Shown here one piece after another: positions 1-64,000 of a stretch of 64,000 bases of DNA (positions within the stretch are counted from its first letter, which is position 1; every line of letters begins with the position of its first letter). Source of the stretch: Cryptosporangium aurantiacum (GTDB taxonomy: Bacteria; Actinomycetota; Actinomycetes; Mycobacteriales; Cryptosporangiaceae). The position numbers were made by a program, and so were the translations under genes. Below the pieces are notes generated by a model that was not told where the DNA came from, did not search any database, and worked only from the letters and a program-made list of their open reading frames with translations. The stretch is from assembly GCF_900143005.1 (NCBI RefSeq), contig NZ_FRCS01000001.1, positions 310,001 to 374,000 of the forward strand, read 5' to 3'.

Positions 1-193
1 TCTGGATGAGGATGTATGCCTGTACCACGGACACGCTCCCTGTAACGCCATTCGACACCGTCCGTACCGGAACGACGGATGGTAGGACGGGTGCACGCTA
101 CCGCACCACCTGGTTGGGATATTCGGCCCAGGTCACGCCGGTGTGGTGTAGGTCGCGGCAGCTCAGAATGTGGGCAGGGGAGGAGTGGGCGGC

Positions 194-1132
194 GTGACCG
201 TCTCGGACATCGGGGAAGCCGGTCTGCTGGAGCGGGTTTTCCCGCGGCTGCCGCAGAGCCGCGCGACTCTGCTCGGCCCCGGCGACGACGCCGCTCTGGT
301 GGCGGTGCGCGGTGGCCGGGTGGTCGCCACTACCGACCTGCTGGTCGAGGGCAGGCACTTCCGGCTGGACTGGTCGAGCCCGCGCGACGTCGGGCGGAAG
401 GCGGCCGCGCAGAACCTGGCCGACGTGGCGGCGATGGGCGGCGTCGGCACCGCGCTGCTGATCGGCCTGGCGCTGCCCGGTGACACCGAGGTGAGCTGGG
501 CGGAAGCGTTCTACGACGGCCTGCGCGAGGAATGTGACCTGGTCGGGGCGGGCATCGTCGGCGGCGACGTGGTGCGCTCGGAGCACGGGATCACGATCGC
601 GGTGACCGCGCTGGGCTCGATGCGTGGCCGCGAGCCGGTGACCCGGTCCGGCGCGAAACCGGGTGACGTCGTTGCGATCGCCGGCCGGGTGGGCTGGTCG
701 GCGGCCGGCCTCGCGGTCCTGTCGCGTGGTTTCCGGACGCCGCGCGCGCTGGTGGACGCTCATCGGTTCCCGCAGGTGCCGTACGCGGCCGGTCCGGTCG
801 CCGCCGATCTCGGTGCCACCGCGATGTGTGACGTGTCCGACGGGCTGGTCGCGGACCTGCGGTCGATCGCGGTCGCCAGCGGCGTCTCGATCGAGATCAC
901 GACCGACGTCCTGGAAGTCACCGCGCAGATGCGGGACGCCGCGCTCGCGCTCGGGGTCGACCCGGTCCGCTGGCTCCTGGACGGGGGCGAGGACCATGCG
1001 TTGATCGCCACGTTTCCGCCGCGCGTCGATCTTCCGGAGAAATGGCTGACGATCGGCCGCGTGGTGCGGGGCCGCGGCGTGTACGTCGACGGGCAACCCA
1101 GCGCTGACCAGGGCTTCGACCACTTCCGCTGA
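194..1132 (+). CDS. thiL: Thiamine-monophosphate kinase
   Basis: ThiL phosphorylates thiamine monophosphate to thiamine diphosphate with ATP, the last step of cofactor synthesis, in the cytosol. The 312-residue product shows the PurM/ThiL layout: GPGDDAAL (28-35), TTDLLVEGRHF (46-56), NLADVAAMGG (74-83), DVSDGL (213-218) and GGEDHAL (264-270), which supply the metal, ATP and substrate sites. I choose GTG 194 because AGGAG lies at 181-185, eight bases upstream; an in-frame GTG at 170 has no such site. The preceding 193 bases hold no convincing gene. The identification is firm; only the start is open. Confidence 0.93.
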   Translation: MTVSDIGEAGLLERVFPRLPQSRATLLGPGDDAALVAVRGGRVVATTDLLVEGRHFRLDWSSPRDVGRKAAAQNLADVAAMGGVGTALLIGLALPGDTEVSWAEAFYDGLREECDLVGAGIVGGDVVRSEHGITIAVTALGSMRGREPVTRSGAKPGDVVAIAGRVGWSAAGLAVLSRGFRTPRALVDAHRFPQVPYAAGPVAADLGATAMCDVSDGLVADLRSIAVASGVSIEITTDVLEVTAQMRDAALALGVDPVRWLLDGGEDHALIATFPPRVDLPEKWLTIGRVVRGRGVYVDGQPSADQGFDHFR

Positions 1133-1174
1133 CCCGCGTCCGACCCCTGCGTGGGCTTCGTCTCAGCCTTGGAC

Positions 1175-1180
1175 TATGGT
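1175..1180 (+). promoter_or_regulatory. Possible -10 element (TATGGT) of a leaderless transcript
   Basis: TATGGT fits the TANNNT -10 pattern and lies five bases before an ATG at 1186, the spacing seen in leaderless actinobacterial mRNAs. I see no good -35. It could drive the short ORF at 1186 and the kinase gene behind it. Confidence 0.3.
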
Positions 1181-1185
1181 CGCCG

Positions 1186-1230
1186 ATGGGTGATTTGTGC
1201 CAAATAGGCATCCTGGGAGAGGCGTGCTGA
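1186..1230 (+). CDS. Possible 14-codon upstream ORF before the kinase gene
   Basis: The reading frame encodes MGDLCQIGILGEAC and stops at 1228-1230, 112 bases before the kinase start. It begins just after a TANNNT element, so it could be translated from a leaderless mRNA. Two of its fourteen residues are cysteine, which invites comparison with short upstream peptides that sense aminoacyl-tRNA supply, but that is inference. Expression is not shown, and a chance ORF of this length is likely. Confidence 0.22.
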   Translation: MGDLCQIGILGEAC

Positions 1231-1342
1231 TAGACGGCGTGCGTCGGATTCGGCGTTTCGTCCTTCCGGTCGGAGGCTAATCCGCCTCCAGTGAGCTGAT
1301 ACCTCCAGCGGGCCGACGTGTGAACGAGGGGCAGGGTGGACT

Positions 1343-2539
1343 GTGAAGGCGAACGAGACCGACACCGGTTCCTCCGCTAGTCCACCGCTCCTTCTCGACG
1401 GCAGGTACCAGATCGAAGACCGCCTCGGCGGTGGCGGCGCCTCGGACGTGTACCGGGCCCGTGACCTGCGGCTCGGTCGTCCGGTCGCGGTCAAGATGTT
1501 CCGTGTTCGGGCCGGAGCGCACTCCGACCGGCGGTGCGGCGACGAAGCCCGCCTGCTGGCCGCGCTCAACCACCCGGGCCTCGTGGCGGTCTACGACGCC
1601 GGTTGGCACGACGACCGTGAGTACCTGGTTTTGCAGCTGATCGAGGGACGGACGCTCGGTCGCCGGATCGCGGCAGGCGCGCTCTCGCCGAGGGACGTCG
1701 TCCGGATCGGGGCCGTGCTCGCCGACGTGCTGCACCACGTGCACGCCCGCGGCATCGTCCACCGCGACGTGAAGCCGTCGAACGTCCTCTGCGGGTCCGA
1801 CGGAGCCGTGTTCCTGGCGGACTTCGGCATCTCTCATCCGGCCGGCGCCGAGGAGACCAACGGGTCCGGCGTGGTGGTCGGAACCGCTCCCTATCTGGCG
1901 CCGGAGCAGGTCCAGGGCGGTCCGGTCGGGCCGCCCTGCGACGTGTACGCGCTCGGTCTGGTGCTGCTGGAGTGCCTGACCGGCAAGCGTGAGTACCCGG
2001 GCGGGCAGCTGGAGGCCGCGATGGCCCGGTTGCACCGCGAGCCCGTCGTCCCCGACCACACGCCGGCGCCGCTCGGACGACTGATCCGCGCGATGACCGC
2101 GTTGGACCCGGCGTCCCGGCCGACCGCGCTGCAGTGCCGCAAGCTGCTGGCGGTCCACGACCCGAACCTCTCGCGTCCGACGTTCCCGGTCAGCCCGCCG
2201 GTGGAGCTGCCGGCTGCCGACGGCAACCGGTGGGACAGCTCCGATCTGCCCACGGCCGAGGTCCTGGTGGCTGCTGCTCTCGAGGACGAACAGGCTGCGG
2301 ACGTCGTCCCGGAACCGGTCGGGGACGCGGACGTGGGGCTCGACGTCCTGCTCTCCGAGGCCGGTGCGGAGGAGCCCTCCGAGGAGGTCGCCGTGGAACC
2401 TTCGCCGCAGGCGGAGACCGGCCATGCTCGGCGGCGCCGGACGACCGGAGCGCACCGCCGACGCCGGGGTGCGGGCCTGGGTTCGACGTTCTGGTTGTCG
2501 CGTGGCCGGGAGAGCACACCCGAGGCCCGCGCCAGCTGA
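1343..2539 (+). CDS. Serine/threonine protein kinase (PknB type) without an evident membrane anchor
   Basis: This is a 398-residue Hanks-type kinase. The N-terminal catalytic domain carries the glycine loop LGGGGASDVY (29-37), the ATP lysine in VAVK (K51), a candidate helix-C glutamate (E69), HRDVKPSN (140-147, catalytic D142), DFG (160-162) and APEQ (186-189). After about residue 265 comes an acidic, Pro/Ala-rich linker and then a very basic stretch (HARRRR, HRRRR). Actinobacterial relatives usually have a transmembrane helix and an extracellular sensor; neither is visible here, so it may be cytosolic. Its targets are unknown. GTG 1343 is the first plausible start, and the GNAT gene follows after 19 bases, probably in one transcript. 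Confidence 0.88.
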   Translation: MKANETDTGSSASPPLLLDGRYQIEDRLGGGGASDVYRARDLRLGRPVAVKMFRVRAGAHSDRRCGDEARLLAALNHPGLVAVYDAGWHDDREYLVLQLIEGRTLGRRIAAGALSPRDVVRIGAVLADVLHHVHARGIVHRDVKPSNVLCGSDGAVFLADFGISHPAGAEETNGSGVVVGTAPYLAPEQVQGGPVGPPCDVYALGLVLLECLTGKREYPGGQLEAAMARLHREPVVPDHTPAPLGRLIRAMTALDPASRPTALQCRKLLAVHDPNLSRPTFPVSPPVELPAADGNRWDSSDLPTAEVLVAAALEDEQAADVVPEPVGDADVGLDVLLSEAGAEEPSEEVAVEPSPQAETGHARRRRTTGAHRRRRGAGLGSTFWLSRGRESTPEARAS

Positions 2540-2558
2540 GCTGTGGCACGGTGGAAGC

Positions 2559-3044
2559 GTGTCAACCGCTGCCACCGAGATCGAACTTCGGCCGACGCCC
2601 TTCGACGCACCGGAAGCCGTGGCGCTGATCGCGGCTCTCCAGCAGGAGTATCAGGTCCGCTACGGCGGCCACGACGAGACGCCGGTCGACCCGGCGGAGT
2701 TCGCGCCCCCGGACGGGTGGTTCGTCGTCGCCTGGATCGGTGACACCCCGGTCGGCTGCGGCGGCTGGCGCGCGCACGCGTTACCCGGCGAGCCGGCGCC
2801 GGTGGCCGAGATCAAGCGGATGTTCGTCGCGGCGGCGGCGCGTCGCCGTGGCGTGGCCCGCTCGCTCCTGACCGAGCTGGAGCGCACCGCCGCAGCAGCC
2901 GGGTTCTCGCGGCTGATCCTGGAGGCCGGTGACCAGCAGCCCGAGGCCATCGCCCTCTACACCGGGGCGGGATTCCGCGCGGCGGAGCCGTTCGGGCTCT
3001 ACGTCGACGAGGACGGATCGGTGTACTTCACGAAGGATCTGTAG
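2559..3044 (+). CDS. GNAT-family N-acetyltransferase
   Basis: The 161-residue product has the GNAT fold pattern: a substrate-side strand with GGWRAH, then EIKRMFV followed by the acetyl-CoA loop ARRRGVARSLLTELE, and a C-terminal ALYTGAGFR segment typical of the family. It would transfer an acetyl group from acetyl-CoA to an amine, but the substrate cannot be read from sequence. The start is GTG 2559, since extending the frame upstream only runs into the kinase gene in another frame. It lies 19 bases behind the kinase and ends at a strong hairpin terminator. Confidence 0.85.
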   Translation: MSTAATEIELRPTPFDAPEAVALIAALQQEYQVRYGGHDETPVDPAEFAPPDGWFVVAWIGDTPVGCGGWRAHALPGEPAPVAEIKRMFVAAAARRRGVARSLLTELERTAAAAGFSRLILEAGDQQPEAIALYTGAGFRAAEPFGLYVDEDGSVYFTKDL

Positions 3045-3050
3045 ACACGC

Positions 3051-3087
3051 CGAAAACGCGTAGCCCGCTGGGGGCTACGCGTTTTCG
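3051..3087. terminator. Bidirectional intrinsic terminator between the GNAT gene and rpmB
   Basis: A perfect 16-base inverted repeat (3051-3066 and 3072-3087) has a 5-base loop. The outer arm supplies AAAA on one side and TTTT on the other, so it can end transcription both of the plus-strand acetyltransferase gene and of the minus-strand rpmB gene that converge here. Confidence 0.88.
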
Positions 3088-3099
3088 AAGCTGCGGGTC

Positions 3100-3291
3100 T
3101 CAGCCCCGGACGACCTTGCCGGCCTTGATGCAGGAGGTGCAGACCTGCTTGCGCACGGTCGTGCCGCCACCCGCCGGGACCCGGACGGTCTGGATGTTCG
3201 GGTTCCACCGGCGGTGGGTGCGCCGGTGGGAGTGCGAGACCGACATGCCGAAGCCCGGCCCCTTGCCACAGACGTCGCACACGCTCGCCAC
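3100..3291 (-). CDS. rpmB: 50S ribosomal protein L28
   Basis: The 63-residue protein is L28 of the large ribosomal subunit. The N-terminal CDVCGKGP, the central [14 protein letters not shown] and the C-terminal [10 protein letters not shown] are family hallmarks. The two CxxC pairs mark the zinc-binding (C+) form. It is a single gene on the minus strand, ended by the shared hairpin and divergent from the fakA-like gene. A 17-base tandem repeat lies just upstream of its start. Confidence 0.96.
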
Positions 3292-3314
3292 GGAAACACT
3301 CCTGCACTAGTGGG

Positions 3315-3360
3315 TCAAAAGCTTGGGTGGTTCAAAAGCTCGGGTGGTTCAAAAGCTTGC
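3315..3360. repeat. 17-base tandem repeat upstream of rpmB
   Basis: Two full copies of a 17-base unit beginning TCAAAAGC (3315-3331 and 3332-3348, one mismatch) and a 12-base partial copy lie 24-69 bases before the rpmB start. On the minus strand each copy junction reads TTTTGAAC. The rest of the interval to 3527 shows no gene. A promoter or regulatory role for rpmB is possible but unproven. Confidence 0.7.
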
Positions 3361-3527
3361 CCACGTTCTGAACACGTGGACGCACCCGCCCGGAGCGGGT
3401 GCACCGCAACAGCCTACCTACTGGTCCGACCGGCGCCAAACCGACGGGGTCCGCAGGGTGGCGAACGACCACGTGGCGTGATGGGCCACCATACGTGCCA
3501 GACGGGGACCGGACCGAGAGGAGTCGC

Positions 3528-5156
3528 GTGCTCGAGCACCTCGACGCCGGTGCGGTGCAGCGATGGTGCGCGGGCACGCTGGCCGAGCTCCGGCGGTGGC
3601 AGCGGGAGATCGACGCGCTCAACGTCTTCCCGGTCGCCGACTCCGACACCGGCACGAACCTCGTCCTCACCATGGAGGCGGCGGTCGACGCGCTGGGGTC
3701 GCAGCACGCCGGCACTGCCCGGGACGCCTGGACGCGGATGGCGCGCGGCGCGCTCCTGGGCGCTCGGGGCAACTCCGGGATGATCGTCTCCCAGCTGCTC
3801 GCCGGTGCGGCCGCCGCGCTGCCCGCCGACCGCCCGGTGCGCGGGCGCGCGCTGGCGGAGTCGCTGCGGGCGGCGGTCACGGCCGGGTACGAGGCGGTCG
3901 TGCAGCCGGTGGAGGGCACCGTGCTCTCGGTGGCAGACGCCGCGGCGCGCGGAGCGGTCGAGGCCCGCTCCGACGACCTGGCGGTGGTCAGCGCCGCCGC
4001 GCTGCGCGGCGCGCGGCTGGCGCTGGAGGCCACGCCGGCCCAGCTCGCCGCGATGGGCCTGCCCGAGGTCGTGGACGCCGGTGGGCGGGGCCTAGTCGTC
4101 GTGCTGGACGTGCTGGACGCGGTGGTGCGCGGCGCAGCGCCTGCCGAGCCGCTGACGTCAGCCGGGCCGGTCGAGGCCGCATCCGTGGTCAACGGCGTCC
4201 AGGAGGGCTGGGAGATCCAGTACCTGCTCGACGTCCCCGCCGACGCCGACCGGCGGATCGCCGCACTGCGGACGCGGCTGTCCGAGGTCGGCGACTCGGT
4301 GGTCGTCGCGTGTGCCGACGCGGGCGTCGGGCTGTGGACGATCCACGTGCACGCGCACGACATCGGGGCCGCGCTCGAAGCGGGCCTGGACGCCGGGCGC
4401 CCGCACCAGGTCGCGGTGGAGCCGTTGATCACCACCGGAGGGTTGAACGGAAACCCCCATTCCGGTCATATCTCCGGTGCATTGTCGGACGCCGCTCGGG
4501 AGCGTGCGGTGGTCGCGGTCGTGCCCGGCGCCGGGTTGGCGCAAGTCTTCGCCGCTGCGGGCGCGGAGACGGTGGAGGTCGCCCCCGGCACGTCGCCGAC
4601 CGTCGACGCGCTGCTCGCGGCCGTCGAGCGGAGCGGGGCCACCGAGATCGTCCTGCTGCCGAACGACAGCGCACACGCCGCGGTGGCCGAGGCGGCGTCG
4701 GCGGCGGCCGGTGCCGACCGCACGATCTCGGTGCTGCACACCCGGTCACCTGTGCAGGGCATCGCCGCGCTCGCGGTCGCCGACCGCGAGCGCCCGTTCC
4801 GTGACGCGGTCGTCTCGATGGCCGAGGCTGCGGCGGCGACCCGGTGGGCCGAGGTGGCGGTCGCCGAGGAAGCGGCGTTCACCGTCGTCGGCCCCTGCCG
4901 CGCCGGTGACGTGCTGGGCCTGGTCGACGGCGACGTGGTGGCGATCGGCACCGACACGCTCGCGGTGACCAGGGACCTGGTGGACCGGCTGCTCAACGCC
5001 GGGGGCGAGCTGGTGACGCTGGTCCTCGGCGCGGACGCGGCCCCGGCGCTCGGCGACGCGCTCGCCGGCCACCTGCGGGCCCGCTGGCCGTTCTGCGAGA
5101 CCCACGTGTTCGACGGGGGGCAGCCCCGCGCGGTGGTTCTGCTCGGCGTCGAGTGA
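3528..5156 (+). CDS. DAK2/DhaL-domain protein, FakA-like (putative fatty acid kinase ATP-binding subunit)
   Basis: The 542-residue protein has an N-terminal DhaL domain with LNVFPVADSDTGTNL (31-45), whose aspartates bind Mg-nucleotide in dihydroxyacetone kinase and FakA. A middle domain and a C-terminal FakA-type domain (NPHSGHISGAL, then LLPND) follow. In Firmicutes FakA phosphorylates fatty acids presented by FakB; in actinobacteria this gene sits before recG and its substrate is mostly untested. I start it at GTG 3528, which is preceded by GAGAGGAG. An upstream frame extension lacks a ribosome site. recG follows after 84 bases. Confidence 0.85.
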   Translation: MLEHLDAGAVQRWCAGTLAELRRWQREIDALNVFPVADSDTGTNLVLTMEAAVDALGSQHAGTARDAWTRMARGALLGARGNSGMIVSQLLAGAAAALPADRPVRGRALAESLRAAVTAGYEAVVQPVEGTVLSVADAAARGAVEARSDDLAVVSAAALRGARLALEATPAQLAAMGLPEVVDAGGRGLVVVLDVLDAVVRGAAPAEPLTSAGPVEAASVVNGVQEGWEIQYLLDVPADADRRIAALRTRLSEVGDSVVVACADAGVGLWTIHVHAHDIGAALEAGLDAGRPHQVAVEPLITTGGLNGNPHSGHISGALSDAARERAVVAVVPGAGLAQVFAAAGAETVEVAPGTSPTVDALLAAVERSGATEIVLLPNDSAHAAVAEAASAAAGADRTISVLHTRSPVQGIAALAVADRERPFRDAVVSMAEAAAATRWAEVAVAEEAAFTVVGPCRAGDVLGLVDGDVVAIGTDTLAVTRDLVDRLLNAGGELVTLVLGADAAPALGDALAGHLRARWPFCETHVFDGGQPRAVVLLGVE

Positions 5157-5240
5157 GGGCGTGCGGCCCGGGGCGGGCTGGACTTGTCGCAGGCGCCTGG
5201 TAGGAGTTGAGCCGCCAGGGTCGATTCAGGAGCCGGAGAG

Positions 5241-7487
5241 GTGACATCGGTGCAGCGCCCCACCCTCGCTTCGCCGCTGCGGGACGCGGTCGGAGCCAAG
5301 ACCGCGAACGCGCTGATCGAGAAGCTCGGCTTGGAGACGGTCGGCGACCTGCTGCACCACTACCCGCGCCGGTACGCCGAACGCGGTGAGGTGTCCGACC
5401 TCGGCGCGCTCGAGATCGGCGAGCACGTCACGGTGGCGGCGAAGATCGAGAAGATCACCGTGCGCCCGATGCGGCAGAAGCCGCGCAGCAAGATGCTCGA
5501 GGTCACGGTCACCGACGGCAGGCGCAACCTCCAGCTGACGTTCTTCAACCAGGCGTGGCGTGAGAAACAGCTGACGATCGGCCGCTGGGGTCTGTTCTCC
5601 GGCAAGGTCGGCCAGTTCCGCGACAAGCTGCAGCTCAACCAGCCCGACTACCAGCTGCTCGCCGAACCCGGTGAGCTGGCCGACAGCGACGGCAGCAACG
5701 CGCTCGCCGAGTTCGCGAACGCGCTGATCCCGGTCTATCCGGCCGCGGCGAACGTGCCGACCTGGGTGATCGCGCGGGCGGTCCGGGCGACGCTCGACAT
5801 CGTCGCCGACGTCGATGACCCGATGCCGGAGGGCATCCGGCGGCGGCGCCACCTGATCGACCTGGCCACCGCACTGCGGGCAATCCACCAGCCCACCTCC
5901 AAGAGCGAGCTCTACCAGGCCAAACACCGGCTGAAGTGGGACGAGGCGTTCGGGCTGCAGGCGACGCTGGCCAAGCGGCGGCAGGCCGCCTCCGCGCGTC
6001 CGGCCAAGGCGCGCCCGTCCCGCCCCGGCGGGCTGCGGGAGGCGTTCGACGCGGCGCTGCCGTTCGCGCTGACCGCGGGCCAGGCCGACGTCGGGGACGA
6101 GATCGCGGCCGACCTCGCGGCCGAACACCCGATGCACCGGCTGCTCCAGGGTGAGGTCGGTTCCGGGAAGACGGTCGTCGCCGTGCGGGCGATGCTGCAG
6201 GTCGTCGACGCCGGCGGGCAGGCCGCGCTGCTCGCGCCCACCGAGGTGCTCGCCGCCCAGCACGCCCGGTCGATCCGCGCGATGCTCGGCCCGATGGCCA
6301 GGGCCGGTGAGCTCGACGCCGCGGAGACGTCCACCCGGGTCGCGCTGCTCACCGGTTCGCTGCCCGCCGCGGCTCGCCGGGCGGCGCTGGCCGAAGCCGC
6401 CGACGGAGCCGCGGGCATCGTCGTCGGCACCCATGCGCTGCTGTCCGAGGGTGTCGAGTTCGCCGACCTCGGGCTCGTCGTGATCGACGAGCAGCACCGG
6501 TTCGGTGTCGAACAACGCGACGCGCTGCGGTCGAAGGCCGGCCGGACGCCACCGCACGTGCTGGTGATGACCGCCACCCCGATCCCGCGCACGGTCGCGA
6601 TGACCGTGTTCGGTGACCTCGAGACGTCCGCGCTCACCCAGCTGCCCAGCGGCCGCTCGCCGATCGCCACGTCGGTGGTCCCGGTCGCGGAGAAGCCCGC
6701 CTGGCTGGCGCGGGCCTGGCAGCGGGTCACCGAGGAGGTGGCCGCCGGTCACCAGGCCTACGTCGTCTGCCCGCGGATCGGGGAGTCGCTGGCCGGTGAC
6801 GAGGAGGAGGAACCGGACGGCGCCGACGACCCGAACCTCGAGCCGCCGCCCGAGGACGACGCGGCGGCGAAGCGTCCGCCGCTGGCGGTACTCGACGTGG
6901 CGCCCAAGCTCGCCGAGGGGCCGCTGTCCGAGCTCCGGATCGGCGTGTTGCACGGCAAGCTGCCTCCGGACGAGAAGGACGCGGTGATGGCCGACTTCGC
7001 CGGTCGCCGCCTCGACGTCCTGGTGGCGACCACCGTGATCGAGGTCGGCGTCGACGTGCCGAACTCCACCGCGATGGTGATCATGGACGCCGACCGGTTC
7101 GGCGTCAGCCAGCTCCACCAGCTCCGCGGCCGGGTCGGCCGGGGGAGCGCGGCCGGGTTGTGCCTGCTGGTCACCGACGCACCCGCCGGGACGAAGGCCC
7201 GCGAGCGCCTGGACGCGGTCGCGAGCACCACCGACGGCTTCGAGCTGGCCCAGCTCGACCTCGAACAGCGTCGGGAGGGTGACGTGCTCGGCGTGGCGCA
7301 GTCCGGCAGGCGCTCCCGGCTGAAGCTGCTCTCGCTGCTGCACGACGAAGAGCTGATCCGTGATGCCCGCACCGAGGCGAGCACACTGGTGGCCGAGGAC
7401 CCCGAGCTGAACGCGTACCCGGGGCTCGCCGCGGCCGTGAACGCGCTGGTCGACGACGACGCCGCCGACTACCTGGAGAAGACGTGA
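5241..7487 (+). CDS. recG: ATP-dependent DNA helicase RecG
   Basis: RecG is a double-strand DNA translocase that remodels stalled forks and Holliday junctions. The 748-residue product has an N-terminal wedge/OB region (about 50-150), Walker A GEVGSGKT (304-311), the motif II box DEQHRFG (416-422), MTATPIPRT (motif III) and the C-terminal VIEVGVDVPN and QLRGRVGRG motifs V-VI. An acidic insertion, roughly DEEEEPDGADD, interrupts the second helicase domain. GTG 5241 is used; GTG 5250 is an alternative. The stop codon overlaps a tiny ORF that leads to rsmD. Confidence 0.97.
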   Translation: MTSVQRPTLASPLRDAVGAKTANALIEKLGLETVGDLLHHYPRRYAERGEVSDLGALEIGEHVTVAAKIEKITVRPMRQKPRSKMLEVTVTDGRRNLQLTFFNQAWREKQLTIGRWGLFSGKVGQFRDKLQLNQPDYQLLAEPGELADSDGSNALAEFANALIPVYPAAANVPTWVIARAVRATLDIVADVDDPMPEGIRRRRHLIDLATALRAIHQPTSKSELYQAKHRLKWDEAFGLQATLAKRRQAASARPAKARPSRPGGLREAFDAALPFALTAGQADVGDEIAADLAAEHPMHRLLQGEVGSGKTVVAVRAMLQVVDAGGQAALLAPTEVLAAQHARSIRAMLGPMARAGELDAAETSTRVALLTGSLPAAARRAALAEAADGAAGIVVGTHALLSEGVEFADLGLVVIDEQHRFGVEQRDALRSKAGRTPPHVLVMTATPIPRTVAMTVFGDLETSALTQLPSGRSPIATSVVPVAEKPAWLARAWQRVTEEVAAGHQAYVVCPRIGESLAGDEEEEPDGADDPNLEPPPEDDAAAKRPPLAVLDVAPKLAEGPLSELRIGVLHGKLPPDEKDAVMADFAGRRLDVLVATTVIEVGVDVPNSTAMVIMDADRFGVSQLHQLRGRVGRGSAAGLCLLVTDAPAGTKARERLDAVASTTDGFELAQLDLEQRREGDVLGVAQSGRRSRLKLLSLLHDEELIRDARTEASTLVAEDPELNAYPGLAAAVNALVDDDAADYLEKT

Positions 7488-7540
7488 CGCGAATCATCGC
7501 GGGCGCCGCCGCCGTGCTGACGGTTGCGGGCGCCGTATGA
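7484..7540 (+). CDS. 18-codon ORF bridging recG and rsmD, resembling the rsmD N-terminus
   Basis: A GTG overlaps the recG stop (GTGA), and the frame ends in a TGA that overlaps the rsmD ATG (ATGA), so it would couple translation of the two genes. It encodes VTRIIAGAAAVLTVAGAV, whose start resembles the MTRIVAG of rsmD, and the DNA of the two starts is also similar. It may be a partial duplication of the rsmD start or a decayed alternative start. Whether a peptide is made is unknown. Confidence 0.35.
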   Translation: MTRIIAGAAAVLTVAGAV

Positions 7541-8094
7541 CGCGGATCGTCGCCGGTGTGGCCGGCGGCAGGCGGATCGACGTGCCGCCGGGCCGCGGCA
7601 CCCGCCCGACGTCCGACCGGGCGCGCGAGGCGATGTTCAGCGCGGTCCAGGCGGTGCTCGACCTCGAGGGCGCCTCAGTGCTCGACCTGTACGCGGGCTC
7701 CGGGGCGGTCGGGTTCGAAGCGCTGTCCCGCGGCGCCGCGCACGCCCTGCTCGCCGAGTCCGACCCGAAGGCGGTGCGGACGCTCCGCGCGAACGCCGCG
7801 GCGCTGAAGCTGCCCGGTGCGGAGATCTGGTCCGGGCCGGTCGAGCGCCTCGCCGCCTCGCCCGCTTCCCGCCCGTACGACCTGGTTTTCGCCGATCCGC
7901 CCTACGCGCTGACCGCGGACGCGCTGGCGACGGTGCTCGTCGACCTCGATTCCTCTGGTTGGCTCGGTTCAGAGGCCCTCGTCGTGGTCGAGCGAGCGAC
8001 CAGGGACGAGCCGTGGATGTGGCCGAAGCCACTGGTCGCGGTACGTGAGCGCCGTTACGGCGAAGGGACCCTTTGGTACGGTCGCCGTTCGTGA
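7537..8094 (+). CDS. rsmD: 16S rRNA (guanine(966)-N(2))-methyltransferase
   Basis: RsmD methylates G966 of 16S rRNA using S-adenosylmethionine. The 185-residue protein has the SAM-binding motif LDLYAGSGAVG (49-59), the acidic E75SD, and the catalytic ADPPYAL (119-125) of N2-guanine methyltransferases. The N-terminal RIVAGVAGGRR and RPTSDRAREA segments are typical of the family. Its stop overlaps the coaD start (GTGA), and coaD is its usual neighbour. Confidence 0.95.
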   Translation: MTRIVAGVAGGRRIDVPPGRGTRPTSDRAREAMFSAVQAVLDLEGASVLDLYAGSGAVGFEALSRGAAHALLAESDPKAVRTLRANAAALKLPGAEIWSGPVERLAASPASRPYDLVFADPPYALTADALATVLVDLDSSGWLGSEALVVVERATRDEPWMWPKPLVAVRERRYGEGTLWYGRRS

Positions 8095-8573
8095 GACGCG
8101 CTGTGTGTCCCGGATCTTTTGACCCCGTGACGAACGGTCACCTCGACATCATCGGGCGGGCGAGCCGCCTGTATGACGAGGTGGTGGCGGCGGTCCTGAT
8201 CAATCCCCGCAAAGCCGGTCTGTTTACCGTGGAAGAGCGCATCGAGTTGCTGACCGAGGTGACCGCCTCGTACGGCAACGTCCGCGTCGACACGTTCACC
8301 GGGCTGCTCGTCGACTACTGCAAGGCCAACGACATCCCGGTCGTCGTGAAGGGCCTCCGCGCGGTCAGCGACTTCGACTACGAGCTCCAGCAGGCCCAGA
8401 TGAACCACGGCCTGGCCGGTGTCGAGACGCTGTTCATGGCGACGAACCCGCTGTTCTCGTTCCTCTCGTCCAGCCTGATCAAAGAGGTCGCCAAGTACGG
8501 TGGCGACGTGTCCGCGCACGTGCCGGAGGCAGTGCGACGTCGTCTGGTCGAGCGGCTGTCTACTCAGTCGTAA
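8091..8573 (+). CDS. coaD: Phosphopantetheine adenylyltransferase
   Basis: CoaD transfers AMP from ATP to 4'-phosphopantetheine, the penultimate step of coenzyme A synthesis. The 160-residue product has AVCPGSFDPVTNGH (4-17), containing the nucleotidyltransferase TxGH box, then KGLRAVSDFDYE and SSSLIKEVAKYGG. The start is GTG 8091, which overlaps the rsmD stop; a TTG frame extension to 8073 is unlikely. TACGGT at 8077-8082 lies eight bases before the GTG and could act as a -10 for a leaderless transcript. Confidence 0.96.
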   Translation: MRRAVCPGSFDPVTNGHLDIIGRASRLYDEVVAAVLINPRKAGLFTVEERIELLTEVTASYGNVRVDTFTGLLVDYCKANDIPVVVKGLRAVSDFDYELQQAQMNHGLAGVETLFMATNPLFSFLSSSLIKEVAKYGGDVSAHVPEAVRRRLVERLSTQS

Positions 8574-8717
8574 GTCCTGCAATCACCTCCGAGGTCGCCC
8601 GAGGTGGCCGGAGAAGGCAGGATGACGCCGCGGGCAGATGTCGATGCCTGGTCTCCCGCGTACGTCCGTGCCGGGCAGCAGACCTGACCGTCGGAGCTAT
8701 CAGACCGGAGCAGTGCC

Positions 8718-9212
8718 GTGGATCCTCTCGACCGAATCGACGAGATCAGCGCGTTCGTGGAGTCGGCGCGCTCGATGCCGATGTCGTCGAACGCGATCGT
8801 GAACCGTAACGAGCTGCTCGCGATGCTCGACGAGTTGCGGGCCGACCTGCCCACCGAGATCCGCCGTGCGCAGGCGCTGCTCGACGAGCGGGACAAGGTG
8901 ATCGCGGCCGGCCAGCGGGAGGCCGACCGGATCATCGGCGAGGGTGAGGTCGAGCACTCCCGGCTGGTGTCGGTGGCGGAGGTCACGGTCTCGGCCGAAC
9001 ACGAGGCCGCGCGGATCGTCGGAGAGGCGCGGGCCGAGGCTCAGCGCCTGCGTGACGAGGTGGAGGAGTACGTCGACACGACGCTCGCCAACTTCGAGCA
9101 GATGCTGAACCGGACGCTGGCCACGGTCGAGCGAGGCCGCGACAAGATGCGCGCGCTCTCCGAGATCGGCGGCTTCGACGCCGCCCCCGAAGAACGCCCG
9201 TTGCCGTTCTGA
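8718..9212 (+). CDS. DivIVA-like coiled-coil protein of unknown function
   Basis: The 164-residue protein is almost entirely helical, with a long charged coiled coil from about residue 40 to 150 rich in Glu, Arg and Ala (for example AARIVGEARAEAQRLRDEVE). Such proteins, annotated as DivIVA- or ATP-synthase-b-like, commonly sit between coaD and DUF177/rpmF in actinobacteria. A role near the cell pole or envelope is plausible but not shown. There is no transmembrane helix. GTG 8718 has GGAG at 8707-8710. Confidence 0.7.
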   Translation: MDPLDRIDEISAFVESARSMPMSSNAIVNRNELLAMLDELRADLPTEIRRAQALLDERDKVIAAGQREADRIIGEGEVEHSRLVSVAEVTVSAEHEAARIVGEARAEAQRLRDEVEEYVDTTLANFEQMLNRTLATVERGRDKMRALSEIGGFDAAPEERPLPF

Positions 9213-9274
9213 GGGCGGGCTCCACGTCAGAACGAAGGCAGTACGCTTGTACTTCGGTCCGGGTCCGGGCCGAA

Positions 9275-9304
9275 TCGACTATGGCCGTCGTGCTCAGGTA
9301 GAGT
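9275..9304 (+). promoter_or_regulatory. Candidate promoter of the DUF177-rpmF operon
   Basis: TCGACT (9275-9280) and TAGAGT (9299-9304) are separated by 18 bases and resemble -35/-10 elements of the main actinobacterial sigma factor. They lie 34 bases before the DUF177 start. Confidence 0.4.
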
Positions 9305-9338
9305 TTCCCGACGGCCTCACCAGCGCCGAGAGATCATC

Positions 9339-9953
9339 ATGCCCGAGAACAGGAAGACGCAGGAGCGCCTCGACCCCCGGAACCCCCTCGTGTTCGATGC
9401 ACGCGAGGTCGGTCGCCGTCCAGGGTCGATGAAGCGCCTACGCCGCCCCGTCCCCGTGCCGGAGGACCTCGCGCTGGAACTGGTCCGGGTCCCGGCAGGG
9501 GCCACGCTCGACCTCGACGTCCGGCTCGAGTCGGTGCTGGAAGGCGTTCTCGTCTCCACCACCGTCACGGTGCCGGTCGAGGGTGAGTGCGGTCGCTGCC
9601 TCGAACCGTTCCAGGACAGCGTCGCCGTGGACATCCAGGAGCTGTACGCCTACCCGGACAGCCAGACGGACGACACGACCGACGCGTACGAGGTCGGCCG
9701 GTTGCAGGGAGATTTTCTCGACCTGGAGCCGGCGCTGCGGGACGCGGTGGTGCTCGCACTGCCGACCAACCCGCTGTGCCGCGACGACTGTCCCGGGATG
9801 TGCCCCGACTGCGGGGTGCACTGGGACGATCTGCCGCCCGAGCACTCGCACGACGTAGCCGACCCCCGGTGGGCCGCACTGCAGTCGCTGCGAGAGCCGA
9901 CGGCGGAGTCGACGGACGCCAACGGCGCCCACCGCGGCAGCCAGCCGAACTGA
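9339..9953 (+). CDS. DUF177/YceD family protein
   Basis: This 204-residue member of the YceD (DUF177) family precedes rpmF, as in most bacteria. YceD has been linked to 23S rRNA accumulation and ribosome biogenesis, but the mechanism is unsettled. The sequence shows ECGRC in the core and a second cysteine group, CRDDCPGMCPDCG, consistent with a bound zinc. The first 30 residues are basic and probably flexible. It is likely cotranscribed with rpmF, 55 bases downstream. Confidence 0.88.
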   Translation: MPENRKTQERLDPRNPLVFDAREVGRRPGSMKRLRRPVPVPEDLALELVRVPAGATLDLDVRLESVLEGVLVSTTVTVPVEGECGRCLEPFQDSVAVDIQELYAYPDSQTDDTTDAYEVGRLQGDFLDLEPALRDAVVLALPTNPLCRDDCPGMCPDCGVHWDDLPPEHSHDVADPRWAALQSLREPTAESTDANGAHRGSQPN

Positions 9954-10008
9954 ACGACCGTCGGCCCCGTTCGGGGCTGCACGACCATAGAAATCAGGAG
10001 CTAGAGCC

Positions 10009-10182
10009 GTGGCCGTACCGAAGCGGAAGATGTCGCGCAGCAACACCCGCTCGCGCCGCGCCCAGTGGAAGACCACCGTGGTGAACACGCAGCCGTGTGA
10101 CCGTTGCCGGTCGCCGAAGCTGCCGCACACGGCGTGCTCGAACTGCGGCACCTACAACGGCCGTCAGGTCGTCGCGGTCTGA
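10009..10182 (+). CDS. rpmF: 50S ribosomal protein L32
   Basis: The 57-residue L32 starts [19 protein letters not shown] after its GTG, the standard opening of the family, and has zinc cysteines at 30 and 33 (PCDRC) and at 43 and 46 (CSNC). AGGAG at 9996-10000 fixes the GTG at 10009. It lies between DUF177 and plsX, the usual order. Confidence 0.97.
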
Positions 10183-10250
10183 GCCCGAGGAGACCTCGGC
10201 CCGGTGATCCGGCGCGCGACCACGCCACGGCGTCCAGCAACGCCACGGTG

Positions 10251-11336
10251 ATGGTCGCGCGTTCGGTTCGGGTCGCGTTGGACCTGCTCGGTGGCGACCG
10301 CGCGCCGGACGTGGTCGTCGACGGGGCGCTCGCCGCCCTCGCTGAGGACCCGCACCTGCACCTGGTCCTCGCCGGCCCGTCCGACCTGCGACCACGCTGG
10401 GACGCGGTCGCCGACCGGATCACGCTGCTCCCCACCGACGAGGGCGTCGGGATGGCGGACGCGCCGGTCCGGGCGGTCCGTGGCCGCCGGACCTCGGTGC
10501 GGCTGGCCGTCGAAGCGGTCCGAAACGGCGCCGCGGATGCCGTCGTCAGCGTCGGTCCGACCGGCGCCGCCGTTGCCGCCGCGGTCACCGAACTGGGCAA
10601 GCTCCCCGGCTACCGCCGTCCGGTACTCGCGGCGCTGCTGCCCGCCGCCGCGCACCCGGTGGTGCTGGTGGACGTCGGTGCGCACGCCGGGGCCTCCGAC
10701 GCCGATCTGGTCCGGCACGGACGCCTGGGCTCGGCGTACGCGCGAGCCGTCCTCGGCCTCGACCTGCCCCGCGTGGGTCTGCTGTCGGTCGGCACCGAAC
10801 CGGGCAAGGGCGACCCGCTCCGCAAGAAGGCCGATCGTGGGCTGGCCGGGAGCGGACTGCACTACATCGGTCTCGTCGAGGGGTACGACGTCCCGCTCGG
10901 CGGTCGCGCCGACGTGGTGGTCACCGACGGGTTCACCGGCAACGTGGTGCTGAAGACGCTGGAGGGCTCGTTGGCGCTCGCGGCGTCCAACGGCACGGCG
11001 TCCAACGGCACGGCGTCCAACGGCACGGCGTCCAACGGCACGGCGGAGGCCACCGGGCCGGGCTCGCGCCGGGCTGCCACGCTGCTCGGCGTCGCCGGAA
11101 CCGTCGTCATCGGCCACGGCGCTGCCGGACCCGCGGACGTGGCCGACTGCGTCGCGCTGGCAGCATCAGCGGTCCGCGACAACTACCTGCTCCACCTCCG
11201 TGCGGCCCTGGACAACCCCCAACCACCGTCCGAGACCGCACCACCGCACGCCGGTCCGGACGAGCAGCACCGGTCGGCAGTCCGACCGCAGACCCGCCCG
11301 CAGGCACGGATGACCGCCGCACCGGCGGCGACCTGA
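10251..11336 (+). CDS. plsX: Phosphate acyltransferase PlsX (divergent, with an internal repeat)
   Basis: PlsX converts acyl-ACP to acyl-phosphate for phospholipid synthesis. The 361-residue product keeps the family landmarks: [18 protein letters not shown] near the start, [53 protein letters not shown] and [18 protein letters not shown]. Two departures are clear: SVGPTGA replaces the common SAGNTGA, and four tandem ASNGT units follow the LKTLEG motif. A Pro/Thr-rich tail extends the C-terminus. The start is ATG 10251 (or GTG 10248); no strong ribosome site is seen. rnc follows after 14 bases. Confidence 0.87.
10983..11042 (+). repeat. 15-base tandem repeat, 4 copies, inside plsX
   Basis: Four identical copies of GCGTCCAACGGCACG encode (Ala-Ser-Asn-Gly-Thr)4 without breaking the frame. 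The exact identity of the copies suggests a recent expansion. Confidence 0.95.
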
Positions 11337-11350
11337 GAGAAGGCACGGCG

Positions 11351-12175
11351 ATGAGGGAGCGACCCCCCGCAGCGCTGCTGGAGGAAGCGATCGGCGTCGA
11401 TCTGGGCGCGGATCTGCTCGAACGCGCGCTGACGCACCGGTCGTACGCGTACGAGAACGGCGGGCTGCCGACGAACGAGCGGCTGGAGTTCCTCGGGGAC
11501 GCCGTCCTCGGCCTGGTCATCACGTCGTCGCTGTACCTGAGTTACCCCGATCTGCCCGAGGGCCAGCTGGCCAAGCTCCGCGCGTCGGTGGTGAACATGC
11601 GCGCGCTGGCCGGTGTGGCGCGCGACCTCGGCCCCGGCGGTCTCGGTGCCCACCTGCTGCTCGGTAAGGGCGAGGAGGCGACCGGAGGCCGCAACAAGGC
11701 CAGCATCCTCGCCGACACGCTCGAGGCGCTGCTCGGTTCGGTCTACCTGGAGCACGGTCTGGAGACCGCGTCCAAGGTCATCCACCGGCTGTTCGACGAT
11801 CTGATGGCGGACGTCGCCCAGCGCGGCGCCGGTCTGGACTGGAAGACCAGCCTCCAGGAGCTGACCGCGAGCAACGCGTTCGGTGTGCCCGAGTACCGGG
11901 TCACCGAGGCCGGCCCCGACCACGCCAAGACGTTCACGGCCACCGCGGTCGTCGGTGGCGAGGAGCTGGGCAGCGGCGAGGGCCGCAGCAAGAAGGAAGC
12001 CGAGCAGAAGGCGGCCGAGCTCGCCTGGCGCACGCTGCGGAACCGCATCGACTCGCGCGCCGGTACGACGCCGGGCGTCGCGCCTGCGGAGAGCGCGGTC
12101 ACGCCGTCAGTGGCCGACGGCGAGCCGGACCCCGGCGACGGCCCCACCGCTCCCGACACCGACACCGCCGGCTGA
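11351..12175 (+). CDS. rnc: Ribonuclease III
   Basis: RNase III cleaves double-stranded RNA, including rRNA precursors. The 274-residue protein has the signature [11 protein letters not shown] (42-52) with catalytic E46 and D50, the second acidic pair D122 and E125 in [14 protein letters not shown], and a C-terminal double-stranded RNA-binding domain (about 163-232) ending [17 protein letters not shown] 40-residue disordered tail follows. The gene lies between plsX and mutM, a conserved arrangement. Confidence 0.97.
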
Positions 12176-12179
12176 CCGG

Positions 12180-13052
12180 ATGCCCGAACTTCCCGAGGTC
12201 GAGGTCGTCCGCCGTGGCCTCGACCGCTGGATCCTCGGTCGCCCGATCGAAGCCGTCGAGGTCTACAACCCGCGGGCGATCCGCAGGCACACGGCCGGTC
12301 CGCTGCACTTCGCCGAGGTCCTGATCGGTCGGACGCTGCTCGCCGCCCACCGGCGCGGCAAGTACCTCTGGCTGCCGACCGACGGTGGTGACGCCCTGGT
12401 GGGCCATCTCGGGATGAGCGGCCAGCTGCTGGTGCAGCCGCCGGACGCGCCGGACGAGACCCATCTGCGGGTCCGGATCCGGTTCGCGTCGGACGAGAGC
12501 GAGCTGCGCTTCGTCGACCAGCGGACGTTCGGCGGGCTGTCGGTGGAGCCGTTGCCCGCGCCGGGCGCCGATCGGGAGAACGTCCCGCCGAGCATCGGGC
12601 ACATCGCGAGGGACCCGCTCGACCCGAACTTCGACCCGGACGCGTTCGCGACCGCCCTGCGGCGTAAGCGCACCGGCGTCAAACGGGCGTTGTTGGACCA
12701 GACGTTGATCTCCGGCGTCGGGAACATCTACGCGGACGAGGCGCTCTGGCGTGCGCAGCTGCACTACGCCCGGCCCACCGAGGCGCTGACCGGGCCGCAG
12801 ATCCGCCGCCTGCTCGACGGTGTCCGCGCCGTGATGGAGGAGGCACTGGAGCAGGGCGGAACGTCGTTCGACGCGCTCTACGTCAACGTGAACGGGGAGA
12901 GCGGGTACTTCGAGCGGGCCCTGGCCGCCTACGGGCGCGCCGACCAGGCGTGTCCCCGCTGCGGGACGCCGATCCGTCGCGACGCGTTCATGAATCGGTC
13001 GTCGTACAGCTGCCCGAAATGCCAGCCGAGGCCTCGCCGGGCGCGCTGGTAA
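12180..13052 (+). CDS. mutM: Formamidopyrimidine-DNA glycosylase
   Basis: MutM (Fpg) removes oxidised purines such as 8-oxoguanine and nicks the abasic site. The 290-residue product begins MPELPEVE, where the mature N-terminal proline is the nucleophile, and contains the helix-two-turn-helix segment [14 protein letters not shown] and a C-terminal zinc finger with cysteine pairs CPRC and CPKC. It starts four bases after the rnc stop and is surely cotranscribed with it. Confidence 0.97.
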
Positions 13053-13119
13053 CGCGGGGTTAATGCCCCGTTTTGTGGTTACATCACATCCTGATGCCAA
13101 CTCGCACGGGGGGCGCGGG

Positions 13120-13494
13120 ATGAGCACGATCCTGGTCGCGGACGACGACCGCGACATCCTCGATCTGGTGGCGTTCAAGCTCAGCGCCGCCGGACACGAG
13201 CTGATCACCGCCACCGACGGGGCGTCGGCGCTCACCGAGGCGCGTCGCGCGGTGCCGGACATCGTCGTGCTGGACGTCGCGATGCCGGGCATGTCGGGAC
13301 TGGACGTCTGCCGCGAGCTGCGGGCCGACGCGATCACCACCGCGATCCCGGTCATCCTGCTGACCGCCCGCGGGCAGGAATCCGACGTCGAGGCCGGCTT
13401 CAACGTCGGCGCCGACGACTACATCGTCAAACCGTTCAGCCCCCGAGAACTCCAAAGCCGCGTAACCGCCCTACTAAGCCGGGCGCGAACCTGA
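13120..13494 (+). CDS. Single-domain response regulator (receiver only)
   Basis: The 124-residue protein is one receiver domain with no output domain. The acidic triad D8-D10, phosphoacceptor D52 (VVLDVAMPG), LLTAR and the conserved lysine in YIVKPF are all present, so phosphorylation should work. No histidine kinase is nearby, so its partner is unknown. I start it at ATG 13120; a frame extension to 13063 adds a non-conserved leader. It converges on the CAP-domain gene. Confidence 0.85.
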   Translation: MSTILVADDDRDILDLVAFKLSAAGHELITATDGASALTEARRAVPDIVVLDVAMPGMSGLDVCRELRADAITTAIPVILLTARGQESDVEAGFNVGADDYIVKPFSPRELQSRVTALLSRART

Positions 13495-13498
13495 CCGT

Positions 13499-13515
13499 GG
13501 TCCCCGCAGGGGGCC
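13499..13515. terminator. Weak hairpin between the response regulator and the CAP gene
   Basis: A 7-pair stem (one G-T pair) with a 3-base loop lies in the 26-base gap between two converging genes. There is no T tract, so its strength as a terminator is uncertain. Confidence 0.3.
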
Positions 13516-13520
13516 GCCCA

Positions 13521-14363
13521 CTACTCGGCGCCGAACATTTGGGTCCAGTAGGGGGTTCCGGCGGGGTTGGTCGCTACGCCGACGCCGATCGCCTTCGACC
13601 CGCAGTTGAGGATGTTCACGCGGTGGCCCTCGCTGTTCATCCACGCGTCCATCACCGCGTCGGCGTCCCGCTGGCCCAGCGCGATGTTCTCGCCGGTCGG
13701 CACCTCGTAGCCGGCTTCCTTGGCCCGGTCCCACGGCGAGACGCCGTCCGGCGTCATGTGCGAGAAGTAGTCGCGGGCAACCATGTCCTCGCTGTGCTCC
13801 AGCGCGGCCGCCGCCAGGCGGGCGTCGGCGTGCACCGGCTCGCACCCGGCCTGGGCGCGGGCGACGTTGACCAGCTCGATCACCCGGTCGCTCTCGCTCG
13901 CTGGGCCGGCCAGCGCGGTGGAGGGCTCGTCCGGGCTCGCCTCGGACGCGGGCGCCGACGATCCGGCGCTGCTCGGCGACGCCGCAGCAGTCGCCGACGG
14001 CGTGGGGGAGCCGGACGTCTTCGGAGCCGCCGCCTCCGGGCGGCGTGCCCGGCTCGCGGTGTCGTCCTCGGAGGTCGACGGGTCAGTGCTGGCCGCGTCG
14101 ACGGGCTCGCTCGCCGGTGCGTCCACCGAGACCGGGGCGCCACTGGCGGTTTCCAACGTGTCAGCACCGGCGCGCCCGAGGTACCACGGGATCCACGCGC
14201 CGACGACGATCGCGGCCAGCACGACGAGCGCCAGGACGCTGCGGGTGCTGAAGCCGGCGCGGTCGCGCGCTGCGCCGCGTCCCCCGGCGGAACGCCAGGG
14301 GGTGGGGCCGACCTTGTCGGCCCGCCGGTGGCGGGGTCGGTAACTGCTCCGTTGGTGCTCCAT
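13521..14363 (-). CDS. Membrane-anchored CAP/SCP-domain protein
   Basis: The 280-residue protein has a short basic cytoplasmic N-terminus, one transmembrane helix ([20 protein letters not shown]), an Ala/Ser/Pro-rich linker and a C-terminal CAP (CRISP/PR-1/SCP) domain of about 120 residues with [22 protein letters not shown] and the C-terminal GVGVATN. It should face outside the membrane. Bacterial CAP proteins have no single agreed function. ATG 14363 is chosen as the start; an extension to 14486 would overlap the divergent acylphosphatase region. Confidence 0.83.
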
Positions 14364-14440
14364 CGGCGGCGAGCCTAGGAACGGCTGCTGGCGACGCACC
14401 AGGCCCACGTCGCAACCACAAGGTCGGTTTAATGCGCGGT

Positions 14441-14446
14441 TAGAGT
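14441..14446 (+). promoter_or_regulatory. Candidate -10 (TAGAGT) before the acylphosphatase gene
   Basis: TAGAGT lies eight bases before GTG 14455, the position expected for a leaderless transcript. No clear -35 is visible. Confidence 0.35.
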
Positions 14447-14454
14447 TGGCCTCC

Positions 14455-14814
14455 GTGAGCACTCCCGCAGACCCGGGTCGAACCACCGATGGTGGTGTAC
14501 CGGGTCAAGCGCCTCGTCACCCCGGAGACGAGCCGGACGGGCAGCCGGTTCGACTGACCGCGTGGGTTCGTGGCCGGGTGCAGGGAGTCGGCTTCCGATG
14601 GTGGACGCGGAGCCGCGCGCTGGAGCTCGGACTCGTCGGTTGGGCCCGAAACGCGGCCGACGGACGGGTCGAAGTTGTCGCCGAGGGGCCCCGAACCGAC
14701 TGCGAGGCGCTCCTGGAACTCCTTCGCGGCGGCGCAACGCCGGGTCGCGTGGATCTTGTTGTCGAGCGATTCACTCCACCTAAGGGTGGACTGTCGGGTT
14801 TTTTCGAGCGCTGA
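14455..14814 (+). CDS. Acylphosphatase
   Basis: The 119-residue protein hydrolyses acyl phosphates. The core has [15 protein letters not shown], whose glycine-rich loop and arginine bind phosphate, and [20 protein letters not shown], which holds the catalytic asparagine. About 35 N-terminal residues are extra and look disordered. An acylphosphatase gene upstream of smc is a common actinobacterial arrangement. The start is GTG 14455 because a TTG at 14446 overlaps a -10-like element. Confidence 0.88.
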
Positions 14815-15035
14815 CACGGGTATGGCCGAATGTGGCGGAGGCCATCCCCACGCCTGGCGTGACCTAGGACGCGCGACCCCGTAAGCTGTTTGCGGACCAT
14901 TTCAGTGGACTGCGTGATCAGGGGTTGACCGCCGCCCTACACGTACCGGCCCGGGATCGCCCACAGGGTCGGTGCCTCTGCGCGTCCACGGGTCACCATA
15001 AACACGGCGTTCGAACGCCCATACGAGGAGACACC

Positions 15036-15239
15036 ATGGCGAAGGCCCTCTTCGGCCATATCGGCAATGTTGCCGACGGCCGACTGCGCGACGAGGTAGT
15101 GCGGCTGCGCGGGACGGTACGGACGTTGGAGTTCGAGGTGGCTCGACTCCGCGCCGAGAACGACCGGCTCGCTGCCGAGCTTTCCGACCGCGATTCGGAG
15201 CTGAGCCGGGTGGCTGAGCTGGAGCACCAGCCCGTCTGA
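15036..15239 (+). CDS. Short coiled-coil protein upstream of smc
   Basis: The 67-residue product begins MAKALFGHIG and then forms an uninterrupted amphipathic helix with heptad-spaced leucines and valines (VVRLRGTVRTLEFEVARLRA and on). AGGAG six bases before ATG 15036 supports translation. Similar short coiled-coil ORFs lie beside smc in other actinobacteria as far as I recall, but I know of no assigned role. The 221 bases before it hold only a TAAGCT -10-like element near 14882. Confidence 0.72.
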   Translation: MAKALFGHIGNVADGRLRDEVVRLRGTVRTLEFEVARLRAENDRLAAELSDRDSELSRVAELEHQPV

Positions 15240-15497
15240 CCCCGACCGATCCGGGTGGCGTACGGCGACCGACCGCCCGGAGAAACGGTCAGCGAGGGCT
15301 GCGCTGGTCTTCAGCCCGACCGATCCGGCACAGGTAGTTGGGCACCGCGTAGGGCCGCCGCACCGGCCCGCCCCGACACGAACCCGTCTGCGCAGATTGC
15401 CGCTGGTGGGGAAGGTATGGTCAGCAAAAGCCTTCCCCCACCCGCGCCTCAACGCTGAGCACCGGCCGCGCGGAGAACCCCACCCAGCCGGAGAGTC

Positions 15498-18400
15498 GTG
15501 CACCTCAAAAGCCTCACGCTGAGGGGCTTCAAGTCCTTCGCCTCCTCGACGTCCCTGCGTTTCGAGCCGGGTATCACGTGTGTCGTGGGGCCGAACGGCT
15601 CGGGCAAGTCGAACGTCGTCGACGCGATCGCCTGGGTACTCGGTGAGCAGGGCGCGAAGGCCCTGCGTGGCGGCAAGATGGAAGACGTCATCTTCGCCGG
15701 CACCTCCGGTCGCGCGCCGCTCGGGCGCGCCGAGGTCACGCTGACGATCGACAACCACGATGGTGCGTTGCCGATCGAGTACGCCGAGGTGTCGATCACC
15801 CGGCGCCTGTTCCGTACCGGGGATTCCGAGTACGAGATCAACGGTGACTCCTGCCGTCTGCTCGACATTCAGGAGCTTCTCTCCGATTCCGGCATCGGCC
15901 GCGAGATGCACGTCATCGTCGGCCAGGGCCAGCTCGACAGCGTCCTGCAGTCGCGCCCGGAAGACCGTCGTGGGTTCATCGAGGAGGCCGCAGGCGTCCT
16001 CAAGCACCGCAAACGCAAGGAAAAGGCGCTGCGGAAGCTGGACGCGATGCAGGCGAACCTCACTCGCCTGACCGACCTCACCGCCGAACTGCGCCGCCAG
16101 CTCAAGCCACTCGGCCGGCAGGCCGAGGTGGCCCGCCGGGCCGCCGGTGTCCAGTCCGCACTGCGGGACGCGCGGCTCCGGCTGCTCGCCGACGACCTGG
16201 TGACGCTGCGGACCTCGCTGGAGCAGGACGTCGCCGACGAGGCCGCGGTGCGGGCACGGCGCGGGCAGGTCGACGCGGACCTGGAGGCCGACCGCGCTCG
16301 CGAGTCCGAGCTGGACGCCGCGATGGCAGCCGACGCCCCGGTGCTCGCCCGCGCGCAGGACACCTGGTACCGGCTGTCGGCGTTGCAGGAGCGTTTCCGC
16401 GGGCTGGCGCAGCTCGCCGACGAGCGTCTCCGGTACCTGTCGGCAGAGCCGGAGGACAGCCGCCCCACCCGGGACCCGGAGGCGCTCGAGCGCGAGGCCG
16501 CCGTCGTCCGCGGCCAGCACGAGGCGCTCACCGAGGCGCTCGAAGCCGACCAGGACCGCCTGGCCGAGGCGACCGAGGCGAGGGCCGAGTACGAGCGGCG
16601 CGCCTACGACGCCGAACGGGCCCACGTCGCCGCGATGAAGGCGGTCGCCGATCGCCGGGAGGGCCTGGCGCGGCTGACCGGTCAGGTCAACGCGCTGCGG
16701 ACGCGCGCGACCGCCGCCGAGGACGAGATCGCCCGGCTGTCGGCCTCGCTGAGCGAGGCGCACACCCGCGCCGACGAGGCACAGACCGAGTTGGACATGG
16801 CGCAGGAAGCCGCCGACGGCCTGGACGAGGGCGACATCGACCTGTTCGCCCGCCACGCCGCCGCCCGCGAGGAGCTCGAGGTCGCCGAGGCCCGGGTCCG
16901 CGAGCTCGTCCAGAGCGAGCGAGTTGCCGAGCGCGAGGCCTCGGAGTGGAAGGCCCGGCAGGAAGCGCTGGCACTCGGACTGTCCCGAAAGGATGGTGCG
17001 GGCGCTCTGCTGACCGCCGGTGACCAGGTTCCCGGCCTGCTCGGCGGCGTGTCCGGGCTGCTGAGCGTCGAAGCCGGGTACGAGGCCGCGCTCGCGGCGG
17101 CGCTCGGCGGGCTCGCCGACGCGGTCGCAGTGGCGTCCGTGGACAGTGCGGTCGACGCGATCGAGTGGTTGCGGTCGGCCGATGCCGGCCGGGCCACGCT
17201 GCTGGTGGCGGAGAACGCCCCCGGGGCCGACGGCCCCTGGCCCGTCCTGCCCGACGGCGCCCGGTGGGCGGTCGACCTGGTCAAGGTCGACGACGACCTG
17301 CGTCCCGCGGTCCGGCGCGCGCTGCACCAGGTCGCGTTCGTGCCTTCGGTGGACGCCGCCCGCACGCTGGTGTCCCGCGAACCGAGCATCCGTGCGATCA
17401 CGCCGGAGGGCGACGTCGTCGGTGCGGTCGAGGCGGCTGGCGGCGCCGCCAAGGCGCAGAGCACGCTGGAGATCCAGGCCGCAGTCGACGACGCCCGCGA
17501 CCACCGGGCCGAGGCCGAGCGGCGCGGCGAACGGTTGCGCGCCCAGCTGGACGCCGCCCGCGCGGAAGTGGACACCCGCAAGGAGACCGTGCGGGTGGTC
17601 GCCGCGGCGCAGAAGGAAGCCGAGGGAGCCCGCCACCAGGCGGCGAGGCGGATCGCCGAGCTGTCGGCCGCCGCCCGCTCGGTGCGCGGCGAGGCCGAGC
17701 GGCTGGCGCAGGGCAGGCAGCGCGCCGAGGAAGCGCGGGACAAGGACCTCGAGGGCCTGGCCGCCCTGGAGGAACGGCTGGTGGCGGCCGAAGAGACCCC
17801 GTTGGACGACGAGCCGTCGACCGACGAGCGGGACGAGTTCCAGGCGCTGGCGAGCCAGGCGCGGCAGAACGAGATGGAGGTGCGGCTGGCCGTCCGCACC
17901 GCCGAGGAACGGGTCCGGTCGCTGGCCGGCCGGGCGGAGTCGCTGGAACGGGCCGCGGCGTCGGAACGGGCTGCCAGGGCTCGCGCCGAGGCCGCCCGCG
18001 CCGCGCGGGCGCGGGGTGCTGCGGTGGCGCGGGCCGTCTCGTCCGGTGCCCGGACGGCGCTGGATCGCATTGAGATCTCCCTCGCCGCGGCGGCCGAGGA
18101 GCGCGACGCGGTGGCCGAGGCGCGGGTCGCCCGCGAGGCCGAGCTGACCGGTGTCCGGGCCCGGGTGCGCGAATTGGCCGCCGAGCTCGACCGGCTCACC
18201 GACGCGATGCACCGCGACGAGGTGGCCAGGGCCGAGCAGCGGATGCGGATCGAGCAGCTGGAAGCCAAGGCCGCCGACGACTTCGCGATCGACGTCGAGA
18301 CGCTGGCGAACGAGTACGGGCCGCAGATGCCGGTGCCGCCGACCCAGGCCGAGATCGCCGAGGCGGAGAAGAACGGCGAACCACCGCCGCCCGCGCTGCC

Positions 18401-19067
18401 GTACCACCGGGCGACGCAGGAGAAGCGGGCCGCGAAGGCCGAACGTGACCTGCAGCTGCTCGGCAAGGTCAACCCGCTGGCGCTGGAGGAGTTCGCGGCG
18501 CTGGAGGAGCGGTTCAAGTTCCTCAGCACGCAGCTCGAAGACCTCAAGGACACCCGTCGGGATCTGTTGACCGTGGTGAAAGAGGTCGACGACCGGATCC
18601 ACGACGTGTTCAAGAGCGCGTTCGAGGACACCGCGCGAGAGTTCGAGGTGGTGTTCCGGACGCTGTTCCCCGGCGGCGAGGGGCGCATCTTCCTCACCGA
18701 CCCGGACGATCTGCTGACCACCGGCGTCGAGGTGGAGGCGCGGCCGCCGGGCAAGAAGGTCAAGCGGCTGTCGCTGCTGTCCGGCGGCGAGCGGTCGCTG
18801 ACCGCGGTCGCGCTGCTGGTCGCGATCTTCCGGGCGCGCCCGTCGCCGTTCTACGTGATGGACGAGGTCGAGGCGGCGCTCGACGACACGAACCTGGGGC
18901 GGTTGATCACGCTGCTGGAGCAGTTGCAGGAGTCCAGTCAGCTGATCATCATCACCCACCAGAAGCGGACGATGGAGATCGCCGATGCGCTGTACGGCGT
19001 CAGCATGCGCGGTGACGGGATCACGCAGGTGATCAGCCAGCGCCTGAAGGACGCGGCGAGCGCTTAG
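15498..19067 (+). CDS. smc: Chromosome segregation protein SMC
   Basis: The SMC ATPase organises and segregates the chromosome with ScpA and ScpB. The 1189-residue protein has Walker A GPNGSGKSN (31-39), a first coiled-coil arm, a globular hinge at roughly 500-650 (GDQVPGLLGGVSGLLSVEAG onward), a returning arm, and the C-terminal signature LLSGGERSLTAVALL with Walker B YVMDEVEAALDD. Length and layout are normal. GTG 15498 gives the standard MHLKSLTLRGFKSF start. The 258-base gap before it contains only two short copies of GACCGATCCGG. Its stop overlaps that of the minus-strand small ORF. Confidence 0.98.
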   Translation: MHLKSLTLRGFKSFASSTSLRFEPGITCVVGPNGSGKSNVVDAIAWVLGEQGAKALRGGKMEDVIFAGTSGRAPLGRAEVTLTIDNHDGALPIEYAEVSITRRLFRTGDSEYEINGDSCRLLDIQELLSDSGIGREMHVIVGQGQLDSVLQSRPEDRRGFIEEAAGVLKHRKRKEKALRKLDAMQANLTRLTDLTAELRRQLKPLGRQAEVARRAAGVQSALRDARLRLLADDLVTLRTSLEQDVADEAAVRARRGQVDADLEADRARESELDAAMAADAPVLARAQDTWYRLSALQERFRGLAQLADERLRYLSAEPEDSRPTRDPEALEREAAVVRGQHEALTEALEADQDRLAEATEARAEYERRAYDAERAHVAAMKAVADRREGLARLTGQVNALRTRATAAEDEIARLSASLSEAHTRADEAQTELDMAQEAADGLDEGDIDLFARHAAAREELEVAEARVRELVQSERVAEREASEWKARQEALALGLSRKDGAGALLTAGDQVPGLLGGVSGLLSVEAGYEAALAAALGGLADAVAVASVDSAVDAIEWLRSADAGRATLLVAENAPGADGPWPVLPDGARWAVDLVKVDDDLRPAVRRALHQVAFVPSVDAARTLVSREPSIRAITPEGDVVGAVEAAGGAAKAQSTLEIQAAVDDARDHRAEAERRGERLRAQLDAARAEVDTRKETVRVVAAAQKEAEGARHQAARRIAELSAAARSVRGEAERLAQGRQRAEEARDKDLEGLAALEERLVAAEETPLDDEPSTDERDEFQALASQARQNEMEVRLAVRTAEERVRSLAGRAESLERAAASERAARARAEAARAARARGAAVARAVSSGARTALDRIEISLAAAAEERDAVAEARVAREAELTGVRARVRELAAELDRLTDAMHRDEVARAEQRMRIEQLEAKAADDFAIDVETLANEYGPQMPVPPTQAEIAEAEKNGEPPPPALPYHRATQEKRAAKAERDLQLLGKVNPLALEEFAALEERFKFLSTQLEDLKDTRRDLLTVVKEVDDRIHDVFKSAFEDTAREFEVVFRTLFPGGEGRIFLTDPDDLLTTGVEVEARPPGKKVKRLSLLSGGERSLTAVALLVAIFRARPSPFYVMDEVEAALDDTNLGRLITLLEQLQESSQLIIITHQKRTMEIADALYGVSMRGDGITQVISQRLKDAASA

Positions 19068-19177
19068 CGGTCGTCGCGCGGACGCGCGGTGGCCCGGTAG
19101 TAGTAGCCGTTCTCGTAGCAGAAGTAGTCGGTGCCGGCCGAGCCGGACTCCTCGTAGGTTTCGGTCCCGTAGCTCAT
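19064..19177 (-). CDS. Tyr-rich 37-residue small protein, unknown
   Basis: The ORF from ATG 19177 encodes MSYGTETYEESGSAGTDYF and continues CYENGYYYRATARPRDDR: seven tyrosines and one cysteine in 37 residues, with an acidic middle and a basic end. On the minus strand AAGGAG lies nine bases before the ATG, a near-ideal ribosome site. Its TAA overlaps the smc stop on the other strand. A longer frame to 19255 lacks such a site. I do not recognise the family; it could be a small regulator, a peptide precursor or a structural microprotein. Confidence 0.55.
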   Translation of the reverse strand: MSYGTETYEESGSAGTDYFCYENGYYYRATARPRDDR

Positions 19178-19280
19178 CGTCCCGCTCCTTCCGCTCGTTG
19201 TGTTGGTAGGACCAGGATGGCCCCGCCGGCGTGCGCGGACGTTCGCCCGGCGCACGCCCCGAACGTTCGGTTGCCGACGT

Positions 19281-21038
19281 TCAGTTGAGCTCGGCGCGCG
19301 CCGGGAACGGTGCGACCGGGTCGGCAGTCGCCCGGTCGCGCCAGGACAGGGGTGTCTGGTTCACCGTCGACAGCCGCGGTGCGCTGCCCGGCGTCCGGAG
19401 CGCACGCTCCAGGCTGAACCGGGCCACCCGGCCGTCGATCACCAGCGTGCCCAGCTCGTTGCCGTAGAACGGCCCGGACAGCCGGGTCCAGCGCACGGCC
19501 GACTTCGGCACCTTCGCCCAGCGCGCCATCGGCCGCGCCACCGCCGCCGCCAACCGGCTCCAGCCCACGGTGAAGCCCAGCTTGATCGCGCTCGGCACGG
19601 TCTGGTGCACCGGCGACACGACGAGCTGGTAGACCGGCGTTTCCCCCGGCGGGTCGAACGACGCCTTCGCCACGTACGCGTGGTGGACGTCCCCGGAGAG
19701 CACCGCGATGCTCGCCGGACGCGGGCCACGCTCGCCGCGGGACACCTCCGCCAGCAGCCGTCCCAGCCGCTCGAACGACTCCGCGAACGCCGACCAATGC
19801 TCCAGGTCGGCGGCTCGCCGGACGACCTCGCCGATCTTGGCCAGCCGCGGCCCGCGGCTACCCGCGCACAGCGCCTCGTTCCAGTTCTCCACGTGGTGGA
19901 TCGCCCACGGCAACAGCCACGGCAGCGAGGACGCGACGAGCAGGTGGTCGTAGTCGCCGTCGAACTGTTCGGCGAGCCACTCGAACTCGGCGTCGCTCAT
20001 CATCGCCCGGTCGGTCTCGGTCAGGACCCGGCCGCACCGGGTGTCCACGACGACGACCCGGGTCCGCCCGTAGTCGATCGTGTAGCTCCAGCGCACGCCG
20101 GCGTCCGGCTCGCCGTCCACCTCCGCATCGGAGGTCGCGGCCAGCTTCTCCAGCAGCGGCGCGGCGTCCACCCCGGCGTCGCCTGCCGCGCGGACCGCGA
20201 GCCACATCGGGTCGAGCGCTAGGTCGGACGGGGAGAGATTCCCTAAATGCTGGTAGATCCAGTAGCTCGTCAGACCGCCGATGATCCGGGACCGCCACCA
20301 CGACGTGTTCTCCACGTCGCGCCGCCATGCGTACGAGGTGTTCCAGTCGTCGCGGACGTCGTGGTCGTCGAAGATCATCGCGCTCGGGACGTTGGCCAGC
20401 AGCCAGCGGATGTCCGGGTCGCTCCAGGACTCCTGGTAGAGCGCCGTGTACTCCTCGAAGTTCGCGACCTCGAGGAACGGCGGCTCGTCGACCGGGCGGC
20501 GGCTGCGGATGAACTCCTGCGTCTTCGGTGAGGTGTGGTCGGCGTACACCTGGTCGCCGAGCAGCAGGACGGCGTCCGGCCACCGGCCGGGCTCCTCGGT
20601 CGCCATCCGCTGGGCGAACGTGTCCAGCGCGTCCGGCTCGTAGCCCATCTGTTCGAGCGCGTTGGGGGTGGCGTGCCTGCAGGAGCCGAAGATCAGCCGT
20701 TGGGTGTGCTCCGGTGCCGGTGTGCGCAGCACCGAGGGCGGATAGGGCGAGTCCGGTTCCGGCCACACGACGGTGTCGTCGAGCGTGACCTCGTACTGCT
20801 GCTGGGTGCCGGGCTGCAGGCCGTCGACGACGACCAGCGCGTAGTGGTGGCCGTGGACGCAGAACGTCCTTGCCGTGCGGCCGAGCACGTCGACCTCGCA
20901 GGGAGCGTCGGTCTCGACCCATACCGTGACGCTGGTGTCGGTGACGTGCCGGAGCAACGGACCGAGTACGAGCGCAGCCATGTTCGCCCAATCTGCTGTC
21001 AACGTGACCAGCTCAGGTGTTCCCCCGAAGTCCATCAT
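19281..21038 (-). CDS. PhoD-like alkaline phosphatase/phosphodiesterase
   Basis: The 585-residue protein has an N-terminal Ig-like domain (LRHVTDTSVTVWVETD) and a PhoD-type metallophosphatase domain with FGSCRHATPN, LLLGDQVYAD, MIFDDHDVRDDWN and LSGDVHHAYVA, which supply the metal ligands. No signal peptide or Tat motif is seen, unlike secreted PhoD, so it may act inside the cell. I prefer ATG 21038, preceded by GGGAGG, over ATG 20981, which has no ribosome site. It is divergent from ftsY. Confidence 0.85.
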   Translation of the reverse strand: MMDFGGTPELVTLTADWANMAALVLGPLLRHVTDTSVTVWVETDAPCEVDVLGRTARTFCVHGHHYALVVVDGLQPGTQQQYEVTLDDTVVWPEPDSPYPPSVLRTPAPEHTQRLIFGSCRHATPNALEQMGYEPDALDTFAQRMATEEPGRWPDAVLLLGDQVYADHTSPKTQEFIRSRRPVDEPPFLEVANFEEYTALYQESWSDPDIRWLLANVPSAMIFDDHDVRDDWNTSYAWRRDVENTSWWRSRIIGGLTSYWIYQHLGNLSPSDLALDPMWLAVRAAGDAGVDAAPLLEKLAATSDAEVDGEPDAGVRWSYTIDYGRTRVVVVDTRCGRVLTETDRAMMSDAEFEWLAEQFDGDYDHLLVASSLPWLLPWAIHHVENWNEALCAGSRGPRLAKIGEVVRRAADLEHWSAFAESFERLGRLLAEVSRGERGPRPASIAVLSGDVHHAYVAKASFDPPGETPVYQLVVSPVHQTVPSAIKLGFTVGWSRLAAAVARPMARWAKVPKSAVRWTRLSGPFYGNELGTLVIDGRVARFSLERALRTPGSAPRLSTVNQTPLSWRDRATADPVAPFPARAELN

Positions 21039-21157
21039 CCCGAACGTCCTCCCGCGCGCCCCACCGCACTCCGGCAACCGCCCCATGAACGATCACGTAA
21101 GCGCTCCCTGTGGAGGCACGACGCCGAACGAAGCACGGGTCTGACAGGATTCGTGTC

Positions 21158-22335
<1,178 letters not shown>

Positions 22336-22339
<4 letters not shown>

Positions 22340-23124
22340 CGCAACAGGAGATTCCGCTCGAGGGCGGCAGCGTCAGCACTGTCGTCCGGGTCGGTGACAC
22401 CGTCAGACGGACAGCCGGCCCGTGGACGCCTGCCGTGCACGCGCTGCTTCGCCACCTCGAAGCGGTCGGCTTCACCGGCGCGCCGCGCGCGTTCGGGATC
22501 GACGAGAAGGGCCGCGAGGTTCTCTCGTACCTCGACGGCGAGACCGGGGAGTACCCGCTCAAACCGCACTGGACGACCGACGAAGCGCTGGTCACCGTCG
22601 CGACGATGCTGCGGCTGTTCCACGACGCCCAGGCCGGGTTCGTGCCACCGCCGGGCACGCGCTGGCGCTCGTTCGGGCCGCCTCCGCCCGACACCGAGGT
22701 GATCTGCCACCACGACGCGGCGCCGCACAACGTCGTCTGGCGGCCGGACGGGACGCTGGCGATGATCGACTTCGATCTCTCGTCGCCCGGTGCCCGGATC
22801 TACGACGTCGCGTACTCGGCGTGGACCTGGGTACCGCTCTTCTCCGACCGGGACTCCCGGACGCTCGGCTGGCGCCATCCGGATCGGCCGCGGCGGCTAC
22901 GGCTGTTCGCGGACGCGTACGGGCTGACGCCGCGCGACCGGGCTCGGTTGGTGCGCACGATCCGCACCCGGATCGTCGATCACATCGAGGGCATCCGGCG
23001 GATGGCAGAAGCGGGCGAGCCGGCGTTCGTCCGGATCGTGCAGAAGGGCCACCTCAAACGCCCCGTGCGCGACCTCCGTCTCATAGACCACGAGCGCCAT
23101 CTTCTGGAGCACGCGCTGCGTTAG
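22336..23124 (+). CDS. Aminoglycoside phosphotransferase-family (APH) kinase
   Basis: The 262-residue protein has the C-terminal lobe motifs of APH/choline kinase-like enzymes: ICHHDAAPHNVVW (the Brenner HxDxxxxN motif with the catalytic aspartate) and AMIDFDLSSPG (the Mg-binding IDFD). The N-terminal lobe is short. The family phosphorylates hydroxyls of small molecules or antibiotics; the substrate here is unknown, and resistance should not be assumed. GTG 22336 overlaps the ftsY stop, so the two are translationally coupled. Confidence 0.8.
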
Positions 23125-23179
23125 GAGTCATCCGGAAACCCGGCACTTCTCCGCGTGAGCGCTGACTACCATTTCGAGG

Positions 23180-24196
23180 ATGCGCGACGCGGATCTGGGT
23201 GCCGTGGCAACCATGTATTCGCAATTGGCCGGAGTGCTGGCCGGCTTCGCATTCGCGGGCGTCGTCGTCATCGTTTCGGGATCATTAGGGGGATCGGCGT
23301 CCGATGGACGCCAGGCGTTCGTGCTGCGCGAGGCGCTGGCGACGATGGTCTGTTCGTTCTTCGGACTCGCGCTGGCGGCGCTGACCTACGCGGCGATGGG
23401 CGCGGATGCGAACCGGCCCGGCTCGTTGGCCGCCGAGCACCTGTTCGCCGGGGTGCAGTTCCTGATCGCCGGACAGTTCTCCGTCTTCTCCGTGCTGGCC
23501 CTGATTCAGGCGTCGATCGGCGGAGACGTCTTCTACTACGCGAATCGGTTACTGAGCCAGTTCTCGGCAATTCCGATGTTCGCGCTGCTCTGCCTCGGGG
23601 TCGACCTGTACTGCGATATTCGTTACCCGCAGGGCGGGCCCGACTGGATCAGCGTCTGCATCGTCCTGCTGATCGCGCTGCTGACCGTGTGGGGCGCATT
23701 CGGTTATCTCTCGTACGGGTGGGTGGCGACCCGCCGCCTCCACGTCGCCAGCTGGACCGCGATCAGTCGGCTCTACGTCGAACGGCGCAAGTCGTTGTTG
23801 GCGATCGCGGCTTCCGGGTTGTTCATCATGACGTCCTGCACGCTGGCGGTCTGCTTCCTGGTCGCCCATGACGCCTCCGCCCGCTGGACGCCGCCGCTCG
23901 CCGTAGCGGTGGTGATGCTCCTGGTCGGGTTCCTCGGTGCGGCCACGTTGCCGATCTACCTGTATCTCACCCGGATCCAGCCGCAACCGTTCGCACGCGG
24001 CGACCGGGTCGCGTTGGCGGCCGACAAGCACTACCTGACCGGCAACATCGAGGAAGGGGCGCCGGGCACCGTCACCGCCATCCACGGCTCGGCCGCCTAC
24101 CACGTGCGGTACACGGTGCAGTTCGACCACCGGGACGCGAAGACCACCAGGCTGTACGCACACGATCTGGTCCGGCTTCCGGACGACCCGGCCTAG
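23180..24196 (+). CDS. Polytopic membrane protein of unknown function
   Basis: The 338-residue protein has about seven hydrophobic segments, including LAGVLAGFAFAGVVVIVSG, FFGLALAALTYAAMG, FLIAGQFSVFSVLALIQ, WISVCIVLLIALLTVWGAF and VAVVMLLVGFLGAATLPIYL. A soluble C-terminal part of about 65 residues has an SH3-like strand pattern (GDRVALAADKHYLTGNIEEG, then GTVTAIHG). I do not recognise the family. It converges on the DUF692 locus with a gap of only seven bases, and its promoter probably lies in the short gap after the APH gene. Confidence 0.65.
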   Translation: MRDADLGAVATMYSQLAGVLAGFAFAGVVVIVSGSLGGSASDGRQAFVLREALATMVCSFFGLALAALTYAAMGADANRPGSLAAEHLFAGVQFLIAGQFSVFSVLALIQASIGGDVFYYANRLLSQFSAIPMFALLCLGVDLYCDIRYPQGGPDWISVCIVLLIALLTVWGAFGYLSYGWVATRRLHVASWTAISRLYVERRKSLLAIAASGLFIMTSCTLAVCFLVAHDASARWTPPLAVAVVMLLVGFLGAATLPIYLYLTRIQPQPFARGDRVALAADKHYLTGNIEEGAPGTVTAIHGSAAYHVRYTVQFDHRDAKTTRLYAHDLVRLPDDPA

Positions 24197-24203
24197 CGAT
24201 CTG

Positions 24204-24746
24204 TCACGTACCTCGTCGCCAGAACCGGCGGCGGGGCTTCGCCGGACGGGGCGCGCGCTGGGCGAGTTCTTCGGCGGCCAGCGGGGGGAGTTCGCCGGCG
24301 TCGCGGAGGGAGTGAGCGAACGCGAGGCCGTCGGCGAACGAACCCGACGGCGGGCGCCCGGCCGCCCACTGCACGAAGCGCGGAGTGAACGCCGCACCCA
24401 GCGACGCGGCCAGCAGCGGCCAGGCCCGCGCGACCTCGCCTGCCCGCTTCCGCAGCAGCGCCCGGCGAGCAGCGCCCACCCGGTCGGCGTCAAAGCCCGG
24501 CGGTAGCTCGCCGCCACCGACGAGCGCGGCCACCAGCGCAGCCTGCGCCGCCGCCAGCTCCGCGGCGCCGCCTGCGCGGGCCGCCGCGCCCGCGCTCGCG
24601 GCGCCCGCGCTCGCGGCGCCCGCGCTCGCGGCGCCCGCGCTCGCGGCGCCCGCGCTCGCGGCGCCCGCGCTCGCGGCGCCCGCGCGCCGGCCTGGCGCGC
24701 CCGCGCCTGCGTTCCCGCCTTCGGCGCCCGCGGCGGGCTCGTTCAT
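24204..24746 (-). CDS. Putative partner protein of the DUF692 enzyme (SCO6045-like C-terminal domain)
   Basis: The 180-residue protein has a repetitive Gly/Ala/Ser N-terminal half (about residues 10-55), then a helical domain with AAQAALVAALVG, GFDADRVGAARRALLRKRAGEVARAWPLLAASLG and FADGLAFAHSL, ending in a basic tail. The helical part resembles the small partners found beside actinobacterial DUF692 genes (SCO6045-like) and, more distantly, partners such as MbnC/DUF2063 that present RiPP precursors to MNIO enzymes. ATG 24746 overlaps the DUF692 stop by four bases. The family call is from memory of the domain pattern. Confidence 0.65.
   Translation of the reverse strand: MNEPAAGAEGGNAGAGAPGRRAGAASAGAASAGAASAGAASAGAASAGAASAGAAARAGGAAELAAAQAALVAALVGGGELPPGFDADRVGAARRALLRKRAGEVARAWPLLAASLGAAFTPRFVQWAAGRPPSGSFADGLAFAHSLRDAGELPPLAAEELAQRAPRPAKPRRRFWRRGT
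24586..24675 (-). repeat. 15-base tandem repeat, 6 exact copies
   Basis: Six identical copies of GCGCCCGCGCTCGCG (plus strand), followed by a partial copy to about 24686, encode an Ala/Gly/Ser pentapeptide repeat in the N-terminal half of the partner protein. There are no spacers, so it is not CRISPR. It would act as a flexible linker. Confidence 0.95.
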
Positions 24747-25579
24747 CGGGCGCCTGCGACGACGCCCGCCTCGACCGCCGTGGTGATCGCGGCGAGTTCG
24801 GCGCGGAGCACCTCGGCCGGCGGGTAGTCGCCGTCGCGTTCGAGCAGCCACCCGGCCGGCGTCGCACGCTCGGCCAGCGCGGTCACCAAGTCCAGTACCG
24901 GCTGCGGCACCGGATCGGTGTGCGTGTCGTGGTACAGCCCCTCGTGCTCCCGCCCACCGGCCACGTGGACGTACGCGACCCGATCGAGCGGTAAGCGGTC
25001 GAGCAGCGCGACCGGATCCTGGCCGCGGTTCTGCGCGTTCGCGTACACGTTCGCGACGTCCAGCAGCAGGAGCGCGCCGGTTCGGTCGAGGACCGCGTTC
25101 AGGAAGTCGGCCTCGTCGTACTCGTCGTCCGGCCAGTCGAACAGCGCCGCGATCGGCTCCAGCGCCAGCGGTACACCACCCAGCCCGTCGACGGTGCGGG
25201 CGTAGTTCGCGGCCAGCGCGTCCACCGCGGCTCGGGTCCGGGGCACCGGCAGCAGGTGCCCCGCCTCCAGGTCACCGGCCCGAACGAACGCGATGTGTTC
25301 GCTGACCAGCGGTGCGTCCAGCAGCGCCGCGCACTCGGCCAGGTGCGCCACCCGCGACGGCTCGACCGGCTCGGCGCCGCCCAGCGACAGCCGGACGCCG
25401 TGCGGCACGCACGTCACCCCGCGTTCCCGCAGCGTCGCCAGCGGGCCGGACAGCGGCAGGTGCGTGTGGATGCCCTCCGCGACGACCTCGCAGAACCGCA
25501 GGTCCGGCAGCTCCGCGACGATCCCCGCGATCTCCGGGCGCCAACCGACCCCGACGCCCAGCTCCGGCAGCGAGCTCAT
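24743..25579 (-). CDS. DUF692 / MNIO-family multinuclear iron oxidative enzyme
   Basis: The 278-residue protein is a DUF692 TIM-barrel. Likely metal-site residues lie where the family has them: H60 (VPHGVRLSL), H95 (LVSEHIAF), E141 (LALEPIA), D174 and N177 (LLLDVANVY), H205 (YVHVAGG), H220/D222 (HTDPVP) and E247 (LLERDG). Characterised relatives such as MbnB and TglH use two or three iron ions and oxygen to modify cysteines of RiPP precursors. Both ends overlap neighbours by four bases: the Cys-tailed membrane protein before it and the small partner after it. That coupling suggests the three act together. Confidence 0.85.
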   Translation of the reverse strand: MSSLPELGVGVGWRPEIAGIVAELPDLRFCEVVAEGIHTHLPLSGPLATLRERGVTCVPHGVRLSLGGAEPVEPSRVAHLAECAALLDAPLVSEHIAFVRAGDLEAGHLLPVPRTRAAVDALAANYARTVDGLGGVPLALEPIAALFDWPDDEYDEADFLNAVLDRTGALLLLDVANVYANAQNRGQDPVALLDRLPLDRVAYVHVAGGREHEGLYHDTHTDPVPQPVLDLVTALAERATPAGWLLERDGDYPPAEVLRAELAAITTAVEAGVVAGAR

Positions 25580-26520
25580 CCGCCGCACCCTCCTCCTCCG
25601 CCGCAACCACCGCCGCCACCGCAGCTCGACCCGCTCGAACACGATGACGAGCTGCTGCACGACGAACCGCTGTCCCCGCTGCCGCTGCTCGACGAGCTCG
25701 ACGTACCGGCCGCCGCCGCTCGCCGGATCTCCGACTCGGCAGCGAACGCGGGGTCGGCAGCGTACAGCGCCGCGGTGCCGAACAGCGCGACGCCCATCGC
25801 CGCACCGACCGCACCGTACGCACCCCACGCCGGGTTGAGCTCGGGCTTGAGGTGATCGTGGCGGCGGATCTCGTCCCGGAGCGCGGTTTCACCGGCCTTG
25901 GTCTTCTCCGGCGCGCCACCGAGCAGGAAGAAGATCTGGATCACGGTGAGCACGATCAGCAGCGCGGTCAGGTACCCGACCGGCTTGCCCGCGGCCGCTC
26001 CGTCCCAGAACCGGACGGCGCCGAGCATCAGCACCGGCGCCGGCAGCAGCCCGAGGAACCGGTAGGTCACCCGCTGCGGGCCGGTGAGCACCAGCCCGGC
26101 CTGTTCCAGGTCCTTACGAACGATGTCGACCGCCTGCCGGACCCGCTGGTCGGCCAGCAGCATCCAGACGTGCTTGCGGCCGCCGGTGATCGCCCGGTGG
26201 ACGGCGTTCTCCAGCGGGTGCAGGCCGTTGATCGGCGGACGGGACGCCGCGACGCCACCGCCGGAAGCAGCGGTGACCAGGTGGCGTGCCCGTAGCCCGG
26301 CGATCGCGGACTGGACGGCCTGCAGCGGCCCACCGGCCAGCAGCGCGAGCGCGAACGGATCGGACACCGGCAGCAGGGTCTCCGGTCCGGCGCCCCGCGC
26401 GATGCCGCGGCGCAGCACGACCGCCAACCAGATCGAGACCCCGGCCAGGACCGCGTATCCGATCAGGAACGTCGTCCCGGGGATCCCCCAGGTGTCACCA
26501 GGAGCCGCGAGGATTCTCAT
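25576..26520 (-). CDS. TIGR04222-type membrane protein with periodic Cys tail (copy A)
   Basis: The 314-residue protein starts MRILAAPGDTWGIPG, has a first transmembrane helix (LIGYAVLAGVSIWLAVVL), a soluble loop with LRARHLVTAASGG, then further hydrophobic segments (LLPAPVLMLGAV, YLTALLIVLTVIQIFFLL, AAMGVALFGTAALY). Its last 40 or so residues are only Ser, Gly, Cys and an Asp, with five cysteines at exact six-residue spacing and a final CGG. AAGGAGG precedes ATG 26520. The stop overlaps the DUF692 start. The serines use mixed AGC, TCG and TCA codons, so the tail is not a simple DNA repeat. Function unknown; the tail may be the DUF692 substrate. Confidence 0.8.
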   Translation of the reverse strand: MRILAAPGDTWGIPGTTFLIGYAVLAGVSIWLAVVLRRGIARGAGPETLLPVSDPFALALLAGGPLQAVQSAIAGLRARHLVTAASGGGVAASRPPINGLHPLENAVHRAITGGRKHVWMLLADQRVRQAVDIVRKDLEQAGLVLTGPQRVTYRFLGLLPAPVLMLGAVRFWDGAAAGKPVGYLTALLIVLTVIQIFFLLGGAPEKTKAGETALRDEIRRHDHLKPELNPAWGAYGAVGAAMGVALFGTAALYAADPAFAAESEIRRAAAAGTSSSSSSGSGDSGSSCSSSSSCSSGSSCGGGGGCGGGGGCGG

Positions 26521-26641
26521 CGGGCGCCTCCTTCCGCTTGTCCGCTCCCGTGCCCGTCCGTCCGGGACAGGCCCTTCTGAGCTGAGAGTGGCAGGTCGAC
26601 CCGGTGCGCGGCTCGGGCGTGTCGCAGTATTGACAGCCTGG

Positions 26642-27616
26642 TCAGCCGCCGCAGCTCGACCCGCTCGACGAGGACGACGAACTGCACGACGACGAGGACG
26701 AACTGCACGAGGACGAGCTGCTGCACGACGAGGACGAACTGCCCGACGAGGAACTGCTGCACGACGACGACCCGGATCCGCTGTCAACCGTCGAACCGCT
26801 CGCGCCCACGTCCGAGTTCGGGATCCCGGCCTCCGTGGCGAACGCCGGGTCGGCGACGTACAGCGACGCGGCGCCGAACAGCGCGACGCCCATCGCCGCA
26901 CCGGTCGCTCCGTAGGCGTCGAAGGCCGGCCGGTACGACGGCCGGAGGTGTTCGTAGCGGCGAACTTCCTGCCGCACCGCCGTTCGACCGGCGTGCGTGG
27001 TGTCCGGGACGCTACCCAGCAGGAACACCAGCTCGACGAGGACCAGAACGAACACCAGCAACGTGAGGACGCCGACCGGCTCGCCACGCGCAACCCCGGC
27101 GAACCACCGCACGACCCCGAGTACCAGCACCGGCACCAGAAGCAGCCCGGAGAGCCGGTAATACGCGCGCTGCGCCGCGGTGGTGGCGAGCCCGTCCTGC
27201 TCCAACCGGGCCCGCGCGGCGCCGATCGCGGCCGCCACGTGCCCGTCGGCCAGGATCGTCCACAGCCGGGTGCGCCCGGAGGCGATCGCCCACAGGGTGG
27301 CCGCCTCCACCGAGCCCAGCCCGTCGGCGGTCGACCTGCTCGCCACGATGCCGCCGCCGGCAGCCGCGGTGACCAGGTGGCGGGCGCGCAACGTGGCGAT
27401 CGCGGTCGGGACGGCGAGCCACGGTCCGCCGCTCAGCAACGCGACCAGCAGGGGATCGGTGATCGGGCGGAGCGTCTGCGGCGCCGGGCCGCGAGTGAGC
27501 GCGTGCCGGATCACCACCGTGGCCCCGATCGCCACCCCGGCGAGGACGACGTAGATCAGGAGGAACGCGGGACCGGAGATGCCCCAGGTGTCACCGGGAG
27601 CCGCGAAGGTTCTCAT
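26642..27616 (-). CDS. TIGR04222-type membrane protein with Ser/Cys tail (copy B)
   Basis: This 324-residue paralogue of copy A shares the start (MRTFAAPGDTWGISG), the LRARHLVTAAAGG loop, and hydrophobic segments LLIYVVLAGVAIGATVVI, LLLVPVLVLGVV, LLVFVLVLVELVFLLG and AAMGVALFGAASLY. Its tail after about residue 275 is nearly pure serine with five cysteines spaced 12, 6, 7 and 11 residues apart and ends GSSCGG. GGGAGG precedes ATG 27616. The start lies inside the end of the channel gene (26-base overlap), and copy A follows after 121 bases. Tandem duplication followed by tail divergence is likely. Confidence 0.8.
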   Translation of the reverse strand: MRTFAAPGDTWGISGPAFLLIYVVLAGVAIGATVVIRHALTRGPAPQTLRPITDPLLVALLSGGPWLAVPTAIATLRARHLVTAAAGGGIVASRSTADGLGSVEAATLWAIASGRTRLWTILADGHVAAAIGAARARLEQDGLATTAAQRAYYRLSGLLLVPVLVLGVVRWFAGVARGEPVGVLTLLVFVLVLVELVFLLGSVPDTTHAGRTAVRQEVRRYEHLRPSYRPAFDAYGATGAAMGVALFGAASLYVADPAFATEAGIPNSDVGASGSTVDSGSGSSSCSSSSSGSSSSSCSSSSSCSSSSSSCSSSSSSSGSSCGG

Positions 27617-29636
27617 CGGGGGCCTCCCTGCCGTCGGCCGCGGGGTCCCCTCGCGGAACGTTCTGGTCTGCTCGGCGGTCGAGGATCGCACGCAGCGACG
27701 ACCAGGGGCTCCACGGTGTCGTCACCGCGACAGGCCCGGACCGCCACCGGCCCGCCAACCGCGCCGACACCGGGCGGAACCGACGTCCGGCCGGCGCTCC
27801 GTACGGCGGACCGGCGTCCTCCGGAACACCGCCCGCGTCCGGAACGTCGCTCGTCGCCCCCGTGCGCAACAGCACGTCGGTCAGCCCGGCTCGGGTCGCC
27901 ACCAGTAACACGGTGTCTCCGGCGGCGACCGTGGCGTCCGGGCGGGGATGCCAGGTCAGGGTCCGCGTCCGTCCGGCGCCTGCGCGGCCACCGTTGCGCG
28001 GTGCCGCCACCTCCCGGACGTGGCCGAAGACCCGCACGCGGCCGGACTGCTCCAGGTCGCTCAACGGCTGCTGGTCGGCGGGGCTGCCGGGCCCGACCGG
28101 TACCTCGGCGACCAGCAGCACGCCCCGGCCGTGCCCGATCGCGGCCTTGACCTCGCGGCCGAGCATCGCGGCGAGGAAGACCGGCGCGGCCGCGGCCGAG
28201 ACCGACAGCGAGACGGCCTGCGGCAGCGCGCCGGTGATGCGGTCGGAGAGGTCCTGGTCGAACAGCCGGAGGACGATGCGGAGGTCCTGGTCCATCGCCC
28301 ACACCGCGAGCCCGACCTCGACGTTCGCCACGTCGTCGTCGGTCGCCGCGACCACGCTGCGCGCCCGGTGCGCCCTGGCGGCGCGCAGCGTGTGCTCGTC
28401 GCTGGCGTCCCCGCGCACGACCGGGACGCCCAGCCGCCGCGACACGGCCGCGACCGAGGCGTCCGGATCAGTGTCGATCCCGACCACCGGAACCCCAGCG
28501 GCCCGGAGCTGTTCGACCATCCGGAGGCCCACCGTCCCCAGCCCGCAGACGACGACGTGCCCGGTGACCCGGCCGACCGAGGGCCCGAACGTGCCCGCCA
28601 ACCGGCTGCCGAGCAGGTCGTCGACCGCGAACGCGGTGATCAACGCGATCAGGACGACGCCGGCCAGCATCGAACCGGCCACGAACAGCGTGACCGCGGC
28701 GCCCGCGCGCTCGACCCCGTCCGGCGCTCCGGTGGTGAGCGTGGAGACCATTCCGTAGAACGAGTTGAGCCAGCTCAGCCCCAGCCCGTCCTTGAGCACG
28801 AAGGAACCGACCGCCACCAGCGCGGACAGGCCGGCGAGCGTCCATCGCAGACGGCCGCTCGCCCACCGGGTGAACCCGCCGGGCCAGCGCATCCGGCGGC
28901 GGGTGACGTCGGCCACCCGCAGCGCCGGTTCGCCGAGCACGAGTTCGGCGTCCGTGCAGTCGCGGTCGGGCAGCAGCGCGGTGCCCTCCGGTGCGGCCGG
29001 ATCGGTGCGGGCGAGGACGACGTACGGGCTGCCTGCGACGGTTTCGGGCGGTCCCGCGTTGAGTGTGCGGCCGCCGATCTCGATCAGCTGCTGTCCGTCG
29101 CCGAGCGCGGCGTCGACGAACGACGGTGCCGCGATCAGCGACGACGAGAGCACGGTGCAGTCGTGGCCGAACAGACCCTCGACGCGGCGCGCGAGCTTCT
29201 CGTCGAACATCCGGATCACCAGGCGGATCTCCGGGTTCAGCTCGCGGGCGGCCAGCGCGGCGTGCAGGTTCCCGACGTCGTCGTCGGCCAGTAGCACGAG
29301 CGCCGACGCGCTCGGAACCCCGGCGGCCTCCAGCACCGCTTTGTCCCGCCCGGAACCGGTGCGGACCGTCGCTCCGGACCGTCGGAGGTGGGGGACGAAC
29401 GGCCCCTCCAGGTCCGGCACGACGACCGTGACCCATCCCGTCTCCGATGAGGACGCCGGGCGAGCGGCCGGCCGTGCGGACGGAAGCCGACGGAGCCGGG
29501 AACCGTTGGCCGGCATCGTGGTCGGCTTCCTACCGGTCGCGACGTCCTCCAGCTTGCCGAGCTCCTCGACCAGCCGAACGGCTAGCGCATCGGAGCCCAC
29601 CAGAACGACCGGCGGGTGTGACCCCGTTAACTCCAT
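27591..29636 (-). CDS. RCK (TrkA-N) channel-like protein, CASTOR/POLLUX-like
   Basis: The 681-residue protein has an N-terminal Rossmann-like RCK domain (about 9-200, with VVLVGSDALAVRLVEELG), two transmembrane helices (about 262-283 and 314-338) flanking a pore-like loop (STLTTGAPDG, 298-307), and a second RCK domain beginning HVVVCGLGTVGLRMVEQL at 360. The loop lacks the potassium filter TVGYG, so ion selectivity is uncertain; CASTOR/POLLUX-type channels or NAD-dependent ion regulators are the nearest idea. It heads the minus-strand series leading into the TIGR04222/DUF692 genes and shares a 255-base promoter region with amt. Confidence 0.78.
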   Translation of the reverse strand: MELTGSHPPVVLVGSDALAVRLVEELGKLEDVATGRKPTTMPANGSRLRRLPSARPAARPASSSETGWVTVVVPDLEGPFVPHLRRSGATVRTGSGRDKAVLEAAGVPSASALVLLADDDVGNLHAALAARELNPEIRLVIRMFDEKLARRVEGLFGHDCTVLSSSLIAAPSFVDAALGDGQQLIEIGGRTLNAGPPETVAGSPYVVLARTDPAAPEGTALLPDRDCTDAELVLGEPALRVADVTRRRMRWPGGFTRWASGRLRWTLAGLSALVAVGSFVLKDGLGLSWLNSFYGMVSTLTTGAPDGVERAGAAVTLFVAGSMLAGVVLIALITAFAVDDLLGSRLAGTFGPSVGRVTGHVVVCGLGTVGLRMVEQLRAAGVPVVGIDTDPDASVAAVSRRLGVPVVRGDASDEHTLRAARAHRARSVVAATDDDVANVEVGLAVWAMDQDLRIVLRLFDQDLSDRITGALPQAVSLSVSAAAAPVFLAAMLGREVKAAIGHGRGVLLVAEVPVGPGSPADQQPLSDLEQSGRVRVFGHVREVAAPRNGGRAGAGRTRTLTWHPRPDATVAAGDTVLLVATRAGLTDVLLRTGATSDVPDAGGVPEDAGPPYGAPAGRRFRPVSARLAGRWRSGPVAVTTPWSPWSSLRAILDRRADQNVPRGDPAADGREAPDENLRGSR

Positions 29637-29735
29637 ACAGGCGACCTCGGAGTGAGAACAGTGGGCGTCATGCCCGGGATGGTACGGATTTCTGCAGGTC
29701 AGCGCGCCGCCACGTGAAATCCGTGTGGGGAAGAG

Positions 29736-29772
29736 TTAACTGGCAAGAAACACAGCGTCACGAACAAGAAAC
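29736..29772 (+). promoter_or_regulatory. GlnR-type operator upstream of amt
   Basis: TTAAC-n6-GAAAC (29736-29751) and GTCAC-n6-GAAAC (29757-29772) match the two half-sites of the actinobacterial GlnR box (gTnAC-n6-GAAAC, repeated). The gap between the two halves is five bases, not the usual six. GlnR activates amt genes under nitrogen limitation, so the site fits the downstream operon. It lies 120 bases before the amt ATG. Confidence 0.72.
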
Positions 29773-29891
29773 TCCTCTGAACGCCCGTCGAAACGTCCTC
29801 GCACCACGCTGGCGTCGACGCAGGCGAAGGGTTACCCGGCCCTAACCAGTCTGCGGTGACCCCCACATCTTTGTTCCTCGGAAGGAGGGGC

Positions 29892-31229
29892 ATGGAAATC
29901 AACTCCGGCGATACCGCCTGGATCCTCGCCAGCAGCGCCCTCGTCCTACTCATGACGCCGGGTCTGGCGCTCTTCTACGGCGGGATGACCCGCGCGAAGA
30001 GCGTCCTCAACATGATGATGATGAGCTTCGGTGCGCTCGGGCTCGTCACGGTCCTCTGGATGCTCTACGGCTACTCGCTCGCGTTCGACGACGACGCCTT
30101 CGGTGGCCTCGTCGGCGGCCTGGGCAAGATCGGCCTGAAGGGCACGCTCACCGGGGTCTCCGGCACGCTGCCCGAGACCGTGTTCGCCTCCTTCCAGCTC
30201 ATGTTCGCGGTGATCACCGTCGCACTGATCTCCGGTGCGATCGCGGACCGGGCCAAGTTCGGCGCGTGGATGATCTTCGCCGGCGTCTGGGCGACGCTGG
30301 TCTACTTCCCGGTCGCCCACTGGGTGTTCGCGTTCGACGGCGACACCACGCAGGGTGGCTGGATCGCCAACGACCTGCAGGCGCTGGACTTCGCCGGTGG
30401 GACCGCGGTCCACATCAACGCCGGTGCCGCCGGCCTGGCGCTCGCGCTGGTGCTCGGCAAGCGCAAGGGTTGGCCGCGGGAGAGCTTCAAGCCGCACAAC
30501 CTGCCGCTGGTCCTGCTCGGTGCCGGTCTGCTGTGGTTCGGCTGGTTCGGCTTCAACGCCGGTTCGGCCGTCGCCGCCAACAACACCGCGGGCATCGCGT
30601 TCATCAACACGCAGGTCGCCACCGCTGCCGCGGTGCTGTCCTGGCTCGTGATCGAGAAGGTCCGCGACAAGCACGCCACCACCCTGGGTGCGGCGTCGGG
30701 TGCGGTCGCCGGTCTCGTCGCGATCACCCCCGCCTGTGGTTCGGTCAACCCGGTCGGTGCGCTGATCATCGGTCTGCTGGCCGGTGCGGTCTGCGCCCTG
30801 GCCGTCGGTCTCAAGTACCGCCTCGGGTTCGACGACTCGCTCGACGTCGTCGGCGTCCACCTGGTCGGCGGTCTGGCCGGCTCGCTGCTGATCGGTCTGC
30901 TCGCCACCGACACCGTCGTGGCCGACACCAACGGTCTGTTCTACGGCGGCGGCCTCGGTCTGCTGGGCAAGCAGGCAGTCGCCTCGTTCGCGGTCCTGGG
31001 CTACTCGTTCGTCGTCACCTACATCATCGGCTTCATCATCAAGAAGACGATCGGTTTCCGGGTGGACGAGGAAGCGGAGATCGAGGGCATCGACACCGCG
31101 GTCCACGCGGAGTCGGCCTACGACTTCGTGTCGGGCAGCAGCCTCCGCTCGGGCGTCGTCGGTGGTCCGGCCCCGGCTGGTATCAACGACCAGAGCGTCC
31201 GCGAAGCGGCTCCGGCCGGTAAGGAGTAG
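29892..31229 (+). CDS. amt: Ammonium transporter
   Basis: Amt conducts ammonium/ammonia across the membrane. The 445-residue protein has the eleven-helix family layout, with the opening SGDTAWILASSALVLLMTPGLALFYGG, twin-His channel motifs FAGGTAVHINAGAAGLA and VVGVHLVGGLAG, and the conserved WFGWFGFNAGSA. ATG 29892 is preceded by GAAGGAGG; an extension to 29856 is rejected. glnB follows after six bases, and the pair is followed by glnD. A GlnR-type operator lies upstream. Confidence 0.97.
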   Translation: MEINSGDTAWILASSALVLLMTPGLALFYGGMTRAKSVLNMMMMSFGALGLVTVLWMLYGYSLAFDDDAFGGLVGGLGKIGLKGTLTGVSGTLPETVFASFQLMFAVITVALISGAIADRAKFGAWMIFAGVWATLVYFPVAHWVFAFDGDTTQGGWIANDLQALDFAGGTAVHINAGAAGLALALVLGKRKGWPRESFKPHNLPLVLLGAGLLWFGWFGFNAGSAVAANNTAGIAFINTQVATAAAVLSWLVIEKVRDKHATTLGAASGAVAGLVAITPACGSVNPVGALIIGLLAGAVCALAVGLKYRLGFDDSLDVVGVHLVGGLAGSLLIGLLATDTVVADTNGLFYGGGLGLLGKQAVASFAVLGYSFVVTYIIGFIIKKTIGFRVDEEAEIEGIDTAVHAESAYDFVSGSSLRSGVVGGPAPAGINDQSVREAAPAGKE

Positions 31230-33885
<2,656 letters not shown>

Positions 33886-33889
33886 GGCG

Positions 33890-34870
33890 TCACGCGGTCC
33901 CGTTCCCCGGCGCAGCACGGAAAGTGCGGCGGTACGCGCCGGGGGACGTACCGACCGACGCGGCGAAATGCTGCCGTAGCGACGCGGTCGTCCCGAAGCC
34001 GGCCCGGTGGGCGATCCGCTCCACGGACAGGTCGGTCTCCTCCAGCAGGTGGCGGGCCCGGTCCACCCGGTGCGCGGTCAGCCACGTCCCCGGTGCCTGC
34101 CCGGTCTCCTGCCGGAACCGCCGGGTGAACGTCCGGACGCTCATCCCGGCGTGCGCGGCCAGCGTCGCGAGGTCGAGTGATTCGTTCAGGTGCTCCAGCG
34201 CCCAGGCGCGGGTCGAGCCGGTGGACGCGTCGGACGTGGCCGGCATCGGACGCTCGACGTACTGCGCCTGGCCGCCCTCGCGCCACGGCGGCGCCACGCA
34301 CCGCCGCGCCGCGTGGTTGGCCACCTCGCTGCCGTGGTCGCGCCGCACCAGGTGGAGGCACAGGTCGATACCCGCGGCGACCCCGGCCGAACTGGCGATC
34401 GGCCCGTCGTCGATGAACAGCACGTCGGGGTCGAGCGTCACCTGGGGGTAGCGGGCGCGGAATGCGTCCGCCCAGAGCCAGTGCGTGGTCGCGCGCCGTC
34501 CGTCCAGCAGGCCGGTCGCCGCGAGCACGAAAGCGCCGGTGCAGATCGACGCCGTCCGTGCGCCACGCGCGGCGGCCGCGCGCACCGCGTCCAGCGCCTC
34601 GGTCGGAAAGTCTCGCGTCCCGGCGGTCTTTCCGCGGATGCCGGGGATCAGCACGGTGTCGGCGGTCTCCAGCTCCTCCAGCCCGTACTTCGGCAGGATC
34701 GCGTAGCCGGCGGTGGTCTGCACTGGCGCGGCGCCCGGCGAGCACACGTGCACGCGGTAGAGCCCCTTGCCGCCCCGGTCGGCCGAGCCGAAGACTTGCC
34801 CGGGGATACCGGCGTCGAACGGGACCGCATCGTCGAGCAGGAGGACGGCAACGCGATGGCGAGCATCCAT
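33890..34870 (-). CDS. GlxA-type transcriptional regulator (DJ-1/PfpI plus AraC HTH)
   Basis: The 326-residue protein has an N-terminal DJ-1/PfpI-like domain (VAVLLLDDAVPFDAGIPGQVFG, ARTASICTGAFVLAATGLLDG) and a C-terminal AraC-type DNA-binding domain (LATLAAHAGMSVRTFTRRF, IAHRAGFGTTASLRQHF). The cysteine in SICTGA is at the nucleophile elbow, but GlxA proteins are regulators, not peptidases. It is divergent from the MFS gene across a 71-base gap, so it probably controls that transporter and itself. It ends four bases from glnD on the other strand. Confidence 0.85.
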   Translation of the reverse strand: MDARHRVAVLLLDDAVPFDAGIPGQVFGSADRGGKGLYRVHVCSPGAAPVQTTAGYAILPKYGLEELETADTVLIPGIRGKTAGTRDFPTEALDAVRAAAARGARTASICTGAFVLAATGLLDGRRATTHWLWADAFRARYPQVTLDPDVLFIDDGPIASSAGVAAGIDLCLHLVRRDHGSEVANHAARRCVAPPWREGGQAQYVERPMPATSDASTGSTRAWALEHLNESLDLATLAAHAGMSVRTFTRRFRQETGQAPGTWLTAHRVDRARHLLEETDLSVERIAHRAGFGTTASLRQHFAASVGTSPGAYRRTFRAAPGNGTA

Positions 34871-34941
34871 GGCCTGATTCTTTCACATGGTGTCTCGCGG
34901 GCCACTGGTCGGACGCAGAGCCGTCGGCGAAGCTGGTTGCC

Positions 34942-36258
34942 GTGGTCAACTCCGCTGCCGCTGTGAAGCCCAGGATCCACCGCGCCTGGCTGGTCGCCGC
35001 CGTCGCGTTCGTCGCGCTGGTCGGCGCCGCCGCGTTCCGCGCCGCGCCGAGCGTCCTGATCCTTCCGTTGCAGGAGGAGTTCGGCTGGTCGACGGCCGAC
35101 ATCTCGCTCGCGGTCACGGTCAATCTCGTGCTGTTCGGGCTCACCGCTCCGTTCGCCGCCGCGCTGATCCAGCGGCTCGGCCTGCGCTGGGTGACCACCG
35201 GCGCGTTGCTGCTGGTCTCGGCTGGTGCGGCGGCCACGGTCGGGATGACCGCGCGCTGGCAGCTCGTGCTCTGCTGGGGCGTCCTGGTCGGGCTCGGCAC
35301 CGGGTCGATGGCGCTGGTGTTCGCCGCCTCGGTCGCCGACCGGTGGTTCGTCGCCCGGCGCGGCCTGGTGGTCGGCATCCTCACCGCGGGCAGCGCCACC
35401 GGCCAGCTGGTCTTCCTGCCGCCGGTGGCCGCGCTGGCCGAGTCCCAGGGCTGGCGGGTCGCGTCGCTGGCGGTCAGCGCGTGCGCCCTCGCGGTGGTGC
35501 CACTCGTCGTGTTGTTCCTCCGCGACCGGCCGGAGGATGTCGGGCTGACCCGGTACGGCACCGACGAGCCGAGCCCCGAGCGTTCCACCAGCACGGGCGC
35601 TGTCCGTTCCGCCTTCGGTGGCCTCGCGCTCGGCGTCCGAAGCGGTACGTTTTGGCTGTTGGTGGGCGGGTTCGCGATCTGCGGAGCGTCGTCCAACGGG
35701 TTGATCGGAACCCACCTCGTGCCGGCGGCGCACGACCACGGCCTGCCCACGACGGCGGCGGCGAGCCTGCTCGCGATGATCGGGATCTTCGACATCGTCG
35801 GGACGATCGCGTCCGGCTGGCTTACCGACCGCTACGACCCGCGGCTGCTGCTGCTCGTGTACTACGGGCTGCGTGGTGCGTCGCTGCTGTTGCTCCCGGC
35901 GCTGATGCCGTCGCTGGGGCACGGCGTGGGGCCGACGATGCTGCTGTTCATCGTGTTCTACGGGTTGGACTGGGTGGCCACCGTGCCGCCGACGGTGGCG
36001 CTCTGCCGGCAGGCGTTCGGCGATCGCGCGCCGGTCGTTTTCGGGTGGGTGTTCGCGTCCCACCAGCTCGGCGCGGCGCTGATGGCGACCGGTGCCGGGT
36101 GGATTCGGGACACGTTCGGCACGTACACGCCCGCCTGGTACGCCGCCGGTGCGCTGTGCCTTCTCGCCGCCACTCTCTCGGTCGGCGTCGGCCGGGGTCG
36201 AGGGGCGGCTACGCTCAAGGGGAAGGATTTGAGCCCAGTAGTGGCCACAGCCAGCTGA
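34942..36258 (+). CDS. MFS transporter
   Basis: The 438-residue protein has twelve predicted membrane helices in two halves split by a charged loop (RDRPEDVGLTRYGTDEPSPE). The pattern (LQEEFGWSTADISLAVTV, GLGTGSMALVFAASVADRWF, GWRVASLAV, SGWLTDRYDPR) resembles the monocarboxylate/oxalate-formate-like branch of the major facilitator superfamily. The substrate is unknown. GTG 34942 is the likely start, though the ribosome site is weak. It is paired divergently with the GlxA-type regulator and ends 14 bases before ffh. Confidence 0.82.
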   Translation: MVNSAAAVKPRIHRAWLVAAVAFVALVGAAAFRAAPSVLILPLQEEFGWSTADISLAVTVNLVLFGLTAPFAAALIQRLGLRWVTTGALLLVSAGAAATVGMTARWQLVLCWGVLVGLGTGSMALVFAASVADRWFVARRGLVVGILTAGSATGQLVFLPPVAALAESQGWRVASLAVSACALAVVPLVVLFLRDRPEDVGLTRYGTDEPSPERSTSTGAVRSAFGGLALGVRSGTFWLLVGGFAICGASSNGLIGTHLVPAAHDHGLPTTAAASLLAMIGIFDIVGTIASGWLTDRYDPRLLLLVYYGLRGASLLLLPALMPSLGHGVGPTMLLFIVFYGLDWVATVPPTVALCRQAFGDRAPVVFGWVFASHQLGAALMATGAGWIRDTFGTYTPAWYAAGALCLLAATLSVGVGRGRGAATLKGKDLSPVVATAS

Positions 36259-36272
36259 CCCCGTGAGGACCG

Positions 36273-37802
36273 ATGTTCGACACGCTCTCCGACCGGCTCT
36301 CCGCCGTCTTCACTTCGCTCCGTGCGAAGGGTCGCCTGACCGACGCCGACATCGACAAGTCCACGCGGGAGATCCGGGTGGCGTTGCTCGAGGCTGACGT
36401 CGCGCTGCCGGTCGTCAAGGCGTTCGTCCAGTCGGTCAAGCACCGGGCGCGCGGCGCGGAGGTCCACCAGGCCCTCAACCCGGCGCAGCAGGTCGTCAAG
36501 ATCGTCAACGAGGAGCTGATCGGCATCCTCGGCGGCGAGACCCGTCGGCTGCAGTACGCGAAGAACCCGCCGACCGTGATCCTGCTGGCCGGTCTGCAGG
36601 GTGCCGGTAAGACGACGCTCGCCGGCAAGCTGGCGCTCTGGCTGCGCAAGCAGGGGCACGCGCCGCTGCTGGTCGCGGCCGACCTCCAGCGTCCGAACGC
36701 GGTGCAGCAGCTGCAGGTCGTCGGTGGCCGGGCCGAGGTCGAGGTGTTCGCGCCCGAGCCCGGTAGCGGCGTCGGCGACCCGGTGGACGTCGCCCGGCGC
36801 TCGATCGACTTCGCCCAGCGTCAGCAGCACGACATCGTGATCGTCGACACCGCGGGTCGCCTCGGTATCGACGCCGACATGATGGCGCAGGCCGCGGCGA
36901 TCCGGGACGCGGTCAACCCGGACGAGATCCTGTTCGTGGTCGACGCGATGATCGGTCAGGACGCGGTGACCACCGCCCAGGCGTTCAAGGACGGCGTCGG
37001 CTTCAGCGGCGTCGTGCTGACCAAGCTGGACGGTGACGCCCGCGGTGGTGCCGCGCTGTCGGTGCGGCACGTCACCGGCGAGCCGATCATGTTCGCGTCC
37101 TCCGGCGAGAAGCTGGACGACTTCGACGTCTTCCACCCCGACCGGATGGCCTCGCGCATCCTCGGGATGGGCGACATGCTGACGCTGATCGAGCAGGCCG
37201 AGCAGGTCTTCGACGCCGAGCAGCAGCAACGCATGAGCGAGAAGATGCTCGGCGAGGGTGACTTCACGCTCGACGACTTCCTCGAGCAGATGGTCGCGGT
37301 CAAGAAGATGGGCCCGATCAGCAACGTGCTCGGGATGCTGCCCGGCATGAACCAGATGAAGGGCCAGCTCGACAACCTCGACGACAAGCACTTCGACCGG
37401 GTCGCCGCGGTGATCCGGTCGATGACGCCGGCCGAGCGGAACGACCCGAAGATCATCAACGGGTCGCGGCGCCTGCGCATCGCGAACGGTTCCGGTACCA
37501 CGGTCACCGACGTGAACCAGCTGGTCGAGCGGTTCTTCGAGGCGCGCAAGATGATGCGGCAGATGACCAGCCAGATGGGCTTCGGCGGGATGCGCCGTGG
37601 CGGCTCGTCGAAGAAGGGCAAGGGAAAGAAGGGTCGCAAGGGCGGTGGCGGCGGTCGTCCGCGGCAGCAGCTGCCCGGCGGCTTCCCGGCTGGGTTCCCC
37701 GGCGCGCTGCCCGCTGAGCCGCCGCCGGCGGCGGCCCCGGAGGCCCTGCCGGGTGGGTTCGAGATGCCGAAGATCGACTTCTCGAAGCTGCCGAAGAAGT
37801 AG
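36273..37802 (+). CDS. ffh: Signal recognition particle protein Ffh
   Basis: Ffh binds signal sequences and 4.5S RNA and delivers ribosomes to FtsY. The 509-residue protein has an N domain, a G domain with GLQGAGKTT (107-115), DLQRPNAVQQL, IVDTAGRLG and TKLDGDARGG, and a Met-rich M domain (about 330-450: MGPISNVLGMLPGMNQM). The C-terminus carries a basic KKGKGKKGRKGGGGG stretch and a Pro/Ala tail. Length and motifs are normal. The NYN-like gene starts three bases downstream. Confidence 0.97.
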   Translation: MFDTLSDRLSAVFTSLRAKGRLTDADIDKSTREIRVALLEADVALPVVKAFVQSVKHRARGAEVHQALNPAQQVVKIVNEELIGILGGETRRLQYAKNPPTVILLAGLQGAGKTTLAGKLALWLRKQGHAPLLVAADLQRPNAVQQLQVVGGRAEVEVFAPEPGSGVGDPVDVARRSIDFAQRQQHDIVIVDTAGRLGIDADMMAQAAAIRDAVNPDEILFVVDAMIGQDAVTTAQAFKDGVGFSGVVLTKLDGDARGGAALSVRHVTGEPIMFASSGEKLDDFDVFHPDRMASRILGMGDMLTLIEQAEQVFDAEQQQRMSEKMLGEGDFTLDDFLEQMVAVKKMGPISNVLGMLPGMNQMKGQLDNLDDKHFDRVAAVIRSMTPAERNDPKIINGSRRLRIANGSGTTVTDVNQLVERFFEARKMMRQMTSQMGFGGMRRGGSSKKGKGKKGRKGGGGGRPRQQLPGGFPAGFPGALPAEPPPAAAPEALPGGFEMPKIDFSKLPKK

Positions 37803-37805
37803 TCC

Positions 37806-38174
37806 TTGGCTCCGGTGCTGGTCGTCGACGGCGCGAACGTCGTCGGGTCGGTGCCGGACGGGTGGTGGCGCGATCGTGCCGGAGCCGCGGTGCGGTTGCG
37901 GGACGCGCTGGTGCCGGTAGCGGATGCCGGGCTGGATGGTGTTCCTGGGCCCGTGCGCGTCGTACTGGTCGTCGAGGGCGCGGCGCGCGGGGTCACCGGC
38001 GTGGACGGCGTCGAGGTCGTGTCGGCGCCGGGCAGCGGCGACGACACGATCGTCGAGGTGGCCGCTTCGGCGGACGGCCCGGTATGGGTGGTGACCGCCG
38101 ACCGAGCGTTGCGCGAGCGCGTACGCGCCGTCGGCGCTCACGTCGTCGGCCCGCGCGCGGTCCCGCGGCGCTGA
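37806..38174 (+). CDS. NYN/PIN-like putative nuclease domain protein
   Basis: The 122-residue protein starts at TTG 37806, three bases after ffh (GTG 37815 is an alternative). The N-terminal VLVVDGANVVGS, a central acidic GSGDDTIVEVA and VVTADRALRERVRAVG match the metal-site spacing of NYN/PIN-like RNA nucleases. Similar short ORFs behind ffh are often annotated as NTP pyrophosphohydrolase, for which I see no Nudix or MazG motif. Activity is unproven. Confidence 0.62.
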   Translation: MAPVLVVDGANVVGSVPDGWWRDRAGAAVRLRDALVPVADAGLDGVPGPVRVVLVVEGAARGVTGVDGVEVVSAPGSGDDTIVEVAASADGPVWVVTADRALRERVRAVGAHVVGPRAVPRR

Positions 38175-38248
38175 GCGATGCACATTTTGTGCCCCCGGGG
38201 CGGCACGGAATGTGCAGCGCTCGAGAGCGGTGGGCCAGAATCACGTGG

Positions 38249-39325
38249 GTGACGGCACTTCATCTGCGGGGCGTGGTACTTCCGGACGACGTCGAGCGTG
38301 ACGTCTGGATCGTCGGTGACCGGTTGACGTTCGAACCGGTGCCGGGCGCGTCCACGGTCGCGTCGGGCGGTTTTCTGCTGCCGGGGCTGGTCGACGCGCA
38401 CTGCCACCCGGGCATCGTGCCCGGCGGCCCGGTGACCGAGATCGCCGAGGCCAAGCGGCTCGCGCTGATCGACAGGGACGCCGGGGTCCTGACGATCCGG
38501 GACGCCGGCTCGCCGCTGGACTACCGCGAACTCGACGACGATCCGGACATGCCCCGGCTGATCAGGGCCGGACGGCACCTCGCGCCGCACCGCCGGTACA
38601 TCCCCGGCCTCGCCGTCGAGTGCGAGCCGTCGGAGCTCGCGGCCGCCGCTGTCACGCAGGCAAAACTGGGCAACGGTTGGGTGAAGCTGGTCGGCGACTG
38701 GATCGACCGCGGCGCGGGCGACCTCGGCCCGACCTACGACGACGCGACGTTCGCCGCGGCGGTGACGGCGGCCCACGACGCGGGGGCGCGGGTCGCGGTG
38801 CACACGTTCAGTGAGGCGGCGCTGCCGGGCCTGATCGCGGCCGGGGTCGACTCGATCGAACACGGCACGGGGCTCTCGCTCGATCTGATCGACGCGATGG
38901 CCGCGCAGCGCACCGCGCTGGTGCCGACGATGACGAACATCGCGACGTTCGATTCGATCGCCGATCGCGCCGAGGGGAAGTTCCCCGGGTACGCCGATCA
39001 CATGCGGCGGTTGCGGGCCGGCTTTCCGGCGGTGGTCCGGGCCGCATACGAGGCCGGCGTCCCGATCTACGTGGGCACCGACGCGGGCGGCGGGGTCGAG
39101 CACGGGCTCGCCGCGGGGGAGATGCTGCGGCTGGCCGACGCGGGGATGGCGCCGATCGACGTGCTGGCGGCCGGGTCGTGGGGAGCGCGGGCGTGGCTCG
39201 GGCTGCCGGCGATCGAGGAGGGTGCGCTCGCGGACGTCGTCGTCTATCCCGAGGACCCGCGCACCGATCTGCGCGTGCTGGAAGCGCCCGCCCGCATCAT
39301 CCTGCGGGGCCGCGTGGTCGCCTGA
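38249..39325 (+). CDS. Amidohydrolase-family protein
   Basis: The 358-residue protein is a metal-dependent amidohydrolase: a small N-terminal beta part, GLVDAHCHPG with the HxH metal ligands, WVKLVGDWIDRG (the position of the bridging lysine), VAVHTFSE, SIEHGTGLS and YVGTDAGGG with the catalytic aspartate. The C-terminus returns to the beta part (GALADVVVYPEDP). It resembles imidazolonepropionase/prolidase-like amidohydrolases; the substrate cannot be read. GTG 38249 is the best start. It lies alone between the NYN-like gene and proS. Confidence 0.85.
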   Translation: MTALHLRGVVLPDDVERDVWIVGDRLTFEPVPGASTVASGGFLLPGLVDAHCHPGIVPGGPVTEIAEAKRLALIDRDAGVLTIRDAGSPLDYRELDDDPDMPRLIRAGRHLAPHRRYIPGLAVECEPSELAAAAVTQAKLGNGWVKLVGDWIDRGAGDLGPTYDDATFAAAVTAAHDAGARVAVHTFSEAALPGLIAAGVDSIEHGTGLSLDLIDAMAAQRTALVPTMTNIATFDSIADRAEGKFPGYADHMRRLRAGFPAVVRAAYEAGVPIYVGTDAGGGVEHGLAAGEMLRLADAGMAPIDVLAAGSWGARAWLGLPAIEEGALADVVVYPEDPRTDLRVLEAPARIILRGRVVA

Positions 39326-39360
39326 CGGTTACTCGGTCACGGAGTGTTCGTGACACGCCC

Positions 39361-39366
39361 TAAGAT
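39361..39366 (+). promoter_or_regulatory. Candidate -10 (TAAGAT) of a leaderless proS transcript
   Basis: TAAGAT lies eight bases before the proS ATG at 39375, and no ribosome site lies between. This is the layout of a leaderless actinobacterial mRNA. A convincing -35 is not seen. Confidence 0.5.
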
Positions 39367-39374
39367 CAACCGTC

Positions 39375-40787
39375 ATGGCAAAGGCTCCCGTTCTCACGCC
39401 GCAGGCTGAGGACTTTCCCCGCTGGTACCAGGACGTGATCGCGAAGGCCGAACTGGCCGACAACGGGCCGGTCCGCGGCACGATGGTGATCCGACCGACC
39501 GGGTACGCGCTGTGGGAGCGGATGCAGCGCGAGGTCGACGACCGGATCAAGGCCGCCGGGGCGCAGAACGCGTACTTCCCGCTGTTCATCCCCGAGTCGT
39601 ACCTGCGCAAGGAAGCCGAGCACGTCGAGGGTTTCAGCCCCGAGCTCGCGGTGGTCACCCACGCCGGCGGCAAGCAGCTCGAGGAGCCGGTCGTCGTTCG
39701 CCCCACGTCCGAGACGATCATCAACGCCTCGTTCTCCAAGTGGGTGCAGTCGTACCGTGACCTGCCGCTGCGCGTGAACGCCTGGGCGAACGTCGTCCGG
39801 TGGGAGATGCGCCCCCGGGTGTTCCTCCGCACCACCGAGTTCCTCTGGCAGGAGGGGCACACCTGCCACGCGACCCAGGACGACGCCCGCGCGTACGCCC
39901 GGCAGATCCTGCACGAGGTCTACCAGGACTTCATGGTCAACGTGCTGGCCGTTCCGGTCGTCGTCGGCCGGAAGACCGCCAAGGAGCGGTTCGCCGGCGC
40001 GATCAACACGCTGACCTGCGAAGGCATGATGCGCGACGGCAAAGCGCTGCAGATGGGCACCAGCCACGAGCTGGGCCAGAACTTCGCGAAGGCGTTCGAC
40101 GTCCAGTACCTGTCGGCCGAGGGCCAGCGTGAGTACGTCTGGCAGACGTCCTGGGGCGTCTCCACCCGGATGGTCGGCGGCCTGATCATGGGCCACGGCG
40201 ACGACAACGGGCTGCGGCTGCCGCCCCGGTTGGCGCCGACTCAGGTCGTCGTCATGGTCGTGAAGGACGGTCCGGGAGTCGGGGAGTCGGCCGCGAAGCT
40301 CGTCGCCGAGTTGCGCGGCGCGGGCGTCCGGGTCGAGCTGGACGACCGCACCGACACCCCGTTCGGACGCCGTGCGATCGACGCCGAGCTCAAGGGCGTG
40401 CCGGTCCGGATCGAGGTCGGTCCGCGCGACCTTGCCGAGGGAAACGTCACGCTCGTCCGCCGCATCCCCGGCACGAAGACCCCGACGGCGCTGGGCGGCG
40501 TCACCGCGGCGGTCGGCACCGCGCTCACCGAGGACCAGCAGGCGCTCTACGACGAGGCGTTGGCTCGCCGCGAGGAGAAGACGGCCGACGTCACCACGAT
40601 CGAGGACGCGGCCGCGGCGGCCGCCACCGGCTGGGCGCGGATCCCGTGGTCCGTGCTGTCCGACGGGGGCGAGGCGCGGCTGGCGCAGGACGCGATCACG
40701 GTGCGCTGCCTGCTCCGTCCGGACGGATCGGTGCCGGAGTCGGACACCGAACCCGACGTGATCGCTGTGGTGGGCCGGTCGTACTGA
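39375..40787 (+). CDS. proS: Prolyl-tRNA synthetase, archaeal/eukaryal type (ProS type 3)
   Basis: This class II synthetase charges tRNA-Pro. The 470-residue protein has motif 1 around RGTMVIRPTGYALWERMQ, motif 2 in NVVRWEMRPRVFLRTTEFLWQEGHT and motif 3 in GLIMGHGDDNGLRLPPRLAP. There is no editing (INS) domain between motifs 2 and 3, and the chain ends in the tyrosine of VVGRSY. These are features of the archaeal/eukaryal type; many actinobacteria carry the longer bacterial type. Whether a second proS exists elsewhere cannot be seen. A leaderless start is likely. Confidence 0.95.
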   Translation: MAKAPVLTPQAEDFPRWYQDVIAKAELADNGPVRGTMVIRPTGYALWERMQREVDDRIKAAGAQNAYFPLFIPESYLRKEAEHVEGFSPELAVVTHAGGKQLEEPVVVRPTSETIINASFSKWVQSYRDLPLRVNAWANVVRWEMRPRVFLRTTEFLWQEGHTCHATQDDARAYARQILHEVYQDFMVNVLAVPVVVGRKTAKERFAGAINTLTCEGMMRDGKALQMGTSHELGQNFAKAFDVQYLSAEGQREYVWQTSWGVSTRMVGGLIMGHGDDNGLRLPPRLAPTQVVVMVVKDGPGVGESAAKLVAELRGAGVRVELDDRTDTPFGRRAIDAELKGVPVRIEVGPRDLAEGNVTLVRRIPGTKTPTALGGVTAAVGTALTEDQQALYDEALARREEKTADVTTIEDAAAAAATGWARIPWSVLSDGGEARLAQDAITVRCLLRPDGSVPESDTEPDVIAVVGRSY

Positions 40788-40789
40788 CC

Positions 40790-41476
40790 GTGAGCTACTT
40801 CACGCCCGGCCGGACCGCGCTGGTCCGGCACTGCCGGGGTGGTGTGGTGCAGGCGGTCCGCCCGTGCGTCGTGGTCTCCGACGACGCCGACGGCACGCTG
40901 CTCTGGCTGCCCAAGGACACGCCGACCCGGACGTCGTTGTTCGCCGACGGGCGTCCGGTGCGGGACGTGCCGCTCGCGGAACGGTTCACCCGTGAGTGGC
41001 ACACCGGGCCGGGCGTCTGGACCGGCACCAGCGCGCTGGAGTGGATCCCGCCGGGTGCTCCGTGGCACACCGTGTACTGGTTCTTCGACGGTGACGGCCG
41101 GTTCCGCAACTGGTACGTCAACGTCGAGACGCCGCCGGTTCGCTGGGCCGACGCTGATTCAACTGCGGCCGGCTTCGACTCCGACGATCTGGAGCTGGAC
41201 GTCGTCATCGCGCCGGACCGTTCGTGCGTGCTCAAGGACGAAGACGAGTTGGACGCCGCCGTGCGCGCCGGTGACTTATCGGCGCGCGTCGGCGACCGGA
41301 CCAGGCTGGAAGCGTCCGCTGCGATCGACGCCGCCACCGCGGGCCGGCCGCCGTTCGACGGATGGCTCACCGACTTCCGGCCCGACCCCGGCTGGACGCC
41401 TCCGGGGCTGCTCGCCGGGTGGGACCGGCCGGTCGTCTCCCGCACCGCCGAGGACCTGCTGAGCCGCTCGCTCTGA
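40790..41476 (+). CDS. DUF402 (FomD-like barrel) protein
   Basis: The 228-residue protein has the DUF402 core: GVWTGTSALEWIPPGAPWHTVYWFF, RNWYVNVETPP and ELDVVIAPDRSCVLKDEDELD, with conserved aspartates and a tryptophan/tyrosine-rich strand set. Characterised relatives such as FomD hydrolyse nucleotide diphosphate or CMP-phosphonate bonds with a metal ion. The in vivo substrate here is unknown. GTG 40790 lies two bases after the proS stop, so it is probably cotranscribed with proS. Confidence 0.8.
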   Translation: MSYFTPGRTALVRHCRGGVVQAVRPCVVVSDDADGTLLWLPKDTPTRTSLFADGRPVRDVPLAERFTREWHTGPGVWTGTSALEWIPPGAPWHTVYWFFDGDGRFRNWYVNVETPPVRWADADSTAAGFDSDDLELDVVIAPDRSCVLKDEDELDAAVRAGDLSARVGDRTRLEASAAIDAATAGRPPFDGWLTDFRPDPGWTPPGLLAGWDRPVVSRTAEDLLSRSL

Positions 41477-41654
41477 CCGGGCCGGAGCCGATTCGGAGCA
41501 TCCGCGGCGGATCTGGCAGAATAGGCGGCTGAACTGACCACCGTGTGGGCCCTCTATCCCACCCACGGTGTTCGGTCCGCCGGGTCGGCGCACCATCATC
41601 CCCACGTGGCGTCGGCGGCCCAACCCGTACCGAAACCCAGGAGCATCCACACCA

Positions 41655-42092
41655 GTGGCCACCAAGATCAAGTTGCTGCGTCTCGGCAAGATTCGCGCGC
41701 CGCACTACCGCATCGTCGTCGCCGACGCCCGCACCAAGCGTGACGGCCGGGTCATCGAGACGATCGGCAAGTACCACCCCAAGGAGGACCCGAGCTTCAT
41801 CGAGGTCGACTCCGACCGGGCGCAGTACTGGCTCGGCGTCGGCGCCCAGCCGACCGAGGCCGTCGCGGCGATCCTCCGGGTCACCGGCGACTGGCAGAAG
41901 CACAAGGGCGAGCCGGCCCCGCCGCCGATGAAGGTCGCCGCGCCGAAGGCTGACAAGAAGGAGATCTTCAACCAGGCGGCCCGTGCCGCGGCCGACGGTG
42001 CGCCGGTGGCCGACGCCACCACGCCGAAGAAGAAGGCTGCGAAGAAGGCCGAGTCCGACAGCGCTGAAACCCCCGCTGCTTCGGAGTCCTGA
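41655..42092 (+). CDS. rpsP: 30S ribosomal protein S16
   Basis: The 145-residue S16 starts [22 protein letters not shown] at GTG 41655, preceded by AGGAG. The core of about 80 residues ([20 protein letters not shown]) is followed by an Ala/Lys-rich tail longer than in most bacteria, as is usual in actinobacteria. It opens the conserved rpsP-khpA-rimM-trmD-rplS series. A hairpin (41540-41569, stem with a CC bulge) lies in the 178-base leader and could be regulatory. Confidence 0.96.
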
Positions 42093-42093
42093 C

Positions 42094-42333
42094 GTGGTCT
42101 TGCCCGCAGCGCTGGAACACCTCGTCCGCGGCATCGTCGACAACCCGGACGACGTCCGGGTCGACCTGGTGCACAGCCGTCGCGGCAAGGTGCTCGAGGT
42201 TCGGGTTCACCCGGAAGATCTCGGCAAGGTGATCGGCCGGGGTGGCCGCACCGCGAAGGCCCTGCGCCAGGTGGTCGCCGGTATCGGCGGCCGCGGCGTG
42301 CGGGTCGACGTGGTCGAGACCGATCTGCGCTGA
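42094..42333 (+). CDS. khpA: KH-domain RNA-binding protein KhpA
   Basis: The 79-residue protein is one KH domain with the nucleotide-binding GKVIGRGGRTAKALRQVV and a C-terminal strand RGVRVDVVE. KhpA works with KhpB as an RNA chaperone in other bacteria. GTG 42094 is one base after the rpsP stop, and rimM follows after three bases, so it sits in the S16 operon as in most Gram-positive bacteria. Confidence 0.93.
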   Translation: MVLPAALEHLVRGIVDNPDDVRVDLVHSRRGKVLEVRVHPEDLGKVIGRGGRTAKALRQVVAGIGGRGVRVDVVETDLR

Positions 42334-42336
42334 ATC

Positions 42337-42843
42337 ATGCTCCTCGTAGTGGGGCGGATCGGACGTGCCCACGGCATCCGTGGTGACGTCCTGGTCGAGG
42401 TGCGTACGGACGAGCCGGACGAACGGTTCGCCGCGGGGTCGGTGCTGGTCACCGACCCCGCGGACGCCGGTCCGCTGACCGTCGCCGATGCACGCTGGCA
42501 CTCCGGCAAGCTCGTCGTCCGCTTCGAGGGCGTGCAGGACCGGAACGGCGCGGAGAAGATCCGGGGTCTGAACCTCGTGGTCGACTCGGAGGACCTTCCG
42601 CCGTCGGACGACCCGGACGAGTTCCACGACTACGAGTTGGTCGGCCTCACCGCGGTCGGCACCGACGGCGCCGAGTTCGGTTCGGTGGTGGACGTCATCC
42701 ACAGTGCCGCGGGCGAAATCCTGGTGCTGTCGTTCGACGGCTCGGAACGGCTCGTCCCGTTCGTGCGGGAGATCGTGCCGACCGTCGACGTGCCAGGCGG
42801 CCGCGTCGTGATCGTTCCGCCGGAAGGGCTGTTCGACCTGTGA
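42337..42843 (+). CDS. rimM: 16S rRNA processing protein RimM
   Basis: RimM helps mature the 30S head and binds S19. The 168-residue protein has the N-terminal barrel [22 protein letters not shown] and a C-terminal PRC-barrel-like part ([43 protein letters not shown]). The trmD start overlaps its stop by four bases. It belongs to the rpsP-trmD-rplS operon. Confidence 0.95.
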
Positions 42844-43604
42844 AGATCGACGTGCTCTCGATCTTCCCGGGGTACCTGGCGCCGCTGCGCGAGTCGCTGA
42901 TCGGCAAGGCCGTCGACCGCGGCGTCATCGAGCTGGGCGTCCACGACCTCCGGCAGTGGACGCACGACGTGCACCGCACCGTGGACGACTCGCCGTACGG
43001 CGGGGGTCCGGGGATGCTCATGCGGCCGGAGCCGTGGGGTCAGGCGCTGGATTCGGTGGCGCCGGAAGGCGGGCCGCAGCCGCGGCTGGTCGTGCCGACG
43101 CCGGCCGGGCGTCCGTTCACCCAGGCGCTCGCGCACGAGCTGGCTGCCGAACCCTGGCTGCTGTTCGCGTGCGGGCGGTACGAGGGGATCGACGCGCGGG
43201 TGGTCGAGTACGCCGCCGACCGCATGGTGGTCGACGAGGTGAGCCTCGGCGACTACGTGCTGGCCGGCGGTGAGGTCGCGGTGCTGGTGATCGTGGAAGC
43301 CGTGGGCCGGCTGCTCCCCGGCGTGCTGGGGAACGTCGCGTCGCACGAGCAGGACTCGTTCTCCGACGGTCTGCTGGAGGGTCCGGCCTATACCCGGCCG
43401 GAAGTCTGGCGTGGCCGGCCGGTGCCGGACGTCCTGCTCTCCGGACACCACGCGGCGATCGCGCGCTGGCGGCGGGACGAGGCGCTGCGCCGCACCGCGG
43501 CCCGGCGACCCGACCTGCTGCCGGGTGTGACGCTCGACAAGTCCGATCGCAAGATACTGATCTCCGCCGGGTTTCCGGTTCCGGATCAGGATGTGGCACA
43601 GTAG
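42840..43604 (+). CDS. trmD: tRNA (guanine-N(1)-)-methyltransferase TrmD
   Basis: TrmD methylates G37 of tRNA with S-adenosylmethionine. The 254-residue SPOUT enzyme has [16 protein letters not shown], the trefoil-knot motifs [16 protein letters not shown] and [18 protein letters not shown], and [13 protein letters not shown], which holds catalytic and substrate contacts. Length is usual. It overlaps rimM and precedes rplS, with a 112-base gap that includes a small bulged hairpin near 43614-43636. Confidence 0.97.
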
Positions 43605-43716
43605 GAGAGTTGCCGCTGACGCCTGAGCTGGCGCAGCGTGCCTGCATTCTCACCGTCTTCAGCTCCGCCTGGCGGACGCACGAAGACGGCCCGACGACGA
43701 GGAAAGCGAAGCCGCG

Positions 43717-44073
43717 ATGAACACCCTGGATGCACTGGACGCCGAGACGCTGCGTTCCGACATCCCGGCCTTCCGGCCCGGCGACACCCTGAAGGTGCAC
43801 GTGCGGGTCGTCGAGGGCAACCGGTCCCGCATCCAGGTCTTCCAGGGCGCGGTCATCCGCCGCCAGGGCACCGGCGCCCGTGAGACCTTCACGGTCCGCA
43901 AGGTCAGCTTCGGCGTCGGTGTGGAGCGCACCTTCCCGGTGCACACCCCGGTCATCGAGAAGATCGAGGTCGTGACCCGCGGTGACGTCCGCCGCGCCAA
44001 GCTGTACTACCTCCGTGGTCTGCGCGGCAAGGCCGCCAAGATCAAGGAGAAGCGCGAGACCACGGCCGGCTGA
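43717..44073 (+). CDS. rplS: 50S ribosomal protein L19
   Basis: The 118-residue L19 has the family motifs [43 protein letters not shown] and [10 protein letters not shown], ending with [27 protein letters not shown] lies 8-15 bases before ATG 43717. A strong hairpin 45 bases after its stop probably ends the rpsP-rplS transcript. Confidence 0.97.
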
Positions 44074-44118
44074 GTCGGCTGACACCGCGCGTTCTCGCGT
44101 GACGGCGCCCGATCGGTT

Positions 44119-44144
44119 CGGCCGCTCCGAGCAGGGAGCGGCCG
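44119..44144 (+). terminator. Hairpin terminator after rplS
   Basis: A perfect 10-base GC-rich stem (44119-44128 with 44135-44144) has a 6-base loop and no T tract, a form common in high-GC actinobacteria. Its position argues that the first signal peptidase gene starts downstream of it. Confidence 0.6.
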
Positions 44145-44359
44145 ACCAAACGGGTTTCGACGAGTTGGCGCGCCGCCTGGGGCGCCATCCGCGCGCCGAC
44201 CCGGCGCGACCGCCTTCGGCTCAACTGGACGGCTCGGGATCACTCGCGTGGCCCGGCCGTCCGTTGCCGTCTGCCCGTCGCCCGCTCCCCGACGACCCGC
44301 GTGTTACCGGGAGTACCGAACTCAACGCGCCGCCCGGCCGTGATCCCGGTGTGGGACGA

Positions 44360-45592
44360 ATGGGTGGCGTTGAGTACGTTCCGGTCGACCGCTACGGCGA
44401 GCCCTACCGGGACGACCGGTATGGGGCTGACCGGTACGCGGATGAGCGGGACGGATACCGGGATCCCTACGGCCGCCCGTCTCGTCGCGTCGAAGCCGAT
44501 CCGTACCGGTCGTCTGATCGGTACCGGTCGCCTGATCCGTACCAGTCTCCGGACCCGTATCGATCGCCGGATCCGTACCGGTCGTCCGATCCGTATCGGG
44601 AGCCGGATCCGTACGCCGAGCGCTACGCCGCCGAGGACGACTCGGCCTACTACCGCCAGACGCGTGGCACCGATCGCCGCTCTGCGAGCGCTGACCGCTC
44701 CGGCGCCGATCGGTCCGGCGCCGGGCGTCACCGTGCCGGCGCTCGCCCCTACGCGGGCCGCGGCCGGCGTCGCACGCTGCCGCTCTGGCAGGAGATCCCG
44801 CTCCTGCTGATCATCGCGTTCGTCCTCGCGACCGTCATCAAGACGTTCGTCGTGCAGGCGTTCTACATCCCGTCCGGCTCGATGGAGCAGACGCTCCTGG
44901 TCAGCGACCGGGTGTTGGTCAACAAGTTCGTCTACGACATGCGGGATCCGCAGCGCGGCGAGGTCGTGGTGTTCCGCGGCACCGACTCGTGGGCGCCGGA
45001 GTCCGGCATCACGCAGGACACCGGGACGCTGGCCACCGTCGGGCGGATGCTCGGCGGCCTGATCGGCGCCGCACCGCCCGACGAGAAGGACTTCGTCAAG
45101 CGGGTGATCGGGGTGGGCGGCGACACAGTCCAGTGCTGCGACGCCAACGGCCGGGTCGAGGTGAACGGCTCGCCGCTGGTCGAGCCATACGTGTTCGAGG
45201 ACACGCCGATCGCGCAGCGTCCGTTCGGCCCGGTCACGGTCCCGGAGGGCCGGCTGTTCATGATGGGTGACCACCGCGCGGCCTCGGCCGACTCGCGGGT
45301 CTACCTCAACGACCAGTGGCGGGGGACGATTCCGGTCGAAGCGGTTATCGGACAGGCTTATGCGACCGCTTGGCCCGCGTCGCGGTGGGGTTTGCTGCAG
45401 GCGCCAGATACATTCGGCAACGTGCCGACAGCCTTGGGTAAGGAGCCGCGAAGCGCGGCCAGCCCGACCGGTGCAGCCGCTCTGCTGGTTCTGCCCATCC
45501 TGTTCGGCCCCTTCGGTGGGGTCTGCGCCGGACGTGCCCCCAGGTGGCTGTTGCGCCCAGATTCGCTCCGACGCCGTAGGCTGCGCTGGTGA
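44360..45592 (+). CDS. lepB: Signal peptidase I, with long disordered N-terminal extension
   Basis: The 410-residue enzyme cleaves signal peptides at the outer membrane face. A 140-residue cytoplasmic extension, rich in Tyr, Asp, Arg and Ser and built in part of DPYRSP repeats, precedes the membrane helix IPLLLIIAFVLATVIKTFVVQAF. The catalytic serine is S174 (IPSGSM) and the lysine is K247 (FVKRVIGVGGD). MGDHRAASADSR is the conserved box E. A second hydrophobic stretch (AALLVLPILFGPFGG) near the end may be a membrane helix. I start it at ATG 44360, downstream of the rplS terminator; GTG 44099 would add 87 residues across that hairpin. Confidence 0.9.
   Translation: MGGVEYVPVDRYGEPYRDDRYGADRYADERDGYRDPYGRPSRRVEADPYRSSDRYRSPDPYQSPDPYRSPDPYRSSDPYREPDPYAERYAAEDDSAYYRQTRGTDRRSASADRSGADRSGAGRHRAGARPYAGRGRRRTLPLWQEIPLLLIIAFVLATVIKTFVVQAFYIPSGSMEQTLLVSDRVLVNKFVYDMRDPQRGEVVVFRGTDSWAPESGITQDTGTLATVGRMLGGLIGAAPPDEKDFVKRVIGVGGDTVQCCDANGRVEVNGSPLVEPYVFEDTPIAQRPFGPVTVPEGRLFMMGDHRAASADSRVYLNDQWRGTIPVEAVIGQAYATAWPASRWGLLQAPDTFGNVPTALGKEPRSAASPTGAAALLVLPILFGPFGGVCAGRAPRWLLRPDSLRRRRLRW
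44498..44614 (+). repeat. 18-base degenerate tandem repeat in lepB
   Basis: Six 18-base units plus half a unit encode a repeated hexapeptide near Asp-Pro-Tyr-Arg-Ser-Pro. Units differ at several bases, so this array is older than the exact 15-base arrays elsewhere in the window. Confidence 0.85.
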
Positions 45593-46206
45593 TGCCCGAG
45601 ACCTCCCGTCGGAAACAGCGGTCCTTCTGGGTCGAGCTCCCGATCCTTCTCCTCGTCGCCGTGATCGTGGCCGTGCTGGTTCGCACGTTCCTGGTGCAGA
45701 CCTTCTACATCCCGTCCGGGTCGATGGAGACAACGCTCCTGATCAACGACCGGGTGCTGGTGAACAAGATGGTCTATCGCTTCCGGGAGCCACGCCGGGG
45801 CGAAGTCGTCGTGTTCGTTCCTCCCAAGCAGTGGGACGCCGGCCCGAGCAAGGACGACTACATCAAGCGTGTCGTCGCGGTCGGTGGCGACAAGATCGTC
45901 TGCTGCGATTCCGCAGGCAAGATCACGATCAACGGACGTCCGTTGACCGAGGACTACCTGTTCGAGGACGACGTCCCGTCCTCGCAGCCGTTCGACGTCA
46001 CGGTGCCCACCGGCCGCCTGTTCGTCCTCGGTGACCACCGGTCGTCGTCGGCGGACTCCCGGTTCCACACCGACTACCAGTACGGCACGATCCCGGTGGA
46101 CGCGGTGGTCGGGCGTGCGTTCGTGATCTTCTGGCCGCTGAACCGGGTGGGGACGCTGTCGGTGCCGAAGGCCTACGAAGCGATTCCCGCGCCCTCGGGT
46201 GGCTGA
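45589..46206 (+). CDS. lepB: Signal peptidase I, second copy
   Basis: The 205-residue paralogue lacks the long extension of its neighbour. One membrane helix (LPILLLVAVIVAVLVRTFLV) is followed by catalytic S45 (IPSGSM) and K93 (YIKRVVAVGGD), and LGDHRSSSADSR. It starts at GTG 45589, overlapping the first lepB stop, or at ATG 45592. TAGGCT at 45577-45582 could be a -10 for an additional leaderless transcript. Tandem signal peptidases behind rplS are common in actinobacteria. Confidence 0.93.
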   Translation: MMPETSRRKQRSFWVELPILLLVAVIVAVLVRTFLVQTFYIPSGSMETTLLINDRVLVNKMVYRFREPRRGEVVVFVPPKQWDAGPSKDDYIKRVVAVGGDKIVCCDSAGKITINGRPLTEDYLFEDDVPSSQPFDVTVPTGRLFVLGDHRSSSADSRFHTDYQYGTIPVDAVVGRAFVIFWPLNRVGTLSVPKAYEAIPAPSGG

Positions 46207-46753
46207 CGCCGCCTGGGAACTCCCGCTCCCCGCGGGAGACGTGGAGCCGCCCGGTGCGCCACCGCGCCCGTGGCGGCTCTCCGGCCGGTTGCTCGTCCTC
46301 GATCCGGCCGAGCGGCTGCTTCTGGTCCGCTCCCGTGATCCGGAGTACCCGGATCTGGGGGAGTGGTGGGAGGTGCCCGGCGGCGGCGTCGATGCCGGCG
46401 AGGACACCGTCGACGCCGCGTTACGCGAGGTGCGGGAGGAGACCGGCGTCGCGCTGGAACGCACCACCGTCGTTCCGGCCGCCGTGTGGACGCAGGAGCT
46501 GAGCTATCTCTGGCTCGGGCGGCGACGCTGGTCCCGGCAGGCGATCCACCTCGCGTGCCCGCCGGTGACGCCGGAGCCGGTCGCGGACCTGCGGTACACG
46601 CCCGAGGAGCAGGCGACGTTCCTGGCCGCGGAGTGGGTGCCGCTCGCCGAGGTCGGCGGGTTGCCGCGGACGTTCCCGGACGGCGTGGCGGCGATCGTGC
46701 CCCGCTTACGGGCCGGGGACGTGATCGACGCCGGGTTCGCGGTCTGGTGTTGA
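46199..46753 (+). CDS. Nudix hydrolase
   Basis: The 184-residue protein contains a complete Nudix box, GGGVDAGEDTVDAALREVREETGV (61-84 region), whose glutamates bind Mg for hydrolysis of nucleoside-diphosphate-linked compounds. Substrate specificity is not evident. GTG 46199 overlaps the second lepB by eight bases, so it is translated with the signal peptidases. It converges on the DoxX-like gene, six bases away. Confidence 0.87.
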   Translation: MADAAWELPLPAGDVEPPGAPPRPWRLSGRLLVLDPAERLLLVRSRDPEYPDLGEWWEVPGGGVDAGEDTVDAALREVREETGVALERTTVVPAAVWTQELSYLWLGRRRWSRQAIHLACPPVTPEPVADLRYTPEEQATFLAAEWVPLAEVGGLPRTFPDGVAAIVPRLRAGDVIDAGFAVWC

Positions 46754-46759
46754 GCGGCG

Positions 46760-47137
46760 TCAGCCGTCCAACCGGGCGAAGCTGAGTAGCGTCACCGCGA
46801 TGCAGATGACCAGCATGCCGGTCGCGTTGAGGAAGAGGTTCCGTCCGAAGTCCTCGGCGCGGACGTGCATCGCGATCGCGGCGATGAAGTACGCGACCAG
46901 CCCCAGGCTGACCAGCAGCGCGAGGTACGGGACCCAGATCCCGGCGATCAGCCCCGCGGCGGCGGCGAACTTGAGCACCGGCATGAGGCGCCAGAATCGG
47001 CGGGGCCATCCGACGTCGTCGAAACACGCGGCGATGAACGGGAGCGGCCGGAGGCAGAACAACCCGTCGCCGAATTGGATGACCGCGAGGACGACGACCG
47101 GCCAGACCGGCCCCGGCAGCGTAGACAGGGTAACCAT
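46760..47137 (-). CDS. DoxX-like membrane protein
   Basis: The 125-residue protein has four predicted membrane helices (VWPVVVLAVIQFGDGLFCL, FAAAAGLIAGIWVPYLALLV, LGLVAYFIAAIAMHV and LNATGMLVICIAVTLLSFA), in the pattern of the DoxX/DoxD-like family. Its role may lie in membrane redox or stress functions, but that is not shown. It diverges from a TetR-family gene across a palindromic operator and is most likely repressed by it. Confidence 0.8.
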   Translation of the reverse strand: MVTLSTLPGPVWPVVVLAVIQFGDGLFCLRPLPFIAACFDDVGWPRRFWRLMPVLKFAAAAGLIAGIWVPYLALLVSLGLVAYFIAAIAMHVRAEDFGRNLFLNATGMLVICIAVTLLSFARLDG

Positions 47138-47146
47138 GAGTCACCG

Positions 47147-47163
47147 TACCATACGGTATGGTA
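47147..47163. promoter_or_regulatory. TetR-type palindromic operator
   Basis: TACCATAC-G-GTATGGTA is a perfect 17-base palindrome between the divergent DoxX-like (start 47137) and TetR (start 47187) genes. It is far more AT-rich than its surroundings, and its placement suits control of both promoters by the TetR-family protein. Confidence 0.82.
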
Positions 47164-47186
47164 TGCCGCCAGGAGAGTGAGGCGCC

Positions 47187-47825
47187 GTGGCTACACGAGA
47201 CGACTGGATCGAGCGCGGCCTCGAGGTGCTGGCGCAGGACGGGCTCCCCGGCGTCCGGATCGACCGGATCGCCGCCCAGCTGGGCGTGAGCAAGGGGTCG
47301 TTCCACCACCACTTCGCCGGGGCCGCGGGATACCGGCAGGCGCTCGCGCAGCGCTACGAGGAGCGGGTGCTGGCCGAGCTGAGCCGGGTGGCGGGATCGG
47401 CGCAGGGACTCGGTTTCGGTCTGTTCGACCGGCTCGTGGAGGCGCTCGACGACCTCTACGACGCCCGCCTGGAGACCGCGATGCGGGCCTGGGCGCTGCA
47501 CGACGACGTCGCCCGCGACGTGATGTCGAAGGTCGACGACGCCCGGCTGCGGGTGCTCCAGGACGGGTGGAGTGCGGTGCTGCCGCACGAGGACGCGGCG
47601 CGGATCGCCGCGCTCGTGCCGCACCTGGTGGTCGTCGGAGCGAGCGCCGCCGCGCTACCGGCCGCGGATCTGCGGTCGGTGCTCCAGCTGCTGGGCGGGC
47701 TCGCCCCGAGCGTTCCGGGAGTCCTGGGCGGCGACGGCCGGGATTCCGCGGCGGGCCGGGCGGGGGATTCCGCGCCGGGCCCGGGGGGCGAATCCGCGGC
47801 GGGCCGGGGTGCGCGGTCCTCGTGA
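47187..47825 (+). CDS. TetR-family transcriptional regulator
   Basis: The 212-residue protein has an N-terminal TetR helix-turn-helix (VRIDRIAAQLGVSKGSFHHHF, about 24-44) and a helical ligand-binding domain. The last 35 residues are a Gly/Ala/Ser-rich repeat-like tail (DSAAGRAGDSAPGPGG) of no obvious function. It starts at GTG 47187, 24 bases after the palindrome. The ligand is unknown; the DoxX-like gene is the clear candidate target. Confidence 0.88.
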   Translation: MATRDDWIERGLEVLAQDGLPGVRIDRIAAQLGVSKGSFHHHFAGAAGYRQALAQRYEERVLAELSRVAGSAQGLGFGLFDRLVEALDDLYDARLETAMRAWALHDDVARDVMSKVDDARLRVLQDGWSAVLPHEDAARIAALVPHLVVVGASAAALPAADLRSVLQLLGGLAPSVPGVLGGDGRDSAAGRAGDSAPGPGGESAAGRGARSS

Positions 47826-47860
47826 TCGACGGCCGGGCCCGGCCGCGCGCGGACAACGGA

Positions 47861-47866
47861 TAGGCT
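47861..47866 (+). promoter_or_regulatory. Candidate -10 (TAGGCT) before the second Nudix gene
   Basis: TAGGCT lies nine bases before ATG 47876 with no ribosome site in between, which suggests a leaderless transcript. Confidence 0.42.
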
Positions 47867-47875
47867 CGTCTTCCG

Positions 47876-48358
47876 ATGGACGAAGCGATTCCGCGGCGAG
47901 CGGCTCGAATCCTCGTGATTGACGGCGAACGGGTCCTGCTGTTCCGCTGCACCAGCGCAAACCGGCCGCAAGACGGCCCGTGGTGGATCACCCCCGGCGG
48001 TGGCCTGGAAGGCACCGAGGACGCTCGTTGGGGTGCGGTCCGTGAGCTCACCGAGGAGACCGGCCTGGTCGTCGAACCGACGGAGTTCCGCGGCCCGGTC
48101 TTCGAAGAAGAGATCGAGTACCCCACCTCGACCGGCCCGCAGCGCCAGCGCCAGCAGTACTTCGTGCTCTTCCACCCGGCGTTCGAGGTCGACCGGCAGT
48201 TCCAGACCGACTGGGAACGCCGGTTCATGGGCGAGGCGCGCTGGTGGAACAGTGCGGAACTGCGGGAGAGCGGCGAAACCGTCTACCCTCCGAACCTTGC
48301 CGATCTACTCGATCAGGTGATCGTCCCGACCGACGGCCTTCTCGCGAAGGAGGACTGA
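47876..48358 (+). CDS. Nudix hydrolase
   Basis: The 160-residue protein carries the Nudix box GGGLEGTEDARWGAVRELTEETGL (41-64 region) with the expected RExxEE core. The region after the box (FEEEIEYPTSTGPQRQRQQYF) resembles small ADP-ribose or nucleotide Nudix enzymes, but the substrate is not known. It ends one base before the rnhB start and is probably cotranscribed with it. Confidence 0.88.
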   Translation: MDEAIPRRAARILVIDGERVLLFRCTSANRPQDGPWWITPGGGLEGTEDARWGAVRELTEETGLVVEPTEFRGPVFEEEIEYPTSTGPQRQRQQYFVLFHPAFEVDRQFQTDWERRFMGEARWWNSAELRESGETVYPPNLADLLDQVIVPTDGLLAKED

Positions 48359-48359
48359 C

Positions 48360-49088
48360 GTGTTCGTCCCCCCGCGTGCGGTGGTTCGCCGCGACGGCGG
48401 CCTCTACGCCCTCGAGCGGACGCTACGCCGGCGCGGATTCACCCGCGTCGCCGGCGCCGACGAGGCCGGACGCGGTGCCTGCGCGGGCCCACTCGTCGTC
48501 GCGGCGGCGATACTCCCGGCCGGGCCCCGTGGCGAGGTGCCGGGGCTCGCGGATTCGAAGCTACTGACCGCGGCCGTCCGCGAACGCGTCTACGACGAGG
48601 TGGTCAAGCGGGCCGAGGCGTACTCGGTGGTGGTGGTTCCGGCGGCGGAGGTAGATGCCCGCGGCCTGCACCGCAGCAACATCGACGCGATGCGCCGCGC
48701 GCTGGAGCGGCTGACGATCCGGCCGGACTACATGCTGACCGACGGCTTCGGTGTTGCCGGGCTCGGGCTGCCCGGGCTGGCCGTCTGGAAGGGCGATCGG
48801 GTGGCGGCGTGCATCGCGGCCGCCTCGATCTTGGCGAAGGTCACCAGGGACCGGATCATGACGGCCCTGCACGAAACCTACCCGTGCTATGACTTCGCCC
48901 AGCACAAGGGATACGTGACCGCAGCGCACACGGAGGCCCTGGCGATCCACGGTCCGTGTCCGGAGCACCGCATGTCGTACGCGAACGTCGCGGCGGCGGA
49001 TCTCGGTCGACTGTCGGCCGAGCCCGGGGCTGACGCGCTCGTGCCGGTGGCGGTGAGCCACAATGGTTTGGTGGAGGACGAGGTATGA
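48360..49088 (+). CDS. rnhB: Ribonuclease HII
   Basis: RNase HII removes ribonucleotides from DNA. The 242-residue protein has VAGADEAGRGACAGPLVVAA with catalytic D34 and E35, LADSKLL, and a later acidic residue in LTDGFG. IAAASILAKVTRDR and FAQHKGYVTAAH are also typical. GTG 48360 starts the gene, and DUF2469 overlaps its stop by four bases, the usual actinobacterial pairing. Confidence 0.96.
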   Translation: MFVPPRAVVRRDGGLYALERTLRRRGFTRVAGADEAGRGACAGPLVVAAAILPAGPRGEVPGLADSKLLTAAVRERVYDEVVKRAEAYSVVVVPAAEVDARGLHRSNIDAMRRALERLTIRPDYMLTDGFGVAGLGLPGLAVWKGDRVAACIAAASILAKVTRDRIMTALHETYPCYDFAQHKGYVTAAHTEALAIHGPCPEHRMSYANVAAADLGRLSAEPGADALVPVAVSHNGLVEDEV

Positions 49089-49408
49089 GCGCTGAGGATC
49101 TCGAGAAGTACGAGACCGAGATGGAGCTACAGCTCTATCGCGAGTACCGCGACATCGTCCGTCAGTTCTCGTACGTCGTGGAGACCGAGCGACGCTTCTA
49201 CCTGGCGAACTCGGTCGATCTGCAGGTGCGCAACGCGGACGGCGAGGTGTACTTCGAGGTCGCGATGTCGGACGCCTGGGTCTGGGACATGTACCGCCCG
49301 GCGCGGTTCGTGAAGAACGTTCGGGTCGTGACGTTCAAGGACGTGAACGTCGAGGAGCTCGACAAGCCCGACATCTCGTTGCCGGGGAACCCGTCGTTCG
49401 GATCGTGA
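49085..49408 (+). CDS. DUF2469 family protein
   Basis: The 107-residue protein is a conserved actinobacterial family member (SAEDLEKYETEMELQLYREY, VVETERRFYLANSVDL, RPARFVKNVRVVTFKDVNVEEL) regularly located behind rnhB. No enzymatic motif or membrane helix is visible, and its function is unknown. Confidence 0.9.
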   Translation: MSAEDLEKYETEMELQLYREYRDIVRQFSYVVETERRFYLANSVDLQVRNADGEVYFEVAMSDAWVWDMYRPARFVKNVRVVTFKDVNVEELDKPDISLPGNPSFGS

Positions 49409-49449
49409 CCCGAGTTTTGCGAGGGCACCCTGCCGGGTAGGCCAGGGCG

Positions 49450-49773
49450 ATGGACGAGACTCAGGACCGCGAGCCGGCCGTCGAGCCGGTGGACCCCGTG
49501 ACCCGTCTGCATGCGGACGGACCGCCGCCGACGATGCCCGACGAGGCGCGGACCGGGTACCCCGACGCGCCGTCGCCCGAGGACTACCCGGCGCCGGCTG
49601 CGAAGGCGGGAGGAGTGCCGCACGGCACCGCACCCGAAGTCACCACCGCACCGGGGACCTCGGAGACGATGCTTCCGGTGGACGGTGTTCACACGCCGGA
49701 CGTCGGGCCCGGCGGACAAGAGTTCGACACCGACGCGACACCGCTGCCCGGCCGCACCGATCACGCCCGTTAG
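49450..49773 (+). CDS. Acidic, Pro-rich hypothetical protein
   Basis: The 107-residue ORF is rich in Pro, Asp, Glu, Thr and Gly and has no predicted helix or membrane segment, so it would be disordered. Only a weak AGGG precedes ATG 49450. Its stop overlaps the end of the convergent membrane-protein gene by four bases. Codon use looks coding-like, but I do not recognise a family, and it may be lineage-specific. Confidence 0.45.
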   Translation: MDETQDREPAVEPVDPVTRLHADGPPPTMPDEARTGYPDAPSPEDYPAPAAKAGGVPHGTAPEVTTAPGTSETMLPVDGVHTPDVGPGGQEFDTDATPLPGRTDHAR

Positions 49774-50294
49774 TCGGCGGGCATTTCCAGCGGTGTCGCC
49801 AGGTCGGCGTGCGCGTACGTCGCGAACGACTCGTAGAGCTCCTCGAACTTGAGCAGCGCGGAGACGAACTCCTGCTCGCGGTCGGCGTCCCGGGGAGCGC
49901 GGGACAGCCTCGCCGCGTAGTAGTTGACGGTCGGCACGTGCATGAGCAGGTCTGAGAGCCGCCGGGAGGCCTCGGGGCCGCCGTGCGCGGATACCGCGGC
50001 CAGCAGCGGCGCCGACCGCTCGATGTCCGGCGGCAAGAACTCGGCGTTCTCCCCGCGGCCCACCTTGCCGTACTCCAGCCGAGCCGCGTCGGCGTACTCC
50101 AGCGCGGAGGTGTACGCGTCCCGCCGTTCGTCCTCGCGGGCCATCAGCACCGCTTGCCGGTGGCCTGCGGTGATCACCTCCGAGATCTGACGATGGCCTC
50201 GGCGGGCGATCCCGATCGCGGTCGCCGCACCGAGCACTGCCACCAGGAGGCACACTCCGGCGACGGTGCCGAGTGAGACCCATTCGTCCGTCAT
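49770..50294 (-). CDS. Single-pass membrane protein of unknown function
   Basis: The 174-residue protein begins MTDEWVSLGTVAGV, with one N-terminal membrane helix (VAGVCLLVAVLGAATAIGIA) and then a soluble helical domain of about 140 residues with several conserved-looking tyrosines (ALEYADAARLEYG, VPTVNYYAARL, FEELYESFATYAHA). No family is recognised. It is divergent from yraN. ATG 50294 is chosen over the longer frame to 50468, which overlaps the yraN upstream region. Confidence 0.65.
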   Translation of the reverse strand: MTDEWVSLGTVAGVCLLVAVLGAATAIGIARRGHRQISEVITAGHRQAVLMAREDERRDAYTSALEYADAARLEYGKVGRGENAEFLPPDIERSAPLLAAVSAHGGPEASRRLSDLLMHVPTVNYYAARLSRAPRDADREQEFVSALLKFEELYESFATYAHADLATPLEMPAD

Positions 50295-50466
50295 AGTCCG
50301 TAAGAGTAATAAGTCTGGTCTGACGAGCGGCGCTGTACCACCGCGCGGCGGGCCGTGCCGTTGTCCACAGCCTCCGGCGTTGTCCCCAGATGCGTCTTCC
50401 TGGTCGGGCGCGTCGGCCGCTCCGGCGCCACCGTGGAGCCACCACGAGGCGATCGGGAGGCGGCAC

Positions 50467-50829
50467 ATGGGGGCAGCGGCGAGGGGCGCCGTGGGCGCGT
50501 ACGGCGAGCGGGTGGCGGCCCGTCACCTCGAGCAGGCCGGGCTGGTCGTGCTCGACCGTAACTGGCGCTGCGCGGACGGGGAGCTCGACATCGTGGCGCG
50601 GGACGGTACCGCGCTCGTCATCTGCGAGGTCAAGACCAGGCGGAGCGAGCGGTACGGAACCCCGGCCGAGGCGGTGGTGGCCGCGAAAGCGACCCGGTTG
50701 CGCCGTCTCGCCGCGCAGTGGATCCGGGCCGCGGGCGTCCACCCGGAGACCGTCCGGTTCGACGTGGTGAGCGTCCGCCCGCAGCGGTCCGGCGCGGCGC
50801 ACGTCGAGCACCTCCGGGGAGCGTTCTGA
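50467..50829 (+). CDS. UPF0102 (YraN) endonuclease-like protein
   Basis: The 120-residue protein has the YraN nuclease-fold pattern: GAYGERVAARHLEQAGLVVLDRNWR, then the restriction-endonuclease-like GELDIVARDG and VICEVKTRR, which would hold the metal-binding E, D and ExK residues. Its role is unclear, but it regularly precedes comM and dprA. GGGAGG lies just upstream of ATG 50467. Its stop overlaps the comM start. Confidence 0.9.
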   Translation: MGAAARGAVGAYGERVAARHLEQAGLVVLDRNWRCADGELDIVARDGTALVICEVKTRRSERYGTPAEAVVAAKATRLRRLAAQWIRAAGVHPETVRFDVVSVRPQRSGAAHVEHLRGAF

Positions 50830-52373
50830 TGGCGGGCTTCGCGCGTGCGCTGGCGGTGGGGTTGCACGGCGTCCACGGCTGGGTGGTGGAGGTCGAGGCC
50901 CACCTCGCCCAGGGGCTGCCGGGCCTGGTGATCACCGGCCTTCCCGACGCCGCCGTGTCTCAGGCGCGCGACCGGGTCCGTGCGGCGGTGCTCAACTCCG
51001 GCCAGCGCTGGCCCGACCAGCGGATCACGGTCGGCCTCGGTCCGGCCTGGCTCCCCAAGCACGGAACGAACTTCGACCTGGCGGTAGCAGCCGCAATTCT
51101 GGTGGCGTCCGGGGCGGCGCCCGCAGTGGCCCTGGACGGGCTGGGGTTCCTCGGGGAACTCGGGCTCGACGGCCGGATCCGTCCGGTCCGCGGCGTGTTC
51201 CCGGCGGTCGCCGCGGGCGCGAAGGTGGGGCTGCTCCGGTACGTCGTCCCGGCGGGCAACTGGTCGGAGGCGGCGCTGGTGCCCGGTGCGGACGTCGTCG
51301 GACGCCGCACGCTGCGCGGTGTGCTCGCGCTGCTTCGGGGCGAGGAGCCGCCGCTGGACGACGCGGCGTCCGCGCCGCAGGCGAGGGCGTTCCCGGACTC
51401 GCTGCTCGCGCCGGGCGGAGACCTGGCCGACGTCGTCGGGCAGGAACTCGGGCGACGCGCGGTGGAGGTCGCCGCGGCCGGTGGGCACCATCTCGCGCTG
51501 TTCGGGCCGCCCGGCGCGGGCAAGACGATGCTCGCCGAGCGGCTGCCCGGCATCCTGCCGACGTTGGACGACGAGGCCGCAGTCGAGGTGACCGCCGTGC
51601 ACTCGGTGGCGGGCGTGCTGCCCGCCGGGGGCGGCCTCGTCCGGCAGCCCCCGTACCAGGCACCCCACCACACGGCGACGGTGGCTGCGCTCGTCGGCGG
51701 TGGCTCCGGGCTGGCCCGGCCGGGTGCGGTCACGCTGGCCCACCGGGGCGTGCTGTTCCTGGACGAGACCCCTGAGTTCTCGCCCCGTGCCCTGGACGCG
51801 CTGCGGCAACCGGTGGAGCGCGGCGAGGTCGTCCTGGCCCGCACCGGGGGCGCGGTCCGATATCCGGCGTGCGTCCAGCTGGTGCTCGCCGCGAATCCGT
51901 GCCCGTGCGCCACCGCAGCCGGTGACCGGGCCTGCACCTGCACGCCCACCGCCCGCCGCCGCTACCTGGGCCGCATCTCCGGTCCGTTGCTCGACCGGAT
52001 CGACGTGCGGGTGCTGCTGCTGCCGGTCGCGTCGGCGGCGTTGTTCGCGGGCTTCGACCGGCCGGATCCCACGTCGGTGGTGGCCGCACGGGTGCGTGAC
52101 GCCAGGGCCGCCGCGCGGGAGCGGTGGGAAGAGTTCGGGTGGGTGTCGAACGCGGCCGTGCCGGGGCCCGCGTTGCGCGCCGAGTGGCGTCTGCCGCGGT
52201 CGGTGACCACCGCCGCCGCGCGGGCGGTCGACACGGGGGAGCTGTCCGCGCGCGGATATGACAGGGTTTTACGCATTGCGTGGACGATTTCCGATCTGTC
52301 CGGTCGGATGGCTCCCGACCAGGGTGACGTCAACGAGGCGTTGGAACTGCGACGCGGGCTGGTGGCGGCGTGA
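50829..52373 (+). CDS. YifB/ComM-family Mg-chelatase-like AAA+ ATPase
   Basis: The 514-residue protein has an N-terminal Lon-protease-like fold domain (about 1-170), Walker [19 protein letters not shown] near 215, Walker [11 protein letters not shown] and a C-terminal arm with a cysteine-rich [17 protein letters not shown]. ComM is a hexameric helicase that promotes branch migration in natural transformation in Gram-negative bacteria; actinobacterial homologues are mostly unstudied. dprA overlaps its stop by four bases. Confidence 0.92.
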
Positions 52374-53665
52374 GCACCGACACCGAGTGGATGGCCACCG
52401 AGCGGCTGGCCTGGGTCGCGCTGAGCCGTCTCGTGGAGCCCGGGAAGCGGAACATCGTGGCCGCTACCGCCGGAGGTGCCCGCGCCCTGCTGGACGGGGT
52501 GCTGACGGGCGCGCGCGACCGCGTGAGCCGGAGCTTGCGCACCCGGTTGCGGGGCGTCGACCCCTGGGAACGGGCCGAGGCCGATCTGGCGGCGGCGGCG
52601 CGGGCCGGTGCGCGGGCAATCACGCCGGTGGACGCCGAGTGGCCGGTCGAGGCGTTCGCCGCACTGGCACCGCTGGCCGAAGCGGAAAAAATCGACGTCG
52701 CGCCGCCACCGTGCCTGTGGGTGCGCGGCCCGCTCGGGTTGAACCGCGTCACCGGGCGGACGGTGTCGATCGTCGGGGCGCGGGCCGCCACCGCGTACGG
52801 CAAGCACGTCGCGGGCGAGATCGCGTACGGGCTGGCCGAGCGAGGCTGGATCGTCGTATCGGGCGGCGCGTACGGCATCGACGGCGCCGCTCACCGTGGT
52901 GCGCTCGCCGGGGGCGGCGTCACGGTGGCGGTGCTGGCCGGGGGCGTCGACGTGCCGTACCCGCTGGCCCACGCCGGGCTGCTCGACCGGATCGCGGAGG
53001 AGGGTCTGCTGATCAGCGAGGTGCCGCTCGGCGAGTCGCCGCAGCGCCACCGGTTCCTCTCCCGGAACCGGCTGGTGGCGGCACTCGGGGCGGGTCTGGT
53101 CGTGGTGGAGGCCGGGTCGCGTTCCGGCACCACCGTGACCGCCGAGCGTGCGCATCAGCTGGAGCGGGTGCTGATGGCCGTGCCGGGATCGGTGACGTCC
53201 GCGCTCTCGGTGGGCACCCACCGGCTGATCCGCGACTACGGGGCGACGCTCGTCACGAGCGCGGCGGAGGTCGTGGAGGAAGTCGGCCCGATCGGCACCG
53301 CCGGATGGGGCACGGATCCGGACCCGGCGGAGTGGGATGCGAGCATCCCCGGTGGGCCCCGCGGCGGGGAGCCGGACCGTGCGACGCTGCCGGCGTCGCT
53401 GCACAGGGTGCTCGAGGCGGTGCCCGCCGGCCGGATCGTCACCGTGGAGGCCGTGGCGCTCGCCGGGCGTCTGTCGCTGACCGAGGTCTGTCGGGCGTTA
53501 CCGGAGCTGCGGGTGCGGGGATTCCTGCGCGCGGTCGAGGACGGGTACCGGCTGACCGAGGCGGGTCTCGGACCGCCCACGTTCGCACTCGGCCGGCAGC
53601 CCTCCGGCCCCGATCCGGACGACTGGCCCGACCCACCCCCGGACGACCCACCACCCCCGGACTGA
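52370..53665 (+). CDS. dprA: DNA processing protein DprA
   Basis: DprA binds single-stranded DNA and loads RecA. The 431-residue protein has the Rossmann core [41 protein letters not shown] and [23 protein letters not shown], and [15 protein letters not shown]-terminal winged-helix-like domain and a Pro/Asp-rich tail ([16 protein letters not shown]) follow. The N-terminal SAM-like part is present. The gene lies between comM and the repeat-rich gap. Confidence 0.94.
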
Positions 53666-53730
53666 TCCGCTGCGCCCGGCCCGCCGCGCGGGCACCCGAG
53701 CGGCAGCGCGGCGCACCCGAGCCGCCGCGC

Positions 53731-53874
53731 GGGCATCCGGATGGTCGTGCGGGCATCCGGATGGTCGTGCGGGCATCCGGAGGTCGTGCGGAGCGCTCGG
53801 CGGCTGTGCGGCGCACCCGAGCCGCCGTGTGGGGCGCCCGAGCCGCCGTGTGGGGCGCCCGAGCCGCCGTGCGG
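53731..53874. repeat. Intergenic tandem repeats between dprA and xerC
   Basis: Two exact copies and one partial copy of a 20-base unit starting GGGCATCCGG begin at 53731. After a short spacer, two exact 21-base units starting GAGCCGCCGT (53819-53839 and 53840-53860) and a third partial copy follow. The whole gap of 320 bases (53666-53985) is extremely GC-rich and repetitive, and I see no convincing gene. Long ORFs crossing it are repeat-driven. Confidence 0.85.
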
Positions 53875-53985
53875 CGCATCCGGGCAGCCATGCGGCATCC
53901 GCGGCCGTGCGGGCATGGGCTGCTGTGGGGGTGGAGTGCGGCGGGTCGGCTTGCCCGGCGGCACCGGAGCGGGCACGGTCGGGGG

Positions 53986-55395
53986 ATGGCAGGGCCTCGA
54001 CCGCGGGTGGCGCAGCTCCGTGCGGCGCTCCCTCCGCCGCTCGCCGAGGCGGTCGACGCGTTCGAGGCCTATCTCGAGCACGAGCGGAGCCACCCGCCCA
54101 CCACGCTGCGCGCGTACGTGGCGGACGCCGTGCTACTACTCGACCACGCCACGCGCGCCGGCCACGATCGGCTCGACGCCGTCGACCTCTCGTTACTCCG
54201 AAGTTGGCTGGCGCGGCAACGCAGCATGGGCGCCGCGCCGCGCACGCTGGCCCGGCGCGCGGCCGCCGCCCGGGCGTTCACGGCCTGGGCCCAACGCACC
54301 GGACGCCGTCCGGACGACCCGGGGCGCGAGCTGGCCAGCCCGAAGCTCCCCGCCCACCTGCCCCGCGTCCTCGACGTCAGCCAGGCCGCGGCCCTGCTCG
54401 ACGGCCCCCGCACCGCCGCGGCACGCCGCCCAGCCGACCCAGCCGCCACCCCTCCGCCGCCCGCCGAAACCGCCCCGCCCGACGGCACCCCGGCCCGCAC
54501 CGTGTCCGGCCCCGCCCCGGGTCGCGCCGCTCTCAGCGGCGCCGCGTCCGGTGGCGCCCCGACCGGCACCGCTCCGGACGGCACCAGGTCACGCAGCGCC
54601 GCAGGCCAGGTCGCGTCCGGTGGCGCCCCAGGCCAGGTCGCGTCCGGTGGCGCCCCAGGCCGCGCCGCGTCCGGTGGCGCCCCAGGCCGCGCCGCGTCCG
54701 GTGGCGCCCCGCCCGGCACCGCTCCGGACGGCACCGTGTCCGGCGGCACCGCGGGCCGCGCCGGGTCGGGCAGTGTCTTGGACCGCGCCGCTTTCGGTGG
54801 CGCCCCGGGCGGTGCCGGGTCGGGGGGCGCTCCGTTGGACGGTGCCTCGGCTGACGAGCGGGCTGGTGCGGGCGATACGGGGGCGGAGGCGGCCCTGCTC
54901 CGAGACGCGGCCGTCCTCGAGCTGCTCTACGCGACCGGCGTCCGCGTCAGCGAACTCTGCGGCCTCGACATCGACGACGTCGACCGCGAACGCCGGCTCC
55001 TGCGGGTCCTCGGCAAGGGCGGCCGGGAACGCAGCGTCCCGTACGGTGTCCCGGCCGAGCACGCGGTGGCGGCCTGGCTGGAGCGTGGCCGCCCTATCTT
55101 CGCCACCCCCCGGAGCGGTCCGGCGTTACTGCTCGGCGTCCGCGGGGGACGGCTCGATCCCCGCACCGCGCGGCAGATCGTTCACGACCGGCTCCGCGAC
55201 GTGCCGGGCGCTCCCGACCTCGGCCCGCACGGCCTGCGCCACACGGCGGCGACCCACCTTCTCGCCGGCGGCGCTGATTTGCGAACGGTCCAGGAACTGC
55301 TCGGCCACGCGACGCTCGCTACCACGCAGATCTATACGCACGTCACCGTCGATCGGCTCCGCACCGCGTACCGCCAGGCCCACCCCCGCGCCTAG
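53986..55395 (+). CDS. xerC: XerC-type tyrosine recombinase with a large low-complexity insertion
   Basis: The 469-residue protein keeps an N-terminal SAM-like core-binding domain (about 17-140) and a full set of catalytic residues: R320 ([12 protein letters not shown]), K344 ([10 protein letters not shown]), H415 and R418 (HGLRH), H441 (LLGHATL) and Y450 (IYTHV). Between the two parts, residues 141-300 are Ala/Gly/Pro/Ser low complexity, with a four-fold nonapeptide repeat. XerC resolves chromosome dimers with XerD at dif. A typical XerC has about 300 residues; the extra 160 sit where the catalytic domain would begin. ATG 53986 is the start; the frame continues upstream only as a shadow of dprA. 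Confidence 0.88.
54610..54717 (+). repeat. 27-base tandem repeat, 4 copies, inside xerC
   Basis: Four near-identical 27-base units encode nonapeptides close to VASGGAPGQ. They form the core of the insertion in the recombinase. Similar Ala/Gly/Pro segments continue on both sides with lower regularity. Confidence 0.92.
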
Positions 55396-55430
55396 CGCAG
55401 TGCCCACGAACGTCCTCCGGTTCGCGGGCA

Positions 55431-55470
55431 GATTGCATTTGGAAGACCTATGACCCTTCCAAATGCAATC
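55431..55470. terminator. Long perfect inverted repeat after xerC
   Basis: Two 15-base arms (55431-55445 and 55456-55470) match perfectly around a 10-base loop. The arms are about half A+T, in contrast to the surroundings, and there is no T tract. It lies 35 bases after the xerC stop and could be a terminator, an operator or a recombination site. The rest of the 340-base gap (55396-55735) shows no gene I can support. Confidence 0.5.
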
Positions 55471-55735
55471 CGCTCACCGGCACGCGGGCTGCCAACCGTC
55501 GGATCGCCGGGGCCGCAGCGAATGGTTGACCCGCGGCGGGTGTGTACGCACCTGCCGCGGGACAACCACGCACGAGCCGGGAGCCGGGAGCGGGGAGTCG
55601 GAGCCGGAACGCCAGAGCTGGGGCGCGGTCGGTGGAATCTGCTGGACGTGCTGATCGGCGAACTCGAACGATGCGGCATTGGGCGCTATGACGAGCCCTC
55701 GGCCACATCGTTCCGCGCGAAGGAGGCGGGATAGC

Positions 55736-56413
55736 GTGGCAGGAGTGGCGGATGACATGGTGCTTCTCAGCGATCCGGTGATCGCGGCGGTGACGACTGC
55801 CGACAGCGGCGAGCCGGTGGTCGATGCCACCGACGGCACCGGGCTGCGCCTCGACACCCGCGAAGTGCAGCACAACCCGCTCCTGCAGTTCGTCCGGTCC
55901 GGGTTGCGAGACCGGCTGCTCCGCGCCGAGGCGAGTCTCCCGCAGGGTGTGCACTTGCTGCTCATCGAGGGGTACCGCCCGCCCGCCGTCCAGCTCCAGC
56001 AGTTCACCGCCTACGCCGATCTGTTGCGGCAGCGCAACCCGGAGTGGACGGCCGAACGCATCCGGCGCGAGGCGTCTCGGTTCATCTCGCCGCCGGAGGT
56101 GGCTCCGCACTGCACCGGCGGCGCGATCGACGTGACGCTCTGCTCGGAGGACGGCGTCGAGCTCGACATGGGTACGGACGTGAACGCCAGCCCGGTCGCG
56201 AGCGCGAACCGCTGCTACACGGCGGCGCCGGACATCCCGCTAGCGGCCGCGGCGAACCGGCGCCTGCTCGTCACCGCGCTGCGGGAGGCCGGTTTGGTCA
56301 ACTATCCCACCGAATGGTGGCACTGGTCCTACGGCGACCGGTACTGGGCGTACTCGACCGGCACCAGCGCTCGGTACGCGCCGCTGAGCACCGATCAGGT
56401 CGTCACCGGGTAG
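55736..56413 (+). CDS. VanX-like D-alanyl-D-alanine dipeptidase (M15 family)
   Basis: The 225-residue protein has the M15D zinc site: HCTGGAIDVTL (HxxxxxxD) and EWWHWSYGDRYWA (ExxH), with LIEGYRPPAVQ in the N-terminal part. Such enzymes hydrolyse D-Ala-D-Ala, in vancomycin resistance or in peptidoglycan recycling. No vanH/vanA homologue is nearby, so a recycling role is more likely. No signal peptide is seen. GTG 55736 has AGGAGG at 55721-55726. Its end overlaps the convergent M23 gene by 19 bases. Confidence 0.87.
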   Translation: MAGVADDMVLLSDPVIAAVTTADSGEPVVDATDGTGLRLDTREVQHNPLLQFVRSGLRDRLLRAEASLPQGVHLLLIEGYRPPAVQLQQFTAYADLLRQRNPEWTAERIRREASRFISPPEVAPHCTGGAIDVTLCSEDGVELDMGTDVNASPVASANRCYTAAPDIPLAAAANRRLLVTALREAGLVNYPTEWWHWSYGDRYWAYSTGTSARYAPLSTDQVVTG

Positions 56414-57108
56414 AGCCGCACCGCGCCCGGACCGAGCAGCGTCAGCGGATCGCGGTAGACGCCGTCCACGATCAGCCCCCAGTGCAGGCATGCGGCCTGC
56501 GCGCAGCCGAGGTGCCCGGCCTCCAGCCGCCCGAGTGGTGTGCCGGCGACCACCCGATCGCCGGCCCGTACCACTGCCCGCACCGGCTCGTACGTCGTGC
56601 GGACGCCGTCGGAGTGCGTGACGCTGACGACGCCGCGGCCACCGACCGGCCCCGCGAACCGGACCACACCGGCGCCCGCCGCGCGGACCGTCGCGCCCGG
56701 AGCTGCGGCCAGATCGACGCCGCGATGGCCAGGTCCGTACGGATCGGCGGGCAGGTCGAACCGCCGGACAACCCGAGGCGCACCCTCCAGCGGCCACCGC
56801 CACCCACCCCGCCCCGACTCCGGCACACCCGGCACGCGCGGCCCCGCACCCGGCCCGGTCGCCACGGTGCCCGGCCCGGCCGCCACGGTGCCTGGCCCGG
56901 TCGCCACGGTGCCCGGCCCGGCCGCCAGGGCGGCTGGTTCGCTCGGCTTCGCTGCTGGCCCGGCGCCGAGCACCCCGGTGGGAACCGCCACGGCTCCCGC
57001 CGGCACCGCGGCCCCCACGGCGACCGCTAGCGCTACCCCTGCCAGCGCCCGACGCAGCGCTCGCCCGGCGTCCCCATTGCAGTGCATGAACGCGAGCGTG
57101 CCCACCAC
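56395..57108 (-). CDS. Secreted M23-family peptidase-like protein
   Basis: The 237-residue protein has a signal peptide (ALAGVALAVAVGAAVPAGAVA), a low-complexity linker with GPGTVAT-like repeats and an M23 domain: GHRGVDLAAAPG with HxxxD, and CLHWGLIVDG with the last zinc histidine in LHWG. A His-x-His site common in lysostaphin-like enzymes appears as a single H here, so activity or cofactor function should be checked. It would act on the cell wall. GTG 57108 or ATG 57087 may be the start. It usually lies next to rpsB in actinobacteria but here points the other way. Confidence 0.83.
   Translation of the reverse strand: MVGTLAFMHCNGDAGRALRRALAGVALAVAVGAAVPAGAVAVPTGVLGAGPAAKPSEPAALAAGPGTVATGPGTVAAGPGTVATGPGAGPRVPGVPESGRGGWRWPLEGAPRVVRRFDLPADPYGPGHRGVDLAAAPGATVRAAGAGVVRFAGPVGGRGVVSVTHSDGVRTTYEPVRAVVRAGDRVVAGTPLGRLEAGHLGCAQAACLHWGLIVDGVYRDPLTLLGPGAVRLYPVTT
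56849..56930 (-). repeat. 21-base tandem repeat in the M23 gene
   Basis: Almost four copies of a 21-base unit, differing at single bases, encode GPGTVAT/GPGTVAA heptapeptides in the linker between the signal peptide and the peptidase domain. Confidence 0.9.
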
Positions 57109-57149
57109 GGTCCGCCGACACCAGCGGCCATCGGGCCGCTGTGGATAAC

Positions 57150-58409
57150 TCAGCGCGCCCAGGCGCCCGGCTGCTCCACGGTGCCCGGAATGCGGCGCGG
57201 CGCGGGCTCGACCACCGGACCGCCGTCCCGCAGACCCTCCAACCGCCGCACCGCCTCCTGCAGGACGTTGTCCTGCTTGCAGAACGCGAACCGCACCAGC
57301 GACGCGCCCGGCACGACGTCGTGCGCCTCCTGGTCGTAGAACACGCCGACCGGCACCGCCACCACGCCCGCCCGCTCGGGCAGCGCGCGGCAGAACGCGA
57401 TGCCGTCCTCGCCGCCGAGGGGGGCGGCGTCCGCGGTGACGAAGTACGTCCCGGCCGGGATGTGGACGTCGAAACCGGCCGCGACCAGCCCCTGGCAGAG
57501 CAGGTCACGCTTGGCGCGCAGGTCGGAGGCTAGCGAGGTGAAGTAGTCGCGCGGCAGTCCGAGCGCGGCGGCGACGGCAGGCTGGAACGGCGCCGCGTTG
57601 GTGAACGTGAGGAACTGTTTCACCCGCGCGACGGCGGCGACCAGGTCGGGTGCGGCGCAGATCCAGCCGACCTTCCAGCCGGTGGCGCTGAACGTCTTGC
57701 CGGCCGACGAGATCGTGACCGTGCGGTCGCGCATCCCCGGCAGCGTCGCCAGCGGGACGTGCTCGCCGTGGAAGACGATGTGCTCGTACACCTCGTCGGT
57801 GACCGCGATCAGGTCGTGCTGAACGCACAGCCGGGCGACCTCGGCGAGTTCGTGCCGGTCGAAGACCGCGCCGGTCGGGTTGTGCGGCGAGTTGATCAGG
57901 ATGACGCGGGTGCGCGGGGTGATCGACGCGGCGAGCGCGGCGGTGTCGAGGCGGTAGTCCGGAGGTCGCAGCGTCACCGGACGGCGCACCGCACCGGCCA
58001 GCGCGATCACCGCCGCGTACGAGTCGTAGTACGGCTCGACGCAGAGCACCTCGTCACCGGGTTCGCACAGCCCGAGCAGCGTCGCGGCGATCGCTTCGGT
58101 GGCGCCGGCGGTGACCAGGATCTCGGTGTCCGGGTCGAAGTCGAGGCCGTACCAGTCGCCCTGGTGGCGCGCGATCGCAGTGCGCAGGTCGGGCGTGCCG
58201 GGGCCGGGCGCGTACTGGTTCTGCCCGGACTGGATCGCGTTCACCGCGGTCCGCAGCATCAGGCCGGGGCCGTCGGTGTCCGGGAAGCCCTGCCCGAGGT
58301 TGATCGCGCCGGTGCGAGTCGCCAGCGCGGTCATCTCGCTGAAGATCGTGGTGCCGAAGCCGCGCATTCGGGTGATGCCGCGGCGGGTCTCGTTGCCGGC
58401 AGGGGTCAT
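57150..58409 (-). CDS. PLP-dependent class I/II aminotransferase (DapC-like)
   Basis: The 419-residue enzyme has the fold-type I motifs INLGQGFPDTDGP, AGATEAIAATLLGL (102-115), NSPHNPTGAVF with N177, VTDEVYEHIVF with D205 and SSAGKTFSATGWKVGW with the PLP lysine K238. It is closest in pattern to the actinobacterial DapC/YbdL-like group annotated as N-succinyldiaminopimelate or methionine aminotransferase; the substrate is not certain. ATG 58409 is used. It diverges from the low-complexity membrane-protein gene. Confidence 0.88.
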   Translation of the reverse strand: MTPAGNETRRGITRMRGFGTTIFSEMTALATRTGAINLGQGFPDTDGPGLMLRTAVNAIQSGQNQYAPGPGTPDLRTAIARHQGDWYGLDFDPDTEILVTAGATEAIAATLLGLCEPGDEVLCVEPYYDSYAAVIALAGAVRRPVTLRPPDYRLDTAALAASITPRTRVILINSPHNPTGAVFDRHELAEVARLCVQHDLIAVTDEVYEHIVFHGEHVPLATLPGMRDRTVTISSAGKTFSATGWKVGWICAAPDLVAAVARVKQFLTFTNAAPFQPAVAAALGLPRDYFTSLASDLRAKRDLLCQGLVAAGFDVHIPAGTYFVTADAAPLGGEDGIAFCRALPERAGVVAVPVGVFYDQEAHDVVPGASLVRFAFCKQDNVLQEAVRRLEGLRDGGPVVEPAPRRIPGTVEQPGAWAR

Positions 58410-58638
58410 GACCCCAGACCGTAACCGGTGTCTTTCCTGCTCAGAAAAGAGGGCGGGGTTTTTGGCCCACCATATCTTGACTTAAGGTCCGGATAAATCG
58501 TGGGTCGAATAGGGTCAAAGTTGGCTAACTTGGTACATCTGTGCGACGAGTGACGCCGGGTCGGGCGCCGGGCGTCGAAGGAGAACTCGGTAACGTCTGC
58601 TGCGGCGTGCGGCACGCGCCACAGCGGGAGGAGCGCCG

Positions 58639-60312
58639 ATGGTCGAGAATCCGTCGTCAACGGACGAGCCGGGCGACGCAGCGGCCGTCCCGAAGAAGTC
58701 GACGCGTCCTCGGACGTCGGCCGCGAGGAAGGCTCCTGCGGTGCGCTCCCGAAGCACTGGTGGTCGGGCGTCCGGCGCGCGCAAGCCAACTGCTCAGGTG
58801 GACGCCCCGGTCGCGGACCAAACCCCGACGCCGACCACCGCAGCGGTCTTACCCGCGGCAGAGCCGTCCGGGGAGGCCACGACGCTTTCGCTGACGCCGA
58901 TCGAGGTGGAGGTCCCGACGGCGGCGCCGGAGCCGGTGGCCCCCATGGCACCGATCGAGGCCGCCGCGACGCCGGCCGAGGTGGCCGGGACTGGGGTGGC
59001 CGGGACTGGGGTGGCCGGGACTGGGGTGGCCGGGACTGGGGTGGCCGGGACTGGGGTGGCCGGGACTGGGGTGGCCGGGACTGTGCCGCCCGCGGCCGAG
59101 GCGGCCGGGACTGGGGTGGCCGGGACTGTGCCGCCCGCGGCCGAGGCGGCCGGGACAGGGGCGGCCGCGACTGTGAGGCCGGCGGCCGAGGCGGCCCGGC
59201 CAGCCTCGAGTGCGCCCGAGCCGATCGCGGCTGAGGTTGCGTCGGCCGGGGCAGCGGCGGCCGGGGCGGCGGAGGCCAGGACCTCGGCGGCTGGGACGGC
59301 GGCGGAGGGCGCGGAGACTGCGGGTGGGCCAGCTGGCGGGCGGGGGGCTGAGGATGGGGTGAACGGGGCGTCGCACTGGTCGGACACCGAGTCGGTGCTG
59401 GTCCGCCTAGGGCTGGTGGATCCGGACGGCCGCCCGCTGGGTACCTCCGCCGACGCCGACGCTCCCAACGGCGCGGTACCCGACCCAGCGACGGACGGGG
59501 AGCGCCCTGCGGTGTTCCCGATCGGCGCTGTACCGCACCAGATCACGATCGCCGAGCCGGTGCCGACGTTCGACGCGCTGGTCGCCCGCACACGTGCCCG
59601 GGCACGCGACGACGACGAGGCTCCGCGCCGTGTGCTCTCCGGCCCGTTCGGCCCCGCGCCAGAGCCTCCCGGAGAGCCCGCCGAGCACCCACTTGCCCCG
59701 CGCCTGGCTCGCGTCCTCCCCGGGCGGCTCGTGCAGCGCCTGCTGCCCGGGCGTCCCCCGGCGCTGGAAGGCGTGCCCACGGCGACGGACAGTCCGACGC
59801 CGACCGGACCCGGGGCGACGGGCTCGGTTCCCGGCGGTGCCGCATCCCCGTCCGGTGCGACGGCCAAGGGTGCCTCCGGGCCCGTGCCCGTCGACATCGT
59901 CACCCCGCGGCCGATCCCGAGCAGGTCCGCACCGGCGCCGTTCGAACCGCCGCCCTCGTCCGAGGCCTCCGGCCCCCGGCGTCGACCGCGGCGCGGACCG
60001 ACTCCGGCGCAGTGGCGGTCCGGCGGACTGATCGCCGCGGTCGTCGCGGTGCTGCTGGTCGTCGCGGTGCCTGCGGCCGTGGCGAGCTGGCGTTCCGCGC
60101 TGGCGGAGGCGCCCAGCGCCGCCGCTGCGCTCGGCGGCGGACTCGGCGTGGCGGGGTTCGTGCTGTTCGCGGTCGGTGTGCTGACGGCGGCGCGGGCCGG
60201 TGCGGGCGAGGACAGCGCCCGCTCGCTGCCCGCGCTGCTGGCCCGGCCGGGTGCGCTCCCGATCGTCCTCGGTCTCGCACTCCTGTTCTGCGCCGCGATC
60301 GCAGTCGGCTGA
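58639..60312 (+). CDS. Low-complexity protein with C-terminal membrane helices, unknown
   Basis: The 557-residue protein has a basic N-terminal 50 residues rich in Arg, Ser and Lys, then about 380 residues of Ala/Gly/Pro/Glu low complexity including seven near-exact GTGVA-type units, then a basic RRRPRRGP stretch and three hydrophobic segments (LIAAVVAVLLVVAVPAAVASW, LGVAGFVLFAVGVLTAA, PIVLGLALLFCAAIAV). A short ordered region (WSDTESVLVRLGLVDPDGRPLG) lies in the middle. GGAGGAG precedes ATG 58639. I do not recognise the family. Upstream, an AT-rich patch near 58477 has TTGACT but no matching -10. Confidence 0.6.
   Translation: MVENPSSTDEPGDAAAVPKKSTRPRTSAARKAPAVRSRSTGGRASGARKPTAQVDAPVADQTPTPTTAAVLPAAEPSGEATTLSLTPIEVEVPTAAPEPVAPMAPIEAAATPAEVAGTGVAGTGVAGTGVAGTGVAGTGVAGTGVAGTVPPAAEAAGTGVAGTVPPAAEAAGTGAAATVRPAAEAARPASSAPEPIAAEVASAGAAAAGAAEARTSAAGTAAEGAETAGGPAGGRGAEDGVNGASHWSDTESVLVRLGLVDPDGRPLGTSADADAPNGAVPDPATDGERPAVFPIGAVPHQITIAEPVPTFDALVARTRARARDDDEAPRRVLSGPFGPAPEPPGEPAEHPLAPRLARVLPGRLVQRLLPGRPPALEGVPTATDSPTPTGPGATGSVPGGAASPSGATAKGASGPVPVDIVTPRPIPSRSAPAPFEPPPSSEASGPRRRPRRGPTPAQWRSGGLIAAVVAVLLVVAVPAAVASWRSALAEAPSAAAALGGGLGVAGFVLFAVGVLTAARAGAGEDSARSLPALLARPGALPIVLGLALLFCAAIAVG
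58981..59085 (+). repeat. 15-base tandem repeat, 7 copies
   Basis: Six exact copies of GTGGCCGGGACTGGG and a seventh with one change encode a Val-Ala-Gly-Thr-Gly repeat. Further degenerate copies follow to about 59160. The perfect identity suggests recent slippage. Confidence 0.95.
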
Positions 60313-60696
60313 CCGACTGCCCGGCCGACCAGAGCGCCGCGGCGCCCCCAGCGGCGTCACGGCACCGGCAGCGGTGGCTCGGATTGAGCGGCGGGCCGGG
60401 GCCGGGCGGTGACCCGCGGCGTTGGGCGGGTTCGGCATCCGGGCCCCGGTCCGCGTAGACTCCATCCCGGCGACCCGCTCCAGCGGGTCGACTTCGCGTG
60501 CCCACCGTGCGCAAGCGCCTCCGCTCCGGCGGACGGCCCACAGCACGGCGGTCTCCTCGGTCCCCTGCAGGGGGCCAATGACCGTGGGGCACCAGGGCGA
60601 CGGGCCGGCCGACGTGTCGAGCCCGGACGCGACAACCGAGGAAACGCGGCGCGCCGAAAGGCCGCCGCCCGAAAAACGGAAGGACGCGCCACAGAC
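60313..60696 (+). other. rpsB leader region
   Basis: This 384-base gap has no gene I can support. TAGACT at 60456-60461 fits a -10, with only a weak TTCGGC candidate for -35. An 8-base hairpin (60471-60478 with 60483-60490) lies just after it, inside the expected mRNA leader. A GGAAGGA ribosome site precedes the rpsB ATG. A long leader is usual for rpsB, which can be under S2 feedback control in other bacteria; no such element is recognised here. Confidence 0.45.
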
Positions 60697-61572
60697 ATGG
60701 CCGTCGTCGGAATGCGCCAGCTCCTCGAGAGCGGCGTGCACTTCGGGCACCAGACCCGACGCTGGAACCCGAAGATGAAGCGCTTCATCCTGACCGAGCG
60801 CAATGGCATCTACATCATCGACCTGCAGCAGACGCTCACGTACATCGACAACGCGTACGAGTTCGTCAAGCAGACCGTCGCGCACGGTGGGTCGATCCTG
60901 TTCGTCGGCACCAAGAAGCAGGCCCAGGAGGCCATCGCCGAGCAGGCTCGCCGGGTCGGGATGCCGTATGTCAACCAGCGCTGGCTGGGCGGCATGCTCA
61001 CCAACTTCCAGACCGTGTACAAGCGGCTGCAGCGCCTCAAGGAGCTCGAGGTCATCGAGCAGACCGGTGGCGAGAACGTGCTGACCAAGAAGGAAGCACT
61101 CGTTCTCAAGCGCGAGAAGGACAAGCTCGAGCGCACGCTCGGCGGTCTCCGCGACATGCAGAAGGTGCCCTCCGCGGTGTGGATCGTCGACACCAAGAAG
61201 GAGCACATCGCGGTCGACGAGGCGCGCAAGCTGAACATCCCGGTCGTCGCGATCCTCGACACCAACTGCGACCCGGACGAGGTCGACTACAAGATCCCGG
61301 GCAACGACGACGCGATCCGTAGCGCCGCGCTGCTGACCCGGGTCGTCGCCGACGCCGTCGCCGAGGGCCTGATCGCCCGCGCCGGTGGTAGCAAGGCCGA
61401 CGCCAAGCCGGACGCGCCCGCCGAGAGCGAGCCGCTGCCCGAGTGGGAGCGCGAGCTGCTCGAGTCGAAGACCGACGAGCCGACGACGGCCGAGGCGGCC
61501 CCGGCTGCGGCTCCCGCGACGGCTCCGGCCGCGGCCGAGGCGACTCCGGCTCCGGCCAGCACCGAGTCCTGA
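60697..61572 (+). CDS. rpsB: 30S ribosomal protein S2
   Basis: The 291-residue S2 starts [20 protein letters not shown] at ATG 60697 and has the family motifs [45 protein letters not shown] and the C-terminal [29 protein letters not shown] 50-residue acidic, Ala/Pro-rich tail follows, as in other actinobacteria. tsf lies 178 bases downstream, the usual order. Confidence 0.98.
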
Positions 61573-61750
61573 TCAGGTCCCGGGCGTGGGCGGCGCGAGC
61601 CGTCCGCGCCCGGGAAATCGCGTTTACTTTCCGGCCCGACGATGGGCCACTGGGAATTGTTCAGCTTCCCGCGTGTGTCCGGCTCAGGACGCCGCACCAG
61701 GGCCGGTTGAACGACCCTCACTCTGACTACAGGATCTGAGAGAACGGACA

Positions 61751-62572
61751 ATGGCGAACATTTCCGCCGCTGACGTGAAGAAGCTCCGCGACCTGACCGG
61801 CGCGGGCATGATGGACGCCAAGAAGGCGCTCACCGAGGCCGAAGGCGACTTCGACAAGGCCGTCGAGGTGCTGCGCATCAAGGGCGCGGCGAAGGCCGCC
61901 AAGCGCGGTGGCGAGCGGACGGCGGCCAACGGCCTCGTCGCCGCCGCCGAGGGCGCGATCATCGAGCTCAACGCCGAAACCGACTTCGTGGCGAAGAACG
62001 ACGAGTTCCAGAGCCTCGCCGCCGACATCGTGGCGCACGCCGCCGCGGCCAAGGTCGGCGACCTGGAGGCGCTGCTCGCCGAGAAGCTGAAGGACGGCAA
62101 GACCGTCGCCGAGAACATCGAGGCCGCCTCGGTGAAGATCGGCGAGAAGCTGGAGCTGCGCCGCGTCGCGCTGCTCGACGGCCAGGTCGCCACCTACATG
62201 CACCGCAAGGACCCGTCGCTGCCGCCGCAGGTCGGCGTGCTGGTCGAGTTCACCGGTGACGACGTCGAGGTCGCCCGCGGCGCGGCCATGCAGGTCGCCG
62301 CGATGCGTCCGCAGTACGTGACGCGTGACGAGGTGCCGTCCGACGTCGTCGACAACGAGCGCCGCATCGCCGAGGCCACCGCCCGCGAGGAGGGCAAGCC
62401 GGAGCAGGCGCTGCCGCGGATCGTCGAGGGCCGGGTGAACGGCTTCTTCAAGGAGAACGTGCTGCTCGAGCAGTCCTCGGTGCAGGACAGCAAGAAGACC
62501 GTGAAGGCGCTGCTCGACGGCGCTGGTGTCTCGGTGAGCCGGTTCGTCCGGTTCGAGGTCGGACAGGCCTGA
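61751..62572 (+). CDS. tsf: Elongation factor Ts
   Basis: EF-Ts recycles EF-Tu by nucleotide exchange. The 273-residue protein has the N-terminal UBA-like [19 protein letters not shown], the core signature [15 protein letters not shown] with the EF-Tu-contacting TDFV, and the C-terminal [25 protein letters not shown] strong intrinsic terminator follows. Confidence 0.98.
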
Positions 62573-62618
62573 CGGTCGGCCCACCGGGCCGGCCTGTGTG
62601 TCCCGACGACGCGCGAAG

Positions 62619-62654
62619 GCCGCCGGTGGCTCACCTGCCACCGGCGGCTTTTTT
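62619..62654 (+). terminator. Intrinsic terminator after tsf
   Basis: A perfect 12-base GC-rich stem (62619-62630 with 62637-62648) has a 6-base loop and is followed by six T residues. It closes the rpsB-tsf transcript before pyrH. Confidence 0.95.
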
Positions 62655-62757
62655 GTGCCGCACGTCGGCCGAAGGCTTTGCCACGAAGAGCCCCGCATAG
62701 CAAACGAACTCGATCCGGCCGGATGCTTCACCGCCGGCCAGTCCTAGGAGGCCCGCG

Positions 62758-63540
62758 ATGACCCTGGAGACCCGCCCGGCACCGGATACCAAGCCGGTGG
62801 GCCGGGACCGCCCGTGGACTCGGGTGCTGCTCAAGCTGTCCGGCGAGGTGTTCGGCGGCGGCCGCTTCGGCGTCGACCCGGACGTCGTCCAGGCGATTGC
62901 CGTACAGATCGCTGACGTCGTTCGGCAGGGACTGCAGGTCGCGATCGTGGTCGGCGGCGGGAACTTCTTCCGCGGGGCCGAGCTGCAGCAGCGCGGCATG
63001 GACCGGGCTCGGTCGGACTACATGGGGATACTGGGCACGGTCATGAACTGCCTGGCGCTCCAGGACTTCCTGGAGAAGCAGGGCATCGACACCCGGGTCC
63101 AGACCGCGATCAACATGGCGCAGGTCGCCGAGCCGTACATCCCTCGGCGCGCGATCCGGCACCTGGAGAAGGGCCGGGTCGTGATCTTCGGCGCCGGCGC
63201 GGGCATGCCGTACTTCACCACCGACACGGTTGCGGCCCAGCGCGCGTTGGAGATCGGCGCCGACGTCCTGCTGAAGGCCACCCAGGTGGACGGCGTGTAC
63301 GACGACGACCCGAAGAAGAACCCCGCAGCGGTCCGCTTCGACCGGATCAGCTACACCGAGGTCCTCACCCGCGGCCTCGGCGTCGCGGACGCGGCCGCGA
63401 TCAGCCTGTGCATGGAGAACGACCTCCCGCTGGTGGTTTTTGACCTCCTGGTCCCCGGCAACATCGCGCGAGCGGTCCGCGGTGACCGGATCGGAACCTT
63501 GGTCACCACGGAGCTGGTCACCACGACTTCCTCGGACTGA
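62758..63540 (+). CDS. pyrH: Uridylate kinase
   Basis: PyrH makes UDP from UMP and ATP. The 260-residue protein has [39 protein letters not shown] and [22 protein letters not shown], ending with the LVVFDLL and GDRIGTLV segments of the amino acid kinase family. The N-terminal 20 residues are extra. AGGAGG precedes ATG 62758. Confidence 0.97.
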
Positions 63541-63585
63541 AATAATCTGCACGCCGGTAAGAGACCGAGCCCAGGAGGCGACACC

Positions 63586-64000
63586 GTGATCGACGAAACT
63601 CTCTTCGAAGCCGAAGAGAAGATGGAGAAAGCCGTCGAGGTCGCCAAGGAGGACTTCGGCTCGGTGCGTACCGGCCGGGCTGCCCCGGCGATGTTCGGGA
63701 AGATCTTCGTCGACTACTACGGTGCGATGACGCCGTTGCCGCAGCTGGCCTCCATCACGATCCCGGAGGCCCGGATGGCGGTGATCAAGCCCTACGACAG
63801 CTCTCAGCTCGGCACGTTGGAGCGGGCCATCCGTGATTCGGACCTCGGCGTCAACCCGAGCAACGACGGCTCGATCATCCGCGTGATCTTCCCGCAGCTG
63901 ACCGAGGAGCGCCGCCGCGAGCTGGTGAAGGTGGCCCGCTCGAAGGGCGAGGACGCCAAGGTCTCGATCCGGAACATCCGGCGTCGGGCCAAGGAAGCGC
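63586..64000 (+). CDS. frr: Ribosome recycling factor (cut by the window end)
   Basis: The first 138 codons of RRF are present, from GTG 63586 (AGGAGG at 63573-63578). The sequence has [55 protein letters not shown] and [19 protein letters not shown], all typical. About 45 residues lie beyond the window. It follows pyrH as in almost all bacteria. Confidence 0.97.

Follow-up and report, generated by a model that had tools for sequence, protein, structure and literature searches.

Which protein does an MNIO enzyme act on when no short precursor gene lies beside it? The question was raised by a locus of Cryptosporangium aurantiacum (contig NZ_FRCS01000001.1), located within a stretch of 64,000 nucleotides that was analysed as a whole and is referred to here as the window. 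The locus runs from position 27616 to 24204 on the minus strand and consists of four open reading frames, which encode the membrane proteins TIGR04222-A (26642..27616; 324 aa) and TIGR04222-B (25576..26520; 314 aa), an MNIO (DUF692/PF05114) enzyme (24743..25579; 278 aa) and an MNIO partner protein (24204..24746; 180 aa). An initial annotation had described four minus-strand genes, with the MNIO gene overlapping both of its neighbours by 4 bp. The positions of the reading frames confirmed this layout: one ATGA sequence joins the TIGR04222-B stop to the MNIO start (25576..25579, minus strand) and another joins the MNIO stop to the partner start (24743..24746, minus strand). The family assignments were also confirmed by profile matches. 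The enzyme matched the Pfam family MbnB_TglH_ChrH (PF05114) with 250.8 bits (E = 1.8e-74; cut-off, 25), and the membrane proteins matched the NCBIfam TIGR04222 profile with 108.8 bits (A; E = 3.1e-31) and 145.5 bits (B; E = 1.9e-42), above the curated cut-off of 43.

Both membrane proteins have a C-terminal tail with five cysteines and a CGG end. The Ser-rich tail of TIGR04222-A (26642..26782, minus strand) reads SGSGSSSCSSSSS...SSCGG and is encoded by DNA with low-complexity tandem repeats at 26666-26771, while that of TIGR04222-B (25576..25692, minus strand; residues ~277 to 314) was disordered in the structural model and ends in CGGGGGCGG. No cysteine was found in the remainder of either protein or anywhere in the partner, in agreement with the earlier statement that Cys-rich sequence is limited to the two tails. 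The C. aurantiacum genome has no TIGR04222 genes beyond these two and a single MNIO. Three sister species of the same genus have kept the cassette, with CGG tail ends and variable tail lengths, and one of them has a single TIGR04222 gene in the cassette.

More than 3,500 TIGR04222 proteins, mostly actinobacterial, have been described; they often adjoin MNIO genes and have Ser/Gly tails containing cysteines (Antoine et al. 2025, PMC12452194). A subset has been proposed to be MNIO substrates, with PME-type-2 partners and periplasmic tails (Antoine et al. 2025, PMC12452194). The idea that the tail is the substrate is already in print as a prediction, derived from the same associations (PMC12452194), and the papers searched yielded no experiment that tests it. 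The loci of Antoine et al. (PMC12452194) resemble the one described here: they belong to the same gene families, their tails are again of the Ser/Gly/Cys kind, the partner is apparently PME-type-2-like and the tail is likewise proposed as the substrate. They differ in that the tail was placed in the periplasm. The window proteins share the trait of the MNIO-substrate subset, a C-proximal Cys-rich tail beside an MNIO. Neither the CGG terminal signature nor the link to DUF2207_C, both described below, was found in the text of PMC12452194.

To place the locus among its relatives, the MNIO alignment was scanned against genome contigs. This yielded 80 loci, which are the closest relatives of the window MNIO, and the uniformity reported here describes that subfamily. 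The stored DNA of nine loci began at or near the MNIO gene, leaving the upstream gene out of sight; a TIGR04222 gene was present upstream of the MNIO in all of the loci with enough upstream DNA (71/71), and the partner was present downstream in 80/80. The order TIGR04222-MNIO-partner was observed in 71 independently assembled loci from approximately 23 genera, with overlaps that were mostly alike. The TIGR04222/MNIO boundary was ATGA or GTGA in 50 of 68 cases, and the MNIO/partner boundary was an overlap of exactly 4 bp in 47 of 50. This arrangement is far beyond chance. Only these three genes recurred across the ~23 genera, other neighbours being lineage specific, and a conserved metal or transport neighbour was rejected on this basis.

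The search for DUF692 genes beside TIGR04222 genes across actinobacteria that had been suggested with the annotation was also carried out as a class survey of 197 genomes. TIGR04222 proteins scoring over the cut-off were detected in 57 genomes and PF05114 in 45, with both present in 39, TIGR04222 alone in 18 and MNIO alone in 6 (Fisher P = 5e-21, phylogeny ignored). A TIGR04222 gene was situated within 5 kb of 34 of the 51 MNIO matches, always on the same strand. This association followed the cysteines. Among 36 G/S-rich tails, 26 of the 30 with at least three cysteines were MNIO adjacent, three had an MNIO elsewhere in the genome and one was at the edge of a contig; all six Cys-poor tails lacked an adjacent MNIO (P = 1e-4, phylogeny ignored).

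Cysteine was present in 72 of the 72 tails measured, one further tail being excluded as its frame was open into the following genes. An exact CGG end was observed in 60 of these tails, and the last cysteine was at position -3 or -5 in 68. Spacing between cysteines was regular, with a mode of C-x5-C (120/249), and in 56 of 74 TIGR04222 proteins cysteine was confined to the last 60 residues. The only invariant columns in an alignment of 54 TIGR04222 proteins were the terminal Cys-Gly (C312 and G313 of TIGR04222-B).

Among reading frames of 20 to 130 aa with at least two cysteines, none qualified as a conserved short Cys precursor next to the MNIO in the 80 loci. Two of the three outcomes that the initial annotation had named as refuting the substrate idea, such a precursor and a lack of co-occurrence, were not observed. 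The frames formed clusters spanning no more than 24 loci, with offsets that were scattered and at least 1 kb, and examples resembled out-of-frame shadows of flanking genes. A zinc-ribbon-like Cys frame of 60 aa near streptomycete MNIOs was rejected as a replacement precursor, since it occurred in 15 of 17 of these genomes, including those with Cys-tailed proteins, and was sometimes far from the MNIO. The locus does not have the short leader-core precursor gene of a classical RiPP system, and the candidate for modification is a ~300-aa protein. Judged from sequence and gene context, the TIGR04222 Ser/Gly/Cys tails are very probably the substrates of the MNIO; operon linkage, tail signature and co-occurrence strongly support the initial annotation in this respect.

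The enzyme itself has the expected iron-binding residues. The ligands of the TglH iron cluster are His71, His107, Glu151, Asp184, Asn187, His216, Asp229, His231 and Glu258 (PMC10880893), and alignment to these predicted H60, H95, E141, D174, N177, H205, D218, H220 and E247 as the ligands in the window MNIO. Counterparts of all nine were present in 81 of 81 MNIO homologues. The best NCBIfam matches of the window MNIO were BufB (167 bits; cut-off, 310) and HvfB (149 bits; cut-off, 360), and by these sequence scores it is classed as a relative of BufB and HvfB and an equivalog of neither.

The partner, in which an Ala/Ser/Gly repeat precedes a helical core (residues 47 to 164), had no family match in Pfam or NCBIfam, and direct PDB sequence searches with the partner and TIGR04222 proteins gave nothing useful. 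The helical core was modelled with a pLDDT above 90. A Foldseek search of 350,542 chains with this model returned MbnC (7dz9_C) as a weak top match (probability, 0.80; E = 0.63), and the VIA ranking placed the TglHI entry 8hi7_A first (Z = 5.3) and MbnC second (Z = 4.7), again weakly. Although these matches are individually weak, both are from structures of MNIO systems. PME-type-2 partners are related in structure to TglI and DUF2063-RRE proteins but have no DUF2063 signature, and the window partner is a candidate member of this class. In several genomes the partner is carried at the MNIO C terminus as a natural fusion, resembling the engineered HvfBC fusion (PMC13419390).

The initial annotation had envisaged a modified surface layer, which depends on the side of the membrane on which the tail resides. 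Three clear transmembrane (TM) segments were present in TIGR04222 proteins (~19-37, 157-175 and 181-199 in TIGR04222-B). The mean number of Lys and Arg residues was 0.09 before TM1, 3.3 just after TM1, 3.2 ahead of TM2, 0.8 in the loop of the hairpin and 6.6 beyond TM3, a pattern suggesting that the N terminus is outside and that the middle domain and the segment following TM3 are inside. Profile comparison with hhalign matched the TIGR04222 domain to DUF2207_C at 97%, against less than 1% for controls. The YciQ-like DUF2207 proteins share this C-terminal domain by homology, including a TM hairpin, and most of them carry a tail rich in Gly and Ser that finishes in an unvarying GGSW; they differ in having a signal peptide and an extracellular N-terminal domain and in having tails nearly free of cysteine. 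Their order of signal sequence, extracellular domain, TM helix, shared domain with hairpin and Gly/Ser tail implies a cytoplasmic tail. A relation of the TIGR04222 domain to GOLPH3/GPP34 was also considered (Z, 5.6 to 7.0), but with an hhalign value of just 49% it is suggestive only. Positive-inside charge, the AlphaFold model and the distant DUF2207_C homology together favour a tail that is probably on the cytoplasmic side of the membrane, and a surface layer is not supported. This placement contradicts the published periplasmic assignment and suggests that the latter is open to challenge.

The topology turns on the last helix, which could instead be a fourth TM segment, such that the same substrate would be modified, exported and kept attached to the outside of the membrane. 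In the published account the tail is described as exposed to the periplasm, on the basis of topology prediction (Antoine et al. 2025, PMC12452194); in addition, the tail is nearly devoid of Lys and Arg, and the pseudo-dG of the helix is ~+1 here against mostly +2 to +12 in other members. However, the helix is of borderline hydrophobicity (subfamily mean pseudo-dG of +1.3 on the biological scale; mean window hydropathy of only ~1.28), and in the TIGR04222-B model (residues 232 to 247) it is kinked and just 16 residues in length, with short helices after it. Furthermore, the equivalent position is clearly polar in several other MNIO-linked Cys-tailed members, from streptomycetes, and in DUF2207 relatives it resembles YLPYAIVFGDAERWAKAF. 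A fourth TM segment was considered rather unlikely.

The pairing of TIGR04222 and MNIO is not universal. Streptomyces-like genomes contained MNIO-partner fusions near Cys-free TIGR04222 proteins (9 loci), three such genomes had a fusion with no TIGR04222 nearby, and in one genome the MNIO adjoins a TIGR04222 protein with a Cys-free tail. For the Streptomyces-like loci lacking a Cys-tailed TIGR04222 protein, it follows that some of the MNIOs must act on a different substrate or on none at all. It could be argued from such relatives, and from the genomic rather than direct nature of the case for modification, that the cysteines form an unmodified metal-binding or redox tail while the MNIO acts on something encoded elsewhere. 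The one-to-one operon linkage within the window subfamily, the invariance of the terminal Cys-Gly and the lack of a conserved alternative Cys reading frame nearby make this improbable. The least probable alternative is that the last helix serves as an internal signal peptide: the tail, once modified, would be exported, and cleavage by signal peptidase I at the conserved DP[AG]FA would release a bufferin-like Cys peptide. In its favour, a positive segment precedes 16 hydrophobic residues, position -3 is small (A/G/T/V; 64/74) and position -1 is alanine (68/74), which imitates a signal peptide. Against it, F/L (-2) and D-P (-5/-4) show about the same conservation, the model is confident up to approximately residue 270, and a similar [DE]P-x-[FL] motif is kept by streptomycete members whose last helix is polar, so that the motif reads as a structural helix.

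The locus is best explained as an operon for MNIO-dependent modification, of the TIGR04222 type found in actinobacteria. In place of a short precursor that is released, the two membrane proteins would supply the substrates in the form of their C-terminal Ser/Gly/Cys tails. The helical partner would hold the MNIO while the enzyme oxidises, in the cytosol, the cysteines spaced regularly along the tail. The near-invariant Cys-Gly-Gly end is probably a recognition element or an essential modified site, and the modified tail would remain attached to the TIGR04222 body, tethered at the inner membrane face. By analogy, the modified cysteines are probably thiooxazole-type ligands for a soft metal (copper), a first guess made because BufB and HvfB are the nearest curated MNIO relatives. 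In its complete form, in which a DUF2207_C-related scaffold holds a CGG-ended tail in the cytosol and the MNIO and partner make metal-binding heterocycles on it that are never exported or released, we regard this reading as evenly poised between right and wrong.

The analogy is with the bufferins (BufA/B/C) and oxazolin (HvfA/B/C), which share with this locus an MNIO of the BufB/HvfB-like branch, a partner and repeated cysteines, and it makes a metal ligand array plausible. The cysteines of oxazolin are converted to copper-binding 5-thiooxazoles (PMC13419390). Bufferin and oxazolin precursors have Sec signal peptides and partners of the DUF2063 type, whereas the locus described here offers an integral membrane protein's tail as the candidate substrate and has a short, apparently PME-type-2-like partner. 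TglH has the nine iron ligands in common with the window MNIO, but the MbnB/MbnC and TglH/TglI systems work either on a short precursor of leader and core or on a Cys that has been appended to a scaffold peptide, and their product is released.

The MNIO products of the systems compared here are peptides and are mostly secreted. If the proposed reading is true, a widespread three-gene cassette carries MNIO chemistry over from natural-product peptides to proteins resident in the membrane. The terminal CGG rule provides a handle on substrate recognition and on the search for further substrates. Which side of the membrane the tail faces determines its biological role, an internal metal buffer or sensor in one case and a surface chelator in the other. 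An inward-facing, tethered Cys array would be a protein-tail analogue of the bufferins, located across the membrane from them.

The 3' end of an upstream gene (27591-29636), which encodes a TrkA_N/TrkA_C protein of 681 aa, was found to lie within the 5' start of the gene for the first membrane protein, TIGR04222-A. This overlap of 26 bp raises the possibility that the potassium-transport-like gene and the cassette operon may share a transcript. A sequence resembling the TrkA_N/TrkA_C upstream region was also detected in at least one sister species (locus L288).

Within the partner gene, a nearly perfect 15-bp tandem repeat of 6.9 copies (24582-24685) generates an AASAG-type amino acid repeat in the protein's N-terminal extension, outside the conserved core and in a low-confidence region of the structure model. 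The MNIO and partner are fused in streptomycete-like genomes, and this fusion is retained despite an adjoining TIGR04222 protein that is Cys free (loci L103, L104, and L108 to L114) or missing, with none seen within the stretch examined at L115, L116, and L117.

Most DUF2207 proteins of loci L253 to L269, which are distant TIGR04222 relatives, had Gly/Ser-rich C-terminal tails with a constant GGSW end, and Cys was almost missing from these tails. At loci L119, L121, and L098, Cys-tailed TIGR04222 proteins ending in CGG were not linked to the MNIO that their own genome encodes: the two were separated by 640 kb, or the MNIO lay on a different contig or at a remote site. This separation suggests that the MNIO may act in trans on the unlinked Cys-tailed proteins.
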